A DNA stretch of 64,000 nucleotides, from the NCBI RefSeq assembly GCF_001669775.1, contig NZ_LXWK01000015.1, forward strand, positions 496,001 through 560,000. The letters are read 5' to 3'. Positions 1 through 64,000 of the stretch are shown piece by piece. The stretch comes from Rheinheimera sp. SA_1. GTDB lineage: Bacteria; Pseudomonadota; Gammaproteobacteria; Enterobacterales; Alteromonadaceae. How positions within the stretch are numbered: position 1 is the first letter of the stretch; every line of letters begins with the position of its first letter. Position numbers and translations under genes: made by a program. The notes under the pieces are model-generated. The model made no database searches and was not told the DNA's origin. It worked only from the letters and a program-made list of their open reading frames with translations.

Positions 1-1136
1 GCATCACCGGAAAGCGCGACGGCAACTTTACTTTTCGCCAACATCGACACTAAAAAAGTAGGGATCTGTGACGAGTCCGCAAATGGTTCGTCATAGATAG
101 ATGCCAATTTGGGAACGACATTTAAGGTATCCTGATCACTTAAATATAGTTCTGTATGATCAGTACCAAGGTGAGACGCAACTTTACTGGCAAAATGCGC
201 TTCATCAAACTCGCGCTGGTCAAATCCAATGGTAAAGGTTTTCACTGGTGACGAAGATAGAGACTGCATTAATGAAACTATCAACGAAGAATCCACACCA
301 CCCGACAAGAAAGCGCCAACGGGCACATCGGACATCAGCTGTGCCTGAACAGAACCTTTGATCATCTGATGCAGTTGTTCAATTATTTCTTGATCCGAAT
401 AATGTGCTGACAGCTTAAGCTCTCTAGCGTGAATTTGCTGCAAACTCCAGTAGGTTCTCACCTCAACATCGCCGGGATGTTCCAAACTCACTTTCAACAT
501 ACACCCCTGCTGCAATTTACTCACAGATTTGTAGATTGAGTAAGGCGCTGGTACATAGCTGTACTGCATATACAACGCCAGCGCATCGCGGTTAATTTCG
601 GCGTCAAACGCTGGATGACATCGCAGTGCTTTTAACTCTGAGCCGAATAAAAAAACGCCCTGACACCAGCCATAATAAAGGGGTTTTTCTCCCATCCGAT
701 CACGAACCAGTACGAGTTCTTTTTGCTGTAAATCCCATACCGCGATACTAAACATTCCGACTAGTTTTTCGACTGTTTGCTCAATGCCCCAATGGTCAAA
801 AGCAGCCAGAATAGTTTCCGTATCAGAATGGCCGCGCCAGACGGCAAAAGAGCATTTTTCCGCCAGTTCATCACGGATCGCCAAGTGATTGTAGATTTCG
901 CCGTTGAACGCAATCACATAACGTTTGGATAAAGAAGCCATAGGCTGATGGCCTGCAGGCGATAAATCAACAATCGCTAAACGTCGATGAGAGAGTCCAA
1001 TACCATCTGCAGGATGGTACCACTGCCCTTGGTCATCAGGTCCTCGATGGGAGATGGAATTTCCCATTTTTATCAACCAATTATTGGCAATTTCTGCATC
1101 TTGCATTTTGCTCAGAAAACCTGCGAATCCACACAT
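1..1136 (-). CDS. Asparagine synthase-like glutamine amidotransferase (partial, C-terminus off the left edge)
   Basis: Class II glutamine amidotransferase of the AsnB family: it hydrolyses glutamine and passes ammonia to an adenylated carboxylate. About 378 of the roughly 600 residues usual for the family are visible. The ATG at 1134-1136 gives Met-Cys-Gly-Phe, so Cys2 becomes the N-terminal nucleophile. Glutaminase motifs SHRGPDDQG (residues 29-37) and FNGEIYNH (77-84) follow, then the synthetase ATP loop SGGVDSS (278-284). It is the last gene seen of a polysaccharide locus that also makes UDP-GalNAcA. AsnB homologues in such loci (for example WbpS of Pseudomonas O-antigen clusters) are thought to amidate uronic acids, so that role is more likely here than free asparagine synthesis, but this is inference. 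Confidence 0.9.
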   Translation of the reverse strand, partial: MCGFAGFLSKMQDAEIANNWLIKMGNSISHRGPDDQGQWYHPADGIGLSHRRLAIVDLSPAGHQPMASLSKRYVIAFNGEIYNHLAIRDELAEKCSFAVWRGHSDTETILAAFDHWGIEQTVEKLVGMFSIAVWDLQQKELVLVRDRMGEKPLYYGWCQGVFLFGSELKALRCHPAFDAEINRDALALYMQYSYVPAPYSIYKSVSKLQQGCMLKVSLEHPGDVEVRTYWSLQQIHARELKLSAHYSDQEIIEQLHQMIKGSVQAQLMSDVPVGAFLSGGVDSSLIVSLMQSLSSSPVKTFTIGFDQREFDEAHFASKVASHLGTDHTELYLSDQDTLNVVPKLASIYDEPFADSSQIPTFLVSMLAKSKVAVALSGD

Positions 1137-1232
1137 AAAAAATTCAACTCCACAGTATTCCCACTGCACTTTTGTATTAAAGTATTATCCAGAAAAGCAA
1201 AGGATCTTCAGGAAAACCGAGCATCCAGCTGT

Positions 1233-2327
1233 TTACTGTAGGCTTTGAAAAATCTCTTCCCAGACTAGCACCACTGTTTCCAAATTGTATTTACCATGGA
1301 CAGCCTCCTCTGCAACGACACCTAATTGGATCCGAGTATCGTCATTAGCCATCAGTTCACGTAACACTTCAGTGAGTGTTGATTGTTCATTTAGAGGTAC
1401 TAACCTAGCAATTAATCCGCGTTCAGTGATCTCGGCAGGTCCGCTTGGACAATCGTAAACAATTGCTGGAACCGCCAGACCCAAGGCTTCCAGCAGGGCA
1501 TTTGGAAAGCCTTCAAAACACGATGTCATCATAAAAATATCGGCGTCTACAAGTTTATTCCATGGTTCCTTAGTATCTCCACAGAGCTTGATTTGCGACT
1601 GACATGAAGACTGACGGATTAAATCTTCTAGATTTTGTCGACATGGGCCATCACCGTAGATGTTTAACTGCCAATCCGGAAATAATTCAGCTACAGCAGC
1701 AAATGCATTAATCACGTGTTCTGTCTGTTTACTTGCGGTCAGTCGCCCTAGGCTGACAACCGTCTTGCCGATTGATAATGCGGATTTCCGATACTCTGAG
1801 CGTGAGAACGGTAGCGGATTTGCGACAACTCTGATTTGGCTAATGTTATTGAATAACTTTGGCACTTTTTTGGCGACAGCATCGGTTTGTACTGTGAGCA
1901 CATCTGCGTACTGATACAAATACTTACAGAGCTTTTTCCACAATAACGGCTGTGGAAAAAACTCTGGGTCGGTCCGTTCACTGACAATGACGGGTACTCG
2001 AAGCCCGACTGTCGCCAATATTGCCATTATATTTGCACTGGGTAAAAAAGACACCACAACATCCGGTTGAGCGTGACGGATCATTTGCCGTAATTTGTAT
2101 AGCCTTGCAAATGACAGTGTTGACTTACCGAACATACAGTGAAGGTCATTGGCCAGATACTTTAATTCGATGGCAGGTTCCAGAGTGAAAAAACATGGGT
2201 CTACCCCAGCATAAGTCGCGACCAACGTCACCTGATGCCCACGCTTGACCCAAGCATTACAAAGTGTTGTTGCAACACGCTCGGCGCCGCCAAACTGGAG
2301 TGAGCTAACCAAAAACATAATATTCAT
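1233..2327 (-). CDS. Glycosyltransferase, GT4 family (GT-B fold)
   Basis: A 364-residue retaining-type glycosyltransferase that probably adds one sugar to the lipid-linked repeat unit on the cytoplasmic side of the membrane. The N-terminus (LVSSLQFGGAERVA) is the usual GT4 acceptor-domain start with the GGAERV motif. Around residues 180-210 lies the hinge with VSLGRLTASKQ, and the C-terminal nucleotide-sugar site carries the E-x7-E pattern in CFEGFPNALLEALG. The start ATG directly abuts the stop of the upstream polymerase-like gene, so the two are translationally linked. The sugar donor and acceptor cannot be read from the sequence. Confidence 0.88.
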   Translation of the reverse strand: MNIMFLVSSLQFGGAERVATTLCNAWVKRGHQVTLVATYAGVDPCFFTLEPAIELKYLANDLHCMFGKSTLSFARLYKLRQMIRHAQPDVVVSFLPSANIMAILATVGLRVPVIVSERTDPEFFPQPLLWKKLCKYLYQYADVLTVQTDAVAKKVPKLFNNISQIRVVANPLPFSRSEYRKSALSIGKTVVSLGRLTASKQTEHVINAFAAVAELFPDWQLNIYGDGPCRQNLEDLIRQSSCQSQIKLCGDTKEPWNKLVDADIFMMTSCFEGFPNALLEALGLAVPAIVYDCPSGPAEITERGLIARLVPLNEQSTLTEVLRELMANDDTRIQLGVVAEEAVHGKYNLETVVLVWEEIFQSLQ

Positions 2328-3299
2328 TTAACGTACCCAATAAATCCATTGGACTATTGAAAAAGCCATAAATGTGAGAATAACCAAAGGTTTTTCAACA
2401 GAACCAAATCTAAATAATGAAACAAAAATGAAAGGCAAAGCTGCAGACAAAAAGCGTAAACCATAGACTGAAAACACTGTACAAAACACGAACACTGACA
2501 GAAATGTTACTGCTATTGCATTAGAGTAATCTCGGAAGAATCTTCTTTCCTGAAAATAACACATAGCCAGGATAAAAACCCATATCGAAGCGTAAGACCA
2601 ATTCGAAGCATCTACATCGTAATTCACACGTCTATCGCCCAAATAACCTAAAATCCAACCGCGTAGCGGTCCTACAGTTAAGGCAACAAGAAAGCCAGTA
2701 AACACGAGTAACATGCATGATACGATGTTCTGAAATTCATACTTTTCCGACCATTTAATAACTAAGTAAACCGCAAATGCGATAAAAGCGAATAAAAATG
2801 TTGCAGTATGGATAAAGAATGCTGCACAAACTAATAAAAATATTAAAAATCGCACCTTAACGTTGTAAGCAAAAAGTAAAAGAACCATTGCCGCAGCCAT
2901 TCGAAGCTGCGAACATGCCAAATCGACAAAGATAGGATTAATCAAAAAAATAATACCTAACAAACCGACTCTGGAAGCTATAAAATAACTGTAGGAGAAT
3001 GCAGTTAAAAATGTAACGGCACCAAATATTTCATTGAGTGACAGCCCAACAGACGTGTTTAACCAACGAACCCCTTTGTTCCAGAGTTGCTCATTAAATA
3101 GGAAGAAGAAAAAGGTTTCTTTGCTAAAATCAACTTCTACATCAGGTTTACCCTGAAACATGTAAAAATAAATGCCACGGTCTTCAAACCGAATTCCCTG
3201 AAGCGCTTCCCAATCTATAAGCAAAAATGCCGTTGCAAAAATAAATGCTGCAACAAAAGATAAGAATTTTTTTTCAAACTCTTGCGAAACGCTATACAT
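2328..3299 (-). CDS. EpsG/Wzy-like polysaccharide polymerase, multi-pass membrane protein
   Basis: A 323-residue protein made almost wholly of hydrophobic segments (about nine or ten membrane spans by eye). The central stretch around residues 125-165, CSQLRMAAAMVLLLFAY then CAAFFIHTATFLF, has the conserved Arg and His pattern of the EpsG family, whose members act as repeat-unit polymerases. It sits between two glycosyltransferases and next to a Wzx flippase, which is where Wzy is expected; no other polymerase candidate is visible in the locus. Its start overlaps the stop of the preceding GT2 gene by 8 bases. The DNA looks richer in A and T than the flagellar genes, as is common for O-antigen polymerase genes. 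Assignment as Wzy is inference from topology and context. Confidence 0.7.
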   Translation of the reverse strand: MYSVSQEFEKKFLSFVAAFIFATAFLLIDWEALQGIRFEDRGIYFYMFQGKPDVEVDFSKETFFFFLFNEQLWNKGVRWLNTSVGLSLNEIFGAVTFLTAFSYSYFIASRVGLLGIIFLINPIFVDLACSQLRMAAAMVLLLFAYNVKVRFLIFLLVCAAFFIHTATFLFAFIAFAVYLVIKWSEKYEFQNIVSCMLLVFTGFLVALTVGPLRGWILGYLGDRRVNYDVDASNWSYASIWVFILAMCYFQERRFFRDYSNAIAVTFLSVFVFCTVFSVYGLRFLSAALPFIFVSLFRFGSVEKPLVILTFMAFSIVQWIYWVR

Positions 3300-4242
3300 T
3301 TAAATCCGTACCACGTTCAAAAGCTTTATTCAGATTTTTAATTCGACTCGAATCAAAAATCTTCCAAATCAAGACCAAATCAGTAAATCGAGGCAGCGCC
3401 TTGCACGAGATAAATAACTTTATAAACTTCATTTTTAATGGATGTCTTAAATATAATCGCGTGAACACTTCAAAAAGAGCCTGTGCTGCAAATGCGCGTT
3501 TAAGTTCCGGATTTTCCTTCAACATCAATGTCATAAAGTCTAACTTTGCAATACCGACATACATTCCGCCTTTTTGACGAGTTAGCGTCTGATCCTGGCT
3601 GAAGAAACGGTAAACACCATAAGGTTCATCAATGTAGGCAGCATAACCACCATTTTTTACAAAGGTGAGAGTGATGTAATAATCGATGGTCGGCTTATCA
3701 CAGACGGTGAGCGATTTTGCACTTGCCCGATACATACTTCCGGAATGACAACCGGTCATTCCATAAAATTTAGCTAAATCCGCAAAGTAAAATCGATCTT
3801 GCCCTGTGATTTCTTTCAAGGGCACAACTGGCATACCCAGTGCAGTTTGTCCCTTCTCATTAAGGACCACCATCCGGTGCCAAACGATATTACAGTCAGA
3901 GTTATCATCGAGATAGGATTTTAATGCTTGAAGTTTGCCTGGCAGTGCATAGTCATCGCCATCCAAATGGGCAATATATTTACCTTGGGCTGGGTTATGC
4001 ACAGAGAAATAATTGCCTATAGGACCAACATTCACTTCGTGCCGAATAACCCGGATGAGTTCCGGATGCTCTTTTTGCATTGATAGCAGTTCATCACTGG
4101 TCCCATCCGTTGAGCAATCATCACCAACGATAATTTCAAAATCACAGTCAACCACCTGTTCAACAATGCTCTGAATGCAACGCCGGATATAATTGACTTG
4201 GTTATAAGTGACAATACAAATACTAATCAATGGTTTATGCAT
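3292..4242 (-). CDS. Glycosyltransferase, GT2 family (GT-A fold)
   Basis: An inverting family 2 glycosyltransferase of 316 residues. From the chosen start the protein begins MHKPLISICIVTYNQ, the standard GT2 opening. The nucleotide-binding DDCSTDGT motif follows near residue 42 and the metal-binding LDGDD near residue 95. A longer reading frame opens 60 bases earlier (4302), but it would run 68 bases into the flippase gene; the internal ATG at 4240-4242 leaves an 8-base overlap like the other junctions in this operon. It probably transfers one sugar of the repeat unit; donor and linkage are unknown. Confidence 0.88.
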   Translation of the reverse strand: MHKPLISICIVTYNQVNYIRRCIQSIVEQVVDCDFEIIVGDDCSTDGTSDELLSMQKEHPELIRVIRHEVNVGPIGNYFSVHNPAQGKYIAHLDGDDYALPGKLQALKSYLDDNSDCNIVWHRMVVLNEKGQTALGMPVVPLKEITGQDRFYFADLAKFYGMTGCHSGSMYRASAKSLTVCDKPTIDYYITLTFVKNGGYAAYIDEPYGVYRFFSQDQTLTRQKGGMYVGIAKLDFMTLMLKENPELKRAFAAQALFEVFTRLYLRHPLKMKFIKLFISCKALPRFTDLVLIWKIFDSSRIKNLNKAFERGTDLNV

Positions 4243-5752
4243 AATGTGATTTGATCCAATGTTCAATAAATTTACGAAATGTTTTCGAAGACAATGCCGC
4301 AATCAAAGTTAGAAAAACCCAAATTGCGCTAGTTGTAACTACAACCTCAGCAGTTCCTTTTAAAGCAAGGTTTGAATATTCAAGAACATAACTTATCAAC
4401 GTGACCGCGCAAATCGCTGGGACAAAATCGACAAACACGTAATTACGAAATGCAAACTTGGAAAACTTACCAATCAGAACCGGTTGCCAAACGAAGAAAT
4501 AAATAATAACAGAAATACACCAGGCCCATGAGCAACCTTCTACACCTGCAAAATAAATCCCTATTGGAGCAGAGACGACAATACAGACCAACAAGAACAG
4601 TGAACTAAGGTTGCGTAATCGCAAATCGCCAGCGGCAAAATTAAGTACATAAGAAACTGATGCTATTGCCAATACGGAATTACCTAACACATACCATTTA
4701 AGTATCGGATTAACTTGAGCCACAAAGTCCGGTTCATTCGACCATATGGATAACAATTCTGCACCATACAAAAAGGTTATGGCGCAAGTAGGCAGTACGA
4801 GGACAGTCACAGAAGTGAGTAAAATTCCAAAAATATGACTAATTGCCTCGAAGCTGCCACTGGAATAAAGTATCGTTACCTTTGGTAAGGCGGCATTAAT
4901 CATTGGAGCAGTCATGACTGTAATCACTCCGGCGACAGTAACCGCGATGTAGAAAAAGCTAAAATCAGCAAGTTCAGACATAGCGGAAACATAAATTTTA
5001 TCGACCTGTGTGGTTGCAATCCACAGTAATGTCGAAACGCCAACTGCGATACAAAAGCTAAACGTCTGAGCATATTCAGCTTTTGACAAAGGTCGAACTT
5101 CAATCGAATCCGCAAAATTTAAAAGTTTATTTGTTTTGGCAACTAACAAAACTAATTCGAATAACTGGATCATGAGTTGATAAGCAAAATACTCAACAAT
5201 CGTGAAATCCCAAAAATACATGAGAGGAATTATCACCAAAAATTTCAGAGTAGTGATACTAACGTTAAAAACAGCTAGCCAACGTAGCGCATCCAAACCA
5301 AAAACCAGAGATCGATAATAAATACATATCCATCTCAAGGACAAAATTAAGGCGATTAACTGAATACAATGATTTACAAGTTGCGGTTCTAAATCATCAG
5401 AATTTAACCATACCTTTGCAACAAAATCGGATCCAAAAAAGAACAAGGAAAAAATAAAAACAGCTAAGATCAGGAAAATTTTCTTTAAATGATGAAGAAG
5501 TGACTTAAAAAATGCAGCTTCGCCTATCCCAGAGCGGTATCTCGAAGATTCTCTGCTAAGTAACGCAGAAAAACCTAAATCCAACATATTCATTATGGAC
5601 TGAAGCAGAACTGAAAATGCGATCAGGCCATAAACTGAAGGTCCGAAAAAGTTTGTAAATACCGGGATAACCATGATGGCTACCAGAGCCATGTACAGTT
5701 GGCTTCCAGAATTCCAAATTACTGAATTCATTATTTTTGTAGACATCGGCAT
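4235..5752 (-). CDS. wzx: Wzx-type repeat-unit flippase
   Basis: A polysaccharide-biosynthesis flippase of the MATE/MOP superfamily, about 505 residues with roughly 12-14 hydrophobic segments over the whole length. The N-terminal part (IMNSVIWNSGSQLYMALVAI then FTNFFGPSVYGLIAF) is the usual Wzx opening with the conserved helix 1 and 2 boundary. It would move undecaprenyl-diphosphate-linked repeat units across the inner membrane for Wzy. The start is uncertain: a TTG at 5782 gives ten more residues and overlaps the upstream gene by 14 bases, while ATG codons lie at 5752 and 5746. None has a clear ribosome binding site, so I chose the first ATG. Confidence 0.88.
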   Translation of the reverse strand: MPMSTKIMNSVIWNSGSQLYMALVAIMVIPVFTNFFGPSVYGLIAFSVLLQSIMNMLDLGFSALLSRESSRYRSGIGEAAFFKSLLHHLKKIFLILAVFIFSLFFFGSDFVAKVWLNSDDLEPQLVNHCIQLIALILSLRWICIYYRSLVFGLDALRWLAVFNVSITTLKFLVIIPLMYFWDFTIVEYFAYQLMIQLFELVLLVAKTNKLLNFADSIEVRPLSKAEYAQTFSFCIAVGVSTLLWIATTQVDKIYVSAMSELADFSFFYIAVTVAGVITVMTAPMINAALPKVTILYSSGSFEAISHIFGILLTSVTVLVLPTCAITFLYGAELLSIWSNEPDFVAQVNPILKWYVLGNSVLAIASVSYVLNFAAGDLRLRNLSSLFLLVCIVVSAPIGIYFAGVEGCSWAWCISVIIYFFVWQPVLIGKFSKFAFRNYVFVDFVPAICAVTLISYVLEYSNLALKGTAEVVVTTSAIWVFLTLIAALSSKTFRKFIEHWIKSHYA

Positions 5753-5768
5753 CAACTTAAAAAGCTCA

Positions 5769-6188
5769 TTAGCTGTCGCCAATGCTTTCGAATTTTTGGC
5801 TTAAAGCGAATAAACCAGTCTTACGCAGTTTAAAAAAACACGCAGGTAGTGAAAACGTCTGACAATCGTGACTAACAACCTTCGTAGCGGCGCTTTCAAA
5901 CATGGTCACAGCGGGATAGTCATCACTTAAGCGATGAATTAAGACTCGGGATGTGAAATTAAAATCATCTGCCAGATTGGTTTTACTATACAGGGCAATA
6001 TGGGAATAGTTGCCAAGTTCAATGCAACCCTCCCCGGCGAATAGCACGGCAAAATCGTCAGTAAGGACATGATTGCCAATCGTGATCTGGCTACAATCAT
6101 AAAAACTGTCTTTATCTGAAATATGCACCGGATCGCCTAGGCGGGCAAGCCCCTTTGCCGACAACTGTTCGCAGGTTGACAAAGCCAT
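5769..6188 (-). CDS. Left-handed beta-helix acyltransferase, apparently C-terminally shortened
   Basis: About 139 residues. The N-terminal two thirds resemble sugar O/N-acetyltransferases of the hexapeptide family found next to dTDP-amino-sugar genes: a leading EQLSAKGLARLG helix, then ITIGNHVLTDDFAVLFAGEG and CIELGNYSHIALYS, and a TSRVLIHRLSDDY turn. Full-length relatives are around 200 residues and continue with several more hexapeptide coils and the acetyl-CoA region; here the sequence after about residue 95 (ESAATKVVSHDCQTFSLP) no longer looks like a beta-helix, and I could not find the missing part in the other two frames. The ATG at 6186-6188 fits the family start and lies just past the aminotransferase stop. 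It would N- or O-acylate the 4-amino sugar if active; it may be a decayed gene. Confidence 0.6.
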   Translation of the reverse strand: MALSTCEQLSAKGLARLGDPVHISDKDSFYDCSQITIGNHVLTDDFAVLFAGEGCIELGNYSHIALYSKTNLADDFNFTSRVLIHRLSDDYPAVTMFESAATKVVSHDCQTFSLPACFFKLRKTGLFALSQKFESIGDS

Positions 6189-6189
6189 A

Positions 6190-7275
6190 TCAGAGGCTCT
6201 GCCTGACGGCATCACAGATGTATGTTATTTCAGTTGCCGCTAAATCGAAATACAACGGCAAACACAAGGTACGGCTGGCGTAATCTTCCGACACCACACA
6301 AGTTTTCATACCTGGATATTGATAATCCGCTAAGGTGTTGATTGAAGGCGAAAAATAACGGCGCGCAGCGATTCCTTTTGCGGCAAGGGCGTTGAAAACT
6401 ACGGTCGCTTCCCCGGCACTTCGCAGCAAAATCGGGAAATAGGCTCCGTTAAAATTACCTGAAGTATGCCAGAGTGGCAGTGTGACTACGTCCTTCAATA
6501 AGCTTTGATATAAACAGAAATTTGCCTGACGTTTCTCCAGCACAGTGTCAATATTATCCAGTACTGCTAAACCCATCGCTGCGTGTGCTTCACTCATTTT
6601 GCAATTGATACCAGGACCGCCAATGCTGCCAATTCGCGTATCAATGCCAAAATTAGTCATTTTTTCTGCTGCTGCATAGGCGTCAGCGTCGGCAAAGACT
6701 ACGGCCCCACCTTCGATGGTGTGAAACACTTTCGTCGCATGAAAACTGAGCGTTGACGCATCACCAAAATTCAGCACACTCTGGCCGTCCACTTTGATAC
6801 CAAAGGCATGCGCAGCATCATAAATTACTTTCAGGCCGTGCTCTTTGCGGATTGTTTCAAAAGCATGCACATCACAGGGATTGCCGTACACGTGAACCGG
6901 GACAACTGCGGTAATATCATGATGCAAACGTGCCAGTACATCTTTGGGATCTAAATTGAAACTACCAGGTTCAATGTCGGCAAATTCCGGCCGGATCCCT
7001 TCCCACTGTAACGAGCTGCTGGTGGCAATAAAGGTAAAAGGTGTGGTCAATGCGGCAGTCTTAACCTGCAACGCCCGATAAGCCAGTTGCATGGCCAGAG
7101 TCCCATTGGCAACTAACAACAAGTTTTTGACGCCGAGCCAATCCTCCAGCCGTTCTTTCAGCTGTTGCACCAGCGGGCCATTATTGGTCAGCCAATTACG
7201 GGCATAGGCTTGTTCCAGGTATTTTTGATACTCTGCAAAAGGCGGCTGATAAGGTCGGTTTACCGGAATATTCAT
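6190..7275 (-). CDS. DegT/DnrJ/EryC1 sugar aminotransferase, VioA-like
   Basis: A PLP-dependent aminotransferase of 361 residues. The N-terminal signature NWLTNNGPLVQQLKERLEDW and the ANGTLAMQLA loop fit the VioA type, which makes dTDP-4-amino-4,6-dideoxy-D-glucose from the RmlB product. Asp153 in YDAAHAFG should hold the pyridine nitrogen, and Lys182 in FHATKVFHTIEGG is the Schiff-base lysine. No ketoisomerase (FdtA/QdtA) is nearby, which argues against a 3-amino sugar. A WecE-like product (the 4-epimer, Fuc4N) is the main alternative. The ATG overlaps the rmlA stop as ATGA; a GTG one codon earlier is possible. Confidence 0.85.
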   Translation of the reverse strand: MNIPVNRPYQPPFAEYQKYLEQAYARNWLTNNGPLVQQLKERLEDWLGVKNLLLVANGTLAMQLAYRALQVKTAALTTPFTFIATSSSLQWEGIRPEFADIEPGSFNLDPKDVLARLHHDITAVVPVHVYGNPCDVHAFETIRKEHGLKVIYDAAHAFGIKVDGQSVLNFGDASTLSFHATKVFHTIEGGAVVFADADAYAAAEKMTNFGIDTRIGSIGGPGINCKMSEAHAAMGLAVLDNIDTVLEKRQANFCLYQSLLKDVVTLPLWHTSGNFNGAYFPILLRSAGEATVVFNALAAKGIAARRYFSPSINTLADYQYPGMKTCVVSEDYASRTLCLPLYFDLAATEITYICDAVRQSL

Positions 7276-8138
7276 CACTGCACTAAATCCATTAAATACT
7301 GGCCATAACTGTTTTTTGCCATCAGATTGGCGCGAACGAGCAACTGCTGCAGATCAATCCAGCCCTGGTTGTAGGCAATTTCTTCCAGCGCGGCAATTTT
7401 AAATCCCTGGCGGTGTTCAATGGTTTGCACAAACATACTGGCTTCGAGCAGACTTTCATGTGTGCCGGTGTCCAGCCAGGCAAATCCACGCCCCAGCATT
7501 TCCATCTGTAATTGTCCGAGATCCAAATAGGCCTGATTCACGCAGGTGATCTCAAGCTCGCCACGCGCCGAAGGTTGGATTGATTTAGCAATATCAATGA
7601 CGTTATTGTCATAAAAATACAAACCGGTCGCCGCATAATTTGACTTGGGTTTCAGCGGTTTCTCTTCCAGCGACAACACTTTTTGGTCTTTATCAAACTC
7701 CACCACACCAAAGCGCTGCGGATCTTTGACCTGATAACCAAAGATAGTAGCGCCGGTCTTACGGCTGGCCGCACGCTGCAATTTCGGACTAAACCCTTGA
7801 CCGTAAAAAATATTGTCGCCTAACACCAGACAAACCGCATCGTTACCAATAAAGGATTCGCCAATCAGAAAAGCTTGCGCCAATCCATCAGGACTGTCCT
7901 GCACGGCATAGGTCAGTGCAATACCAAAATTGCTGCCATCACCGAGCAAACGGGTAAAGGAAGCCTGATCTTCGGGTGTGGTAATGATTAAAATATCGCG
8001 AATGCCGGCCAACATCAGCACCGACAACGGGTAATAAATCATCGGTTTGTCATACACCGGCAGCAACTGCTTGGAAATACCCTGGGTAATCGGATATAAC
8101 CTGGTGCCTGAGCCACCTGCCAGAATGATACCTTTCAT
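7275..8138 (-). CDS. rmlA: Glucose-1-phosphate thymidylyltransferase RmlA
   Basis: Makes dTDP-glucose from glucose-1-phosphate and dTTP, the entry to dTDP-deoxysugars. The 287-residue length is typical. The N-terminal nucleotide-binding loop [15 protein letters not shown] is complete, followed by [18 protein letters not shown] and the VLGDNIFYG metal/sugar motif near residue 110, and the EEKP and [10 protein letters not shown] motifs further on. It overlaps rmlB upstream and the aminotransferase downstream by ATGA, so the three are co-translated. rmlC and rmlD are absent nearby, consistent with the pathway branching to an amino sugar rather than rhamnose. Confidence 0.96.
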
Positions 8139-9205
8139 TGTTGATTTCCTGCACCAAGCCGCTGAAGCTGATAACTACCGTTTAACACCGCCTGTGACCA
8201 AGCCGGGTGCTGCAGGTACCACAATACGGTTTTGCGTAAGCCACTTTCGAATGTTTCTTGCGGTCTCCAGCCTAACTCGGATTCAATCTTGCCGGCATCA
8301 ATCGCGTAACGCAGATCATGGCCTGGCCGGTCAGTGACATAGGTGATCAAATCCCGATAATGGCTGATACCAGCAGGTTTTTGCGGCGCGAGTTCTTCTA
8401 ATAAGCTACAGATTGCTTCAACCACTTCGATATTCTGCTTTTCGTTATGGCCACCGATGTTATAGGTCTCGCCAATACCGCCGCGTGTCACTACCTGATA
8501 CAAAGCTATGGCGTGATCTTCGACATAAAGCCAATCGCGGATTTGATTGCCTTTGCCATATACCGGCAACGGTTTACCAGCCAGTGCATTCAGGATAATC
8601 AGCGGGATCAGTTTTTCCGGAAAATGATAAGGGCCATAATTGTTTGAACAATTGGTAATGACCACTGGCAAACCATAAGTCCGGTGCCAGGCGCGAACCA
8701 AATGGTCACTGGCCGCTTTTGAAGCAGAATACGGGCTGCTTGGCGCATAAGGTGTTTGCTCGGTGAACAAATCGTCACTGCCATGCAAATCGCCATACAC
8801 TTCATCGGTCGAAATATGATGGAAACGAAATGTCAGACGGCGTTCCGGACTGAGGCTCTGCCAATACTGGCGGCACGCTTCAAGCAAGCTGTAAGTGCCA
8901 ACAATATTGGTGTGAATAAAGTCAGCCGGGCCATCAATAGAGCGGTCAACATGGCTCTCTGCGGCCAGATGCATCATCAGATCCGGTTGATAAGATTGCA
9001 GCACTTCTGACACGCTGGCGCTCTGTGTGATATCAAGCTGTACAAAGCTATACCGAGGATTGCTGCTAACATCGGCCAGCGACTGCAAATTGCCGGCATA
9101 AGTCAGCTTATCAAGATTCATCACTGAATCATTCGTCTGTTGAATGATATACCGAACCAGTGCAGAACCGATAAAACCGGCTCCGCCCGTCACTAAAATT
9201 TTCAA
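8135..9205 (-). CDS. rmlB: dTDP-glucose 4,6-dehydratase RmlB
   Basis: Extended short-chain dehydrogenase that converts dTDP-glucose to dTDP-4-keto-6-deoxyglucose. It shows the NAD-binding [13 protein letters not shown] at the N-terminus, [12 protein letters not shown], the STDEVYGDL segment that carries the catalytic Thr, Asp and Glu, and the [12 protein letters not shown] active-site Tyr-x3-Lys. At 356 residues it is of normal length. There is no ATG: translation must begin at TTG (9203-9205), which gives the conserved [11 protein letters not shown] and has an AGAGAG ribosome binding site a few bases upstream. It feeds the VioA-like aminotransferase. Confidence 0.96.
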
Positions 9206-9259
9206 ATTTACTCTCTTTCTGTCAAAGCTTTACAACGGTAAGTCTGCTGTTACCTGTTC

Positions 9260-10537
9260 TTACAAACGTAAGTCGCTTTCGTCAACGCTCAGCACATATT
9301 TTAAGTCGTACAGCACGTGGTCGGTTTTACCAAAAGCACGAATGCCGCTGGCTGCCAGTTGACGGAATTGCTGATGTGCCACGGCCAGAATCACTGCGTC
9401 GTAACTACCTTGCACAGGCGCGGCGACCGGTGTCAGACCATATTCATGCTGTGCTTCCTGCGCATCTACCCAAGGGTCAAACACATCAGGCTGCATACCG
9501 TATTCTTTAAGCTCAGCCAAAATATCCACCACTTTGGTATTACGGATATCCGGACAATTTTCTTTAAACGTCAGACCCAGAACCAACACTTTGGCTCCAG
9601 AAACAGTAATCTGTTGTTTAATCATCTGCTTCACCAACTGCGACACCACATACTTGGCCATACCATCGTTAATACGACGTCCGGCCAGGATCACTTCCGG
9701 ATGATAACCAAGGGCTTGCGCCTTATGCGTGAGGTAATACGGATCCACTCCGATACAATGCCCACCCACCAGACCTGGCCGGAACGGCAGGAAATTCCAC
9801 TTGGTACCGGCAGCTAATAACACTTCTTCGGTGTCGATACCCATCCGGTTAAAAATGACGGCCAGCTCGTTAATTAATGCAATATTCAAATCACGCTGCG
9901 TGTTTTCAATCACCTTTGCAGCTTCAGCAACTTTAATGCTGGAGGCTTTGTAGGTACCCGCGGTAATAATACTGCGGTAGACTTCGTCCACATACTCAGC
10001 AATTTCCGGTGTAGAACCGGAAGTGACCTTTTTAATCGTGGTGACACGGTGTTCTTTATCACCAGGATTAATTCGCTCCGGGCTGTAACCGGCATAAAAG
10101 TCCTGGTTAAATTTCAAACCGGAAATCCGTTCGATCACCGGAATACAATCTTCTTCAGTCGCGCCTGGATAAACCGTTGATTCAAATACCACCACATTAC
10201 CGGCGCTGATCACTTTGCCAAGTGTTTCTGAAGCTTTAATCAGGGGTGTTAAATCGGGTTGGCGATGCTGATCAATAGGTGTTGGAACTGTGACGATATA
10301 AAAATTCGCATGCCGTAAATCTTCTAAATCGGCGCTATAAGTAAGTTGGGTTGATTCAGCCAGTTCTTCCGGGCTTACTTCCAACGTATGATCCTGACCA
10401 GATTTCAGCTCGGCGATGCGTCCTTTATTGATATCAAAACCCAAAGTGGAGAACTTTTTACCAAATTCCACAGCCAGTGGTAATCCGACATAACCAAGGC
10501 CGATAATGGCGATTTTCAACTGTGCAACATTATACAT
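9260..10537 (-). CDS. tviB: UDP-N-acetyl-D-glucosamine 6-dehydrogenase (TviB/WbpO type)
   Basis: NAD-dependent nucleotide-sugar dehydrogenase of 425 residues that oxidises C6 of UDP-GlcNAc to give UDP-GlcNAcA. The N-terminal Rossmann motif [18 protein letters not shown], the TVPTPID loop, [10 protein letters not shown] and the catalytic cysteine in [15 protein letters not shown] are all present; the C-terminal UDP-binding domain is complete. The details ([15 protein letters not shown] and [17 protein letters not shown]) place it with TviB/VipA rather than WecC. A GGGAG ribosome binding site precedes the ATG. It pairs with the TviC/WbpP-like epimerase at 15942-16955 to give UDP-GalNAcA. Confidence 0.93.
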
Positions 10538-10538
10538 A

Positions 10539-11489
10539 TCAACTCCCTTTTAACTCTGCCCGGCCAGCCAACAATATGCGCACATAGCCCACCATCATTA
10601 ATAATAATCCCATACTGAACATTGACACCAAAACTACCATCGACCGACGGGGTTTGACTTTTTCCTCTGGTAAAAACGCAGGATCAACAACTTTCAGAAC
10701 ATATTCTTCACGAATATTCGCCATCATCAGAGTCTTCGTTTGTTCTTCTATCAGTTGCGCTAATGAGTTTCTGATTTCTGCGACTTTGGTATCCTGTAGT
10801 TGCTCTGACAGGTACTTTAAACTACTTTGCGCCTCCAGAATGTCACGTTGGCGAATATCATTGTTCACCGCAATAATTAACTGCTGCGTCCATAACTGCA
10901 CTAACTCCGGTGACAGGTGTTCAATAGATACTTTCACCATTCCGGTTATTTTATCCTTGCTGATGTCCATCAATCCACTCAGCTCAACTGCCGCTTCTTC
11001 AAAGCTTGGTTCTGGTTTGCGCGGAGGTATGGCGGCTCTAACCCAAAGTTTATTCTTGGTATCATAAATATCTTCATCATAGATAAAAGTACCTGAAGTC
11101 AGATCCCAATTCTTAGCAGCCATAATCGGTATCAGCAGCTTATATTCGGTGATAAATTGGCTCAAAAACCGTCTGGATTTTAACAGCTCAATAGCTAAGT
11201 CAGTTTTATCGATACCACCAGATGCCGACAAATTCACGCCGGCAAGCGAAGCTAAACCACCTAACTGACTACCAAGACCACCTAATCCGGCTTTTTTTTC
11301 TGTAGCTGGCGCCAAAACAACGGTAGTTCTATAAATGTTTGGCATTTGTAAAGCGAAATAAACCGAAGCAGCAGCAGTGAAAAACATCACTATTACTACA
11401 TACCATTTTAAGCGCCACAGTTCGCCGAGTATTTCCGAGAAACCGATTTGAAGAGGGATCTTATTCTGTGCAGTCGCTTTTACATCCAC
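10539..11489 (-). CDS. wzz: Wzz-type polysaccharide chain-length regulator
   Basis: Inner-membrane co-polymerase that sets the chain length of Wzy-made polymers. It has the standard plan: a first membrane span ([20 protein letters not shown]), a mostly periplasmic helical domain of about 220 residues with a coiled-coil-prone stretch, and a second span near the C-terminus preceded by a proline-rich KVKPRRSM segment. At about 316-321 residues it fits the family. The start is unclear: TTG at 11504, GTG at 11498 or GTG at 11489. I took the last because GGAAG lies eight bases before it. It follows the Wza-like gene by only a few bases. Confidence 0.88.
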
Positions 11490-11506
11490 TTTATACACTT
11501 CCAATC

Positions 11507-14296
11507 TTAATTAACCGTGTTGTTGATTGCAGCAAGTGCAACAATACTTTGCGAAATAATCGTGGTGACTTTAGACCACAATGACAGGCTTGTAGTGTAG
11601 TCAGTATCCAATGGTACAACGATGGTATCACCGGCTTGTAATGATTGATTGGAGACCTCGAACCAAGACGACTGATTTGGTACAAACACAGAGCCATCAG
11701 CCCGAATAACATAAACTCTCTCATCGTCAGCACGCTTTCTGAACCCGCCGGCCAATTGGAGGTAGTCGTGTACGGTCATCCCATTTCGGAAACGGTGGCT
11801 TGACGCATGTTGAACTTCTCCAACTACAGCAACTGTAGTTTGATTTGAAGGCACATATAATTCGTCACCTTCTTCAACCAACAAATCGTATTCCGGATCG
11901 CCAACTAACACAGAAGGTAAATCGATGACCAATCTACCGATCGGCTTAGCTTTCTCAATTTCCGAGATCATTACGATGGCATCTTCAGGTTTTGTTTGCG
12001 CGGTATCACTTTCTGCCGACAAATTTTTTGCAGCTATATCTGATCGAAGTTGTTGCATCAGCTTGTTAAGCTGCATCGTTTCTTGTTCACGAATTTGTTC
12101 TCTGGTAAATACTGAACCATTTGCAAAAGCGTCATTGGTTAAACCACCAGCTCGGGCCAATACTTGTGACAGTTTCTCGCCTTGCTGAATAGTATAAGTC
12201 CCCGGGAATTTTACCTGACCGCTAATGGTTATTGTTCGTTCTATATTCCAGTCTGGAACTGCAAAAACAGTCAGCCGGTCACGGCTAGACAATTTGACTT
12301 CAGAACTTCCTTGTAGAGCGTCAAGCAGATTGACATTAATATGCTGAACACGAACGCCTGACTGGTCATCTTTTTGATTGACGGAACGGGTTAGTTCCGC
12401 TCTCTCTAAATAGGCACTGTCGTTTAGTCCACCCGCTGCGATCAGTAAATCAGTTACGGAACCATTCACCGGCAATGGATATTCACCTGGCAGTTTTACT
12501 TCGCCAAATACCGCTGCGATTTGTGTTGCTGCATTAAAGCGAGCTTGTTGTTTTAGTCTTTGCAATAATGGAAACAGTAGTTCAGTTCGCGTCAGGTGCA
12601 CTGAAAGTTTTAACGCTTCAGCGTCGTTGAACACATTGTTTAATAAATCCTGCATCAAAAACTTCAAATAAGCTTTATGCGCCGAATTTTGCGGCTCTTT
12701 GGTTTTCTCAACCAAAACACCAGGACGATTCACAGCAACGGGTAATTTTTCAGAAACTGCAGCAAAAGCCTGACTTGTAAGCGCTGATACGTCGACCAAA
12801 AATGGCTGTGGCAATTTGTCGTCAAATATAGGTTCGACTTTGGCAAAAAGCTTTTTCTCCGGATACTGTTTAATCAACCGGCTATAAAGAAGTTTGTCCA
12901 GTTCAGGCCGATTATACGATTCTTCACCATGATGAAATACCAAGATCAGGTCGCGGGTTGATAATTCAATATTATCGGTACTGCCATGCTCTGTAATAGC
13001 GCGACCAAGATTAAATTGAATGACCTGCAAATCGCCAAGTTCTGATTTTTCACGCACGATCAGTGCATAATCAAGATCTACGGTCAAATGTAAATCAGAC
13101 CACAAAGATCGTAAAATATCATTAACCCGGATCCCAGGCACCCAGGCATATTGTCCAGGCCGCACTGCTGCACCGGCAACAGTCACAAGATGCTCAACAC
13201 GTTTTGAAGTCTGACCGATCCGCAATACATCACCATTACGGACAGAGGCCTGTCTGTCGGCTGTCTTCGTTAAATCCAGATTCAACAAACTGCGAACGTT
13301 TTGTTCATTGAATCTTTCAATAACCACATTTCGTGGAAAGGCGCCGGCTTTGCTGCCGCCTGCCATTTCAACTAAATCAGCGACGGTCTCACCCGATTTT
13401 AGTTCATACAAGGCCGGTCGTTGCACTTCACCATTCACTTCAGCCATTGATTTTATAGCTGGGATGAATACGACATCACCATGCTTCAGGTGAATATCTG
13501 CAGTTGAATCGCCTTTAAGTAACAGCTTGTACAAATCAAATGCTGCCACTTCCTGCCCTGCTCGCTTCACGGAAATCTCCCGCAACGAGCCAATATCACT
13601 AACGCCACCCGCGACAAACAACGTCTGCGTCAATGTAGCCAATGCAGATACGGTATAGCTTCCTGGGAATTTGGCTTCACCGGCAATAAACACCGTGATT
13701 GTACGGAGTTTACCCATACTCACCGCGACATCAACACCGATATTTTGTTTGGAAACACGGTCGATAATCAATGATTTGGCTTTTGCAAATGAAAGACCAG
13801 CAATTTGAATTGGATTGTACCCAGGGATTTGAATGCTACCGTCGCGGTTAATCACCAACTTTTCTTCGGCATTTTCTTTACCAAAAATTTGAATCAGAAG
13901 TTCGTCATCAGCACCGAGTAAATAGGAGTCTGGTACAGGTATATTGCCAACAGGAGCAAATGTACTGATACTTGAATCAAATAAACTCAGGCCATACCGC
14001 ACTGGTATGGTCGGGTCTTTTTCTTCTTTCTCTTCTTTTTCGTCGTCAGACTTGTTGGCAGGTTCAAGTTGATCAGGCAACTCTTGTTCAGGCGTTATTT
14101 CGTCTTTAATGCCGTTAGCTTTGTCGTCCAGTTGATTAAGATCAAAACCATATTGTTTGGCGATTTTCATCTGTTCAGATTTTGGCAGTTTTTTCAACTG
14201 CGCAATCATGGCCGGCGACGGTGTGGCTGCATATGAAGGAACCGTAAAACCAAGCAAAACCAATACCAGCATCAACTTTTTAACTAAATCCAACAC
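11507..14296 (-). CDS. Wza-like outer-membrane polysaccharide export protein, long multi-SLBB form
   Basis: A 929-residue exporter, far longer than Escherichia coli Wza (about 380). A signal peptide is visible (LVLVLLGFTVPSYAA). There is no lipobox cysteine, unlike classical Wza. An acidic linker leads to the polysaccharide-export domain near residue 130 (SYLLGADDELLIQIFGKEN). Several SLBB-type repeats follow, each with a pattern such as VAGEAKFPGSYTV, VNGEVQRPALYEL, VFGEVKLPGEYPL, ISGQVKFPGTYTI and VVGEVQHASSHRF. A hydrophobic segment near the C-terminus (IISQSIVALAAINN) may anchor it. The GTG start (14294-14296) has GGAG six bases upstream. It is the first gene after a long leader and is followed by wzz. 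Confidence 0.9.
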   Translation of the reverse strand: MLDLVKKLMLVLVLLGFTVPSYAATPSPAMIAQLKKLPKSEQMKIAKQYGFDLNQLDDKANGIKDEITPEQELPDQLEPANKSDDEKEEKEEKDPTIPVRYGLSLFDSSISTFAPVGNIPVPDSYLLGADDELLIQIFGKENAEEKLVINRDGSIQIPGYNPIQIAGLSFAKAKSLIIDRVSKQNIGVDVAVSMGKLRTITVFIAGEAKFPGSYTVSALATLTQTLFVAGGVSDIGSLREISVKRAGQEVAAFDLYKLLLKGDSTADIHLKHGDVVFIPAIKSMAEVNGEVQRPALYELKSGETVADLVEMAGGSKAGAFPRNVVIERFNEQNVRSLLNLDLTKTADRQASVRNGDVLRIGQTSKRVEHLVTVAGAAVRPGQYAWVPGIRVNDILRSLWSDLHLTVDLDYALIVREKSELGDLQVIQFNLGRAITEHGSTDNIELSTRDLILVFHHGEESYNRPELDKLLYSRLIKQYPEKKLFAKVEPIFDDKLPQPFLVDVSALTSQAFAAVSEKLPVAVNRPGVLVEKTKEPQNSAHKAYLKFLMQDLLNNVFNDAEALKLSVHLTRTELLFPLLQRLKQQARFNAATQIAAVFGEVKLPGEYPLPVNGSVTDLLIAAGGLNDSAYLERAELTRSVNQKDDQSGVRVQHINVNLLDALQGSSEVKLSSRDRLTVFAVPDWNIERTITISGQVKFPGTYTIQQGEKLSQVLARAGGLTNDAFANGSVFTREQIREQETMQLNKLMQQLRSDIAAKNLSAESDTAQTKPEDAIVMISEIEKAKPIGRLVIDLPSVLVGDPEYDLLVEEGDELYVPSNQTTVAVVGEVQHASSHRFRNGMTVHDYLQLAGGFRKRADDERVYVIRADGSVFVPNQSSWFEVSNQSLQAGDTIVVPLDTDYTTSLSLWSKVTTIISQSIVALAAINNTVN

Positions 14297-14457
14297 GCTT
14301 TACTCCAGAATCTATCTTCATTTTCCCGAAAAGTCACAGCCAAAATATTGAACACACTGCTTCACAGCGCATCACGGCTATACCTGCCATTTCAGAAAGG
14401 ACCGCCATTCTACACGCCTTAGCGAGTGATAGGCGAGCCTTTTCCATGTTACCTTTT

Positions 14458-14486
14458 GTTATCGGTTAAAGATTACTCAACAACAA
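14458..14486 (-). promoter_or_regulatory. Candidate sigma-70 promoter of the wza-wzz polysaccharide operon
   Basis: Read on the minus strand, a TTGTTG -35 box (14481-14486) is separated by exactly 17 bases from a GATAAC -10 box (14458-14463). Transcription from here would leave a leader of about 150 bases before the GTG of the wza-like gene. The position, between ugd and wza, is where polysaccharide operon promoters with long leaders are usually found. Only the box match and spacing are seen. Confidence 0.45.
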
Positions 14487-14498
14487 AAACACTAAATT

Positions 14499-14528
14499 AT
14501 TACAATGAGATTCAGCGCTAATTGTAAT
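14499..14528. repeat. Inverted repeat upstream of the wza promoter
   Basis: ATTACAAT (14499-14506) and ATTGTAAT (14521-14528) form a perfect 8-base inverted repeat with a 14-base spacer that contains the palindrome AGCGCT. It lies just upstream of the candidate -35 box and could be an operator for a dimeric regulator; no regulator is identified. Confidence 0.35.
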
Positions 14529-14565
14529 GCGCTTAACAGCGTCATGCTTTTTTATCAAATTGGGC

Positions 14566-15906
14566 TCAGAACTGCATCACACTATCGCCACGGCCAATCG
14601 CATAATAGATAAACCCCTGCTCTTTTAAGCGCGATGGTTCGAACAAATTACGGCCGTCGACGATCACAGGTTGCTTTAACTGTTGTTTTAACACAGAAAA
14701 ATCAGGTGAACGGAAACTTTTCCATTCGGTACAAATAACCAGTACATCGGCATTTTGCAAGGCAGCTTCTTTAGTTCCAACCAACTTTAAGTCAGCACGG
14801 GAACCGTAAATACGCTGCGTTTCTTCCATCGCTTCCGGGTCAAATGCCTGCACTGTTGCACCGGCTTGCCATAAACTTTCCATCAGTACCCGGCTGGAAG
14901 CTTCCCGCATATCGTCGGTATTGGGTTTAAAACTTAAACCCCAGATAGCAACAGTTTTACCTTGCAAATCACCGGCGAAATGCTGCTGTAAAAAGCCAAA
15001 CAGCTTGTGTTTTTGCTGGTTGTTGACTGCTTCAACTGATTTAAGCAGTTGGGTGTTGTAACCAGTTTGCTCTGCGGTTTTAATCAGCGCCTGGACGTCT
15101 TTCGGGAAACAGGAACCACCATAACCACAACCAGGATAGATAAAATGATAACCAATCCGTGGATCAGAACCGATACCATGGCGGACTTGTTCGATGTCAG
15201 CACCCAGCAATTCGGCTAAATTCGACATCTCGTTCATAAAGCTGATTTTTGTCGCCAGCATACAGTTAGCGGCGTATTTGGTCAGTTCAGCACTGCGGAT
15301 ATCCATCACAATAATTTTATCGTGATTGCGGTTAAACGGCATATAAAGCTCACGTAGCAGTTTTTCTGCCCAAGGATTATCGGTACCCAGAATAATCCGA
15401 TCCGGACGTTGGCAGTCGGCGACAGCCGCCCCTTCTTTGAGAAATTCCGGGTTAGAAACTACCGCAAACTGAATATCCTGCTGCCGGGCTTTAAGCGTCG
15501 TTGTCAGCACTGCTTTGACTTTATCGCCGGTGCCAACTGGTACTGTCGACTTATTAATCACCACTTTCGGGCTGGCCATATGAGTGGCAATGGTACTGGC
15601 AACCGCTAACACATATTTTAAATCGGCAGAACCGTCTTCGTCAGGCGGCGTACCCACGGCTATAAACTGCAATTCGCCAAAAGCGACGCCGGCGGCGCCA
15701 TCGGTGGTGAATTGCAGCAAACCTTGCGCGACACCTTGTTGCACCAGAGCCGATAAGCCGGGTTCATAAATCGGAATAATACCGGCTTGTAAATCAGCGA
15801 CCCGCTTGGGATTGACGTCAACACAACAGACCTGATGACCAGCTTCAGCCAGCACTGCGGCTTGCACTAGTCCAACATAACCAATCCCAAAAACAGTAAC
15901 TTTCAT
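14566..15906 (-). CDS. ugd: UDP-glucose 6-dehydrogenase
   Basis: Oxidises UDP-glucose to UDP-glucuronate in two NAD-dependent steps. The 446-residue protein starts [20 protein letters not shown], with the Rossmann glycines, then [12 protein letters not shown], the [11 protein letters not shown] loop, FLKEGAA and the catalytic cysteine in [13 protein letters not shown]. The in-frame ATG at 15904-15906 matches the family start and has AGGAAAG upstream; the frame stays open for 39 bases further but that extension is not family-like. It lies 35 bases after tviC and before the wza promoter, so tviC-ugd form a small unit of precursor genes. Confidence 0.95.
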
Positions 15907-15941
15907 GAACTTTCCTGTGTATGAAGGCCTACGCCTATAAA

Positions 15942-16955
15942 TCAATTGTGGCTAATATACCACGGCATTGCGATGTCTAAACCGGCACTTAAAGTATGAC
16001 TTGGCACGTATCCAAGCAACTGCCCTGCTTTACTGACATCAGCTTGCGAATGACGGACATCGCCGGCGCGGAATTCGCGGTAAACCGGCAAAGACGCGTA
16101 TGACACACCATTTTTGCTGAGCGTTTGCTGAATGGATCGGAACAGGTCATTAAGCGTTGTGCGATCACCAACTGCTACATTAAACACTTCACTTTGGTCC
16201 AGTTGCGTGGTCGCTGCCAGAATATTGGCTTGTACCGCATTTGCAACGAAACAAAAATCACGGCTGGTTTCACCGTCACCATTAATGGCAACGTCTTCGC
16301 CTGCGATCATCGCCGCTGTCCATTTCGGGATCACCGCCGCATAGGCGCCATTTGGATCCTGGCGCGGTCCGAACACATTAAAATAGCGCAGGCCGGTGCT
16401 GTGAAAGCCATAACAACGCGAGAATACATCAGCATACAGTTCGTTAACGTACTTGGTCACCGCATATGGAGACAACGGCTTGCCAATGTTGGCTTCGACT
16501 TTAGGTAATGCCGGATGGTCGCCATAAGTGGAGCTGGAAGCTGCGTAGACAAAACCTTTCACACCGGCTTCTTTGGCAGCTTGTAACACGTTCAGAAAAC
16601 CACTGATATTGGTGGCATTACTGGTAATAGGGTCATTAATGGACCGTGGAACCGATCCTAAAGCGGCCTGATGCAGCACGTAATCGACACCCTGCACTGC
16701 TTGCTGACACGCAGATAAGTCGCGGATATCGCCTTCAATCAAGGTAAAACGTTGCCATTGTGCAGCACTGACTAAACTCTGCACTTCAGCCAGATTATGC
16801 CGATGGCCGGTAGCGAAATTGTCGAGTCCAACGACCGTCTGATCCAGCTTTAACAAAGTTTCTAATAAATTTGAACCGATAAAGCCGGCACAGCCTGTCA
16901 CCAACCAAGTTTTTGGTGATGCTTGTAACAGCTGCTGTTGTTGTTGATATTTCAT
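15942..16955 (-). CDS. tviC: UDP-N-acetylglucosamine/glucosaminuronate C4-epimerase (TviC/WbpP type)
   Basis: Extended SDR epimerase of 337 residues. NAD-binding [15 protein letters not shown] lies near residue 20, [15 protein letters not shown] carries the WbpP/TviC signature, and the active site is seen as ASSSTYGD with [36 protein letters not shown] is characteristic of enzymes acting on N-acetylated UDP-hexosamines or their uronates. Together with the TviB homologue it should yield UDP-GalNAcA. A GGAAGGA ribosome binding site precedes the ATG, and the gene begins only 15 bases after a terminator hairpin that follows wecB. Confidence 0.93.
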
Positions 16956-16969
16956 ACAATCCTTCCAGA

Positions 16970-16997
16970 AAAACCCAAAACACCGGCCAGGCCGGTG
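16970..16997 (-). terminator. Intrinsic terminator between wecB and tviC
   Basis: On the minus strand CACCGGCC-T-GGCCGGTG (16981-16997) can fold as a very GC-rich stem and is followed by TTTTGGGTTTTT. It lies 21 bases past the wecB stop and 15 bases before the tviC ATG. It should end wecB transcripts, or act as an attenuator, since the gap leaves little room for a separate tviC promoter. Confidence 0.8.
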
Positions 16998-17018
16998 CGG
17001 TTCAGAAACAATCGGTGA

Positions 17019-18149
17019 TTAACGTTTAAAATACTGCTTAATGGCGTCCGTAATCCGAAGACAAGCCTGGCCATCGCCATATGGGTTATGGGCGAAACTC
17101 ATGCTTTGATAATATTGGCTGTCGGTCATCAATTTACTGACTTCACTGACAATCACGGCTTCATCGGTACCAACCAGTTTCACTGTGCCAGCAGCGACGG
17201 CTTCCGGCCGCTCTGTGGTATCACGCATCACCAGCACCGGCTTGCCCAGAGATGGAGCCTCTTCCTGAATGCCGCCAGAATCGGTTAAAACCAGATAACT
17301 GCGGCTCATCAAGTAGACAAACGGCAGGTAATCCTGTGGCTCAATTAAATGCACGTTTGGCGAGTTGCTTAATAAACGGAATACCGGCTCACGCACATTC
17401 GGGTTCAAATGTACCGGATACACCACATCAGCATCCGGGAAACGTTCGGCGATGGTTTTAAGCGCGGCGCAGATGTTTTCAAAACCTGAACCAAAACTTT
17501 CGCGGCGATGGCCAGTGACCAGGATTAACCGACGGCCGTCTGCACCATAAGGGAAACGGCTGGCAAATTCAGCAGACAATGCTTTGTCAGCATCAATTTT
17601 TGCAACCACCTGATGCAGTGCATCGATGACGGTATTACCCGTGACAAACACTTTGGCCGGGTCGACATTTTCAGATAACAGATTTTGTTCAGAAGTTGAA
17701 GTCGGTGCGAAATGGAGTGTGGTGATAGCACCGGTTAAACGACGGTTGGCTTCTTCTGGCCATGGACTGTAGATATTGCCGGTACGCAGACCTGCTTCTA
17801 CATGCCCAACCGCGGTTTTTTCATAATAACAAGCCAGTGCCGCAGCAAAAGTGGTGCTGGTGTCACCATGCACCAACACGATGTCGGGTTGGAAATCACG
17901 GAGTACCGGCTTGATATTCAATAGGATACTGGTGGAAACATCATATAAATCCTGGCCAGCTTTCATAATGGCCAAATCATATTCGGGGACGATATGAAAT
18001 AATTTCAGCACCTGATCTAACATTTCACGATGCTGGCCTGTCACACAGACCCTGCTCTCTATCGCAGGATCTTGTTTTAACAAATTGACCAAAGGGGCCA
18101 TTTTAATTGCTTCAGGACGGGTTCCGAACACACTCAGCACTTTTAACAT
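17019..18149 (-). CDS. wecB: UDP-N-acetylglucosamine 2-epimerase (non-hydrolysing)
   Basis: Interconverts UDP-GlcNAc and UDP-ManNAc. The 376-residue protein starts [20 protein letters not shown], the family signature, followed by [47 protein letters not shown] and [17 protein letters not shown]. The frame is open 105 bases further upstream but the ATG at 18147-18149, with GGAA seven bases before it, matches all relatives. No WecC-type ManNAc dehydrogenase is close by, so ManNAc itself may be the sugar used. It is the first gene of the polysaccharide locus, after the chemotaxis genes, and is followed by a strong terminator. Confidence 0.95.
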
Positions 18150-18326
18150 AAGCAGATTCCATAGCTTAGCTTGCAACAGCCTGCAGCTTATCAAACCTCG
18201 GTTAAAAGTAACAGCATTGCCGATGAACTCTGGGGTAACTGGGAGGCGAGTCAAAATATCGAAGGATTCAGATCAAAATTCTGCTATTTGAACATTATTC
18301 ATTAGGGTTCACCGGAGATCTTTGAG
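18150..18326. other. Intergenic junction between flagellar/chemotaxis cluster and polysaccharide locus
   Basis: This 177-base gap should hold the end of the chemotaxis transcript and a promoter for wecB. I see TTGATC and TTTGAC stretches on the minus strand but no well-spaced -10 partner, and no GC hairpin with a T run. No gene or RNA is recognised. Confidence 0.4.
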
Positions 18327-18779
18327 CTAACTGGTTTGCTGGCGATGCAGATTGATCAAAAGTTCGGCTTCGGCGCGCGGTAATTCACATTCGCGCATCA
18401 CTTCTTCGAGACCAGCACCTAATTGCACCATCTTCACTGCACGGCTGTAGAGCCTGGAATCGGGGTCAAATAACTGGATTTTTTGCTGATGTTCAGTTAG
18501 TTGTTCCAGCTCACTGGCCAGAGCTTGCTGATTAAACTCAATGGTTTGAAGAGCTTGTTCTAATTGCAGAATACGCTGGCCAACGCCAATCACCCCGCTG
18601 CGCAATTCATCGAGTTCAGCACTTTGATTGGGCTGCTGGGCACTGACACTGGCAATACGTTCTGCCAGCTGTCTAATTTGCCGCTGCTGCAATTTATGCT
18701 GCCAGACAACAAAAACAACCAGCAGTATCGCTACTGCCGGGATCACAACCATGGTTAACCATTCAAACGTCAGAGGCAC
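18327..18779 (-). CDS. DUF2802 family protein, membrane-anchored coiled coil
   Basis: A small protein of about 150 residues found as the gene after cheW in many polar-flagellate gammaproteobacteria. One N-terminal membrane span (MVVIPAVAILLVVFVVW) is followed by a long charged, glutamine-rich helix likely to form a coiled coil (KLQQRQIRQLAERI and on to residue 100), and a C-terminal helix-turn motif (VMRECELPRAEAELLINL) typical of DUF2802. Its function is unknown to me; the constant placement suggests a link to the chemoreceptor or flagellar pole. The start is uncertain: GTG at 18779, 14 bases after the cheW stop, or ATG at 18752. A longer frame to 18827 would run into cheW. Confidence 0.75.
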   Translation of the reverse strand: MPLTFEWLTMVVIPAVAILLVVFVVWQHKLQQRQIRQLAERIASVSAQQPNQSAELDELRSGVIGVGQRILQLEQALQTIEFNQQALASELEQLTEHQQKIQLFDPDSRLYSRAVKMVQLGAGLEEVMRECELPRAEAELLINLHRQQTS

Positions 18780-18792
18780 AGGATACGACCGG

Positions 18793-19287
18793 TTAAATAT
18801 TGGTAATTTCGTCCCACTCTTCGTCACTGAGTAGTTTGTTCAAATCAACCAGAATCAACAATTCGCCATCGCGGTTTGATACACCCTGAATAAACTTAGC
18901 ACTTTCGTCAGTACCGACGTTTGGCGCCGTATCAATTTCTGAACCACGCAAGTAAACCACTTCAGCAACGCTATCAACCAGAATACCGATCACTTGTTTA
19001 TCAGCTTCGATAATGACAATCCGGCTGTTCTCAGTAACGTCGGTTGGCGGTAAACCAAAACGGGCGCGGGTATCAATGACAGTAACAACGTTACCACGCA
19101 GATTGATAATACCCATCACATACATCGGCGCGCCTGGCACCGGGGCGATATCGGTGTAACGCAGTACTTCCTGTACCTGCATCACGTTGATGCCGTACGT
19201 TTCTTCCTGCAGTTTAAAAGTGACCCATTGTAAAACCAGATCATTTTGTTCTTTGGTCTTTACTGATTGCGCCAATAAATTACTCAT
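18793..19287 (-). CDS. cheW: Chemotaxis coupling protein CheW
   Basis: Couples chemoreceptors to the CheA kinase in the polar signalling array. The 164-residue single CheW domain shows WVTFKLQEETYGINVMQVQEVLRY, VPGAPMYVMGIINLRGNVVTVID and RIVIIEADKQVIGILVDSVAEV, all hallmark segments, in the right order. A strong AGGAG ribosome binding site stands seven bases before the ATG. It follows parP at 34 bases and belongs to the chemotaxis operon. Confidence 0.95.
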   Translation of the reverse strand: MSNLLAQSVKTKEQNDLVLQWVTFKLQEETYGINVMQVQEVLRYTDIAPVPGAPMYVMGIINLRGNVVTVIDTRARFGLPPTDVTENSRIVIIEADKQVIGILVDSVAEVVYLRGSEIDTAPNVGTDESAKFIQGVSNRDGELLILVDLNKLLSDEEWDEITNI

Positions 19288-19321
19288 GTATCGCTCCTCT
19301 ACCTCAAACCTTGGTCCATGC

Positions 19322-20119
19322 TCAGTCAGAACTGCCAGCGCCTTGCGCTAACAACGCAATCATCGCTTCTACATCTAACAAAGCACACATATGCTGTTTT
19401 ATCAATCCGGCTAACCAGGGTCTTTTCCCTTCAGTGGCCCGCCACTTCACATCATCTTGTTCTAACGCTACGGTGTTGACCAATGATTCGCAGGCCAGGC
19501 CCCATGAACTCTTACCCAACATAATAACATATTGATAGTTTAGTGTTTCTGCCAGATTTTGGTCATATTTTTCTGGCATGACCCACATCGCCGTGTTGAC
19601 GACATTAATCTTTTGTTCCCGATATAACATGACACCTTTGTACCAGGCTGGTTTACCAGGCAAGGTGTTTAAGGTGGTTATTTTATGAATGCCACCCAGT
19701 TCTTTTAACGGCAACGCTACTTTTAATCCAGCCACTGAGAAAAACAGCGCCTGAAAGCGGCCGGAGCGGTATTCTTTGACCACAGTCGCCGCCGGGGCCT
19801 TTGGCGGTGGCGTCGTAATCACCGCTGCTGTGCTCACTGGAGCTACAACTTTAGGTACTGGCGAAGGTACAACTACAACCGGTTTTGCCACAATGGTTTC
19901 AGGTATTACTTTCGCCCGAACCGGCTCAGTTTTGACCGATGCTGGCGCTGCGACCTTGGTCACGACTGTTGGTTTTTCTGGCTGAACCGTAGCAAGCAAC
20001 TGATTTAACTGCTGCTTCTTAACCTCAGCCACCACACTGACTTCGGGTTCCTGTTCTTCCGTCAGCAATGCGTTTAAATAATTCCGCATCACTTTTTGAC
20101 TGGCGACCAGTTCACTCAT
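19322..20119 (-). CDS. parP: ParP, CheW-domain polar array protein
   Basis: A 265-residue protein with a proline/valine/lysine-rich linker in its first half (about residues 50-115) and a CheW-like domain in the second (FQALFFSVAGLKVALPLKEL then LPGKPAWYKGVMLYREQKIN). In Vibrio, ParP ties ParC to CheA and to the chemoreceptor array so that arrays stay at the flagellated pole and are inherited at division. The order parC-parP-cheW after the motor genes is the same here. Its start overlaps the parC stop by 8 bases. It lacks nothing obvious; the linker length is the most variable part of this family. Confidence 0.85.
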   Translation of the reverse strand: MSELVASQKVMRNYLNALLTEEQEPEVSVVAEVKKQQLNQLLATVQPEKPTVVTKVAAPASVKTEPVRAKVIPETIVAKPVVVVPSPVPKVVAPVSTAAVITTPPPKAPAATVVKEYRSGRFQALFFSVAGLKVALPLKELGGIHKITTLNTLPGKPAWYKGVMLYREQKINVVNTAMWVMPEKYDQNLAETLNYQYVIMLGKSSWGLACESLVNTVALEQDDVKWRATEGKRPWLAGLIKQHMCALLDVEAMIALLAQGAGSSD

Positions 20120-20900
20120 TGCCTGACTCCGGGTTCAACTGCAATAAATAAGTGAGCAATGTATTGTATGCAAACACCCCACGTGATTTCGGGGCGAATA
20201 CCGGTGGTGGCGTCTGCGCCAGACTGGCATCACGCATTTTGGTATCGATAGGGATCACCGCCGACCAGACTAAATCCTGATATTTACTTTTCAGCTCTTT
20301 ATAGGCTTCCAGCGATGCTTTGGTTCTTTTGTCGTACATGGTCGGCACTATCGTAAACTGATAACCAGGCTGGGTATTACTTTGCATTAATTGCATTGTT
20401 GCCAGCATCCGATCTAAACCTTTTAACGCCAGAAATTCGGTTTGCACCGGGATCAGGATTCGGTCGCACGCCGCCATTGCATTCACCATCAGTACGCCAA
20501 TCACCGGCGGACAATCAATCAACACATAATCATATTCATCACTGATTTTCGCCAGCGCTTTTTTCAGGATGAGCCCCATCCCGCCTTTATCACCGAGGGA
20601 ACGGTCTAACGTGGCCAACGCCATTGATGAAGGTAGAATATCCAAATCGGTCATGCCACTCGGACACAACGACTGCATGATCTCTTCTTTGCTAATACTT
20701 TTGCCACGGATGAAAATGTCGTAAACACTGTTCTCCAGCTCTTCAGCATCGATGCCAAAGTAGTAGGTCAATGACGCATGTGGATCGGTATCAATAAGCA
20801 ATACCCGATGACCGCGCCCTGCCAGCAGAGCACCCAGTGTGACCGTTGTGGTCGTCTTACCGACGCCACCTTTTTGATTTGCAATAGTCCAAACGACCAA
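20112..20900 (-). CDS. parC: ParC, ParA/MinD-family ATPase for chemotaxis array positioning
   Basis: Deviant Walker-type ATPase of 262 residues. It starts VVWTIANQKGGVGKTTTTV, containing the KGGVGKTT P-loop with the signature lysine, then LLIDTDPHASLTYYFG and VLIDCPPVIGVLMVNA. Such proteins in chemotaxis operons place receptor arrays at the cell pole. There is no ATG: a TTG (20898-20900) directly after the motD stop gives the start seen in relatives, with GGGA eight bases upstream. An alternative name is the soj-like gene of the flagellar cluster. Confidence 0.88.
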   Translation of the reverse strand: MVVWTIANQKGGVGKTTTTVTLGALLAGRGHRVLLIDTDPHASLTYYFGIDAEELENSVYDIFIRGKSISKEEIMQSLCPSGMTDLDILPSSMALATLDRSLGDKGGMGLILKKALAKISDEYDYVLIDCPPVIGVLMVNAMAACDRILIPVQTEFLALKGLDRMLATMQLMQSNTQPGYQFTIVPTMYDKRTKASLEAYKELKSKYQDLVWSAVIPIDTKMRDASLAQTPPPVFAPKSRGVFAYNTLLTYLLQLNPESGNE

Positions 20901-21890
20901 TTAATTATTCCCGTTATTTTTCTTCGTAGCATCAACTTCAGCATCTGCTGCTGAAGTAATCTTAATACCGCCATGCGGCAGCCGGATGACTTTGATAGTG
21001 CCATCGTCGGTCTGAGCTGGAGCCTGTAGAATTTCCGCCGCCTGCTGCATAGTGGTTACTTCTGATACAGAATTTGCCGCATGCAGTGGTCTGGCTGCAA
21101 ATTTCGAAATAGCGATTACCACTTTGCGGTTTTCGGCACGACCTTGTGCGGTGGCATTGTCGGCAAAAGGTGCAAATTCGCCGTAACCTTCCGCCGCCAG
21201 TCGTTCAGGCCGGACTCCAAGCCGTTGTAAATCCCTTAAAATTGCCGTGGCTCTTGCCATCGACAACTCCCAGTTCGACGCATAAATTTCATTGCTCATC
21301 GGCTGGTTATCGGTGTAACCACGTACCCGTACAATGTTATTGGTCTGGTTAAGGATAGTCACGATTTCGGCCAGCAACACCGAGGCTGACGAAGTTTGCA
21401 CGCCACTGCCACTTGGAAATAACAGACCACTGTTTAATTGAATAGTGAGCCAGTCTTCATCGTTTTCAACTTTCGCGACGCCTTCCTCAATCAAATTAGC
21501 CAGTGACTGCGTCAGTTGCTCCTGCAACGAAACCAATGGGTTACCGTATTCTGGTTGTTTAAGTACAGGCTGCTCGGTGGCATCGGCCATAATTTCCGGG
21601 CCGGTTGGCGTCTCCAGAGAAGAGCCGAACTTTTGGTAATCGCTGCGGGGCTGATTGTCAGTTAACACATCATCGCCTTTGACCCCAGTCTCGGGCTTCA
21701 CTGGTTTTTCAAATACTTGCGATAAGGTACTGGAAATTGTTTTAAATTTTTCTTCTTTGGCAATCGCCAACGAATATAACACCACGAACAACGCAAACAT
21801 CAGCGTCACATAATCAGCATAAGACACCAGCCACCGATCCAAAGGATCTTTGTCCTGATGCTCCTGAAAACGATCTCTGCTGCGATACAT
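20901..21890 (-). CDS. motD: Flagellar motor stator protein, MotB/MotD family
   Basis: Stator subunit that anchors the proton channel to peptidoglycan. Near the N-terminus DRWLVSYADYVTLMFALFVV forms the single membrane span with the essential aspartate of the SYAD motif, and the OmpA-like peptidoglycan-binding domain follows (VRGYTDNQPMSNEIYASNWE through RVVIAISKF-like end). The position behind cheB and motC and before parC is that of the second stator pair MotCD in Pseudomonas. The ATG at 21888-21890, four bases after the motC stop, gives the usual start; the frame extends 39 bases further without family-like sequence. The C-terminal tail of about 60 residues is longer than needed for the domain. 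Confidence 0.9.
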   Translation of the reverse strand: MYRSRDRFQEHQDKDPLDRWLVSYADYVTLMFALFVVLYSLAIAKEEKFKTISSTLSQVFEKPVKPETGVKGDDVLTDNQPRSDYQKFGSSLETPTGPEIMADATEQPVLKQPEYGNPLVSLQEQLTQSLANLIEEGVAKVENDEDWLTIQLNSGLLFPSGSGVQTSSASVLLAEIVTILNQTNNIVRVRGYTDNQPMSNEIYASNWELSMARATAILRDLQRLGVRPERLAAEGYGEFAPFADNATAQGRAENRKVVIAISKFAARPLHAANSVSEVTTMQQAAEILQAPAQTDDGTIKVIRLPHGGIKITSAADAEVDATKKNNGNN

Positions 21891-21894
21891 CAGA

Positions 21895-22638
21895 TCACCC
21901 GACCCGGTAAGCCGCAAGTTTACGTTCAATCACCCGCGGGTTTTCGCCATTGGCGATAGAAACAACACCTTCAACAATTAATTCCTGGTACAAGGTGCGT
22001 TGGATCACAATACTTTTCAGCTTATTGGAAATCGGGATAAACACCAGATTTGCAAAACCAACGCCGTACACTGTCGCAACAAAAGCGGTGGCGATACCGT
22101 GCCCCAGCAGTTCAGGTTTGTCGATATTCTGCATTGCCTGGATCAGGCCAAGCACGGCACCGATAATGCCAATCGTCGGGCTGTAGCCGCCCATTGCTTC
22201 ATAAATTCTGGCAGAACGTAATAACCGCTCGCGTTCGAGTGTCAGTTCCGCGTCCAGCGCATCCTGCAAAATTGCGGGTTCAACACCATCCACTAACAAA
22301 TTCAATGCATTATGCAAAAACGGATCAGTTTCCTGTAACGCTTCGGCTTCCAGCGATAAAAAGCCGTTGGTGCGCGCTGCAGTGCCCCAGTTGATCAAAC
22401 GTTCAACTGTGGCGTTCAGCGGCACATATTGCGCTTTAAACACCCAGCCCAACATTTTGATGCCGACGGTAAATTGCGGTAACGGCGTTTGAAAGATCAC
22501 CGCACCAAAGGTACCACCTAACACTATCACCAAGGCCGGTAAATCAAACAAGGTCGACAACAAGCCACCATGTAAAGTGTAACCACTGGCAACTGAAAAC
22601 AAACCAAGAATTAACCCGGCAAATGCAAGCTTATCCAT
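21895..22638 (-). CDS. motC: Flagellar motor stator protein, MotA/MotC family
   Basis: Proton-channel stator subunit of 247 residues with four predicted membrane spans: two near the N-terminus ([20 protein letters not shown] and [17 protein letters not shown]) and two in the second half ([18 protein letters not shown] and [20 protein letters not shown]), with the conserved [14 protein letters not shown] motif. A cytoplasmic helix rich in Glu and Arg between them would touch FliG. It overlaps cheB by 8 bases and is followed by motD, as in MotCD operons. Confidence 0.92.
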
Positions 22639-23770
22639 GCCCGACTTCCGCGATCAATCTGCTGGCAACATCGGCCAGATTTATCTCAGCATCGGCTAAT
22701 CCGGCACTGGTGACAGCTTGGGGCATGCCGTACACCACACAACTTGCTTCGTCCTGTGACCAGATTTTAGAGCCAAATTGTTTCAGTAACCGACAACCAT
22801 CCCGCCCGTCCGACCCCATGCCCGTAAGCACAATAGCCAGTACTTTGTCGCTAAACACTTTAGCTGCAGTGCCAAAGGTAATATCAACACTGGGTTTAAA
22901 GGTGATGCGTGGTGAGTCGTCGTCTTTAATCCGCAATTTTGCCTGGGAATCAGAACCTTCCACCAACATTTGTTTGCCACCTGGCGCCAGATAAGCCACA
23001 CCAGGACGCAGAATATCGCCGTCTGCTGCTTCTTTGACTTCAATTTTTGCCAATGAATTCAACCGACTGGCAAAAGCACCAGTGAAAGCTGCTGGCATAT
23101 GCTGTACCAGAACTATGGGTAACGGGAAATTTGCGGGTAAAGCGGTAATGATGGTTTGCAGCGCAACCGGACCACCGGTAGATGTACCAATAGCAACCAG
23201 TTTATATTGTTTACCTGAAGGTCTGAAGTTTGCAGAACTAGCCACTTCGGTCGGTTCCGTTCGCTCAGTGCTGCGCAATAACTCGGCGCGAGCCAGCGGT
23301 GTACGGCCAAGTGCTGATGCCGCAGGCCGAACAGGCGGCGGTGTTGCTGTCGTTGCGGGTCTGACAAACAACCGGCGTCGCGCCACTGCTTTTACCCTTT
23401 GACGCAGCACTTCAATCGCCTCACCTTTGTCGCGGGCGATATCTTCAAATTTCTTCGGCAGAAAGTCGACCGCGCCAGCATCCAGCGCGTCCAGCGTAGC
23501 TTTGGCACCAGCGTGAGTTAACGATGAGAACATCAGGATCGGCACTCGCTGAGTTTTCAAAATCTCCCGCACCGCCTGAATGCCATCCATCACCGGCATT
23601 TCTACGTCCATGGTAATGACATCGGGCTTGAGTTCAGCGGCCTTTTCGACCGCCTCCTTACCGTTGTTCGCAGTGCCAATGACCAGTAATTCTGGATCGG
23701 CTGCCAGGATTTCCGTCAATCTGCGACGGAAAAAACTCGAATCATCTACCACTAACACCCTGATCGACAT
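22631..23770 (-). CDS. cheB: Chemotaxis response regulator methylesterase CheB
   Basis: Removes methyl groups from (and deamidates) chemoreceptors when phosphorylated by CheA. The receiver domain has [11 protein letters not shown] and the phosphoacceptor Asp55 in [13 protein letters not shown] linker of about 70 residues leads to the methylesterase domain with the serine nucleophile in [12 protein letters not shown], the histidine in [17 protein letters not shown] and the aspartate in [12 protein letters not shown], so the catalytic triad is complete. 379 residues is normal. It lies 11 bases after cheA. Confidence 0.96.
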
Positions 23771-23781
23771 AGATGACTCGC

Positions 23782-26025
23782 TTATGAAGTTAAGTTGTTA
23801 AACCGATCAAACTTAATTTTCGACTTTTTCGCATAATGCTTCAGTAAGTTTGGCACGTCGAGGATCAGCGCAATACCACCGTCAGAAGTAATAGTTGCAC
23901 CGGCCATACCAGGAGTTCCCTGCAATAGGGCATCCAGCGGTTTAATCACCACCTCTTCCTGACCGACTAAGGCTTCAACCACAAAACCAACCTGTTGCGT
24001 GCCAATCTGTACGATGACGACATGACCCTGTTCACGGCGAAGTTTCCGATCAGAACCACGTACCAGCCAATGCTCAAGATAAAACAATGGAATTGCTTTA
24101 TTACGTACCACGATGGTCAATTGACCATCCACAGTATTGGTTTTTGACAAGTCGAGGTGGAAAATTTCACTGACGGTAGCCAATGGCAAAGCAAAAGGTT
24201 GTTTTCCGACAATGACCATTAACGTAGGTAAAATTGCCAGCGTCAGCGGAACTTTGATTTCAAGTAAAGTGCCCTGACCAAGTTTCGAGTGGATATGCAC
24301 AGTACCATTGAGTTGGTTGATTTTGGTTTTCACCACATCCATACCAACACCACGACCGGAAATATCCGAAATCTGTTCTTTGGTCGAGAAACCCGGGGCA
24401 AAGATAAGGTTAAATGCCTCAGTGTCCGACATCCGGCCAGCTGCGTCTGGATCAAGTACACCACGCTTAATCGCAATGGCTTTTAATTTTTCCGGATCCA
24501 TACCGGCGCCATCATCCTGAATCGTTAACAGAATATGGTCACCTGCCTGTTGCGCAGCAAGCTTCACCAAACCAGTTCGGGATTTGCCATTGGCAGCGCG
24601 TACATCCGGCATTTCAATACCGTGGTCAACCGAGTTGCGCACCAAGTGGACCAATGGATCGGCTAGTGCCTCAACCAGGTTTTTATCCAGGTCAGTATCT
24701 TCGCCTTCTAGCACCAGATTGATGTCTTTATGTAACGAACGTGCTAAATCACGAACAACCCGCGGGAAACGACCAAATACTTTTTTGATCGGCTGCATCC
24801 GGGTTTTCATCACAGCGCCCTGCAAATCTGCAGTCACCACATCCAGATTCGAAATGGCTTTACTCATTTCTTCGTTTTGCGCCACGGCGGATAAACTGAC
24901 TAACCGGTTACGCACCAGTACCAACTCACCCACCATGTTCATGATTTGATCAAGGCGCTTGGTATCAACGCGCACTGTGGTGTCGGCTTGTGCAGCATTA
25001 CCGCCACCTTTACCGTCTTCGCCATCACGATCTTTTACTGCACTCGCGGCGGCCGCAGGAGCTGGTGCCGGAGCTGCTGGTTTTGGCGTTTCAACTGGTT
25101 TAGCGACTTCAGCTTTCGGCGCTGGTTTAGCGACCGGAGCTGCAGGTTTAGCCACAGCTTTTTCAGCTTCAGCCGGACCTACCGGTGCTTTTCCTTTACC
25201 ATGTAATTCATCGAGCAGTGATTCAAACTCATCATCACTGATATCATCAGGTGCTTTGGCGGCAGGTTTTGCGGCCGCTGGCGCCGGTGTGGTTTTAGCC
25301 GGAGCCGCAACAGGGGCTGTTTCGCCAGGAACAAACGAGCCTTTCCCATGCAATTGGTCGAGAATTGCTTCAAATTCGTCGTCGGTGATATCTTCGGTGG
25401 CACTGGGCGTAAAACTAACTGGAGCAGGTTTAGTCTCAATTGCGACTGGCGTCCTGCCTGGTGCACCAGAGCCGTGTAATTCATCCAGCAGTTTTTCAAA
25501 ATCATCTTCATCGATGTCATCGATGTCACCGGAATTAGTGGCAGAAATTTCGCTCTCAACTTCCAGTTCAACCGCTGCATCAAAAGTTTCCAAACTCATT
25601 TCTGGTGCAGCAGCATGGTGCTGTTCATCGGCAGACTCAGGTTCGCTTAAGCGGTGCAAAGCATGTAAAACTTCTGGGGATGCGGGTTCTAACGGCTGAC
25701 GATTTTGCACATTGGCAAACATTTCATTAATTGCATCAAGCGCTTGCAGTATTACGTCCATCAACTCGGATGTGACGCGTCTTTTACCGGTGCGTAAAAT
25801 ATCAAATACGTTTTCCGCACCATGGCAAGCGTCAACTAATTCAGTTAACGACAGAAAACCGGCGCCGCCTTTTACCGTATGAAAACCACGAAATATTGCA
25901 TTTAATAAGCTGGCATCGTCGGGATTATTTTCTAGTTCGACCAACTGCTCCTGCAACAGCTCAAGGATCTCGCCGGCTTCGACTAGGAAATCCTGTAAAA
26001 TGTCCTCATCTAAATCAAAGCCCAT
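23782..26025 (-). CDS. cheA: Chemotaxis histidine kinase CheA with three acidic linker repeats
   Basis: Central kinase of the array, 747 residues. The HPt domain has the phosphorylated His49 in [14 protein letters not shown]. From about 130 to 350 there is a low-complexity Ala/Pro/Lys linker that carries three copies of an acidic motif ([14 protein letters not shown] at about 174-187, [15 protein letters not shown] at 215-229, [15 protein letters not shown] at 264-278); I see no recognisable P2 CheY-binding domain there. Then come the dimerisation domain ([19 protein letters not shown]), the ATPase domain with the N box [14 protein letters not shown] and G boxes, and the C-terminal CheW-like domain. 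The repeats may dock CheY/CheB or ParP. A GAGGTAGG ribosome binding site precedes the ATG. Confidence 0.96.
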
Positions 26026-26040
26026 GCTAGCCTACCTCTC

Positions 26041-26793
26041 TTAGAAACCTAAACTCGATAATAAATCGTCTACATCGTCCTGACCTGATACCACATCATC
26101 ACGCAATTCGGCATCAATAATTGGGCCTTCGGCTTCATGTCCGGCTTTGGGCTTTCTAACCACAACGGGACGGTCTTCTTGTGGCAAATTGGTATGACCA
26201 AAAGCCGTTAACAGGCCAATCAGACTGTCTTCAACTTCACGAACCAGTTCAATCACACGCCGTAAAATTTGCCCGGTTAAATCCTGATAATCCTGCGCCA
26301 TCAGCACTTCGGTCAATGAACCCTGTAACGCGTTGGCATCCGTGGATGCCTGATTCAGAAAATCATTAAGACTATGGCATAACTCTTTGAATTCACCAAG
26401 TTTTAGGTCGCGTTTCATTAAACGCTGCCAATCAGGCAAAATTAGCCCGATCCCAGAGTTCAGTTTATCAGCAATAGGTAAACATGATTCGACGGCGTCC
26501 ATCGTTTTATTGGCAGCTTGCTCAGTCATATCAATAACATGGGTCAACCTGCGTTTTGCATCTGGTATGTCTTCGGATAACAAATTGTCGATAGAAGGGT
26601 CAACTTGAAAACTTTTTAGTGAGTCGTGCAGTTGTCGGGTTAATTTTCCAACTTCAGCGAACAATTCTGAGGAGCCCGGCACCGCTAGCCCCTGCACTAA
26701 TTCGTTTGCGGCTTCCTGCTGCTCCATTTCTAACAACTGCACAAGCTCGCGAGCCTGTTCTAAGGTAATAATAGGTGCCGTAATTGCAGACAT
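26041..26793 (-). CDS. cheZ: CheY-P phosphatase CheZ
   Basis: Dephosphorylates CheY-P to end the motor signal. The 250-residue protein is nearly all helical. The catalytic segment AQDYQDLTGQILRRV contains the conserved Asp and the Gln that directs the attacking water, and the C-terminus VDDLLSSLGF is the classic CheY-tethering peptide after a flexible acidic linker. It sits between cheY and cheA as in Vibrio and Pseudomonas. Confidence 0.95.
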   Translation of the reverse strand: MSAITAPIITLEQARELVQLLEMEQQEAANELVQGLAVPGSSELFAEVGKLTRQLHDSLKSFQVDPSIDNLLSEDIPDAKRRLTHVIDMTEQAANKTMDAVESCLPIADKLNSGIGLILPDWQRLMKRDLKLGEFKELCHSLNDFLNQASTDANALQGSLTEVLMAQDYQDLTGQILRRVIELVREVEDSLIGLLTAFGHTNLPQEDRPVVVRKPKAGHEAEGPIIDAELRDDVVSGQDDVDDLLSSLGF

Positions 26794-26818
26794 GGCGCCA
26801 CTCCTGTGTCAGTTACGG

Positions 26819-27202
26819 TTAACCCAGACGCTCAAATACTTTTGATAATTTCTCTTGTAAAGTGGCTGCAGTAAAAGGCTTCACGATATATCCGTTCACA
26901 CCGGCCTGAGCAGCTGCAATAATCTGCTCTTTCTTGGCTTCTGCGGTAACCATCAACACTGGAATGTGTTTCAGTCTGGCATCTGCGCGAATGGCACGAA
27001 GTAAATCAATACCTTGCATTCCTGGCATGTTCCAATCGGTGACGACAAAATCGAAATCACCATTTTGCAACATTGGTAATGCTGTGCTGCCATCATCCGC
27101 TTCCTGGACATTCGTAAATCCAAGATCGCGTAACAGGTTTTTGATGATGCGTCTCATAGTAGAAAAGTCGTCTACCACAAGAATTTTCATATTCTTATCC
27201 AA
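26819..27202 (-). CDS. cheY: Chemotaxis response regulator CheY
   Basis: Single receiver domain of 127 residues that carries the signal from CheA to FliM/FliN at the motor. The acidic pocket Asp11-Asp12 ([10 protein letters not shown]), phosphoacceptor Asp56 (VVTDWNMPG), the switch Thr in VTAEAKKE and Lys in [11 protein letters not shown] are all present. It starts 41 bases after fliA and belongs to the same operon. Confidence 0.97.
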
Positions 27203-27243
27203 AATCCCCTCCGACGAGATACCTCAATGGTTATTCTCAAGTA

Positions 27244-27963
27244 TTACAACCAGTCTTGCATCCGGGCTCTAAGCCGCACCAACGCCTGACTATGGATTTG
27301 ACTGACCCGAGATTCGCTGACGCTTAACACTTCGCCAATCTCTTTCAAGTTCAGTTCGTCATTATAATAGAGTGACAATACTATTGCTTCCCGCTCGGGT
27401 AAGCTACTGATATTTTTTATTAAAGCTTGTTGAAAAGAATCACTCGCCTGCTCTTCGTATAAATGGTCATCTTGCTTGTCGTTGGCTGTCACCAGCACAT
27501 CATCAGAAATGCCTAAATCTTCAATCCCAATAATGCGGCCGCTGCTGACATCACTGAGCATATGATGATATTCATCTAAAGTTATATCAAGTTTTTCAGC
27601 AACTTCAACATCTTTTACGTCACGACCGAATTCTGCTTCCAATTCGGCTATTGTTTCAGCAATTAACCGGGCATTACGATGAACAGAACGCGGAGTCCAA
27701 TCGCCACGACGCATTTCATCAAGCATCGAGCCGCGGATCCGGATCCCGGCAAAAGTTTCAAAACTGGCGCCTTTGGTGCCATCAAAATTCTTAGCCGCTT
27801 CAATCAAACCTATCATGCCAGACTGGATCAAATCGTCGACTTGTACACTTGCGGGCAATCGGGCTAACAAATGATAGGCGATTCGCTTGACCAGTGGCGC
27901 ATGTTTTTCGACTAATAACTGCATCTGATTTGCAGCACCATAGGCTGCCAGCCGACTATTCAA
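27244..27963 (-). CDS. fliA: Flagellar sigma factor FliA (sigma-28)
   Basis: Directs RNA polymerase to late flagellar genes. The 239-residue protein has region 2 (APLVKRIAYHLLARLP, DDLIQSGMIGLIEAAKNFD, ASFETFAGIRIRGSMLDEMR) and region 4 with the helix-turn-helix (NLKEIGEVLSVSESRVSQIHSQ). Translation starts at TTG (27961-27963), which overlaps the flhG stop as TTGA and has AGGGGG about six bases upstream; there is no suitable ATG. This points to coupling with flhG and restrained expression. Its usual inhibitor FlgM is not in the window. Confidence 0.96.
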   Translation of the reverse strand: MNSRLAAYGAANQMQLLVEKHAPLVKRIAYHLLARLPASVQVDDLIQSGMIGLIEAAKNFDGTKGASFETFAGIRIRGSMLDEMRRGDWTPRSVHRNARLIAETIAELEAEFGRDVKDVEVAEKLDITLDEYHHMLSDVSSGRIIGIEDLGISDDVLVTANDKQDDHLYEEQASDSFQQALIKNISSLPEREAIVLSLYYNDELNLKEIGEVLSVSESRVSQIHSQALVRLRARMQDWL

Positions 27964-28841
27964 GCCAACCCCCTGGCTTCAGTGTTTGAGTGGACGAGTT
28001 GTTCCAGGAAAAATTCCAGATGCCCTGAGGCGCTGGGAGGAACCGGCCACTGCACAGCACGGGTCGCCAGCGTTTTTACTGCAAGCGAAGCCGGAGTTTT
28101 TGGGAAAGCGTCAACAAAGGCTTTTTGTTTACGGGCTGCTTTACGTACGTTTTCATCAAATGGAATCGTTGCCACAAGTTCCAGCGTGACATCTAAAAAC
28201 CGGTCAGTGACCCGACTCAGCTTCGCGAACAGCTCCTGGCCTTCGCGTAAACTGCGTACCATATTCGCCACAATTTTGAATTTTTGCACTGCGTGTTCAC
28301 GACTGAGTATTTTCATCAGCGCGTAGGCATCGGTAATGGACGAAGGCTCGTCACACACCACCACCAACACATCCTGCGATGCGCGCGAAAAGCTCAGCAC
28401 CATATCGGAAATACCAGCAGCAGTATCGACCAATAACACATCAAAGGACGTTTTTAGTTCACTAAATGCCCGGATTAGGCCTGCGTGTTCCGCCGGGCTT
28501 AACTCAGTCATTGATTGTGTCCCCGAAGTTGCCGGAACAATCTTAATGCCAAAAGGACCGGTGACCAGAATATCGTCCAGCTCAGCTTCGCCAGACAACA
28601 CATGGGAAAGATTCCGCTCGACCCGCAGGCCAAGCATGACATCACAGTTGGCAAGGCCAAGGTCGGCGTCAAGCACCAACACTTTTTTGCCCATTTGTGC
28701 CATCGCCATGGCCAGATTCAAAGTGACGTTGGTTTTACCCACGCCTCCTTTGCCACCTGTCACTGCAATTACTTTTACCATCTGCTGCTTCATTCTTCTC
28801 AGGCCACTGGCTTGATCGTAAGTTAATTCATGATTATGCAT
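27960..28841 (-). CDS. flhG: Flagellar number regulator FlhG (FleN), MinD-like ATPase
   Basis: Limits the number of polar flagella by acting on FlhF and FlrA. The N-terminal DQASGLRRM motif, which in known FlhG proteins stimulates the FlhF GTPase, is present, followed by the P-loop GGKGGVGKTNVTLNLA, VLDADLGLANCDVMLG and VLLVDTAAGISD. The chosen ATG (28839-28841) gives 293 residues, overlaps flhF by 8 bases and places the activator motif near the start; the open frame continues 27 bases upstream. Order flhA-flhF-flhG-fliA is conserved in polar flagellates. Confidence 0.95.
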   Translation of the reverse strand: MHNHELTYDQASGLRRMKQQMVKVIAVTGGKGGVGKTNVTLNLAMAMAQMGKKVLVLDADLGLANCDVMLGLRVERNLSHVLSGEAELDDILVTGPFGIKIVPATSGTQSMTELSPAEHAGLIRAFSELKTSFDVLLVDTAAGISDMVLSFSRASQDVLVVVCDEPSSITDAYALMKILSREHAVQKFKIVANMVRSLREGQELFAKLSRVTDRFLDVTLELVATIPFDENVRKAARKQKAFVDAFPKTPASLAVKTLATRAVQWPVPPSASGHLEFFLEQLVHSNTEARGLA

Positions 28842-30261
28842 AGGTCTCTTCCGTTCGAGTAAGCCCATCCTGATACCACTGATGACCCGAACTATTGTGT
28901 GCCATGCGCAGTTGTTCTGCCTGAGCTACCATCGTTGCTGCTTCGGCAATATCGATGTCCTCAGGTACACGTTGACCATTCGTCAAATAACTGACGGGTA
29001 AAGCATTTTGAATTGCTACATTAATGATTTCACCGAGACTTAAGCATTCATCAAGTTTGGTGAAAATACAACCCGCCAGAGAAATTCGTTTAAAGTGGTC
29101 AACTGTCTCTTGCATGACACGCGCTTGCGATGTCGCAGACAATACCAGATAACTTTTTATTTTGACACGCGAATTATGCACTAACGATGCGAGATTTTCA
29201 GCTAATCGGACGTCCCTTTGGCTCATTCCGGCGGTGTCGATCAAAATTAATTTACGTTGCTGAAGTTGGGTTAACAATAGCGCAAGTTCTTCATGATCGC
29301 GCGCTTGTTTTACCGGACAACCGATAATACGACCAAAAGTCGCTAATTGTTCAAAAGCGCCAATCCGAAAGGTATCGGTGGTAATTAATGCGACCTGATC
29401 CGCGCCATGGCGTTTAGCAAACTGTGCAGCCAGTTTTGCGACCGTTGTGGTCTTGCCAACACCTGTTGGCCCAACCAGCGCGATCACGCCGCCACGCCGC
29501 ATAATATCGTCATTGGTAGTGGTCAGCTGCCCAGCTAATAAATCCAGTGCACAACTCCAGGCATCGGTATCACTGATGTCTTCCGGCATAAAACAAGCGA
29601 GTTGATCAGCCATCGCTTCGGTCAGACCCAGTTGCCGCAATTGTTCTATCACCAGCGCCCGCACCGGCTCGCGTCTTGCGAGGTCTTGCCACATCAAGCC
29701 AGAGACCTGATGTTGCAGTAAATGTTTCATCGACAGCATTTCCTGCCGCATTGCGTCAAATTGTTGCTGCATCAGATTGGCTTGTTGCTTTTGAAAGCTC
29801 GAAAGCTCTTGTAAATTGATGCCCGCTGCGGCGGAATTCTGACGTTCTGGCGCTGTCGTGTTTAATTTTTGTCCAAACGGACGGATGGAGTCTTCAGGCG
29901 CGGCGGATTTAGCCGTCAAAGGTTTGACTGCAGCTTGCGGTGCCTCTGGCACAGATTTTTGTTGTTTAATCATTTGCCGGGCTAACAAGGCCCGCAACGA
30001 ATCGGCTGGTGGACTGCTGTCTTCGTCGTCATCACCCACCCGGATATCTAACCTTGAAGTTCGCACATTGCTGACAGCAGCTATTTCTGGTTCAGCCGCC
30101 TGCACCTTGGCTGGCGGGGCTTCCGGGTCAACTGCCGCGACGATTTCGACACCGCCGGCAACCTTTTTATTTGACAGAATAATGGCATCAGGGCCAAGAA
30201 ATTCTTTGACTTCGGTCAGCGCTGTGCGCATATCTTTTGCGACAAAACGTTTAATTTTCAT
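28834..30261 (-). CDS. flhF: Flagellar placement GTPase FlhF (SRP-type)
   Basis: Sets the polar site of flagellar assembly. The 475-residue protein has the N-terminal basic B domain (MKIKRFVAKDMRTALTEVKE), a long variable linker, and the NG GTPase domain with ALVGPTGVGKTTTVAKLAAQF (G1), TTDTFRIGAFEQL, DTAGMSQRD (G3) and TKLDECLSLGE (G4). An AGGAG ribosome binding site precedes the ATG. It lies ten bases after flhA and overlaps flhG by 8 bases. Confidence 0.96.
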   Translation of the reverse strand: MKIKRFVAKDMRTALTEVKEFLGPDAIILSNKKVAGGVEIVAAVDPEAPPAKVQAAEPEIAAVSNVRTSRLDIRVGDDDEDSSPPADSLRALLARQMIKQQKSVPEAPQAAVKPLTAKSAAPEDSIRPFGQKLNTTAPERQNSAAAGINLQELSSFQKQQANLMQQQFDAMRQEMLSMKHLLQHQVSGLMWQDLARREPVRALVIEQLRQLGLTEAMADQLACFMPEDISDTDAWSCALDLLAGQLTTTNDDIMRRGGVIALVGPTGVGKTTTVAKLAAQFAKRHGADQVALITTDTFRIGAFEQLATFGRIIGCPVKQARDHEELALLLTQLQQRKLILIDTAGMSQRDVRLAENLASLVHNSRVKIKSYLVLSATSQARVMQETVDHFKRISLAGCIFTKLDECLSLGEIINVAIQNALPVSYLTNGQRVPEDIDIAEAATMVAQAEQLRMAHNSSGHQWYQDGLTRTEETYA

Positions 30262-30271
30262 GCTTTAACTC

Positions 30272-32374
30272 CTAACTCGCCTGCCCTACCACACTGACGA
30301 TCCGAACCTGTTTATCGTCCGGAATTTCCTGATAGGACAAAACCCGCAGTCCTGGAATGGTGTACTTCACGAATCGTGCCATCACCGCGCGCAAAATGCC
30401 GGAAGTCAATAATACCGCCGGATCACCTGCCAGTTCCTGTTGCTGACTGGCCGAACGTAGTGAATCCTGAATCCGCTCGGCAAGACCTGGTTCGATGCCG
30501 GAACCATCGTTGCCGGCTGCCTGCATCGATTGATGCAGCATTTGTTCAAGCTCTGGTGCAAAGGTCATTACCGCTATTTCAGCAGCGGCCCCTGCCACTT
30601 CCTGCACAATCAGCCGGCGTAATGAAATACGGCACGCTGCGGTTAATACATCAATATCCTGGCTGCGCGCGCCGTAATCCACCAACGTCTGCACGATGGT
30701 GCGCATATCGCGGATCGGCACACCTTCATGCAATAAATTCTGCAGCACTTTCACCACCGCGGTCAGCGGCAATGTATCTGGCACCAGAGCTTCCACCAGC
30801 TTGGGTGATGCCTTGGCCAGCATATCCAGCAAGTTCTGCACTTCCTCGTGGCCGAGTAAACTGGCGGCGTTGTTGCTCAATATTTGACTCAGGTGAGTGG
30901 CAACGACAGTCGCTGCATCCACCACGGTATAACCCAGCGTCTGGGCATGTTCGCGCTGATTTTTGGCAATCCAAACCGCTTCCAGCCCGAACGCCGGATC
31001 TTTAGTGGCGACACCTTTGACCGTACCAAACACCTGACCTGGATTGATGGCCAGTTCATTGTCATGGCGCAGTTCAGAGCTACCGCTGGTCACGCCCATT
31101 AATGTCACCCGATAGGTGTTAGGTTCAAGATCCAAATTGTCACGGATATGTACTGCCGGGATCAAAAATCCCAGCTCTTGCGATAATTTTTTGCGCACGC
31201 CTTTAATGCGAGTCAACAGTTCACCGCCTTGCGATTTATCTACTAACGGAATAAGCCGGTAACCCACTTCCAGCCCGATAATGTCTACTGGCTGCACATC
31301 GTCCCAACCAATTTCTTTTTGCGGCTGCATTTCATTGCCGGGTACCAGCTCAGTTTTGCGGCTGACCAGTTCCGATTTTGGCGAGGTTTTTTGTTTGTGG
31401 ATGTAGTACGAAGCACCACCAACTACGGCAGCTAAACTCAGGAACGCCAGATGCGGCATTCCTGGCACTATCCCCATAATAAACAATAAGCTGGCAGCCA
31501 TGGTCAGGACTTTAGTATTCCCAAGCTGACCGGTCATCTGCTCGCCCATATCGGCATCTTTGTTCTGCCGGGTCACAATAATTGCAGTACCAATCGATAA
31601 TAATAAACCAGGGATCTGCGCCACTAAACCGTCACCGATGGTCAACAGCGTATAAATTTCCAATGAGTTACTGAATGTCAGGTCGTGCTGAATCATGCCA
31701 ATAAACAAACCGCCAATCAGGTTAATCGCCACGATCACCAAACCGGCCACCGCATCCCCTTTGACGAATTTAGTCGCACCGTCCATCGAACCATAAAAGT
31801 CGGCTTCTGCCGTCACTTCTTCACGGCGTTTACGCGCCTGATCCTGATCGATAAAACCGGAGTTTAAATCGGCATCAATCGCCATTTGTTTACCAGGCAT
31901 GGCGTCTAAGGTAAAACGTGCTGTTACTTCGGCAATCCGGCCAGCACCTTTGGTCACGACCACGAAGTTGATGATAATCAGGATTAAAAACACCACGATA
32001 CCGACAGCGAAATTACCGCCAATCACCACATGACCAAAAGATTCAATCACCGCTCCGGCGGCACCCGGGCCGTTGTGACCTTCTAACAACACCACCCTGG
32101 TACTGGCGACGTTCAGCGCCAGCCGTAAGATAGTTGCAATAAGAATAACGGATGGGAAAATTGCGAATTCAAGCGGTTTGTTGACATAAATGGTGACCAG
32201 TAACACCACCAGCGCCAAGGCGATATTAAAAGAAAACAGGATGTCCAGCAGGATCGGCGGCATGGGTAATACCACCATCGCCAGCGCAGCCATAATCAGC
32301 AGCGGCGTGCCAAAACCTTTTAAATGGATAAGATGTTTCCGATCAAACTGGTTGAAAACCTGGTTTAGCTGCAT
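30272..32374 (-). CDS. flhA: Flagellar type III export protein FlhA
   Basis: Core membrane component of the flagellar export gate, which accepts chaperone-substrate complexes through its cytoplasmic domain. The 700-residue protein has about eight membrane spans in the first 320 residues, including the invariant FHIPEP-type loop region (KGAGRIAEVTARFTLDAMPG KQMAID stretch), and a large C-terminal cytoplasmic domain from about 360 on. The gene follows a sigma-54 promoter in the 126-base gap after flhB, so it probably begins its own transcript that continues into flhF, flhG and fliA. Confidence 0.96.
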   Translation of the reverse strand: MQLNQVFNQFDRKHLIHLKGFGTPLLIMAALAMVVLPMPPILLDILFSFNIALALVVLLVTIYVNKPLEFAIFPSVILIATILRLALNVASTRVVLLEGHNGPGAAGAVIESFGHVVIGGNFAVGIVVFLILIIINFVVVTKGAGRIAEVTARFTLDAMPGKQMAIDADLNSGFIDQDQARKRREEVTAEADFYGSMDGATKFVKGDAVAGLVIVAINLIGGLFIGMIQHDLTFSNSLEIYTLLTIGDGLVAQIPGLLLSIGTAIIVTRQNKDADMGEQMTGQLGNTKVLTMAASLLFIMGIVPGMPHLAFLSLAAVVGGASYYIHKQKTSPKSELVSRKTELVPGNEMQPQKEIGWDDVQPVDIIGLEVGYRLIPLVDKSQGGELLTRIKGVRKKLSQELGFLIPAVHIRDNLDLEPNTYRVTLMGVTSGSSELRHDNELAINPGQVFGTVKGVATKDPAFGLEAVWIAKNQREHAQTLGYTVVDAATVVATHLSQILSNNAASLLGHEEVQNLLDMLAKASPKLVEALVPDTLPLTAVVKVLQNLLHEGVPIRDMRTIVQTLVDYGARSQDIDVLTAACRISLRRLIVQEVAGAAAEIAVMTFAPELEQMLHQSMQAAGNDGSGIEPGLAERIQDSLRSASQQQELAGDPAVLLTSGILRAVMARFVKYTIPGLRVLSYQEIPDDKQVRIVSVVGQAS

Positions 32375-32413
32375 AACGGATCCGATAGAAAATTGACGCT
32401 CGAAGCCTGTTAC

Positions 32414-32428
32414 GCAAAAACTGTTCCA
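32414..32428 (-). promoter_or_regulatory. Sigma-54 promoter of the flhA operon
   Basis: Minus-strand TGGAAC-N5-TTGC matches the RpoN consensus TGGCAC-N5-TTGC at all but one position and keeps the required GG-N10-GC spacing. The predicted start is about 32402, some 28 bases before the flhA ATG. In Vibrio the flhA operon is RpoN and FlrA dependent, which agrees. An imperfect GTCA-N7-TGAC lies upstream at 32486-32500. Confidence 0.75.
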
Positions 32429-32463
32429 TAAAGTCGGATATTGTCTGCGACCATTCGCGGATG

Positions 32464-32498
32464 TATAAAAAACCAGCGCACCGATGTCATAGACGCTG
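32464..32498 (-). terminator. Possible terminator or attenuator after flhB
   Basis: On the minus strand CAGCG and CGCTG (32494-32498 and 32474-32478) can pair across a 15-base loop and are followed by GTTTTTTAT. It begins just past the flhB stop and ends before the flhA sigma-54 promoter. The stem is short, so partial termination is more likely than a full stop. Confidence 0.35.
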
Positions 32499-32500
32499 AC

Positions 32501-33631
32501 TTAGTGACGGAACCCTTCTGGGATCGGCAGCTCTTTAGCCAGAGTTTTTGGTCGTGACGCTTTACCTTTACGGTAGGCTTTAAGCTGATACACATATGCC
32601 AACACCTGTGCGACAGCGGCAAACAACTGTTCCGGAATAGGATGATCCAGTTCGGTGGTGAAATAAATGGAACGGGCTAAGGCTGGTGATTCCACGATTG
32701 GCACTTTATTAGCATCGGCAATTTGGCGGATATACATCGCCATCTGATCAACACCTTTGGCGACCACCACCGGTGCTCTGAATTTGCCATGTTCATATTT
32801 TAAAGCCACCGCGTAATGCGTCGGGTTGGTGACGATCACATCGGCTGTCGGCACTGCTTCCATCATCCGGCGGCGCGACATCTGAATTTGCATGCGCCGA
32901 ATGCGGCCTTTGACTTCCGGGTTACCCTCAGAGTTTTTATATTCGTCTTCCACTTCCTGCTTGGTCATCATCATTTGTTTGTGATGATTCCAGGTCTGAT
33001 AAGGTGCATCGACGGCAGCGATAATCAGCATGCTGGAACACAAGCCAAAAAACATCCAACTCAGTAAATACACGGCGGCGGCAATATCTTCCGGCGAACT
33101 CATTAGCGACAACGCCATAATGTCATCAAAAAACACCACCAGCAGCACATATGCAACGCCGGCGACGATCACCACTTTTAGTGCACTTTTAAACAGCTCG
33201 ACCAGGGCTTGTAACCCAACCATCCGTTTGAGTCCGGCCCAAGGGTTTAGTTTACTTGGCCGAAAGCTGGCGCCATACCAGGTAAAGTTGTACCCACCAA
33301 GCAGAATGTTGCCAAGTACTCCGGCAACCGCAATCACCAGAAACAGTTTAAACAACGGGATCGACACTTCCGTCAGTGCTGCCCCCATGGCGGTAAACAT
33401 GGCATTCTCGTCAAAAATATCTTTGTAATTCAACGATAATAATCGTTTACAGACGGTCAGTGTGGTATTAGCGACTTCTTTACCGAAAATCAAAATCCCA
33501 ACGCTACTGCCAAGCAACACCAATGCTGTTGCCAGTTCTTTGGAACGGGCAATATTGCCTTTATTGGCAGCCTCCTCGAGCTTTTTACTCGTGGGGTCTT
33601 CGGTTTTTTCCATGTCACTGTCAGCAGCCAT
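32501..33631 (-). CDS. flhB: Flagellar export switch protein FlhB
   Basis: Membrane protein of the flagellar export apparatus that switches export from rod/hook to filament proteins. The 376-residue protein starts with the typical EKTEDPTSKKLEEAANKG, has four membrane spans, and near residue 270 carries the self-cleaving motif NPTH in VIVTNPTHYAVALKY. GGAGG stands eight bases before the ATG. It lies 15 bases after fliR at the end of the fliE-flhB run. Confidence 0.96.
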   Translation of the reverse strand: MAADSDMEKTEDPTSKKLEEAANKGNIARSKELATALVLLGSSVGILIFGKEVANTTLTVCKRLLSLNYKDIFDENAMFTAMGAALTEVSIPLFKLFLVIAVAGVLGNILLGGYNFTWYGASFRPSKLNPWAGLKRMVGLQALVELFKSALKVVIVAGVAYVLLVVFFDDIMALSLMSSPEDIAAAVYLLSWMFFGLCSSMLIIAAVDAPYQTWNHHKQMMMTKQEVEDEYKNSEGNPEVKGRIRRMQIQMSRRRMMEAVPTADVIVTNPTHYAVALKYEHGKFRAPVVVAKGVDQMAMYIRQIADANKVPIVESPALARSIYFTTELDHPIPEQLFAAVAQVLAYVYQLKAYRKGKASRPKTLAKELPIPEGFRH

Positions 33632-33646
33632 CCGGCATTCCTCCCG

Positions 33647-34420
33647 TTAGCAGCCAATCAGCTGACAGGTATACTCGATACCATGTTGCCAAAGCAGATT
33701 AAAGTGATAGGCAAAAGTGTCCATGGTCAGCCACATAATCAGCAAGCCTGCGATCATCGTCACCGGAAAACCAATGGAGAAAATATTCAGCTGTGGTGCG
33801 GCGCGGGTCATCACGCCAAAGGCTAGATTGACCAGTAACATCGCGGTGACAGGCGCTAATACAATGGCTAGCGAGGCCGAAAAAATCCATAGCCCAAATT
33901 CGGCGATGGTCCAATAATGCGATACGTCCCACCAGCCACCGTCAATCGGCAATGAGGTGAAACTGAACACCACCATCTGGAACATAATCAAATGACCATC
34001 AGCAACCCAGAATAACAAAGTCGCGAGAATTAAATAAAACTGACCAATCGAAGGTACGCTGACACCACTCGACGGATCCACCATCGACGCAAAAGCTAAA
34101 CCGGTCTGAGTCGCCAGAATTTGCCCGGCCTGAATAAAGGTATTGATAAACATCAGCGAAATAAAGCCAATCGCCATGCCGATGATCAACTGTTGCATCA
34201 CTTGAATGACGGTATTAAAGGACATCAGATTGACGTCTTTCACCGGCGGGATCACTGGCATAATGATCAGGGTAAACATCACCGCCAAACCCATTTTCAC
34301 CCGGATCGGCACGGTTTTCGCGCCAATACCAGCCATCAGACTGAACATGGCAGCAATGCGGGTCAGCGGCAACAAAAAGTCGGCAATGCCCTGCATCAGG
34401 ATCTGTAGCGGAAATTCCAC
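33647..34420 (-). CDS. fliR: Flagellar export protein FliR
   Basis: Export-gate membrane protein of 257 residues with about six hydrophobic spans; conserved parts include LPLTRIAAMFSLMAGIGAKTVPIRVKMG in its first 45 residues and FIQAGQILATQTGLAFASMVDP in the middle. The start is GTG (34418-34420), one base after the fliQ stop, so fliQ and fliR are coupled. It works with FliP and FliQ as the core of the gate. Confidence 0.94.
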   Translation of the reverse strand: MEFPLQILMQGIADFLLPLTRIAAMFSLMAGIGAKTVPIRVKMGLAVMFTLIIMPVIPPVKDVNLMSFNTVIQVMQQLIIGMAIGFISLMFINTFIQAGQILATQTGLAFASMVDPSSGVSVPSIGQFYLILATLLFWVADGHLIMFQMVVFSFTSLPIDGGWWDVSHYWTIAEFGLWIFSASLAIVLAPVTAMLLVNLAFGVMTRAAPQLNIFSIGFPVTMIAGLLIMWLTMDTFAYHFNLLWQHGIEYTCQLIGC

Positions 34421-34421
34421 C

Positions 34422-34691
34422 TTAGCTCACCACGGTCGGGATGCTCAGATACAAGCCGATGGTAAAGTCCATCAGCGTTGTCGTCATCCAGTGGCCACCG
34501 TACATCAGCGCCAGCAAGGTGACAATTAGACGTGGCAAAAAGCTTAAGGTTTGTTCGTTGATGGAGGTCGCTGCCTGGAAAATAGATACCACCAAGCCTA
34601 CCGCCAGCGACGGCAGAATAATGATGCTGACCATCAGGATCACCATATACAGCGCGTTGTTCAATACATCGACAAAGACTTCTGGTGTCAT
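34422..34691 (-). CDS. fliQ: Flagellar export protein FliQ
   Basis: Small export-gate protein of 89 residues with two membrane spans ([20 protein letters not shown] and [18 protein letters not shown]), starting [14 protein letters not shown] as in relatives. The ATG at 34689-34691 overlaps the fliP stop as ATGA; an upstream extension of the frame lies inside fliP and is not family-like. Confidence 0.95.
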
Positions 34692-35431
34692 GTTCCCACT
34701 CCATAACTGGTCGCTAACGTGCCCATCACCAACAACCAACCGTCGACCAGTACAAACATCATCAGTTTAAATGGCAAGGCGACAATCATCGGCGACAACA
34801 TCATCATCCCCATGGCCATCAGCACGCTGGCGACGACCAGGTCGATAATTAAAAATGGGATAAAAATCATAAAACCAATCTGAAACGCGGTTTTCAGTTC
34901 GCTGGTAACAAAAGCCGGGATCACAATGGTAATGGGTAAATCTTTATGGTTCGCCACCGGCGGATGACCGGCGATTTCGGCGAAGGTATCTAAATCTTTG
35001 ATCCGGGTTTGCTGCAGCATAAAAGCCTTGATCGGAATAATCGCCGCATCCAATGCCTGAATGGAGGTGATATCTTCTTTCAGGTAAGGCTGAATGGCGC
35101 TGTCGTTAACCTGCTTAAACACCGGCGCCATGATAAAAAACGTCATGAAAATGGTGATACCAATCAACACCTGATTCGATGGGCTTTGCATCAGACCAAT
35201 GGCTTGACGCAAAATGGCCAGTACGATGATGATGCGGGTGAAACAGGTCATCATGATAATCATCGCTGGCAGGAAGCTCAGCGCGGTCATCATCGCCAGC
35301 ACTTGTAGCGTGACGCTGTATTCCTGACTGCCGTCAGGGTTGGTGGTAATTTGCAGGGCAGACATAGCGCCGTTATCGGCAAATACTGCCGGGCTTAGTA
35401 GCACCAGCAGTAACAAAAACAATCGGAGCAT
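34688..35431 (-). CDS. fliP: Flagellar export protein FliP
   Basis: Export-gate membrane protein of 247 residues. It begins with a cleavable signal sequence ([15 protein letters not shown]), as FliP does, followed by the conserved spans [43 protein letters not shown] and the C-terminal [20 protein letters not shown]. Five FliP with FliQ and FliR form the export channel. It lies nine bases after fliO. Confidence 0.96.
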
Positions 35432-35440
35432 GACATCAGT

Positions 35441-35872
35441 CTATTTTTTCAGGAACGATTGTAACTGCGTATGAAAATCTGATGCCAACTTTTCTTCGAT
35501 GAGCGGAGTTTCGAGTTCAAACAGGAAATTTACGTTGTTGGCAGTGACGCCAATCACTCGCTGTTTTCCTTGCATTTCAATAACTAACAGTCGTTCTCTG
35601 GTACCAACATTTAAAGTAGCAACCACCTTAAAATGTTTTGAACCCGGCATCTTTAACTGCATTTTTTTGTAGAAAAACGCCAGCAACACCACCAGTCCGA
35701 TCACCAGCGCCAAGGAAATGACAATCTGGCCAACGCCTGGCATGGCCGCCGGATTTCTGGCAGTTTCTTTGGCAACCGCTGTTGCAGTTTCCTGCGCCAG
35801 AGCGCCAAAGCTAGCAAGCGCCAACAACAGCGCAGCTGTAAACGGGACATATTTGGCAACAAAACGCGGCAT
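35441..35872 (-). CDS. fliO: Flagellar protein FliO
   Basis: Assembly factor for the FliP ring. The 143-residue protein has an N-terminal signal-like segment (FTAALLLALASFGALAQ), a membrane span (IVISLALVIGLVVLLAFFY) and a cytoplasmic domain with the FliO-typical KVVATLNVGTRERLLVIEMQGKQ. It sits between fliN and fliP and overlaps the fliN stop by one base. Confidence 0.9.
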   Translation of the reverse strand: MPRFVAKYVPFTAALLLALASFGALAQETATAVAKETARNPAAMPGVGQIVISLALVIGLVVLLAFFYKKMQLKMPGSKHFKVVATLNVGTRERLLVIEMQGKQRVIGVTANNVNFLFELETPLIEEKLASDFHTQLQSFLKK

Positions 35873-36261
35873 TAACGTAACTTCTTAATCCGTTCAATCT
35901 GACTGATCACGTCAGTTAAACGAATACCAAATTTATCGTTCACCACCACCACTTCGCCGTGCGCAATCAAAGTACCGTTGACCAGTACGTCCAGCGGCTC
36001 ACCCGCGACCCGCTCCAGCTCTACCACCGAACCCTGGTTCAGTTGCAGTAGATTACGGATACTGATTTTCGCCCTGCCCACTTCCATCGAAATAGTCACC
36101 GGAATATCCAGAATGGTTTCCAGTTTGCGTTTTTCGTCGGCGGTGATGAGGCCTCGCTCTTCCTGCAGCTCTTCGAGTTCAACTGCCTGGGCTTCGTCGC
36201 CCCCTTCGGCTTCCGCCAGAGCCGCAGCCCATTCGTCCATCGTATCTTTATCGTCAGCCAT
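35872..36261 (-). CDS. fliN: Flagellar switch protein FliN
   Basis: C-ring protein that binds FliM and the export ATPase regulator FliH and helps switch rotation. From MADDKDTMDEWAAAL the protein is 129 residues; the conserved SpoA domain reads DIPVTISMEVGRAKISIRNLLQLNQGSVVELER and DVLVNGTLIAHGEVVVVNDKFGIRLTDV. Two ATGs are possible, at 36267 and 36261; the second fits the family start and the spacing from AGGAAAG. Confidence 0.96.
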   Translation of the reverse strand: MADDKDTMDEWAAALAEAEGGDEAQAVELEELQEERGLITADEKRKLETILDIPVTISMEVGRAKISIRNLLQLNQGSVVELERVAGEPLDVLVNGTLIAHGEVVVVNDKFGIRLTDVISQIERIKKLR

Positions 36262-37355
36262 TACCATCTTTCCTCTGCACGTTCAGTCAAAATTAAATCG
36301 GCTTCCAATTCACTGATATCTGCATCGCTATCCAGGCGGCGACCGCCTTTGGTAAAGACGTGCAGCTCAGATTTGACCGATTCAGGCCGTTTAATTTTCT
36401 CAATAATTTTCAGCGCAACATTGTCGCGGGATCGCCCCATTTTGGCGCGATAGGTTGGTAAGTCTTCGACCAGTACCGTGATATGCTCCGGAATTTCTAC
36501 CGGAATAATGTCGCCCGGCTGCATGTTCATCACTTGTTCCAGCGTCAGCTCCACATCCATCATCTTGGTGGTCAGATTGACTTTGACATCCATAATTTCG
36601 TCGCGCAGTGCTTTACTCCAGCGCAAGTCAGTGTCTTCTTTGTCGCTTTGCACGCCGGCATCCAGCAGTTCGCGGATCGGCTCCAGCATTGAATACGGTA
36701 AGGCTACGTGGAAATCACCACCACCACCGTCAAGCTCAATATGGAAAGAACTGATCACCACCACTTCGGTCGGGCTGACGATGTTAGCCATCGCCGGGTT
36801 CACTTCGGAATCGAGATATTCAAACGACACGTCCATCACCGGCGCCCAGGCTTCTTTGTAGTCTTCAAAAATCAGCTTGAGCAACATCTGAATAATTCGG
36901 CGTTCGGTCGGCGTAAATTCACGGCCTTCGATTTTGGCGTGATAACGGCCATCACCACCGAAGAAGTTATCCACCAGGATAAACACCAACCGCGCTTCCA
37001 TCGTAATCAGGCCCGTGCCTTTGAGTGGCCTGAAGCGCACCATATTTAAGCTGGTGGGTACAAACAGCGTGTGGACATATTCACCGAATTTAATCATTTG
37101 CACGCCGTTGATTGATACCTCAGCAGTGCGGCGCATCATATTAAATAAGCTGATGCGCATATGGCGGGCAAAACGTTCGTTGACCATTTCCAGAGTCGGC
37201 ATCCGGCCCCGGACGATACGGTCCTGCGAAGAAAAGTCGTATTCAAAAGCCGAGCGTCCGCCCGGTCCGGAACCGTCATCTACCTCTTCTTCTTCAACGT
37301 CATCAACACCATGAAGTAGCGCATCAATTTCGTCTTGTGACAGTAAATCAGTCAA
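36261..37355 (-). CDS. fliM: Flagellar switch protein FliM
   Basis: C-ring switch protein, 364 residues. The N-terminal LLSQDEIDALLHGV is the CheY-P binding peptide, followed by the middle domain (with FARHMRISLFNMMRRTAEVS and the GGDGRY loop) and a C-terminal SpoA-like domain. There is no ATG: TTG (37353-37355) gives the conserved start and has GAGGG eight bases before it. It links CheY from this cluster to FliG and FliN. Confidence 0.96.
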   Translation of the reverse strand: MTDLLSQDEIDALLHGVDDVEEEEVDDGSGPGGRSAFEYDFSSQDRIVRGRMPTLEMVNERFARHMRISLFNMMRRTAEVSINGVQMIKFGEYVHTLFVPTSLNMVRFRPLKGTGLITMEARLVFILVDNFFGGDGRYHAKIEGREFTPTERRIIQMLLKLIFEDYKEAWAPVMDVSFEYLDSEVNPAMANIVSPTEVVVISSFHIELDGGGGDFHVALPYSMLEPIRELLDAGVQSDKEDTDLRWSKALRDEIMDVKVNLTTKMMDVELTLEQVMNMQPGDIIPVEIPEHITVLVEDLPTYRAKMGRSRDNVALKIIEKIKRPESVKSELHVFTKGGRRLDSDADISELEADLILTERAEERW

Positions 37356-37385
37356 GTTGGTTACCCTCTTTCGGTCTCACCGGTA

Positions 37386-37937
37386 TTACTGCATGACAAA
37401 ACCGGTAAATAACACTTCTTCTACCACCATTGAACCGGCCACACCCACCAAAGCATCCTGCACGTCTTTTAATGCCAGTGCTTTTAACGTGTCTTTGCCA
37501 GCAGCAGTGACTAAATCGTCGGCATTGGCGGTGCTGAACGTTTTCAGCATGGTGCTCTCAATCAACGGAATATGTTGTTTCGCCAGTTCTTCGTTATTCT
37601 GGCCCCGCACCAACAGCTGCACTTTAATTTGTACTAGCCGATCGCGGGCGGCGCCGGGTACGTTAAAGACAAAAGGTCTTGGCATCGACACATATAAAGC
37701 CGTGCCCATCGAAGCTGCGCCAGCTTCACCAGTGGCCGCGCCTTCAGCTGCAGGCTCAGCTCCTGCGGCAGCTGCTTCGCCTTCAACTGCGGCTGCCGGT
37801 GGCGGTGCATCGGAACCGCTCATCATCAGATAGCCACCTACACCACCACCGAGCACGACTACCGCCGCAGCGATAATAATCATTTTTTTCTTTTTGCCAC
37901 CGCCATCAGCGATTTGCAGGTCTTTTTCAGCAGCCAT
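37386..37937 (-). CDS. fliL: Flagellar basal-body associated protein FliL
   Basis: Single-pass membrane protein that surrounds and supports the stator. The 183-residue protein has a basic cytoplasmic start with KKKKM, one membrane span (IIIAAAVVVLGGGVGGYLMM), an Ala/Glu/Pro-rich linker and the periplasmic FliL domain (MPRPFVFNVPGAARDRLVQIKVQLLVR). GGAG stands six bases before the ATG. The 94-base gap to fliK upstream shows no clear promoter. Confidence 0.94.
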   Translation of the reverse strand: MAAEKDLQIADGGGKKKKMIIIAAAVVVLGGGVGGYLMMSGSDAPPPAAAVEGEAAAAGAEPAAEGAATGEAGAASMGTALYVSMPRPFVFNVPGAARDRLVQIKVQLLVRGQNNEELAKQHIPLIESTMLKTFSTANADDLVTAAGKDTLKALALKDVQDALVGVAGSMVVEEVLFTGFVMQ

Positions 37938-38031
37938 AAGTACTCCGGTTCAATAGCATTTTTTCTATTATTTACCGCATATCAAACCAAAAGCAATCAA
38001 CCAGTCGCCAACAGCCAGATTTAACTGCAGA

Positions 38032-39966
38032 TCACGCATAATAATCGACCATTCGGTCAGACACTCGGACTATCGCCTGCTGCTGCAAGGGTTCGTCGCC
38101 GGTGTCTAGCCCCTGATCCAGCCCCTGATTACGTTCGCGGGTCTGGCGTTGTTCCGCAGAACCTTCACGCTGCTGACTGACCTCGCCCTGAGTCAGCTCA
38201 ATTCCCTGCTCTTCCAACATTTCCCGCAGCCGCGGCATCTGTTGCTCTAATGCTTCTTTGGCGCCGGCTTGTTGCACCACAAATTGCACTGACAGCTGCT
38301 CTTGTTGCAACTGGACTTTAATCTGCATGCTGCCCAGTTCTTCCGGCGCTAACTTAATCTCGGCACTGTGGATTTTCTGATTTACCTGAAACATCACCCG
38401 TTCTTTCAGTTGAGTTGCTGCAGAAGGCTCCAGTAAATTCAGCGCTGGCTGTTCATTGCTATGGACGCTGTCATTCAGCTTTGCCGCAAACAACTGAGAA
38501 GCCGCTTGTTGTTGCTGCTGACCGGTTGATGAGCCCATCGCTCCACCACTGTTGATTGGCCGATCTGTTTGCAGCAGTGTGTTAAAAGCAATAGGTGCGT
38601 CGGCATGGCTGCCTGGAAGTATCTGATTAAGCTCAGCAAACTTTTGTGGCTGTTGTGCTGCCAGATCCTGCAGTGGCTGCTGCGTCTGCTCAGCTTGCAA
38701 CAGTTGTTTCTGCACTATGGCTGCAGCGGCATTCGCGGCTTTTTGAAACTGGGCAAAACTCTGCGGGGCATTTTTAGCTGATGGCGCTGCCGATGCAGAT
38801 TCTGTGACTAAAGCGCTGAGTGCTTTGACGTCCGGACCAACCTCAATTGGCAACTCGACGTCAACCGGTGCTGTTGCCGAATTCTTCGCACCTTTGCCAT
38901 CAGCCTGGCTCAGTTGACCGGCAACTGTCTCAGCCGATATCTGCAACTGAGTTGGCTGACTCGTTGTTGCTGCGCTGCCAGTGGCAACTTGTTGTGCTGT
39001 GCCTGAGCTAACATCGGCGGCATGCTGATCGCCGGATCCGGCAACCAGGGTTTGCAAATGTGGTTGTTCAGATTTAACCAGTTCCCGCACACTCATTTGC
39101 TCAGATGGTAATTTAGTAAGACGACTGCTGTCTGTGGTGGCAGGTTCACCGGCATTGAGCGCAATGTCCATATTCCCTGTGATTGCTTTGCCTTTGGTAT
39201 CCTGCTGTCCTTCAGTGGTATTCAACAGTGTGGTATCAGACAGAGCTTTTGCAATGTCACCGGAGCTTGCCAATTCTTTGCCAAAACCCAATTTTTGTTC
39301 TTCTGCCAGACGTTCACTGGTTTCAGTTGTTTGCCCGGCGATTGCCGTTGCGGGATCAGCCCCGGCCGCGGCTTTTTCAGTCGCTGCCACGCCCAATAGC
39401 TCTGCAGCCAGCATTTCTGCCGATGTGAAACCAGCGTCATGAGTGGCGGCTGTAGACTGTTTCGAAGATTGAGATAAAATGTCATTAAAATCATGTGATT
39501 GACTGATAATCGCCAACCATGGATTCGAGCTGCCTGTTTGCTCTGCGTCAAAATCTGCATCAGCATCGGGCTCGATTGTGACTCCAGCCTGACGGGTCAC
39601 ATCGGTTGGTACTCCCACTGTGACATCAAGCGTGGCTCCGGATGTCGCAATGGCTGCGTTATCGGTGTTATTTGCTGCGTCAGTTGCATCTTTGCTCGCC
39701 GCCACTGCAGCTTTTGCTTTATCAGCCAGGGTTTGTTCGGCAGTTTTTGCTTGCTTCGTCAATAAAGCGGCAACTTCCTGCCCGGCTTTGTTGTCGGCTC
39801 CGGCAGCTTTTTCTGCTTCTTTTTGCTGGTCTTGTTGGCTTAACTCAGCCCCCAACAATTCACTGAATTCAGCGTCTTCGTCGCCTGCATTCTGGCGCCG
39901 GGTCTCGTCAGTGGCAACTTTGCCGCTGTCTGCAGATAAAAGCTGAAATGACTTATCAATATGCAT
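38032..39966 (-). CDS. fliK: Flagellar hook-length control protein FliK
   Basis: Secreted ruler that measures the hook and triggers the export switch at FlhB. About 644 residues: a long Ala/Gln/Thr-rich low-complexity N-terminal part, then the conserved C-terminal domain near residues 540-600 (LKERVMFQVNQKIHSAEIKLAPEELGSMQIKVQLQ without the break). I chose the ATG at 39964-39966 (MHIDKSFQLL), which has GGAG six bases upstream; the open frame extends 132 bases further. The low-complexity region explains the many long open frames on other strands here. Confidence 0.9.
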   Translation of the reverse strand: MHIDKSFQLLSADSGKVATDETRRQNAGDEDAEFSELLGAELSQQDQQKEAEKAAGADNKAGQEVAALLTKQAKTAEQTLADKAKAAVAASKDATDAANNTDNAAIATSGATLDVTVGVPTDVTRQAGVTIEPDADADFDAEQTGSSNPWLAIISQSHDFNDILSQSSKQSTAATHDAGFTSAEMLAAELLGVAATEKAAAGADPATAIAGQTTETSERLAEEQKLGFGKELASSGDIAKALSDTTLLNTTEGQQDTKGKAITGNMDIALNAGEPATTDSSRLTKLPSEQMSVRELVKSEQPHLQTLVAGSGDQHAADVSSGTAQQVATGSAATTSQPTQLQISAETVAGQLSQADGKGAKNSATAPVDVELPIEVGPDVKALSALVTESASAAPSAKNAPQSFAQFQKAANAAAAIVQKQLLQAEQTQQPLQDLAAQQPQKFAELNQILPGSHADAPIAFNTLLQTDRPINSGGAMGSSTGQQQQQAASQLFAAKLNDSVHSNEQPALNLLEPSAATQLKERVMFQVNQKIHSAEIKLAPEELGSMQIKVQLQQEQLSVQFVVQQAGAKEALEQQMPRLREMLEEQGIELTQGEVSQQREGSAEQRQTRERNQGLDQGLDTGDEPLQQQAIVRVSDRMVDYYA

Positions 39967-40082
39967 GCTGACTCCGGGTCGAATAAGTGGCAGAAGCTCA
40001 GCTGCCGCTGGTTGTCGTAATATTTTTTTGATACTAGTTTCGATACTACAGCTAAACGATTTACACTCTATTCGAAAACCAT

Positions 40083-40097
40083 TCAAAAACTGCGCCA
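40083..40097 (-). promoter_or_regulatory. Weak sigma-54-like promoter upstream of fliK
   Basis: Minus-strand TGGCGC-N5-TTGA in the 153-base gap between fliJ and fliK resembles the RpoN consensus, but the -12 element reads GA instead of the usually essential GC. No FleQ-type palindrome is seen nearby. It may be inactive. Confidence 0.25.
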
Positions 40098-40119
40098 CAA
40101 TCCTGCAGTGTCACGGATT

Positions 40120-40572
40120 TCAGTGCTCTGCCGCCTGCAACCGGCGGAAAAACTGTTGCGTGGCCATTTCGTCCAGCATCTTTTGTTCTTGTTTTTGTGC
40201 CCGGACATAACCAGCCTGCAGCTCTTTATCAATCAATAAATCCAGTGCTTTACGCTTCTTTTGCATTGTGAGCCAGGCGGTGCGGCGCATTTCAACAACA
40301 CGTTGCGCTTGTTGCACCTGCATATTTTGCTGCGTCAACGCCTGATCCAGTTTGGTGATGAAATTCAGGTACTGGTTAAATTGCCGGCTGGCGATGCCTT
40401 CAGCACCGCGCTGTTGACTCTGCCGGATATAGTCGGTGCGATAGTTTGCCAGGCCGGTATATTTATCTGCCGCCAGCTGTGCAAACTGGTGCGCCTGCAC
40501 AAATTGCGCCTGCAGTTTTTCTTCTTTTTCCAGCTGAACTTTCGCCAGCAATTGCAGTTGTTTTAATGCCAT
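40120..40572 (-). CDS. fliJ: Flagellar export chaperone FliJ
   Basis: A 150-residue, almost wholly helical and glutamine-rich protein that forms a coiled coil and sits in the FliI ATPase ring as a central stalk. The ATG is two bases after the fliI stop. Sequence similarity in this family is low, so the call rests on length, coiled-coil character (KVQLEKEEKLQAQFVQAHQF and on) and position between fliI and fliK. Confidence 0.88.
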   Translation of the reverse strand: MALKQLQLLAKVQLEKEEKLQAQFVQAHQFAQLAADKYTGLANYRTDYIRQSQQRGAEGIASRQFNQYLNFITKLDQALTQQNMQVQQAQRVVEMRRTAWLTMQKKRKALDLLIDKELQAGYVRAQKQEQKMLDEMATQQFFRRLQAAEH

Positions 40573-40574
40573 GC

Positions 40575-41927
40575 TCAGAATCCTCTACCGGCCGGGATCA
40601 GGCCTGCCAGACCCGTTAAGCTGTCGTCGTAAGGCACAACTTCCGTCATGCCTTGTTGCAGAAATTTATTGATCCGTGGCATCAGACTAATTGCCTGATC
40701 CAGCATCGGATCCGAACCTTTGACATAAGCACCGATGGCAATCAGGTCTTTGCTTTGACTGAAACTGGCATAGAGCTGTTTAATGTTTCGGGCCAATAAT
40801 TGATGTTCCATACTGGTGACTGCCGGCATCACCCGACTAATTGAACGTTCAATATCAATCGCCGGAAAATGGCCACTGTCGGCAAGCTGGCGCGAAAGCA
40901 CGATGTGGCCGTCTAAAATGGCCCTGGCAGCATCGGCAATCGGATCCTGTAAATCATCGCCTTCCGAGAGCACAGTATAAAAAGCAGTTATAGAACCTTG
41001 GCCTTCAGCACCGTTGCCTGCCCGCTCAACCAGCGCAGGTAATTTCGCAAACACTGACGGCGGGTAGCCTTTGGTGGCCGGTGGTTCGCCCACGGCCAAA
41101 GCAATTTCCCGCTGCGCCTGGGCATAGCGGGTAATGGAATCGAGCAGCAGCAACACATCCAGGCCCTGATCGCGGAAATATTCCGCCACCTGTACAGCGG
41201 TTTCACAGCCTTTGAGGCGCATTAAAGGTGATACATCGGCTGGCGCAGCAACGACCACTGAACGACTACGACCGACATCACCGAGAATTTCGTCGATAAA
41301 TTCTTTTACTTCCCGGCCCCGTTCGCCAACCAGCCCGACCACAATCACGTCTGCGGCGGTACCGCGGGTCATCATGCCGAGCAACACCGATTTACCAACA
41401 CCGGAACCGGCAAATAAACCCATCCGTTGGCCTTTGCCGACGGTGATAATGCTGTTGATCGCGCGTACACCAACATCCAGCGGTTGCTTGATGGGGCGGC
41501 GCTGTAATGGGTTAATGGGTGGTTTTTTACCTTTACTGAATTCATTGGCAAGCACCGGGCCTTTACCGTCCAGTGGTTTACCGGCGCCATCAATCACCCG
41601 GCCGAGCAGCGCCATACTTAACGGCACGCCGCGGTGATCCTGCAGTGGGGTGACACGTGCTCCCGGCACAACACCGGTGACGTCGTCTTTGGGCATCAGG
41701 AAAATCCGATCTTTAGCAAAACCAACCACTTCTGCTTCCAGCAGGCCGTTCGCTGTTTCAACGACACAAGTTTGGCCGATCGCCGCCGAACAGCCGGTTG
41801 CTTCCAAAGTCAGGCCAACCACCCGCACCAGACGACCAGCAACCACCGGCCGGTTTGGTTTAATATATTGTTGTTGCAGCGCGAGGCGCTCTGCCAAAGT
41901 CGTTGGGTTGGTCGTCGCACTGGTCAT
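40575..41927 (-). CDS. fliI: Flagellum-specific export ATPase FliI
   Basis: Hexameric ATPase that powers export of flagellar proteins, related to F1 beta. The 450-residue protein has the P-loop [17 protein letters not shown], the catalytic glutamate region [14 protein letters not shown], the Walker B-like [36 protein letters not shown] signature in consecutive parts, and the C-terminal helical domain. All catalytic motifs are intact. It follows fliH by 27 bases. Confidence 0.97.
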
Positions 41928-41954
41928 GAAAGTCCCTGCAAGCTCGCGCCTGCG

Positions 41955-42860
41955 TCAATCTTCTGCCGCCTGTTCAGGCTTGATAGCGGGTTCTTGCAAA
42001 AAATGCTCCAGACTGCTTTGCAGCCGGGTTTTTAACGTGCGGTCGACGCTGGATTCGGTACTTTCCACCCGGCAATCGCCGCGTTCCAGTGCCGGTTCAC
42101 TGCGGATTTGCCACAACCGCTCACTGATTTCTTCAGGGCTGTAATGCTGCTGAATAACGGCGACATCCGCTGGATGGAGTTTGATAATTAGTTTGTCTGC
42201 CTGATAAGGCAGAGCATCCACCGCTTCACGCAGCGTATTCAGGATGCACTGTGGATTGGTTTTAACTTCAACCCCAATCACCGCTTGCGCCATTTGTAAC
42301 GCTAAATTCAGTAAGGATTGTTCAACTTCGGCATCCACTTTTTGCAGTGGTTGCTGTAGCTGGTCGATAAGCACCTGCAGCTGTGCAAGCTGATCGCGAA
42401 TTAACTGCTCGCCTTCGCTCAAACCCAGTTTTTTTCCTTCAGCCTGGCCTTGTTGCAGACCATCCTGATAACCCTGCTCACGACCTTCACTATAACCCTG
42501 GCCAAAGCCTTCTTCTTTGCCCTGACTGATCCCCTCATCAAAGGCTGCCTGGCGGATTTGTTCGATATCGTCAGCTGTCAGCGGTTTGATAACAAGTTCT
42601 TCTTCATTTTTGGCCGACAAGCGTTCGCCCGGCTCCGGACGTTTTTTGTAAAGGGCATTGGTTTTGTACAAACTGGCGGGAGACACCACCGACATTGAAG
42701 GCTCTGCCGGCGCCGCAGTCGCTGAATTATTTGCAGGTGCGGTTTTCGCAACTGGTTCGTCCTCACTGATCCGCAGCGGCTTGTCCCAATCGTTCAAAAT
42801 GTCCATTACTCCTGGGTCGGGCTTAAATGGCCGGTTTTGTTGAAACATATTTGTTGTCAT
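41955..42860 (-). CDS. fliH: Flagellar export regulator FliH
   Basis: Negative regulator and stator of the FliI ATPase. The 301-residue protein has a variable N-terminal part, then the GxxxG-rich helix typical of FliH (GISQGKEEGFGQGYSEGREQ and QDGLQQGQAEGKKLG) and a C-terminal domain related to the delta subunit of F-ATPases with VIGVEVKTNPQCILNTLREAV. No strong ribosome binding site is seen at the ATG, and the 95-base gap to fliG holds no clear promoter. Confidence 0.93.
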   Translation of the reverse strand: MTTNMFQQNRPFKPDPGVMDILNDWDKPLRISEDEPVAKTAPANNSATAAPAEPSMSVVSPASLYKTNALYKKRPEPGERLSAKNEEELVIKPLTADDIEQIRQAAFDEGISQGKEEGFGQGYSEGREQGYQDGLQQGQAEGKKLGLSEGEQLIRDQLAQLQVLIDQLQQPLQKVDAEVEQSLLNLALQMAQAVIGVEVKTNPQCILNTLREAVDALPYQADKLIIKLHPADVAVIQQHYSPEEISERLWQIRSEPALERGDCRVESTESSVDRTLKTRLQSSLEHFLQEPAIKPEQAAED

Positions 42861-42955
42861 TTATCACTGCTCAATGCTGACTACTGGCTTGCAAGGCCGG
42901 ATGATGCAACGTCTTTTTAAATCCCGCTGCAAAATCCGGTGCTGATCACTTTGAG

Positions 42956-43993
42956 TTACAGGAAGTCTTCGCCACCGCCACCGCCCAACATAATTTCGCC
43001 GGCATCGGCCAGACGGCGAGCCGTTGACAGAATTTCTTTCTGTGCAGTTTCCACTTCGCTGACGCGAACCGGGCCCATCGCTTCCAAATCGTCGGCCAGC
43101 ATTTCGGCGGCACGTTTGGACATATTTTTCAGAATTTTCTCTTTCAGGTTTTCGTCGGCGCCTTTTAAGGCTTTCATCAGTACATCTTGTTGCACTTCGC
43201 GCAAAATCGCCTGAATGGCACGGTCGTCCACTTCCAGTAAGTTTTCGAACACAAACATTAAGTCCTGGATTTGCTGCGCCATTTCTTCGTCGTGCTCGCG
43301 GATAGAATCCATCAACTGACCTTCGACGTTGGTATCGAGGTAGTTCATGATATCGGCAGCGGCTTTTAAGCCACCCATCTTCGCTGCCTGCGCACCGGCC
43401 TGACCGGCAAACTGTTTCTCCATGATCTCGTTTAATTCCTGCAGTGCCGCTGGTTGTACTTCTTCCAGGTTGGCGATACGCATTGTTAAATCGAGCCGGA
43501 CTTTTTCCGGGAACTGCGACAGAATTTCCGCCGATTGTTCCGGTTCCAGATAAGACAATACAATGGTTTGGATCTGCGGGTGCTCGTTGCGGATGATATT
43601 GGCAACCTGCTTCGAGTCCATCCATTTCAGCGAATCTAAGCCTTTGGCACCACCACCCAAAATAATCTGGTCGATTAAGTTTGATGCTTTTTCTTCACCC
43701 AATGCCGCCGTTAAGGCGCGGCGGATAAAGTCTTCACTCTGGAAGCCGATGGTACTAAAGTTCTGAATTTGTTCGATAAACAACCGATGCACTGCTGAAA
43801 TTTTCGCCTGGTTCAGATCTTCAATAGAAGCCATCGCCATACCGACTTTCTGCACCTGCTTCGGCTCTAAATGTTTCAGGATCTGGGCAGCATCCTCTTC
43901 TGACAAGCTCAGCAGCAGGATGGCGGCCTTTTCAACCCCATCTAATTTACCGACGTCAAAGGCCGGTTTTTGAGTGGTATCAACGTTACTCAT
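42956..43993 (-). CDS. fliG: Flagellar switch protein FliG
   Basis: C-ring protein that contacts both FliF and the stators. The 345-residue protein has the N-terminal FliF-binding domain (KAAILLLSLSEEDAAQILKHL), the middle domain with the EHPQ motif (IRNEHPQIQTIVLSYL) and the C-terminal torque helix with the charged DLMFVFENLLEVDDRAIQ segment. It overlaps fliF by 8 bases. Confidence 0.97.
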   Translation of the reverse strand: MSNVDTTQKPAFDVGKLDGVEKAAILLLSLSEEDAAQILKHLEPKQVQKVGMAMASIEDLNQAKISAVHRLFIEQIQNFSTIGFQSEDFIRRALTAALGEEKASNLIDQIILGGGAKGLDSLKWMDSKQVANIIRNEHPQIQTIVLSYLEPEQSAEILSQFPEKVRLDLTMRIANLEEVQPAALQELNEIMEKQFAGQAGAQAAKMGGLKAAADIMNYLDTNVEGQLMDSIREHDEEMAQQIQDLMFVFENLLEVDDRAIQAILREVQQDVLMKALKGADENLKEKILKNMSKRAAEMLADDLEAMGPVRVSEVETAQKEILSTARRLADAGEIMLGGGGGEDFL

Positions 43994-45701
43994 CTTCAGC
44001 TAACCAATTTTTCACGACCAGAGAGGAAAGTTCAGGTTCATTGGCAACCAATGCCCGCACCGCTTTTAACAAGTCTTCATCACCATGTAAGTCTGGCAGC
44101 ATCAAGGTACCATCGGCAGCAAAACCGACAGACTTGGCGTCAAACTCTTTACTCAGCATGTCGATAGTATCATCACCCAGGTCCAGGCCACGCGATAATG
44201 AATTTTCATCGTAAGAATCACTGGTATCTTCAGGGTAGATCAGTTTTTTGATCATTGGTTTCACGATGGCCATAATCAGCACGATAATCACCAGCGCCGC
44301 CAGCACCAACCGCATCATTTCCATAAACCAAGGCTGCTCGAATATTTCCAGTTTTTTCTCTTCCACCAGCGCTTCGCGGGTGAACGGTACTGAAACCACT
44401 TCAATAGTGTCACCACGCTGCACATCAAAACCAATACCACCTTGCAACAACCGGCGGATATTTTGCAGCTCAGCCTGTGCTCTGGCAGCTGGTTGAGCGG
44501 CTGCATCACCGACCGGAGGCGCCATTTTATAGTCCACCGCCACGGACACACTTAACCGTCTGATCACCCCAGATTGTTGGGTAGAATGGCTGATGGTGGT
44601 GTCAAGCTCATAGTTGCGGGTTGATTCTTTGCTGTTCCGCCCCGGAACTATCGGTGGATTGCCATCAGTAGCCTGTTCCGGAATATTGGAGTTTAGTGGT
44701 GGCTGATTGGACAATGCTCCTGGAATGCCCATCGAGCCGCCACCCACACTGTTTTCTTCAATGGTCATTTCACTGCGCACCGCTGGCAAATCTGGGTTAA
44801 AGCGTTTTTGCGTTTGTTCGGTGGTGGTGAAGTCCATCAGTAAATCGACTTGCGCTGTGTAGTTATCGATACCCAAAACCGGGATCAGGATAGAGTCAAT
44901 TTTCTGACGATATTCTTCTTCACGTTTTTGCTCAATTTCGTACTCACGGCGCGAGCGTGCCGAACTGGCATCTTGGGAACCACTATTCAGTAAACGGCCG
45001 TTTTGATCGGTCACCGTCACTTTGGCTGGTTCCAGCCCCTGCACCGCTGAAGCAACTAAATCGACAATGGCATCCACTTCACCATCTTTAATGGTTTTGC
45101 CACCTTTGGCCGTAATCATCACGGTGGCCGACGGCAGTTTTTCAGTGCGGGCAAAAATGTTTTCTTTCGGGATAGCCAGTAATACCCTGGCGCGGGCGAT
45201 GCTTTGGAACTCTTCAATAGTGCGGGCTAGTTGCTGCTCACGGCTGTGTTTTAACCGTTCCATTTCCAGTCGCTGACTGACACCAAAACCGCTGTCCTGC
45301 ATCAGAATATCATCACCGCTGTTACTTTCTGGTTGAATGCCGGCGCGGGTCAGACCCAATTTCAGATCCTGATAACGATCACCAGGCACCAGAATGACGT
45401 TCCCTTCCAACTTGTACGCGACTTTTTGCCCGTCAAGATAATCGAGATGTTGAATAAGTTCTGCAGTTTCGAAGGTGCCAAGTGGCCGCATTTCCGGCTC
45501 GCGTGCCCAGAGGATAATTAAAATGGCGATGGCAATACAAATGGTCAAAGCAACAATCAGCGTGACTTGCCGCACGATATCCATGCCGCCCATCGAGCCG
45601 AGGAAACCTGACTTTTGTTCCTGCTGACTTTGATCAGCCATTGGCGTATCGCTAAAGTCATTGCTGCTTAATGTCAGTTCAGTTGAGGTAGATTCAGCCA
45701 C
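43986..45701 (-). CDS. fliF: Flagellar MS-ring protein FliF
   Basis: Forms the membrane ring on which the motor is built. The 571-residue protein has an N-terminal span (VTLIVALTICIAIAILIIL), ring-building motifs in the periplasmic part (ARVLLAIPKENIFARTEKLPSATVMI), a second span near residue 465 (LVLAALVIIVLIMAIV) and a C-terminal FliG-binding tail. Start is GTG (45699-45701) with GGGGG eight bases upstream. It follows fliE by 13 bases. Confidence 0.96.
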   Translation of the reverse strand: MAESTSTELTLSSNDFSDTPMADQSQQEQKSGFLGSMGGMDIVRQVTLIVALTICIAIAILIILWAREPEMRPLGTFETAELIQHLDYLDGQKVAYKLEGNVILVPGDRYQDLKLGLTRAGIQPESNSGDDILMQDSGFGVSQRLEMERLKHSREQQLARTIEEFQSIARARVLLAIPKENIFARTEKLPSATVMITAKGGKTIKDGEVDAIVDLVASAVQGLEPAKVTVTDQNGRLLNSGSQDASSARSRREYEIEQKREEEYRQKIDSILIPVLGIDNYTAQVDLLMDFTTTEQTQKRFNPDLPAVRSEMTIEENSVGGGSMGIPGALSNQPPLNSNIPEQATDGNPPIVPGRNSKESTRNYELDTTISHSTQQSGVIRRLSVSVAVDYKMAPPVGDAAAQPAARAQAELQNIRRLLQGGIGFDVQRGDTIEVVSVPFTREALVEEKKLEIFEQPWFMEMMRLVLAALVIIVLIMAIVKPMIKKLIYPEDTSDSYDENSLSRGLDLGDDTIDMLSKEFDAKSVGFAADGTLMLPDLHGDEDLLKAVRALVANEPELSSLVVKNWLAEDE

Positions 45702-45714
45702 AGTTTATTCCCCC

Positions 45715-46050
45715 TTACACCGGCATCGACATGACTTCTTTATAAGCTTCCACCAGCTTATTCCGAATCTGCACTGTTGCTTCAAAAGCAATCGACGACT
45801 TTTGACCAGCAATCATCGCCTGCGCCAAAGACACATTTGGGTCACCCATTTCCACCGCAGTTGCCAGCGTATTGCTTTGCTTTTGCAGCCCATTGACGTT
45901 ATCAATGGCCTGTTTCAGTAAACTGGAGAAGTCCGATTGACTGCTGTTCTGAACCTGCATTTCCTGCGGGCGGATATCATTAGAAATGTTGCGGGCCTGA
46001 TTGGCATACGACTGCATTTCCTGAAATAAAGCGGCGCCTTTGATGTCCAT
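45715..46050 (-). CDS. fliE: Flagellar hook-basal body protein FliE
   Basis: Rod-to-MS-ring adaptor of 111 residues, first gene of the large fli operon. The conserved C-terminal half reads LAQAMIAGQKSSIAFEATVQ and then NKLVEAYKEVMSMPV, as in FliE. It stands behind a near-consensus sigma-54 promoter. Confidence 0.95.
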   Translation of the reverse strand: MDIKGAALFQEMQSYANQARNISNDIRPQEMQVQNSSQSDFSSLLKQAIDNVNGLQKQSNTLATAVEMGDPNVSLAQAMIAGQKSSIAFEATVQIRNKLVEAYKEVMSMPV

Positions 46051-46097
46051 TGCTGTTTACCTGTTGCGGTGGTGTAAAACCAGAATAAACAGATAAA

Positions 46098-46112
46098 GCA
46101 CAAGGCGTGCCA
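46098..46112 (-). promoter_or_regulatory. Sigma-54 promoter of the fliE operon
   Basis: Minus-strand TGGCAC-N5-GTGC differs from the RpoN consensus TGGCAC-N5-TTGC at one base and keeps GG-N10-GC. The predicted start at about 46086 gives a 35-base leader before the fliE ATG. A FleQ-box-like palindrome lies 44 bases further upstream. Confidence 0.85.
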
Positions 46113-46156
46113 CAATTTATTTGTTTACTTTCAGTTAGTTATGGATTTACTCGTCT

Positions 46157-46170
46157 GTCAAAAAGCTGAC
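46157..46170. promoter_or_regulatory. FlrA/FleQ-type enhancer box upstream of fliE
   Basis: GTCA-AAAAGC-TGAC is a perfect GTCA-N6-TGAC palindrome, which fits the FleQ box of Pseudomonas as I remember it (GTCA-N6-TGAC). It centres about 77 bases upstream of the predicted start, the usual place for a sigma-54 activator. The flrB promoter has a related box at the same distance. Confidence 0.6.
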
Positions 46171-46260
46171 AACTGATGTAGTGAACTGGAAGGGAGATGC
46201 TGAACCTTGATGATTACTTTAAGTTGATGCTAAAACAGAACGTGAAAAACAGTCTAAACC

Positions 46261-46293
46261 CAGCGAATGTTGATCATCCGCTGAGCGTTTTTT
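46261..46293 (+). terminator. Terminator-like hairpin facing flrC
   Basis: On the plus strand CAGCG-A-ATG pairs with CAT-C-CGCTG over a 5-base loop (46261-46283, one mismatch) and AGCGTTTTTTT follows. The genes on both sides run on the minus strand, so in this direction it would stop antisense RNA entering flrC; on the minus strand the hairpin lacks a good T run. Confidence 0.4.
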
Positions 46294-46312
46294 TACCACT
46301 GCCAAAAACTGT

Positions 46313-47668
46313 TTAAGCCGGTAACTGAATACCTGACTCGCGCATCCGTGCCAGTTTATATCTTAAAGTCCGGGCGCTGATGCCAAGCTTTTCTGCCACA
46401 TCTTTACGTCGATTGGCACAGGCGCGCATCGTTTCCAGGATGATCCGATGCTCCTGCTCGTAGACTTCTGATTTAAATACACTTAAATCCGGATCCAACG
46501 CTATCGACACCGGCTCGTCACCCTGCCAATCGCTGGAGCCAGAACCCAATTCCAGCAAAATGTCGTCGGCGGTAATGTCCGGCGCAGTGTGCACAATCAA
46601 TGCCCGTTGCATCACGTTATCCAGCTCGCGCACGTTGCCCGGCCAGTCGTGTTGCAATAATTTTCGCTGCGCGGCTGCGGTCAGGTTTGGCACCGGTTCG
46701 CCTTGCTGCTGGCAATGCCGCTCTAACAGATGCCGGCATAATGGCAATACGTCTTCGATCCGATCGGCCAGCGCCGACCAGGTCAGTGGAAACACGTTCA
46801 GGCGGTAAAATAAGTCTTCGCGGAATAGCCCTTGTTGCACGGTTTGGCGTAAATCACGGTTGCTGGTGGCAATCACCCGCACATCCAGTTTAATTGTTTT
46901 GCGACTGCCCAGCCGCTCCACTTCCCGCTCCTGCAACACCCGCAGTAACTTTGCCTGCAGGTTCAGATCCATTTCACTGATTTCATCCAGCAGAATAGTG
47001 CCGTGCTGCGCTTGCTCGAACTTGCCAGGGCAGGCCTGAATAGCACCGGTAAAAGCGCCTTTTTCGTAACCGAACAAGGTCGATTCCAGCATATTTTCCG
47101 GAATAGCGGCGCAGTTAATCGCAATAAATGGCCCTTCATGGCGCGGTGATTGTTGATGAATATACCGCGCCAACACTTCTTTGCCCGAGCCACTCGGTCC
47201 AAGCACCATCACGCTGGCATCAGAACGCGCCACTTTAGCCGCAAGTTTCACCAACTGCTGACTAATAGGTGCCGCTACAATCGGCTCAAAAGCAGCCACT
47301 TCATCCAAAGGCACATACCGGCTGACCATATTCACCAACACTTGCGGTGAAAAAGGTTTCGCCAGATAATCGACGGCACCCAAGCGGATGGCTTGTACCG
47401 CATCGTTAACCGTGGCATAAGCCGTCATCATCAATACCGGAATATTGTTGTAATTCAGTTTGATCGATTTAAGCAGCTCCAGGCCGGAAATACCGCCCAT
47501 TTGCACATCGCTAATCACCAGTCTGATTTTATGCTGCTTTAACAATTGCATCGCCTGCTCAGCGCTGTCCGCAGCAATCACCTGATACTGCGCCAGGCTT
47601 AATGTATCGACCAGTGCTTCACGCAACCCGGCGTCGTCTTCCACCACCAGAATTTTAGTGTGCTGCAT
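46313..47668 (-). CDS. flrC: Sigma-54-dependent flagellar response regulator FlrC
   Basis: NtrC-type activator of late RpoN-dependent flagellar genes. The 451-residue protein has a receiver domain (VVEDDAGLREALVDTL, phosphoacceptor in VISDVQMGGISG), an AAA+ domain with Walker A LGPSGSGKEVLARYI, the sigma-54-contacting GAFTGA loop, ILLDEISEMDLNLQAKLLRV, and a C-terminal Fis-type helix-turn-helix (RKDVAEKLGISARTLRYKL). It overlaps flrB by 14 bases, so sensor and regulator are co-translated. Confidence 0.95.
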   Translation of the reverse strand: MQHTKILVVEDDAGLREALVDTLSLAQYQVIAADSAEQAMQLLKQHKIRLVISDVQMGGISGLELLKSIKLNYNNIPVLMMTAYATVNDAVQAIRLGAVDYLAKPFSPQVLVNMVSRYVPLDEVAAFEPIVAAPISQQLVKLAAKVARSDASVMVLGPSGSGKEVLARYIHQQSPRHEGPFIAINCAAIPENMLESTLFGYEKGAFTGAIQACPGKFEQAQHGTILLDEISEMDLNLQAKLLRVLQEREVERLGSRKTIKLDVRVIATSNRDLRQTVQQGLFREDLFYRLNVFPLTWSALADRIEDVLPLCRHLLERHCQQQGEPVPNLTAAAQRKLLQHDWPGNVRELDNVMQRALIVHTAPDITADDILLELGSGSSDWQGDEPVSIALDPDLSVFKSEVYEQEHRIILETMRACANRRKDVAEKLGISARTLRYKLARMRESGIQLPA

Positions 47669-48977
47669 TGTGCTGCTCCTCAGTTAAATTTGTCGCTGCA
47701 GGTCTATTTATCGCTGCGGTTGAATTTGTTGCTACAGCCGCCGATTGGTACACCGGCAAAATCATTTCAAAACGTGCGCCACCGGATTTACCGGTGATAC
47801 AACGAACCTGGCCGTTGTGGGAATGCGCGACAGCCTGAACGACGGCGAGACCGAGGCCGGTGCCGTTGCTGCGCGTAGTAAAAAACGGATCAAAAATTTG
47901 TTGTTGCAAATGCACTGGCACGCCTGGGCCATGGTCTTCCACCGCCAATGTCACCAACTGGCCGTCCATACTTGCGATGGCCGACACTTCAATCCGTGCG
48001 CCGGGGCCTGCATGTTGCAGTGCATTTTGAATAAGGTTACCGACAGCGCCACATAACGCGGAATGATTGCCCAGCACCGGTAAATCCGGCTCCGGTAATT
48101 CAACGACCAGCTCGCCGTCCTGTAACTGCACCATGGCTTCAACCGACAGATGCACTTCACTGAGTAACTGCTGCATTGACAGCCGTTCTACCTGCTTTTC
48201 ACGGCCGGAGCGGGCGAACAGCAGTAAATCGTTTACTTGCTGCTCTAAATCCTGCAGCCGGTTCAGCAATTTATGCTGGAATTGTTGCCGGGACGTCTGG
48301 TCGAGTTTTTGATTGGTCAGGTTTTGAGCGTAGAGCATGGCGCTGGATAACGGCGTACGGATTTGATGCGCCAGGGACGCCATCATTTTGCCAAGGGCAG
48401 ATAATCTTTGTAAGTGGGCAATGCGGCTTTGCAGCTGCCGGGTTTCAGTTAAGTCAGTCAGTACAATGAGTTGACCAGGTTCCGGCTGCAGTGAGGTGAT
48501 CGCCAGTTGCACCCGACGGCCATCATGCAGCGACACTTCCATACCATCATCACTGCGCGGCCGGAAGCTGCGGGTGATCACATCCAGCCAGCGTTGCCCG
48601 GTCAGCGGTTCACCGAGCATCGAAATGGCCACCGGATTGGCTTGTTGCACAAAACCACGCGCATCAAGCACCACCACGCCAGTCGGCAAGACCTGCAATA
48701 AATGTTGTAAGCGGGATAATTCGGCTTGTTCGGCACCAGATTGCGGGTTGGCTGGCTGGGTGCTTTCAAATTGCTCATTGGCTGGTTGCGCACTGACGCA
48801 TTGATCTGAGGCAAGCTTTGATACTTTTGGCCAGGCAATGACGGCAGAGGTATTCAAAGTTACATCTGCCGTCGTAGCAGCCAGAGATCCCAGCATGGAC
48901 AGTTCAAACAACGGCTGATAACTGTCGGCATTGCTGCCTGTCGCAGGCGCTATTACCAGGGTGGCGAAGCTGTTCAT
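47655..48977 (-). CDS. flrB: Flagellar sensor histidine kinase FlrB
   Basis: Kinase partner of FlrC. The 440-residue protein has no membrane span, so it is cytoplasmic. A PAS-like segment (LPTGVVVLDARGFVQQANPV) is followed by the phosphoacceptor helix LAHQIRTPLSSAMLYAQNL and the ATPase domain with N box LIQNALQHA, VEDHGPGVPVHLQQQIFDPF and TGLGLAVVQAVAHSHNG. The N-terminal 100 residues are low-complexity with repeated QPAN/QPANPQ-like pieces. A sigma-54 promoter lies 38 bases before the ATG. Confidence 0.94.
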   Translation of the reverse strand: MNSFATLVIAPATGSNADSYQPLFELSMLGSLAATTADVTLNTSAVIAWPKVSKLASDQCVSAQPANEQFESTQPANPQSGAEQAELSRLQHLLQVLPTGVVVLDARGFVQQANPVAISMLGEPLTGQRWLDVITRSFRPRSDDGMEVSLHDGRRVQLAITSLQPEPGQLIVLTDLTETRQLQSRIAHLQRLSALGKMMASLAHQIRTPLSSAMLYAQNLTNQKLDQTSRQQFQHKLLNRLQDLEQQVNDLLLFARSGREKQVERLSMQQLLSEVHLSVEAMVQLQDGELVVELPEPDLPVLGNHSALCGAVGNLIQNALQHAGPGARIEVSAIASMDGQLVTLAVEDHGPGVPVHLQQQIFDPFFTTRSNGTGLGLAVVQAVAHSHNGQVRCITGKSGGARFEMILPVYQSAAVATNSTAAINRPAATNLTEEQHNAAH

Positions 48978-49014
48978 GGTGATTTCCGTTAGTCTTTAAC
49001 ACTAACGTCAATAA

Positions 49015-49029
49015 GCACAAAGCATGCCA
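49015..49029 (-). promoter_or_regulatory. Sigma-54 promoter of flrBC
   Basis: Minus-strand TGGCAT-N5-GTGC keeps GG-N10-GC and differs from the RpoN consensus at two positions. It closely resembles the fliE promoter. The predicted start is about 49003, giving a leader of about 26 bases. In Vibrio, flrBC is switched on by FlrA with RpoN, and flrA is the next gene upstream. Confidence 0.8.
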
Positions 49030-49073
49030 CACAAAAACTTGTTTTAAATCAGCTAATTAATCTTAACTTTTTA

Positions 49074-49087
49074 GCCAATATTTTGAC
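49074..49087. promoter_or_regulatory. FlrA/FleQ-type enhancer box upstream of flrB
   Basis: GCCA-ATATTT-TGAC on the plus strand (GTCA-N6-TGGC on the minus strand) is a GTCA-N6-TGAC palindrome with one mismatch. It lies exactly 44 bases upstream of the flrB sigma-54 element, the same distance as the box at fliE. Confidence 0.55.
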
Positions 49088-49106
49088 GTTCACCAAATAT
49101 GTCTTG

Positions 49107-50570
49107 TTAATCGGCAACATCCAGATCGTCGCGACCTAAATTATACTTCCGCATTTTCTCGACCAAAGTGGTGCGACGTAAACATAAAATATCCGCAGCT
49201 CTTGCCACCACAAAATCATGACGTTCCAACGCCTGACTGATCAGGGTGATTTCTAAATCAGCCAAAAATTGTTTTAAATCGACACCGTCGTCCGGCAGCA
49301 CGTTAAAAGCACTGTTGTCAGGATGCTGCGCAAAATGCGCGTCGCCTTCGCTGTCGTCTTCATCATTAAATTGGAACAATTCATTGATGGCGTCCCGCTC
49401 CAGCAAGGATTCCGGATAATGCGGCACATAACTATCAACTTCAATATGACGATATTTCAGTGGCAATTCGGCGACATCAATCACCTGATGCGGGAACATA
49501 ATGCCCAGACGCTCGACTAAATTGGCCAGTTCACGCACGTTACCTGGCCAGCCATGTAATTTCAGACTAGCAATCGCCCGCTCAGTAAATTTAATCGAAG
49601 CCTGACCGTGTTGTTCCAGTCGGTGCTGTAATTCTTGCAACAACAACGGTAAATCGTCCGGACGGTCTTTCAGTGCCGGTGTTTCAATTGGAAAAACATT
49701 GAGTCGATAAAATAAATCTTCACGAAAGCGGCCTTCGTTGATCATATCTTCTAACTGACGATGAGTGGCAGCGATGATCCGCACGTCGGCGCGGATCGGC
49801 TGGTTGCCGCCAACCCGCTCGTAAATCCGTTCCTGCAACACCCGCAACAACTTCACCTGCATCGGCAGTGGCATATCGCCAATTTCATCCAGGAATAAGG
49901 TGCCGCCCTGCGCCAGCTCAAACCGGCCTTTACGGGTCGAAATGGCGCCAGTAAAAGCGCCTTTTTCATGACCGAATAACTCACTTTCCAACAACTCAGC
50001 CGGAATAGCGCCACAGTTAATGGGTACAAATGGCCCGTCAGCGCGATGGGATAACACATGAATGTTGCGCGCGACCACTTCTTTACCTGTACCGGAATCG
50101 CCAAGGATCAGCACATTAGCGTCGGTGCGGGCCACTTGCTGGATCAGAAACCGTACTTGTTGCATCTGGGCTGACATACCAACCATCCCGACAAACCGCG
50201 CCTGCGATTCCTGCGCCCGTTGCCCTGGTAATAACCGGTGATATTCCTGACAGTCCCGCAGATGTTGCGTCAACGAAGCATAAGCAAAAGGCTCGCTTAA
50301 TAAACCAACCACATTGGCATGCCGCAATAAAGGTTTCAGCGTCTCGCCGAGCAATAAAAAGGCGGTGGCAGGATGTTGTTCGATAAGCTGTTCGTGTTGC
50401 TGCCCGACCAGGGCTCCCAGCAGCACCACAGCTTTGGGATCAATTGCCAGTTGTGCCAGCAATTGCGTTTCATCAACAATTTGATGCGCTTCAGCGACAA
50501 AATTCAGAATGATACTCAGCCGTTGAGCACGTTGCTCTTGCTGATCAAGAATAAATAATCTGGGGATCAT
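49107..50570 (-). CDS. flrA: Master flagellar regulator FlrA (FleQ-like)
   Basis: Top activator of the polar flagellar cascade, working with sigma-54. The 487-residue protein has an N-terminal receiver-like FleQ domain that lacks a canonical phosphoacceptor aspartate, an AAA+ domain with Walker [16 protein letters not shown], the GAFTGA loop, [21 protein letters not shown] and the arginine-containing [13 protein letters not shown], and a C-terminal helix-turn-helix ([20 protein letters not shown]). In relatives it binds c-di-GMP and is curbed by FlhG. No clear ribosome binding site stands before the ATG, which hints at weak translation. Confidence 0.95.
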
Positions 50571-50633
50571 GGCGCTGGACTTTTTCTTGTGCTTTTAAAG
50601 CATTTTTGCAAAGCCAGCGCTGTCATGCAAGGT

Positions 50634-50677
50634 AAAACGCTAACTTTTTGACGCTACTGTCAAAAAACCAGCGTTTT
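50634..50677. terminator. Nested bidirectional hairpin terminator between flagellin-like gene and flrA
   Basis: Two perfect 8-base stems are nested: AAAACGCT with AGCGTTTT (50634-50641, 50670-50677) outside, and TTTTTGAC with GTCAAAAA (50645-50652, 50659-50666) inside, around a 6-base loop. Both strands end the outer stem in GCGTTTT, so it can stop transcripts from either side. It lies 28 bases past the flagellin-like stop and 63 bases before flrA. Confidence 0.7.
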
Positions 50678-50705
50678 TAAGGGTATCAAATTTACTTTTT
50701 ATCGA

Positions 50706-51503
50706 TTAAGCCAGTAACTGCAACGCTTGCTGTTCCGAAACCCGCCCTTGTGCTGCTACGGCATAAGAGGCTTGTTCACGAATACCAGCCTGCGCCTGTT
50801 CAGTCGAAGCTTTGGCGTAATCCAGGTCCTGAATACGGCTGATCGCTGCTTGTTGATTGACATTCTGCGTACTTAAGTTACGTCCTGCTGAGCTTAACGC
50901 ATTCTGTGTTGCGCCAAGATCGGTGCGGTTGTTATCTATAAGCTGACTGGACTGCCGGATTTTCGACAGTGATTCGGCAGCTTTGGCTGAAGACGACAAA
51001 TCAACGCTAAAAGCGCCGCTATCGGTCAGTTTAGTCTGTAAATCCTGAGTTTTAATATTGATATTGCCACTGCCGGTGGCGATGCCGATATTACTATCCT
51101 GATCAAATAACTTAATACCGCCAAATTCAGTGTTTTTAATCTGGTCCTGAATACCTGCTGTGTAAGCATCTGCTTGTTTTTGCAGCGCCTGACGATCCGA
51201 GCTGGTCAATAAACCATTGCCCGCCTGCACTGCCAGCCGGTCGATTTCATTCAGACCATCGCTGATACCTTGCAAGCCCTGGTCAGCAACCATCGCCAGC
51301 GAAATACCGTCATAAACATTACGCTCGCCCTGCACCGTTGCGCCGTTGATTTGGGTCAGCCGGTTGGCAATTTGCAAACCGGCAGCATCATCGGCAGCAC
51401 TGTTGATGCGCTTGGCGGTTGCCAGTTTTTTTAGCAGATTTTCATTTTCTGAATTGTTCAGTTTTAACAGCGATTCGCTTAAAGATGGGCCACCGATATT
51501 CAT
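50706..51503 (-). CDS. Atypical flagellin-like protein
   Basis: A 265-residue protein of the flagellin family. The N-terminal D0/D1 core has RINSAADDAAGLQIANRLTQ and GISLAMVADQGLQGISDGLN, both classical flagellin sequences, and the C-terminal core has LGATQNALSSAGRNLS, AAISRIQDLDYAKASTEQ and ends QQALQLLA. The first ten residues (MNIGGPSLSE) lack the usual MALxVNTNxxSL start, and the variable middle is short. It may be a minor or specialised flagellin rather than the main filament subunit, or a flagellin-derived secreted protein. It stands alone on the minus strand, divergent from the pseudaminic acid operon. GGAG stands eight bases before the ATG; a GTG one codon earlier is possible. Confidence 0.85.
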   Translation of the reverse strand: MNIGGPSLSESLLKLNNSENENLLKKLATAKRINSAADDAAGLQIANRLTQINGATVQGERNVYDGISLAMVADQGLQGISDGLNEIDRLAVQAGNGLLTSSDRQALQKQADAYTAGIQDQIKNTEFGGIKLFDQDSNIGIATGSGNINIKTQDLQTKLTDSGAFSVDLSSSAKAAESLSKIRQSSQLIDNNRTDLGATQNALSSAGRNLSTQNVNQQAAISRIQDLDYAKASTEQAQAGIREQASYAVAAQGRVSEQQALQLLA

Positions 51504-51529
51504 CACAACTACTCCGACGATGTTGGTTC

Positions 51530-51547
51530 TGGGCTGAGTTTAGCCCA
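51530..51547. repeat. Hairpin in the leader of the flagellin-like gene
   Basis: TGGGCT and AGCCCA form a perfect 6-base stem with a 6-base loop, about 27 bases before the flagellin-like ATG and close to its ribosome binding site. It could affect translation or mRNA life. The same bases contain a TGGGCT-N5-CAGC that only loosely resembles a sigma-54 promoter. Confidence 0.35.
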
Positions 51548-51622
51548 ATCGAGGGTCAAACCAAAGCATTCCCTTGTGCTTTTTTTCGCCAGTTTGATTG
51601 AGATATAAAAGATTAGCGCTAA

Positions 51623-53907
<2,285 letters not shown>

Positions 53908-53912
53908 CCACA

Positions 53913-54653
53913 ATGAAACTTGCCGTGATCCCGGCGCGGGGTGGCAGCAAACGGATCCCGCGTAAAAATATCAAGCTGTTTAATGGCAAACCAATGATTG
54001 CCTGGTCGATTGAAGCGGCATTGCATAGTCAAATGTTTGACCAGGTGCTGGTGTCAACCGACGATCAGGAAATTGCCGAAGTCGCTGCGCAATATGGCGC
54101 AGCAGTGCCATTTATCCGCCCTGCCGCTTTAGCCGATGACCACACCGGCACTTCTGCGGTGGTGCGTCATGCGATTGCTTGGGTCACACAGCAACAATGG
54201 CATGCTGAACAAGGCCCGTTAGATATTATCGCCTGCATTTATGCCACTGCCCCGCTGTTAAGTGCAGAAATTTTGCAACAAGCGATGGCTTTATGGCCGC
54301 AGCAGCCAGAGCTTGATTACATTTTTTCCGGTTGTCGTTTTAGTTTCCCCATTCAACGGGCGTTATATCGCGATACGACAGGCGCCGTTGCTCCGGTACA
54401 ACCGGATGCAATTGGCAAACGCTCGCAGGATTTAACCGAAACCTTTCATGATGCCGGCCAGTTTTATCTGGGCCGGGCGCAAAGTTGGTCAGAAGCCCGG
54501 CCAGTATTTTCGAAGTCATCTTATCTTTTTGAATTACCCCAACATCTGGTGCAGGACATCGATACTGTTGATGACTGGCAACGCGCCGAGTTATTGCACC
54601 AGCTGCTGCTTCAACGAGTATCGCAAAGCGCCAAGCCGCCAAAGGCTGACTGA
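53913..54653 (+). CDS. pseF: Pseudaminic acid cytidylyltransferase PseF
   Basis: Activates pseudaminic acid to CMP-Pse, the donor for glycosylation. The 246-residue protein has the CTP-binding ARGGSKRIPRKNIKLFNGKP, VSTDDQEIAEVA and the later DAGQFYLGRAQSW metal-binding region typical of PseF. It follows pseC by five bases and its stop overlaps the pseG start as TGATG. Confidence 0.94.
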   Translation: MKLAVIPARGGSKRIPRKNIKLFNGKPMIAWSIEAALHSQMFDQVLVSTDDQEIAEVAAQYGAAVPFIRPAALADDHTGTSAVVRHAIAWVTQQQWHAEQGPLDIIACIYATAPLLSAEILQQAMALWPQQPELDYIFSGCRFSFPIQRALYRDTTGAVAPVQPDAIGKRSQDLTETFHDAGQFYLGRAQSWSEARPVFSKSSYLFELPQHLVQDIDTVDDWQRAELLHQLLLQRVSQSAKPPKAD

Positions 54654-55798
54654 TGCAGGTATTGTTTCGGGTTGATGCGTCGCTGTTGATTGGCTCTGGC
54701 CACCTGATGCGCTGCTTAACGCTCGCCCGTGCCATGCGTGAACGCGGCTGGCTAGTGACGTTTTGTTGTCGCGAACACCCTGGTCAGCAAATTCAGTTGA
54801 TAGAAAATCAGGGCTTTGCTTGTCTGGCGTTGCCGTTGTTGGCTGATGCAACTAAAACCCCATCATCCAGCACAGTAAAAGAAGGCGACCGCCAATGGTT
54901 AGGTGCCAGCGAAGCCGAAGACGCTGCCGCTGTCATCGATGCATTACAACAAGCAGCGCTACAACCCGATTTATTGGTGATTGACCATTATGGCCTCGGC
55001 CGATTATTCGAAACGACGTTAAGCCAGCATTGCCGACATATTCTGGTGATTGATGATTTGGCCAACCGACAGCACGACTGCGATTTTTTACTCGATCAAA
55101 ATTTATTACCAGACGCAGCCGAGCGTTACCAAGGTTTGCTGCCAAACACTTGCCAACAATTTATCGGACCGGCTTATGCTCTGCTGCGGCCAGAATTTAC
55201 ACAAGCCGCAACTTCAGAAGCTGCGCAACCCATTGCCCTATCAAAAGATTTCTCGGCAACACCTCATCAATTACTAGTTTTTTTTGGCGGCAGCGATATC
55301 GACAATCTCACTGCATTAGCAATTACTGCTTTACAGCAACTTCAGAATTTGGCCTGGCTGGCCGATATCGTGATTGGTTCAGCCAATCCGCACCTATCGT
55401 TGTTGCAGCAGCTGTGTGAAGGGGACCATCGGCTAACCCTATACGTGCAAACGCCAGGGATGGCACAGCTGATGGCCAAAGCACAGTTGATGATTGGCGG
55501 CGGTGGTGCAACCCACTGGGAACGTTGTGCTATGGCATTACCTGCGCTGGTAGTCAGTCTGGCGCCAAACCAGCAACCGACCAGCGTTTATCTGGCTAAA
55601 CTAGGCGCTTGTATATACTTAGGCAGTAGTTCTGAGCTTAGTAGTGGCAGATTGAGTGACGAAATCGCAAAGCTGCTGACACAACCGGAAAAACTATTGC
55701 AGATGGCCGCAGCCGCTTCGACGTTGGTTGCTCCGGAAGGGGGTTGCCAGCGTCTTTTAAGCGCACTGGCGAAGACGCTGGAACATCAGGCAAACTAA
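54653..55798 (+). CDS. pseG: UDP-2,4-diacetamido-2,4,6-trideoxy-altropyranose hydrolase PseG
   Basis: Removes UDP from the diacetamido sugar to give free 6-deoxy-AltdiNAc. The 381-residue GT-B-like protein starts FRVDASLLIGSGHLMRCLTL with the catalytic His in GSGHLMRC, has VIDHYGLG, IDDLANRQHDCDFLLDQN and the C-terminal IGGGGATHWERCAM. It is somewhat longer than typical PseG, with an insertion around residues 65-90. Confidence 0.93.
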   Translation: MQVLFRVDASLLIGSGHLMRCLTLARAMRERGWLVTFCCREHPGQQIQLIENQGFACLALPLLADATKTPSSSTVKEGDRQWLGASEAEDAAAVIDALQQAALQPDLLVIDHYGLGRLFETTLSQHCRHILVIDDLANRQHDCDFLLDQNLLPDAAERYQGLLPNTCQQFIGPAYALLRPEFTQAATSEAAQPIALSKDFSATPHQLLVFFGGSDIDNLTALAITALQQLQNLAWLADIVIGSANPHLSLLQQLCEGDHRLTLYVQTPGMAQLMAKAQLMIGGGGATHWERCAMALPALVVSLAPNQQPTSVYLAKLGACIYLGSSSELSSGRLSDEIAKLLTQPEKLLQMAAAASTLVAPEGGCQRLLSALAKTLEHQAN

Positions 55799-55898
55799 CC
55801 ATCAGCGATTAAATAGCAAAAACTTTGTCACAGCTGCAAAACAGCTTCGATCCGGTTCGAATGAAAACCGCAGGATCCACAACTAAGAGTGAAGTTAT

Positions 55899-56957
55899 AT
55901 GGCAGTAACCACAATCCAACTGGGTAATGTTCAGGTAGGCGCCACGCACCGGCCTTTGATCATCGCCGAATTGTCCGGCAATCATGATCAATCGCTGGAT
56001 AAAGCCTTAGCTATGGTGGACGCCGCTGCTGCTGCTGGCGCCCAGGCGATTAAACTGCAAACTTACACTGCAGACACCATGACGCTGGATATCGACAGCG
56101 GTGAATTCTTTATCGATAATCCGGACAGCCTCTGGGCCGGTACTTCATTGTACAAACTCTATCAAATTGCCCACACGCCGTGGGATTGGCATCAGGCCAT
56201 CTTTGAGCGCGCAAAAAGCCACGGCATGCTGGCGTTTAGCACCCCTTTTGATTTAACCGCGGTCGACTTTTTAGAGTCGCTCAACGTGCCTTGCTACAAA
56301 ATCGCCTCTTTTGAAAATACTGATCATGCATTATTGGCGGCGGTGGCAAAAACCGGTAAACCGGTGATTATGTCCACCGGCATGGCCAGCATTGCCGAGC
56401 TCGCTGATGCAGTGGATGTGTTAAAACGCCACGGCTGTACTCAGTTGATTTTGCTCAAATGCACCAGCAATTATCCGGCACGACCGGTTGATGCCAACCT
56501 TTTGACCATCCCCCATCTGGCACAGTTATTTGATTGTCAGGCAGGGCTCTCCGACCACACCACTGGCATTGGCGTGTCGATCGCAGCCGTGGCACTTGGC
56601 GCCACCGTCATCGAAAAACACTTTGTGCTGGATCGCAGTGAAGGTGGTGTGGATGCAGAGTTTTCGCTGGAACCGTTTGAGATGAAACAGTTGGTTGACG
56701 AAACCGAACGCGCGTGGACTGCCCTTGGCAAGGTCCATTATGGCGTGACTGACAAAGAAATTGCTTCGCGTAAACACCGGCGCTCCTTGTATATCAGTGC
56801 AGATTTAGCCGCCGGTACTGTGCTCACCGCCGAAAATTTACGCGCTATTCGTCCGGGGTTAGGATTGGCGCCCAAATATCTGGAACTGGTGCTGGGACGG
56901 CAAGTGAAAGCCGATGTCAAACGAGGCACTGCGTTGAGCTGGGATTTGTTGCTTTGA
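55899..56957 (+). CDS. pseI: Pseudaminic acid synthase PseI
   Basis: Condenses 6-deoxy-AltdiNAc with phosphoenolpyruvate to form pseudaminic acid. The 352-residue protein has the NeuB-type barrel (IIAELSGNHDQSLDKALAMV, AIKLQTYTADTMTLD, KCTSNYPA, GLSDHTTGIGVSIAAVALG, EKHFVLDR) and a C-terminal antifreeze-like SAF domain (SLYISADLAAGTVLTAENLR). The NSLWAGTSLYKLY-like stretch points to PseI rather than NeuB. A 100-base gap separates it from pseG, the largest inside this operon. Confidence 0.95.
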   Translation: MAVTTIQLGNVQVGATHRPLIIAELSGNHDQSLDKALAMVDAAAAAGAQAIKLQTYTADTMTLDIDSGEFFIDNPDSLWAGTSLYKLYQIAHTPWDWHQAIFERAKSHGMLAFSTPFDLTAVDFLESLNVPCYKIASFENTDHALLAAVAKTGKPVIMSTGMASIAELADAVDVLKRHGCTQLILLKCTSNYPARPVDANLLTIPHLAQLFDCQAGLSDHTTGIGVSIAAVALGATVIEKHFVLDRSEGGVDAEFSLEPFEMKQLVDETERAWTALGKVHYGVTDKEIASRKHRRSLYISADLAAGTVLTAENLRAIRPGLGLAPKYLELVLGRQVKADVKRGTALSWDLLL

Positions 56958-57583
56958 GTGCTGCTAATCCTCAAAACACATCAGCCGATAGTATGTGGCA
57001 TCAGCAAAACATCTGCGAATTCTCCGTCGAGTTGCGGCCCCTGCAACGCCAACAACTTGAATTACTGCGCCAATGGCGCAACGATCCGGTCATTGCCGCG
57101 CCGATGTTGCAGCAACAACTGATTAGCGCAGAAATGCAGCAACAATGGTTTACGCGAATTCAACACGACAAACATCAAGCGCAATTTGTGATTTATTACA
57201 AAGACGAAGCAATTGGCGCCTGCAATTTAAAAAGTAACGATGGTTTGGAGCTTGGAAAGTGTGAAACTATCGAATCAGGCTTTTATCTGGCGCATCCGCG
57301 GTTTCGTGGCACCTTGCTGGCATTTTTCCCAGCGCTGGCGCTGAATCAGTATTGCTTTGGACGACTTAACTGTAAGACACTATTGGCACAAGTGAAACTA
57401 AGTAATAATGCCGCTTTGCGCTTTAATGAAAAACTCGGTTATCAGCGCCAGCCAGACAATGTCACAGTACAGACTGGCAGCGAATTAACTGGCTTTGAGC
57501 AGGTTGAGCTGGCCGTATTCACACTGAATAATGAAAATCATCTAAAAGCAGCGGCAACTTTTGCCCATTTTATCCGGAATTAA
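56954..57583 (+). CDS. pseH: PseH-like GNAT N-acyltransferase
   Basis: Expected to N-acetylate the C4 amine of the PseC product. The 209-residue GNAT protein has LRPLQRQQLELLRQWRNDP near the N-terminus, IESGFYLAHPRFRGTLLAFF, and NNAALRFNEKLGYQRQ near residue 155. The start is TTG (56954-56956), which overlaps the pseI stop as TTGA; an in-frame ATG at 56993 has no ribosome binding site. It is directly followed, one base later, by a carrier protein gene, so the acyl donor may be an acyl-ACP or the acyl group may not be acetyl; this is inference. Confidence 0.85.
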   Translation: MSAANPQNTSADSMWHQQNICEFSVELRPLQRQQLELLRQWRNDPVIAAPMLQQQLISAEMQQQWFTRIQHDKHQAQFVIYYKDEAIGACNLKSNDGLELGKCETIESGFYLAHPRFRGTLLAFFPALALNQYCFGRLNCKTLLAQVKLSNNAALRFNEKLGYQRQPDNVTVQTGSELTGFEQVELAVFTLNNENHLKAAATFAHFIRN

Positions 57584-57584
57584 T

Positions 57585-57887
57585 ATGACAGCAGCCAATC
57601 ATACCGACCTTCAAATCAGCAATACCGGCCGCTTAAAACATGCTTTCGCCACGGCGCTGGCGATTGATGTGGCGCGCATTAGTGATGATTTAGCCTATAA
57701 CAGCATCGCCGAATGGGATTCGACCGCCCATATGCTGCTGATTGCCGAACTGGAAAATTGTTTTAATCTGATGCTGGATACCGACGATATTATCGATATG
57801 AGCTCGGTGCAGATGGCCAAAACCATTCTGAGCAAACACGGTGTAGTGTTTGAGCATATCACCACTGATCACGCGGGTTCTGATTGA
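57585..57887 (+). CDS. Acyl carrier protein
   Basis: A 100-residue phosphopantetheine carrier. Ser46 in EWDSTAHMLLIAELE is the attachment site (DST in place of the usual DSL), followed by the acidic helix LDTDDIIDMSSVQMAKTIL. It is not the housekeeping AcpP (no fab neighbours) and lies between pseH and an SDR gene, whose ATG overlaps its stop as TGATG. It probably carries the acyl intermediate made by the ligase at 58645 and acted on by the SDR and LuxE/LuxC homologues. Confidence 0.9.
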   Translation: MTAANHTDLQISNTGRLKHAFATALAIDVARISDDLAYNSIAEWDSTAHMLLIAELENCFNLMLDTDDIIDMSSVQMAKTILSKHGVVFEHITTDHAGSD

Positions 57888-58648
57888 TGGGTTCAACAGC
57901 CGCATCCGACATTGATACGCCAGTAAGCCTAATCACCGGCGCCAGCCGTGGCATTGGCGCGGCAGTGGCACTGCGGTTGGCGGCGTCAGGCCATCATTTG
58001 CTTTTAACCGCCCGCAATGAACTTGGATTAACCGTCATCGCTGAACAATGCCGACAGGCTGGTGCAGCTTCAGCAACCGTCCTGCCATGCGACTTAACTG
58101 ATCAAGCCGCAGTGCTGCAAGTGTTTAATCAAATCAAACAACAACATCAACGACTAGATCATCTGATCAATGCCGCTGGCATGATGCAAGACAGCATGCT
58201 GGGCATGACCAGGCTCGCTGATCTACAGGCGTTATTTTCACTGAATGTCGCGGCCAGTTATCAATGTTGTCAGCTGGCTGCACGGCTGATGTCCCGGCAA
58301 AAATCGGGAAATATCGTCAATTTAGCATCGAAAGTTGGCGAAAGCGGCGCTATCGGCCAATCTGCCTATGCTGCCAGTAAAGCGGCGGTGTCGGGTTTGA
58401 CCAAAGCATTGGCCAAAGAGCTGGGGGCACTCGGTATTCGGGTCAATGCCGTTGCGCCTGGTTTTATTGAAACTGACCTCACCGCCCATTATAGCGCTCT
58501 AAAAAAACAACAACTTTGCCAGCAAATCAGTCTTGGCCGCACCGGTCAGGCCGATGAAGTCGCCGCTTTGGTGCAGTTTTTATGTTCGAACGATGCCAAA
58601 TATATCAGCGGCCAAATCATCGCGATTGATGGTGGTTTTAGCTTATGA
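57887..58648 (+). CDS. FabG-like SDR oxidoreductase
   Basis: Classical short-chain dehydrogenase of 253 residues with TGASRGIGAAVALRL near residue 18, the active-site tetrad Asn120, Ser148, Tyr161 and Lys165 (SLNVA, NLASKVG, YAASK), NAVAPGFIETDL and a C-terminal GGFSL end. The close match to 3-oxoacyl-ACP reductases and the neighbouring carrier gene suggest it reduces a keto group on an acyl-ACP, but substrates of such SDRs are hard to predict. It overlaps the next gene by four bases. Confidence 0.9.
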   Translation: MGSTAASDIDTPVSLITGASRGIGAAVALRLAASGHHLLLTARNELGLTVIAEQCRQAGAASATVLPCDLTDQAAVLQVFNQIKQQHQRLDHLINAAGMMQDSMLGMTRLADLQALFSLNVAASYQCCQLAARLMSRQKSGNIVNLASKVGESGAIGQSAYAASKAAVSGLTKALAKELGALGIRVNAVAPGFIETDLTAHYSALKKQQLCQQISLGRTGQADEVAALVQFLCSNDAKYISGQIIAIDGGFSL

Positions 58649-60144
58649 GCGATCCGAAGCTAGCTGACATTATCACCGACGAGCTAACTCACTCACAGAA
58701 AGAACAGCAGGAACAGCAAGCTCCGCAGCGTCGGCGCCATTTTGCCCGCCAGCTCGAGCAGTTTGGTGACGCCACAGCTTTAGTGCTGAATGATGGCCAA
58801 ACCGTCAGTTACCAGAAACTGGCACAATTGGCCGACCATTTTGCACAAAACTTTGTCCGTTTTGATGTCTGGCCACATCAGATTTGCGCGCTGCAATGCC
58901 GGAATAATTTAACCTCAGTCGTCGCCTATTTAAGCTGTCTGCGTCATCAACGGCCGTTGTTATTGCTGGATCCGGCGCTGCCACCGGCTCAGCTTGAAGA
59001 ACTGATTAAACGTCTGGAAATAGCGGCGCTAATTAATGAACAAGGCGAAATGACCCGCATCAGCACTTCAGCATTTCGGGCCAGAACTGATTTAGCCTTA
59101 TTACTCAGTACCTCTGGCAGCACCGGCAGTCCGAAGTCGGTGATGTTGTCGCAAGTGAATCTGCAGGCTAATGCGGTCTCCATCAATGACTATTTGCCGA
59201 TGCTCGCCACCGATACCGCCATCACATCCTTGCCACTACATTATTCGTATGGCTTGTCGGTGCTGAACAGCCATTTATTGCTGGGCGCGAAAATCGTGCT
59301 GACCGACTATTCGGTGATGAATAAAGAATTCTGGCAACTGGTCAATCAACATCAGGTGAATAGTCTGGCCGGTGTGCCTTTTAGCTATCAAATGCTAAAA
59401 ACTTTACGTTTTGAACGTTTACCGCTGCCCGCTTTGCGTTACCTGACGCAGGCTGGTGGCAAATTAACCCCAGAGCTCACCAGCTATGTGCAGCAGCTGA
59501 GTCAGCAGCGGCCAATCCCGGTTTATCTGATGTACGGTCAAACCGAAGCCACAGCTCGCATTGCTTATCTGGCCCCTGAACATCTGCCAAATCATGCCGA
59601 TTGCATTGGCAATGCCATTCCCGGCGGCGAATTGCTGCTGCGCGACCCACAGGACCATACGGTGATCGAAAAAGTGCTGACCGCAGGAGAGCTGTGTTAT
59701 CGCGGTGCAAATGTGATGCTGGGTTATGCCACCAATTCCAGCGAGTTGCGCGCAACTCAGCGCCTCAATGAGCTTGCGACCGGTGATTTGGCCGAACAGT
59801 TGCCAAACGGCTTGTACCGGATTGTTGGCCGGTTAAACCGGATGTTAAAACTGCAGGGTAAACGGTGGACGCTGGATCATCTTGAAACGACGTTTAGCAG
59901 TCAGGGCTTAAAAGTGGTCTGTACCGGCCGAGACGACTTTTTGGTGATAGGTGCAATTGACCCTAATGCCGCATCGGAAGCGCCGGCAAAGGTCAGTCAT
60001 TTCCTGCAGCAGCAACTGCATCTGCACCCAACTTTGTTTAAGGTACTGTTATTACGTGATATTCCGTATACCAGCAGTGGTAAAATTCACTATCAGGCCA
60101 TTTTAAATCTGGCGGGTGGAGGTACTGCCGATGCAGCTGGCTGA
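58645..60144 (+). CDS. Acyl-AMP ligase (ANL superfamily)
   Basis: Adenylates a carboxylic acid with ATP and transfers it to a thiol, likely the adjacent carrier protein. The 499-residue protein has the ATP loop LLSTSGSTGSPKSV (about 153-166), YGQTEATARI, the TGDLAEQL aspartate motif, the hinge GRLNRMLKLQGKR and the C-terminal catalytic Lys480 in TSSGKIHY, so it should be active. It lacks a condensation or carrier domain. The acid cannot be predicted from the binding pocket by eye. Confidence 0.9.
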   Translation: MSDPKLADIITDELTHSQKEQQEQQAPQRRRHFARQLEQFGDATALVLNDGQTVSYQKLAQLADHFAQNFVRFDVWPHQICALQCRNNLTSVVAYLSCLRHQRPLLLLDPALPPAQLEELIKRLEIAALINEQGEMTRISTSAFRARTDLALLLSTSGSTGSPKSVMLSQVNLQANAVSINDYLPMLATDTAITSLPLHYSYGLSVLNSHLLLGAKIVLTDYSVMNKEFWQLVNQHQVNSLAGVPFSYQMLKTLRFERLPLPALRYLTQAGGKLTPELTSYVQQLSQQRPIPVYLMYGQTEATARIAYLAPEHLPNHADCIGNAIPGGELLLRDPQDHTVIEKVLTAGELCYRGANVMLGYATNSSELRATQRLNELATGDLAEQLPNGLYRIVGRLNRMLKLQGKRWTLDHLETTFSSQGLKVVCTGRDDFLVIGAIDPNAASEAPAKVSHFLQQQLHLHPTLFKVLLLRDIPYTSSGKIHYQAILNLAGGGTADAAG

Positions 60145-61276
60145 TGAACTGCCTTACGCCCTTGCAGCTGTCGATAAAACCCCGCGCATGCTGGCGGAGT
60201 TACAGGCACTGACGTTATGGCACCAGCAACAATGTCCGGCCTATCAGCAATTAGTCACCGCACAGTGGCCAGATTTTTCTGTGAATGCTGCCGGTAATCA
60301 CAACTGCGTCGACAATCTGGCGCAACTGCCCTATCTCGCTGTACGCTTGTTCAAACAACTCGAATTACGATCAGTACCACAAGAAGCCGTATTTAAAACC
60401 TTATATTCCAGCGGCACCACCGGCACACCTTCCCGAATTTTTCTCGATCGCGACAGTGCCGCAGTGCAGTCAAAAATACTGGTCAAAATCATGCAGCATT
60501 GGCTGGGCAAAGCCCGTTTGCCGATGTTGATCCTGGACCATCCAGGGGTTATCAGCGATCGCAGCAATTTTTCAGCCCGTGGCGCTGGCATTCAGGGTTT
60601 GAGTTTTATGGGCCGCAATCATTGTTACGCTTTTAACGCCGATATGAGTCTGAACTGGACTGCGCTTGAGCAATTTGTTGAGTCTTATGGTGAAGGCCCA
60701 GTGTTGTTATTTGGCTTTACCTTTATGGTCTGGCAACATTTGCTGCAGGCTTTAATGCTAATTGGCCGTCGGATCCATTTACCACAAGGTATTCTGCTGC
60801 ATAGCGGCGGCTGGAAAAAACTCGAAGATCAAGCGGTCAGTAATCAGCAGTTTAAACAAACCGTGGCTGAACTTACCGGTATTTCCCGCGTGCATAATTT
60901 TTACGGCATGGTCGAGCAAATCGGCGCCATTTTTGTTGAATGTAACGCCGGTCATCTGCACTGCCCGGTGTACGCCGATGTGCTGGTGCGTCGCCCTGGA
61001 AGCTGGGAAGTTGCGGACATCGGCGAATCCGGCGTATTGCAACTGCTATCGACGCTGCCACGCAGTTACCCCGGCCATAGTTTGCTGACCGAAGACCGGG
61101 CGCAATTGCTCGGCGAAGATAATTGCAGTTGTGGTTTACCCGGTAAATATTTCCGTATTCTTGGCCGCTTGCCACAGACTGAAGCGCGTGGTTGCAGTGA
61201 TACTTTTGTACCGGCTCTTCAGCGCAAAGATCTGTCAGGAGCTCAGGCAGAAACTCAGACAGGAGCCGCACTATGA
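60131..61276 (+). CDS. LuxE-like acyl-protein synthetase
   Basis: Homologue of LuxE, which activates a fatty acid as acyl-AMP and carries it on a cysteine for reduction by LuxC. The 381-residue protein has the ATP-binding KTLYSSGTTGTPSRIFLDRD near residue 95, LLFGFTFMVWQHL, LLHSGGWKKLEDQAV and HNFYGMVEQIGAIFVEC, and near the end Cys355 in EARGCSDTF, at the place of the acylated LuxE cysteine. The ATG at 60131 has GGAGG nine bases upstream and overlaps the ligase gene by 14 bases. There is no luxD and no luciferase gene here, so bioluminescence is not indicated. Confidence 0.9.
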   Translation: MQLADELPYALAAVDKTPRMLAELQALTLWHQQQCPAYQQLVTAQWPDFSVNAAGNHNCVDNLAQLPYLAVRLFKQLELRSVPQEAVFKTLYSSGTTGTPSRIFLDRDSAAVQSKILVKIMQHWLGKARLPMLILDHPGVISDRSNFSARGAGIQGLSFMGRNHCYAFNADMSLNWTALEQFVESYGEGPVLLFGFTFMVWQHLLQALMLIGRRIHLPQGILLHSGGWKKLEDQAVSNQQFKQTVAELTGISRVHNFYGMVEQIGAIFVECNAGHLHCPVYADVLVRRPGSWEVADIGESGVLQLLSTLPRSYPGHSLLTEDRAQLLGEDNCSCGLPGKYFRILGRLPQTEARGCSDTFVPALQRKDLSGAQAETQTGAAL

Positions 61277-62448
61277 GTTTTACCGTGCTAAATCCTGCCA
61301 TCGAACCAGCGATGCTGAGCGCCCCTTTTGCACCAGCAGATTTTGCTTACTGTCAGGCGTTGTCAGAAGCGCTGCTCAAAGATCCGCAAAGCCGCGATTA
61401 TCCGGATTTGATCGCACTTGGTTTCTGGTTACGCCAGGCCAACTTAAAGCCGCTACTGGCCCCCTATCAACAAAGCGATTTTTTCCGCCAGCCATTGGGC
61501 CTAATATTTCATAGCGCGCCGGCCAACGTTGACAGTTTATTTGTGTATTCCGGTATTTTAAGTTTGCTCTGTGGCAACCAAAACGTCATTCGGCTCTCAA
61601 GTCGCAGTGGCGGCAGCACTGCCGTATTAATAGAAAAAATCCGCGGTATCGCTGATGCTTTTCCGCTGCAAAATGCCCGTTTTCAGTTAATCCAATGCAG
61701 TTACGACAGCCCACAATTAAAACCACTGATTGCAGAGGTCGATGGCCGTGTGTTGTGGGGTTCAGATCAGGCGATCCAGGCACAGCGTCAGTTAGTGATG
61801 CCAGCGCATGCCCGTGAGCTGAGTTTTGGCCATAAATTCTCATTGTGTTTGTTAGGAGCCGAAGCATTATTGCAGGCGGACGACACGCAATTCCAGCAAC
61901 TACTGCAAATGTTCTATCGCGACCAGTTAACCTTTTCGCAGCAAGGTTGCTCTTCAGCCAAAGCAGTAATTTGGCTGGGAGATACAGCACAGGTACAACA
62001 AGCACAGCAACGGTTTTGGCCAGCCTTTACCGAACTGGTGGCGCACAAACAACCACTGAATGCCAGCGAGCAATATCAAGCACTCGCCAATGCACAACAG
62101 CTGATTATGAGTAGTGACACTCAGCTGACATTAACCCAGCAACAGACAATTTCCCGCATCACAGTTGCGCAATTGGAGCCGATGTTTACCAATCTGCATC
62201 AGGGCTGTGGTTTGTTTCTGGAATTAGCGCTTACAGACTTACAACGATTAAATCCAATGCTGACACAAGCACATCAGACGCTAACAGTATGGGGTGTGGA
62301 TACATCACAACTTAAAAACTGGCTAAGCACAGTGCACACAGGCTTGGATAGAATCATGCCGGTTGGTCAGGCACTGAGTTTTAGTCCGGACTGGGATGGC
62401 GTGAATTTGATTGAGCAGTTTAGCCGCAAGATAGTCTGCCAGGTTTAA
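61273..62448 (+). CDS. LuxC-like acyl (acyl-thioester) reductase
   Basis: Homologue of LuxC, an NADPH-dependent enzyme that reduces an activated acyl group to an aldehyde through an acyl-cysteine. The 391-residue protein keeps the cofactor region (LIFHSAPANVDSLFVYSGILS then GNQNVIRLSSRSGGST), SFGHKFSLCLL, and the catalytic Cys226 in TFSQQGCSSAKAV. It is about 90 residues shorter than lux-operon LuxC, mostly at the N-terminus. It overlaps the LuxE-like gene by four bases, as expected for a LuxC-LuxE complex, and its stop overlaps the converging glycerophosphotransferase gene. Confidence 0.9.
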   Translation: MSFTVLNPAIEPAMLSAPFAPADFAYCQALSEALLKDPQSRDYPDLIALGFWLRQANLKPLLAPYQQSDFFRQPLGLIFHSAPANVDSLFVYSGILSLLCGNQNVIRLSSRSGGSTAVLIEKIRGIADAFPLQNARFQLIQCSYDSPQLKPLIAEVDGRVLWGSDQAIQAQRQLVMPAHARELSFGHKFSLCLLGAEALLQADDTQFQQLLQMFYRDQLTFSQQGCSSAKAVIWLGDTAQVQQAQQRFWPAFTELVAHKQPLNASEQYQALANAQQLIMSSDTQLTLTQQQTISRITVAQLEPMFTNLHQGCGLFLELALTDLQRLNPMLTQAHQTLTVWGVDTSQLKNWLSTVHTGLDRIMPVGQALSFSPDWDGVNLIEQFSRKIVCQV

Positions 62449-63857
62449 GGCTGCTGTTTAAGCTGCTGCAAATAAGCAATCAGCGTCGGACAACACAGGG
62501 TGTTCACCATACTAAATTTCTGCTGCAAGGCCTGGCGTTTGGCGGCAAAACGGTCGGACGTTAAATCCAGTGCCATCTGCTCTAACAACTGCGCAAAAGT
62601 CTCTGCCGTGCTGCCGGCGATAAAATCTTCTTTGGCAATAGCAAACTGACCACGTACTTTGGCGTACTGCTCAATGTCATACATAAAATGCAAAACCGGT
62701 TTATTACAAAGCAGAAAGTCAAAAGCTACCGACGAATAGTCGGTGATCAGCAAATCTGCGTCCGCCAGCCAAGGATAAACATTAAAACGCCCGGGATAGT
62801 GGAAAATCCGATTACAGCCATCATGTTGGCGCAGCTTTTCAAAAGGCGCCAGGAACGGATGGGTTTTCATCACAAACACCGCGTCGTGCTGCTGCAGAAA
62901 TTGCTGTAATTCAGCCCAATCAATCGGATGCTCGTTTTGGCCGTTGTCACGGTAGGTTGGCATGAATACAATCAGTTTCTTGCCTGCCCGAATTTGCTGT
63001 AACTGTTGCTCCGGCAGACTATTGTGCCAACAGCGGTGTGCTGGCACCTGCAGCAAAGCGTCATTGCGAGGATAACCAAAATCCAGATAGTGTCTGGCCT
63101 TAAACATTCCGGGGAAAATCTGCTGATTAAACCAGCTGGAACTGGATGCAAAAGCTTCATCCAGAATATGTGGAAAATGTTTATTGCCAGCAAGATGCTT
63201 AAACGGCAAACCATGCCACAGCTGCACCACTTTTGCCTGAGTGCGCACCCGATTCAACACCGGATCGGTGGATTCATGATCCAGCACCAGCACCTTCGCC
63301 CGCTGCAGCATCCAGCGTACCTGCCATGCCTGGTCAATTTGCGCTGGGTGGAAACAACGCTGCGCGTCTTTCACCACCAAATAAACATTTTTATGCAGAC
63401 GACAATGTGCATCAAAAGCCACCAGCACGTTGCTATCGACATACTTTTCGGCGTAATAAACCACCGGACCTTTAGGCAGCAAATCCAGTACCGATGCAAA
63501 ATATTCATGAAGAATCACTCCGAGCTTTTTCAGCACCGAGCCTGTTTGAAAAGGCACAAACTGCAAGGGTTGCAAGCTGTTGCAACACCAGATCTGGTTG
63601 GCCACAAAGCCATTTTGTAGCATTCCTTCTGCGATTTTCTGCTGAAAATCACTGACGGCAATCAGCACGGCATCATAAGGTTTGCTTTGCGAAGCATGAT
63701 TACAAATATCAGGCCTCTGCTTCAGGTTATCGACCATCCCAAGCACCACAGCACCTCGCTGTTGCAGTACTAGCGCGAGATGCCTGCCGGCCGGATTATC
63801 CGGTGCGATGTAAAGACGCTGGCCTTGCCAGTCATTGACTTCACGCGAGATTGGCAT
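62445..63857 (-). CDS. CDP-glycerol glycerophosphotransferase family protein
   Basis: A 470-residue TagB/TagF-type transferase that moves glycerol phosphate (or a related polyol phosphate) from its CDP form to an acceptor. The catalytic half shows VVQLWHGLPFKHLAG with the key histidine, FMPTYRDNG, VMKTHPF, and LLITDYSSVAFDFLLCNKP with the second conserved His/Asp/Ser region and FMYDIEQY. The N-terminal 130 residues look like a separate Rossmann-like domain. It ends by overlapping the LuxC-like gene tail to tail. With the TagD-like gene behind it, it probably adds glycerol phosphate to a glycan, perhaps that of flagellin; this is inference from neighbours. Confidence 0.88.
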   Translation of the reverse strand: MPISREVNDWQGQRLYIAPDNPAGRHLALVLQQRGAVVLGMVDNLKQRPDICNHASQSKPYDAVLIAVSDFQQKIAEGMLQNGFVANQIWCCNSLQPLQFVPFQTGSVLKKLGVILHEYFASVLDLLPKGPVVYYAEKYVDSNVLVAFDAHCRLHKNVYLVVKDAQRCFHPAQIDQAWQVRWMLQRAKVLVLDHESTDPVLNRVRTQAKVVQLWHGLPFKHLAGNKHFPHILDEAFASSSSWFNQQIFPGMFKARHYLDFGYPRNDALLQVPAHRCWHNSLPEQQLQQIRAGKKLIVFMPTYRDNGQNEHPIDWAELQQFLQQHDAVFVMKTHPFLAPFEKLRQHDGCNRIFHYPGRFNVYPWLADADLLITDYSSVAFDFLLCNKPVLHFMYDIEQYAKVRGQFAIAKEDFIAGSTAETFAQLLEQMALDLTSDRFAAKRQALQQKFSMVNTLCCPTLIAYLQQLKQQP

Positions 63858-63895
63858 CAGGCGCTCTTAGCTGCTGAAATCTTGCTGCAGGCATG

Positions 63896-64000
63896 TTAAT
63901 CCAGAAAATCCCGTTTCAGTTGCATAAACACCTGAATGGCTTTTTTCAAATCAGTTGAAGACACATTGTCGGTCCGTGGCAAATAAACCACTTCGCAATA
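63896..64000 (-). CDS. TagD-like glycerol-3-phosphate cytidylyltransferase (partial, C-terminus only)
   Basis: Only the last 34 residues are in the window; the gene continues past the right edge. YCEVVYLPRTDNVSSTDLKK closely resembles the end of TagD-type cytidylyltransferases (EVxYLPRTxGxSST). It would make the CDP-glycerol used by the transferase whose ATG lies 38 bases after this stop. The short visible length limits certainty. Confidence 0.65.
   Translation of the reverse strand, partial: YCEVVYLPRTDNVSSTDLKKAIQVFMQLKRDFLD

Follow-up and report, generated by a model that had tools for sequence, protein, structure and literature searches.

A LuxE/LuxC-like acyl module in a pseudaminic acid operon of Rheinheimera is linked to a distinct PseH lacking the CoA-pyrophosphate loop and may supply a non-acetyl N-acyl group

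The window analysed in this work is a stretch of 64,000 nucleotides from Rheinheimera sp. SA_1 (contig NZ_LXWK01000015.1), in which the pseudaminic acid (Pse) genes pseB-C-F-G-I-H (51740-57583) are followed on the same strand by a module of five genes, i.e. acp, a short-chain reductase gene (SDR), an AMP-ligase gene, luxE and luxC (57585-62448; Table 1). All five module genes are open reading frames, and an ORF check together with Pfam matches agreed with the families, order, position and strand given in a preliminary description of this DNA, as well as with the positions it assigned to ACP Ser46, ligase Lys480, LuxE Cys355 and LuxC Cys226. The SDR tyrosine that it listed as Tyr161 is also present, its number being 161 or 162 according to the start chosen (an ATG is found at 57887 within the ORF 57884-58648). 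The claim that all overlaps measure four bases or fewer had to be corrected, as the overlap of ligase with luxE amounts to 14 bases when luxE is read from the ATG at 60131. PseB, PseC, PseF and PseI all score above their NCBIfam cut-offs. The Pfam match of the ACP is weak (PP-binding, 17.3 bits against a cut-off of 20.8), and ACP homologues occupy the identical slot at about 50 other loci. No maf gene was found in the window pse operon; a Maf-like gene lies approximately 18 kb past luxC (L023).

Table 1. Genes and residues of the pse operon and its appended module (positions in the window)
Feature	Coordinates	Strand	Basis
pseB	51740..52741	+	NCBIfam PseB 548.6 bits, above cut-off
pseC	52738..53907	+	NCBIfam PseC 547.4 bits, above cut-off
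pseF	53913..54653	+	NCBIfam PseF 302 bits, above cut-off
pseG	54653..55798	+	Glyco_tran_28_C 5.6e-10; slot conserved in pse operons
pseI	55899..56957	+	NCBIfam PseI 498 bits, above cut-off
pseH, module-type N-acyltransferase, proposed acyl-ACP user	56954..57583	+	GNAT Acetyltransf_3 3.5e-13; own clade
PseH stretch GFYLAHPRFRGTLLAFF, without Gly-x-Gly/Ala CoA-pyrophosphate P-loop	57278..57328	+	Alignment against consensus of PMC4964394
acp, dedicated carrier protein	57585..57887	+	PP-binding 17.3 bits; serine motif; orthologues in same slot
ACP Ser46 codon	57720-57722	+	W-D-S-T motif
sdr, FabG-like short-chain reductase	57884..58648	+	adh_short_C2 2e-58; YxxxK and TGxxxGxG
SDR YxxxK tyrosine codon	58367-58369	+	
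AMP-forming acyl ligase	58645..60144	+	AMP-binding 2e-52
Ligase Lys480 codon	60082-60084	+	
luxE-like acyl-protein synthetase	60131..61276	+	LuxE 6.5e-40; aligns with 7xc6_E
LuxE Cys355 codon	61193-61195	+	
luxC-like acyl reductase	61273..62448	+	LuxC 2.9e-26; fold match 7xc6_A
LuxC Cys226 codon	61948-61950	+	

The catalytic cysteines are invariant in the homologues compared (LuxE Cys355 in 42, LuxC Cys226 in 47). The alignment of the window LuxE with that of P. phosphoreum (7xc6_E) extends to the catalytic Cys, and the AlphaFold model of the window LuxC (pLDDT 94) has LuxC itself as its best fold match (7xc6_A; Z 30.3, rmsd 3.3, 371 aligned), followed by aldehyde dehydrogenases at Z 26. The two proteins thus share the fold and both catalytic cysteines with the LuxC-LuxE fatty acid reductase complex (7xc6). 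In contrast to the bioluminescence systems, luciferase (luxA/luxB) and luxD are absent from the window operon, in which all ORFs, those at the ends included, are explained by other families, and the scores stay far under the NCBIfam lux equivalog cut-offs (LuxE and LuxC, 40.5 of 550 and 23.7 of 750 bits).

The gene set itself has been published previously. The flagellar glycosylation islands of Aeromonas Group II (98 strains) have these five genes behind pseH, where they are said to feed fatty acids into the formation of fatty aldehyde (PMC7874193), and enterobacterial flagellin glycosylation islands contain Acp, FabG, CaiC, LuxE and LuxC, interpreted as a "liposugar" component (PMC4875605). 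The Group II island matches the window in families, order and position directly after pseH, and an Aeromonas-like genus in our survey (g291) has the identical arrangement with a P-loop-less PseH. The window differs from Group II in three respects: pseBCFGI are contiguous in one operon, maf-2 is absent beside pseI, and the fgi-1 GT2 gene is absent after luxC, where the next gene is a PF04464 member on the opposite strand that faces luxC. The enterobacterial islands share with the window the five families in a flagellar setting; PseC was found there in two strains and PseH in one (PMC4875605), so that the acceptor sugar is mostly not Pse. Shewanella sfmABCDE was considered as a functional precedent and rejected, as it encodes a NeuB-like protein, a TPP enzyme, an SDR, a methyltransferase and an ATP-grasp protein instead of the module. 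For about a decade, lux-like genes in flagellar islands have been reported with no more than a conjecture as to their function, and in the literature examined we found neither a test of it nor a report of mutants in the five genes. The statement of the preliminary description that no defined chemistry is known still holds. What is added here is the tie to a distinct PseH and the mechanism proposed on that basis.

The wide survey used the LuxE Pfam family (PF04443) as marker, a single-protein LuxC search being too strict (3/321 class genomes). LuxE was present in 7 of the 321 genomes surveyed for the class and in 61 of the 395 for the order, counts that include some true lux operons or weak matches; E. 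coli genomes gave no match at the DNA level. The neighbourhoods of about 60 loci were then read with profiles made from the genes of the window, and the identical gene order recurs in approximately 50 genomes, far above chance. Of 54 loci that have acp, ligase, luxE and luxC together, 40 carry a PseH gene immediately before acp in the same orientation. These 40 represent 17 genera (Rheinheimera and the Aeromonas-like genus were sampled too heavily, and genus counts therefore outweigh locus counts) and include loci where PseH precedes a swapped sdr-acp pair, and the PseH-acp adjacency persists at several loci with pseF/G/I on the other strand. At seven more of the 54 loci an acyltransferase of the NeuD/PglD/VioB family (Hexapep, TIGR03570) takes the slot of PseH, and five had no acyltransferase next to acp by the test applied. 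The remaining two are a Deinococcus plasmid module, in which a NeuD/PglD-type acyltransferase follows luxC directly, and a Ponticoccus plasmid module, in which a GNAT directly follows luxE. The co-occurrence search that had been proposed earlier as a refuting test thus gives a divided result: an association of the five genes with pse genes is usual in Enterobacterales, but in Deinococcus, Ponticoccus, Rhizobium and three Rheinheimera the module occurs without pse, and it is thus not Pse-specific. Four genomes, from three genera, have no SDR in the module. Comparison of the loci also ties the enzymes together, since ligase and LuxE form a single protein in two genomes (G425 and G711) and LuxE is fused to LuxC in another (G578). 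The presence of both a ligase and LuxE, each acid-activating, had been called odd; the oddity is real, and the ligase-LuxE fusions show joint work.

The PseH encoded next to the module is itself unusual. The window PseH scores 73.9 bits against the NCBIfam TIGR03585 cut-off of 93.1, and nearly all module-linked PseH fall under that cut-off, which taken by itself is weak evidence, as PseG-PseH fusions score low too. The module-linked proteins form one clade (support 0.92), and the predicted fold of the window PseH, a GNAT fold, is close to that of H. pylori PseH (4ri1). In GNATs the CoA pyrophosphate is held by a loop of the form Gln/Arg-x-x-Gly-x-Gly/Ala (PMC4964394), and in H. pylori PseH by Gly103 and Lys133, with Asn131 touching the pantetheine arm (PMC4363471). 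Among 41 module-type PseH, none keeps the Gly-x-Gly/Ala loop and all retain the pantetheine-binding Asn; the Lys133 position is occupied by Ala, Ser or Gln. The replacement pattern in the loop was seen in 0 of 20 non-module PseH, though the pattern was defined after the alignment had been seen and only a held-out set from one family is independent. That family was searched with the PseH profile only, blind to lux genes, and the scores were separated by a gap (158-244 bits versus at most 94). Each of the 18 new PseH among the high scorers was without the loop and was followed by acp-(sdr)-ligase-luxE-luxC, while acp, ligase, luxE and luxC were all absent beside the 13 ordinary PseH, which belong to pse loci or loci of related sugars; these genomes are related to each other and the counts are not independent trials. 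Replacement of the catalytic Tyr was rejected as additional evidence because the distribution is unclean (Asn/His in module PseH, His/Phe/Tyr in ordinary PseH).

The phosphopantetheine presented by an ACP carries neither the nucleotide nor the pyrophosphate that are part of CoA, and loss of the pyrophosphate loop is therefore the expected appearance of a switch from CoA to ACP. Compared with the PseH of H. pylori and C. jejuni (4ri1, 4xpk), the module type has the fold, operon position and pantetheine Asn in common and differs in the missing loop, the replaced Lys133 and its separate clade. As a counterpoint, an atypical P-loop does not stop some GNATs from using CoA, and the PseH of H. pylori has itself been called atypical (PMC4964394). 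FdhC (5ktc), an (R)-3-hydroxybutyryl transferase, is a GNAT of similar fold that places a hydroxyacyl group on an amino sugar. Its structure holds CoA and its N-hydroxybutyryl sugar is made with CoA, which counts against the ACP reading. We know of no ACP/LuxE/LuxC cassette associated with FdhC.

We propose that the module is a portable cassette which probably loads an unusual short acyl group onto a dedicated ACP, from which the modified PseH would transfer it to yield a Pse with a non-acetyl group at N7. The individual reactions are read from the enzyme families. In the first step LuxE would activate one carboxyl group of a small acid, probably dicarboxylic or hydroxy-dicarboxylic, LuxC would reduce the activated acid to the aldehyde, and conversion of the aldehyde to the alcohol by the SDR, or by a housekeeping reductase at loci without it, would give a hydroxy acid. 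The AMP-ligase would then put the remaining carboxyl on the ACP, PseH would transfer the ACP-bound acyl group, rather than acetyl from acetyl-CoA, to the 4-amino group of UDP-4-amino-4,6-dideoxy-AltNAc, and PseG, PseI and PseF would complete the activated Pse for flagellin. Succinate would give 4-hydroxybutyryl and malate dihydroxybutyryl; the order of steps and the identity of the acid are speculative. The transfer from ACP to PseH, judged from the protein comparisons, we regard as fairly probable, and the upstream manufacture of a hydroxy acid by LuxE/LuxC, which is deduced from enzyme family membership, as plausible at somewhat below even chance. The earlier suggestions that an acid is loaded on the ACP and that the module is linked here to the Pse operon, most likely with a non-standard Pse product, are supported. 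An aldehyde or alcohol as the final donor is unsupported: the ACP is constantly partnered by an N-acyltransferase of amino sugars, either the P-loop-less PseH or, where pse is absent, a NeuD/PglD-family enzyme, an indication that the end product is an acyl thioester. If the proposal is true, LuxE and LuxC are employed outside light production and the coexistence of ligase and LuxE is accounted for; the link to PseH predicts the altered atom of Pse, a marker gene usable in any genome, and a mass to seek.

PseH acts on the 4-amino group that later becomes N7 of Pse. Plain Pse5Ac7Ac has a residue mass of 316.127 and is the sugar found in A. caviae Sch3, while Aeromonas AH-1, which is not a Group II strain, carries a Pse of 403 Da. 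In AH-3, which belongs to Group II and has the module, the Pse is 376.14 Da (PMC7874193), i.e. 60 Da above Pse5Ac7Ac. A mass of 376.148 is computed for mono-N-acetyl Pse (274.117) plus C4H6O3 (102.032), the residue of a dihydroxybutyric acid, a match from one strain to a formula shared by isomers (e.g. O-methylglyceryl) and hence a lead and not a result. A dihydroxybutyryl group, which would fit malate reduced by LuxE, LuxC and the SDR and loaded by the ligase, is a tentative and rather unlikely candidate for the acyl group. In the literature examined, no report was found of module mutants in AH-3, nor any paper linking pseudaminic acid to dihydroxybutyryl. The AH-3 glycan also contains an unexplained unit of 102 Da, and the acyl group could instead reside on such a different glycan sugar, with PseH acetylating ordinarily from acetyl-CoA; modules without pse must indeed serve other sugars. 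This reading is improbable for the window, as it leaves unexplained both the strict link between the module and the P-loop-less PseH in the held-out set and the additional 60 Da on the AH-3 Pse itself.

Slightly less probable still is the published view of a fatty aldehyde (PMC7874193) or "liposugar" (PMC4875605), in which ACP, FabG and ligase would act on a fatty acid and LuxE/LuxC would produce an aldehyde that decorates the glycan. In its favour, the enzymes belong to families of fatty acid processing and of the lux reductase, and yet a condensing enzyme, luxA/B and luxD are all absent from the operon, an N-acyltransferase is the constant neighbour of the ACP, PseH has changed along with the module, and a long-chain mass on the AH-3 Pse was not reported (PMC7874193). 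That the LuxC aldehyde serves as acceptor for a transketolase or another C-C bond enzyme, the lengthened acid then being loaded on the ACP, is highly improbable here: in its favour, split transketolases accompany NeuD-type modules (L045, L091, L161) and a luxE/luxC-free cluster (L157), but no transketolase was found in the window operon or among its neighbours.

Returning to transfer of a short acyl group from ACP by PseH, we lean, by a small measure, toward its being a widespread and so far undescribed branch of Pse synthesis defined by a P-loop-less PseH, a dedicated ACP and a LuxE/LuxC-made hydroxy acid, with the cassette reused alongside NeuD/PglD-type acyltransferases in several phyla for the modification of other surface sugars. 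Two genomes carry its parts at a distance. In Rheinheimera G015 the module lacks the ligase, and a cluster about 55 kb off contains acp, ligase, two SDRs, a split transketolase and an acyltransferase. Both this genome and G003 fit a supply in trans of the acid-making and acid-loading parts, decay being an equal reading: the pse operon of G003 encodes a PseH of the module type and a ligase that shares 67% identity with that of the window, without luxE/luxC, and a complete NeuD-type module lies approximately 60 kb away.

Beyond the end of the window lies a second nonulosonic acid cluster of legionaminic-acid type, in which LegB, LegC, NeuC and NeuB all pass the NCBIfam profile cut-offs and PtmE-like and NeuD genes are also present, together with a gene encoding a Maf-like protein of 825 aa. 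Flagellar glycosylation in this strain may therefore draw on two different nonulosonic acids. Inside the window, the PF04464 gene facing luxC is 80-83% identical across several Rheinheimera, and it is missing from the corresponding position in R. riviphila and Rheinheimera G015.

Features of the module loci and their surroundings (L numbers, locus stretches read from surveyed genomes; G000:C12, the contig of the window)
Feature	Stretch	Positions	Strand	Remark
G015 module, ligase gone	L029	12094-12290		
G015 separate cluster	L157	8591-14182		acp, ligase, two SDRs, split transketolase, acyltransferase
G003 pse operon	L145	9336-11659		module-type pseH, ligase
Natural fusion	L048	9441-12080		
Natural fusion	L057	7658-10474		
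Natural fusion	L041	14092-16416		
Legionaminic-acid type cluster, Maf-like gene	L023	4705-19494		G000:C12 about 564200-579000, past window end
Glycerophosphotransferase-like gene	window	62445-63857	-	PF04464; faces luxC

The ligase and LuxE form a single fused protein in two genomes of one genus, and LuxE is fused to LuxC in another genus. In Rheinheimera G015 the module lacks the ligase, and a second cluster with acp and ligase is found approximately 55 kb away. The pse operon of Rheinheimera G003 retains the module-type pseH (the N-acyltransferase subfamily) and the ligase, with no sdr, luxE, luxC or clear acp in that operon.

In family f3 (L040 and L052), a KAS III-like gene adjoins ligase-LuxE-LuxC and no acyltransferase was seen beside these genes; the enzymes may serve another purpose there. 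The NeuD-type module, the cassette with a NeuD/PglD-family acyltransferase, is found with split transketolases (L045, L091, L157 and L161). In L091, L158 and L161 it is accompanied by a GMC oxidoreductase, and in L091 and L161 also by a FabZ/FabA-like dehydratase.
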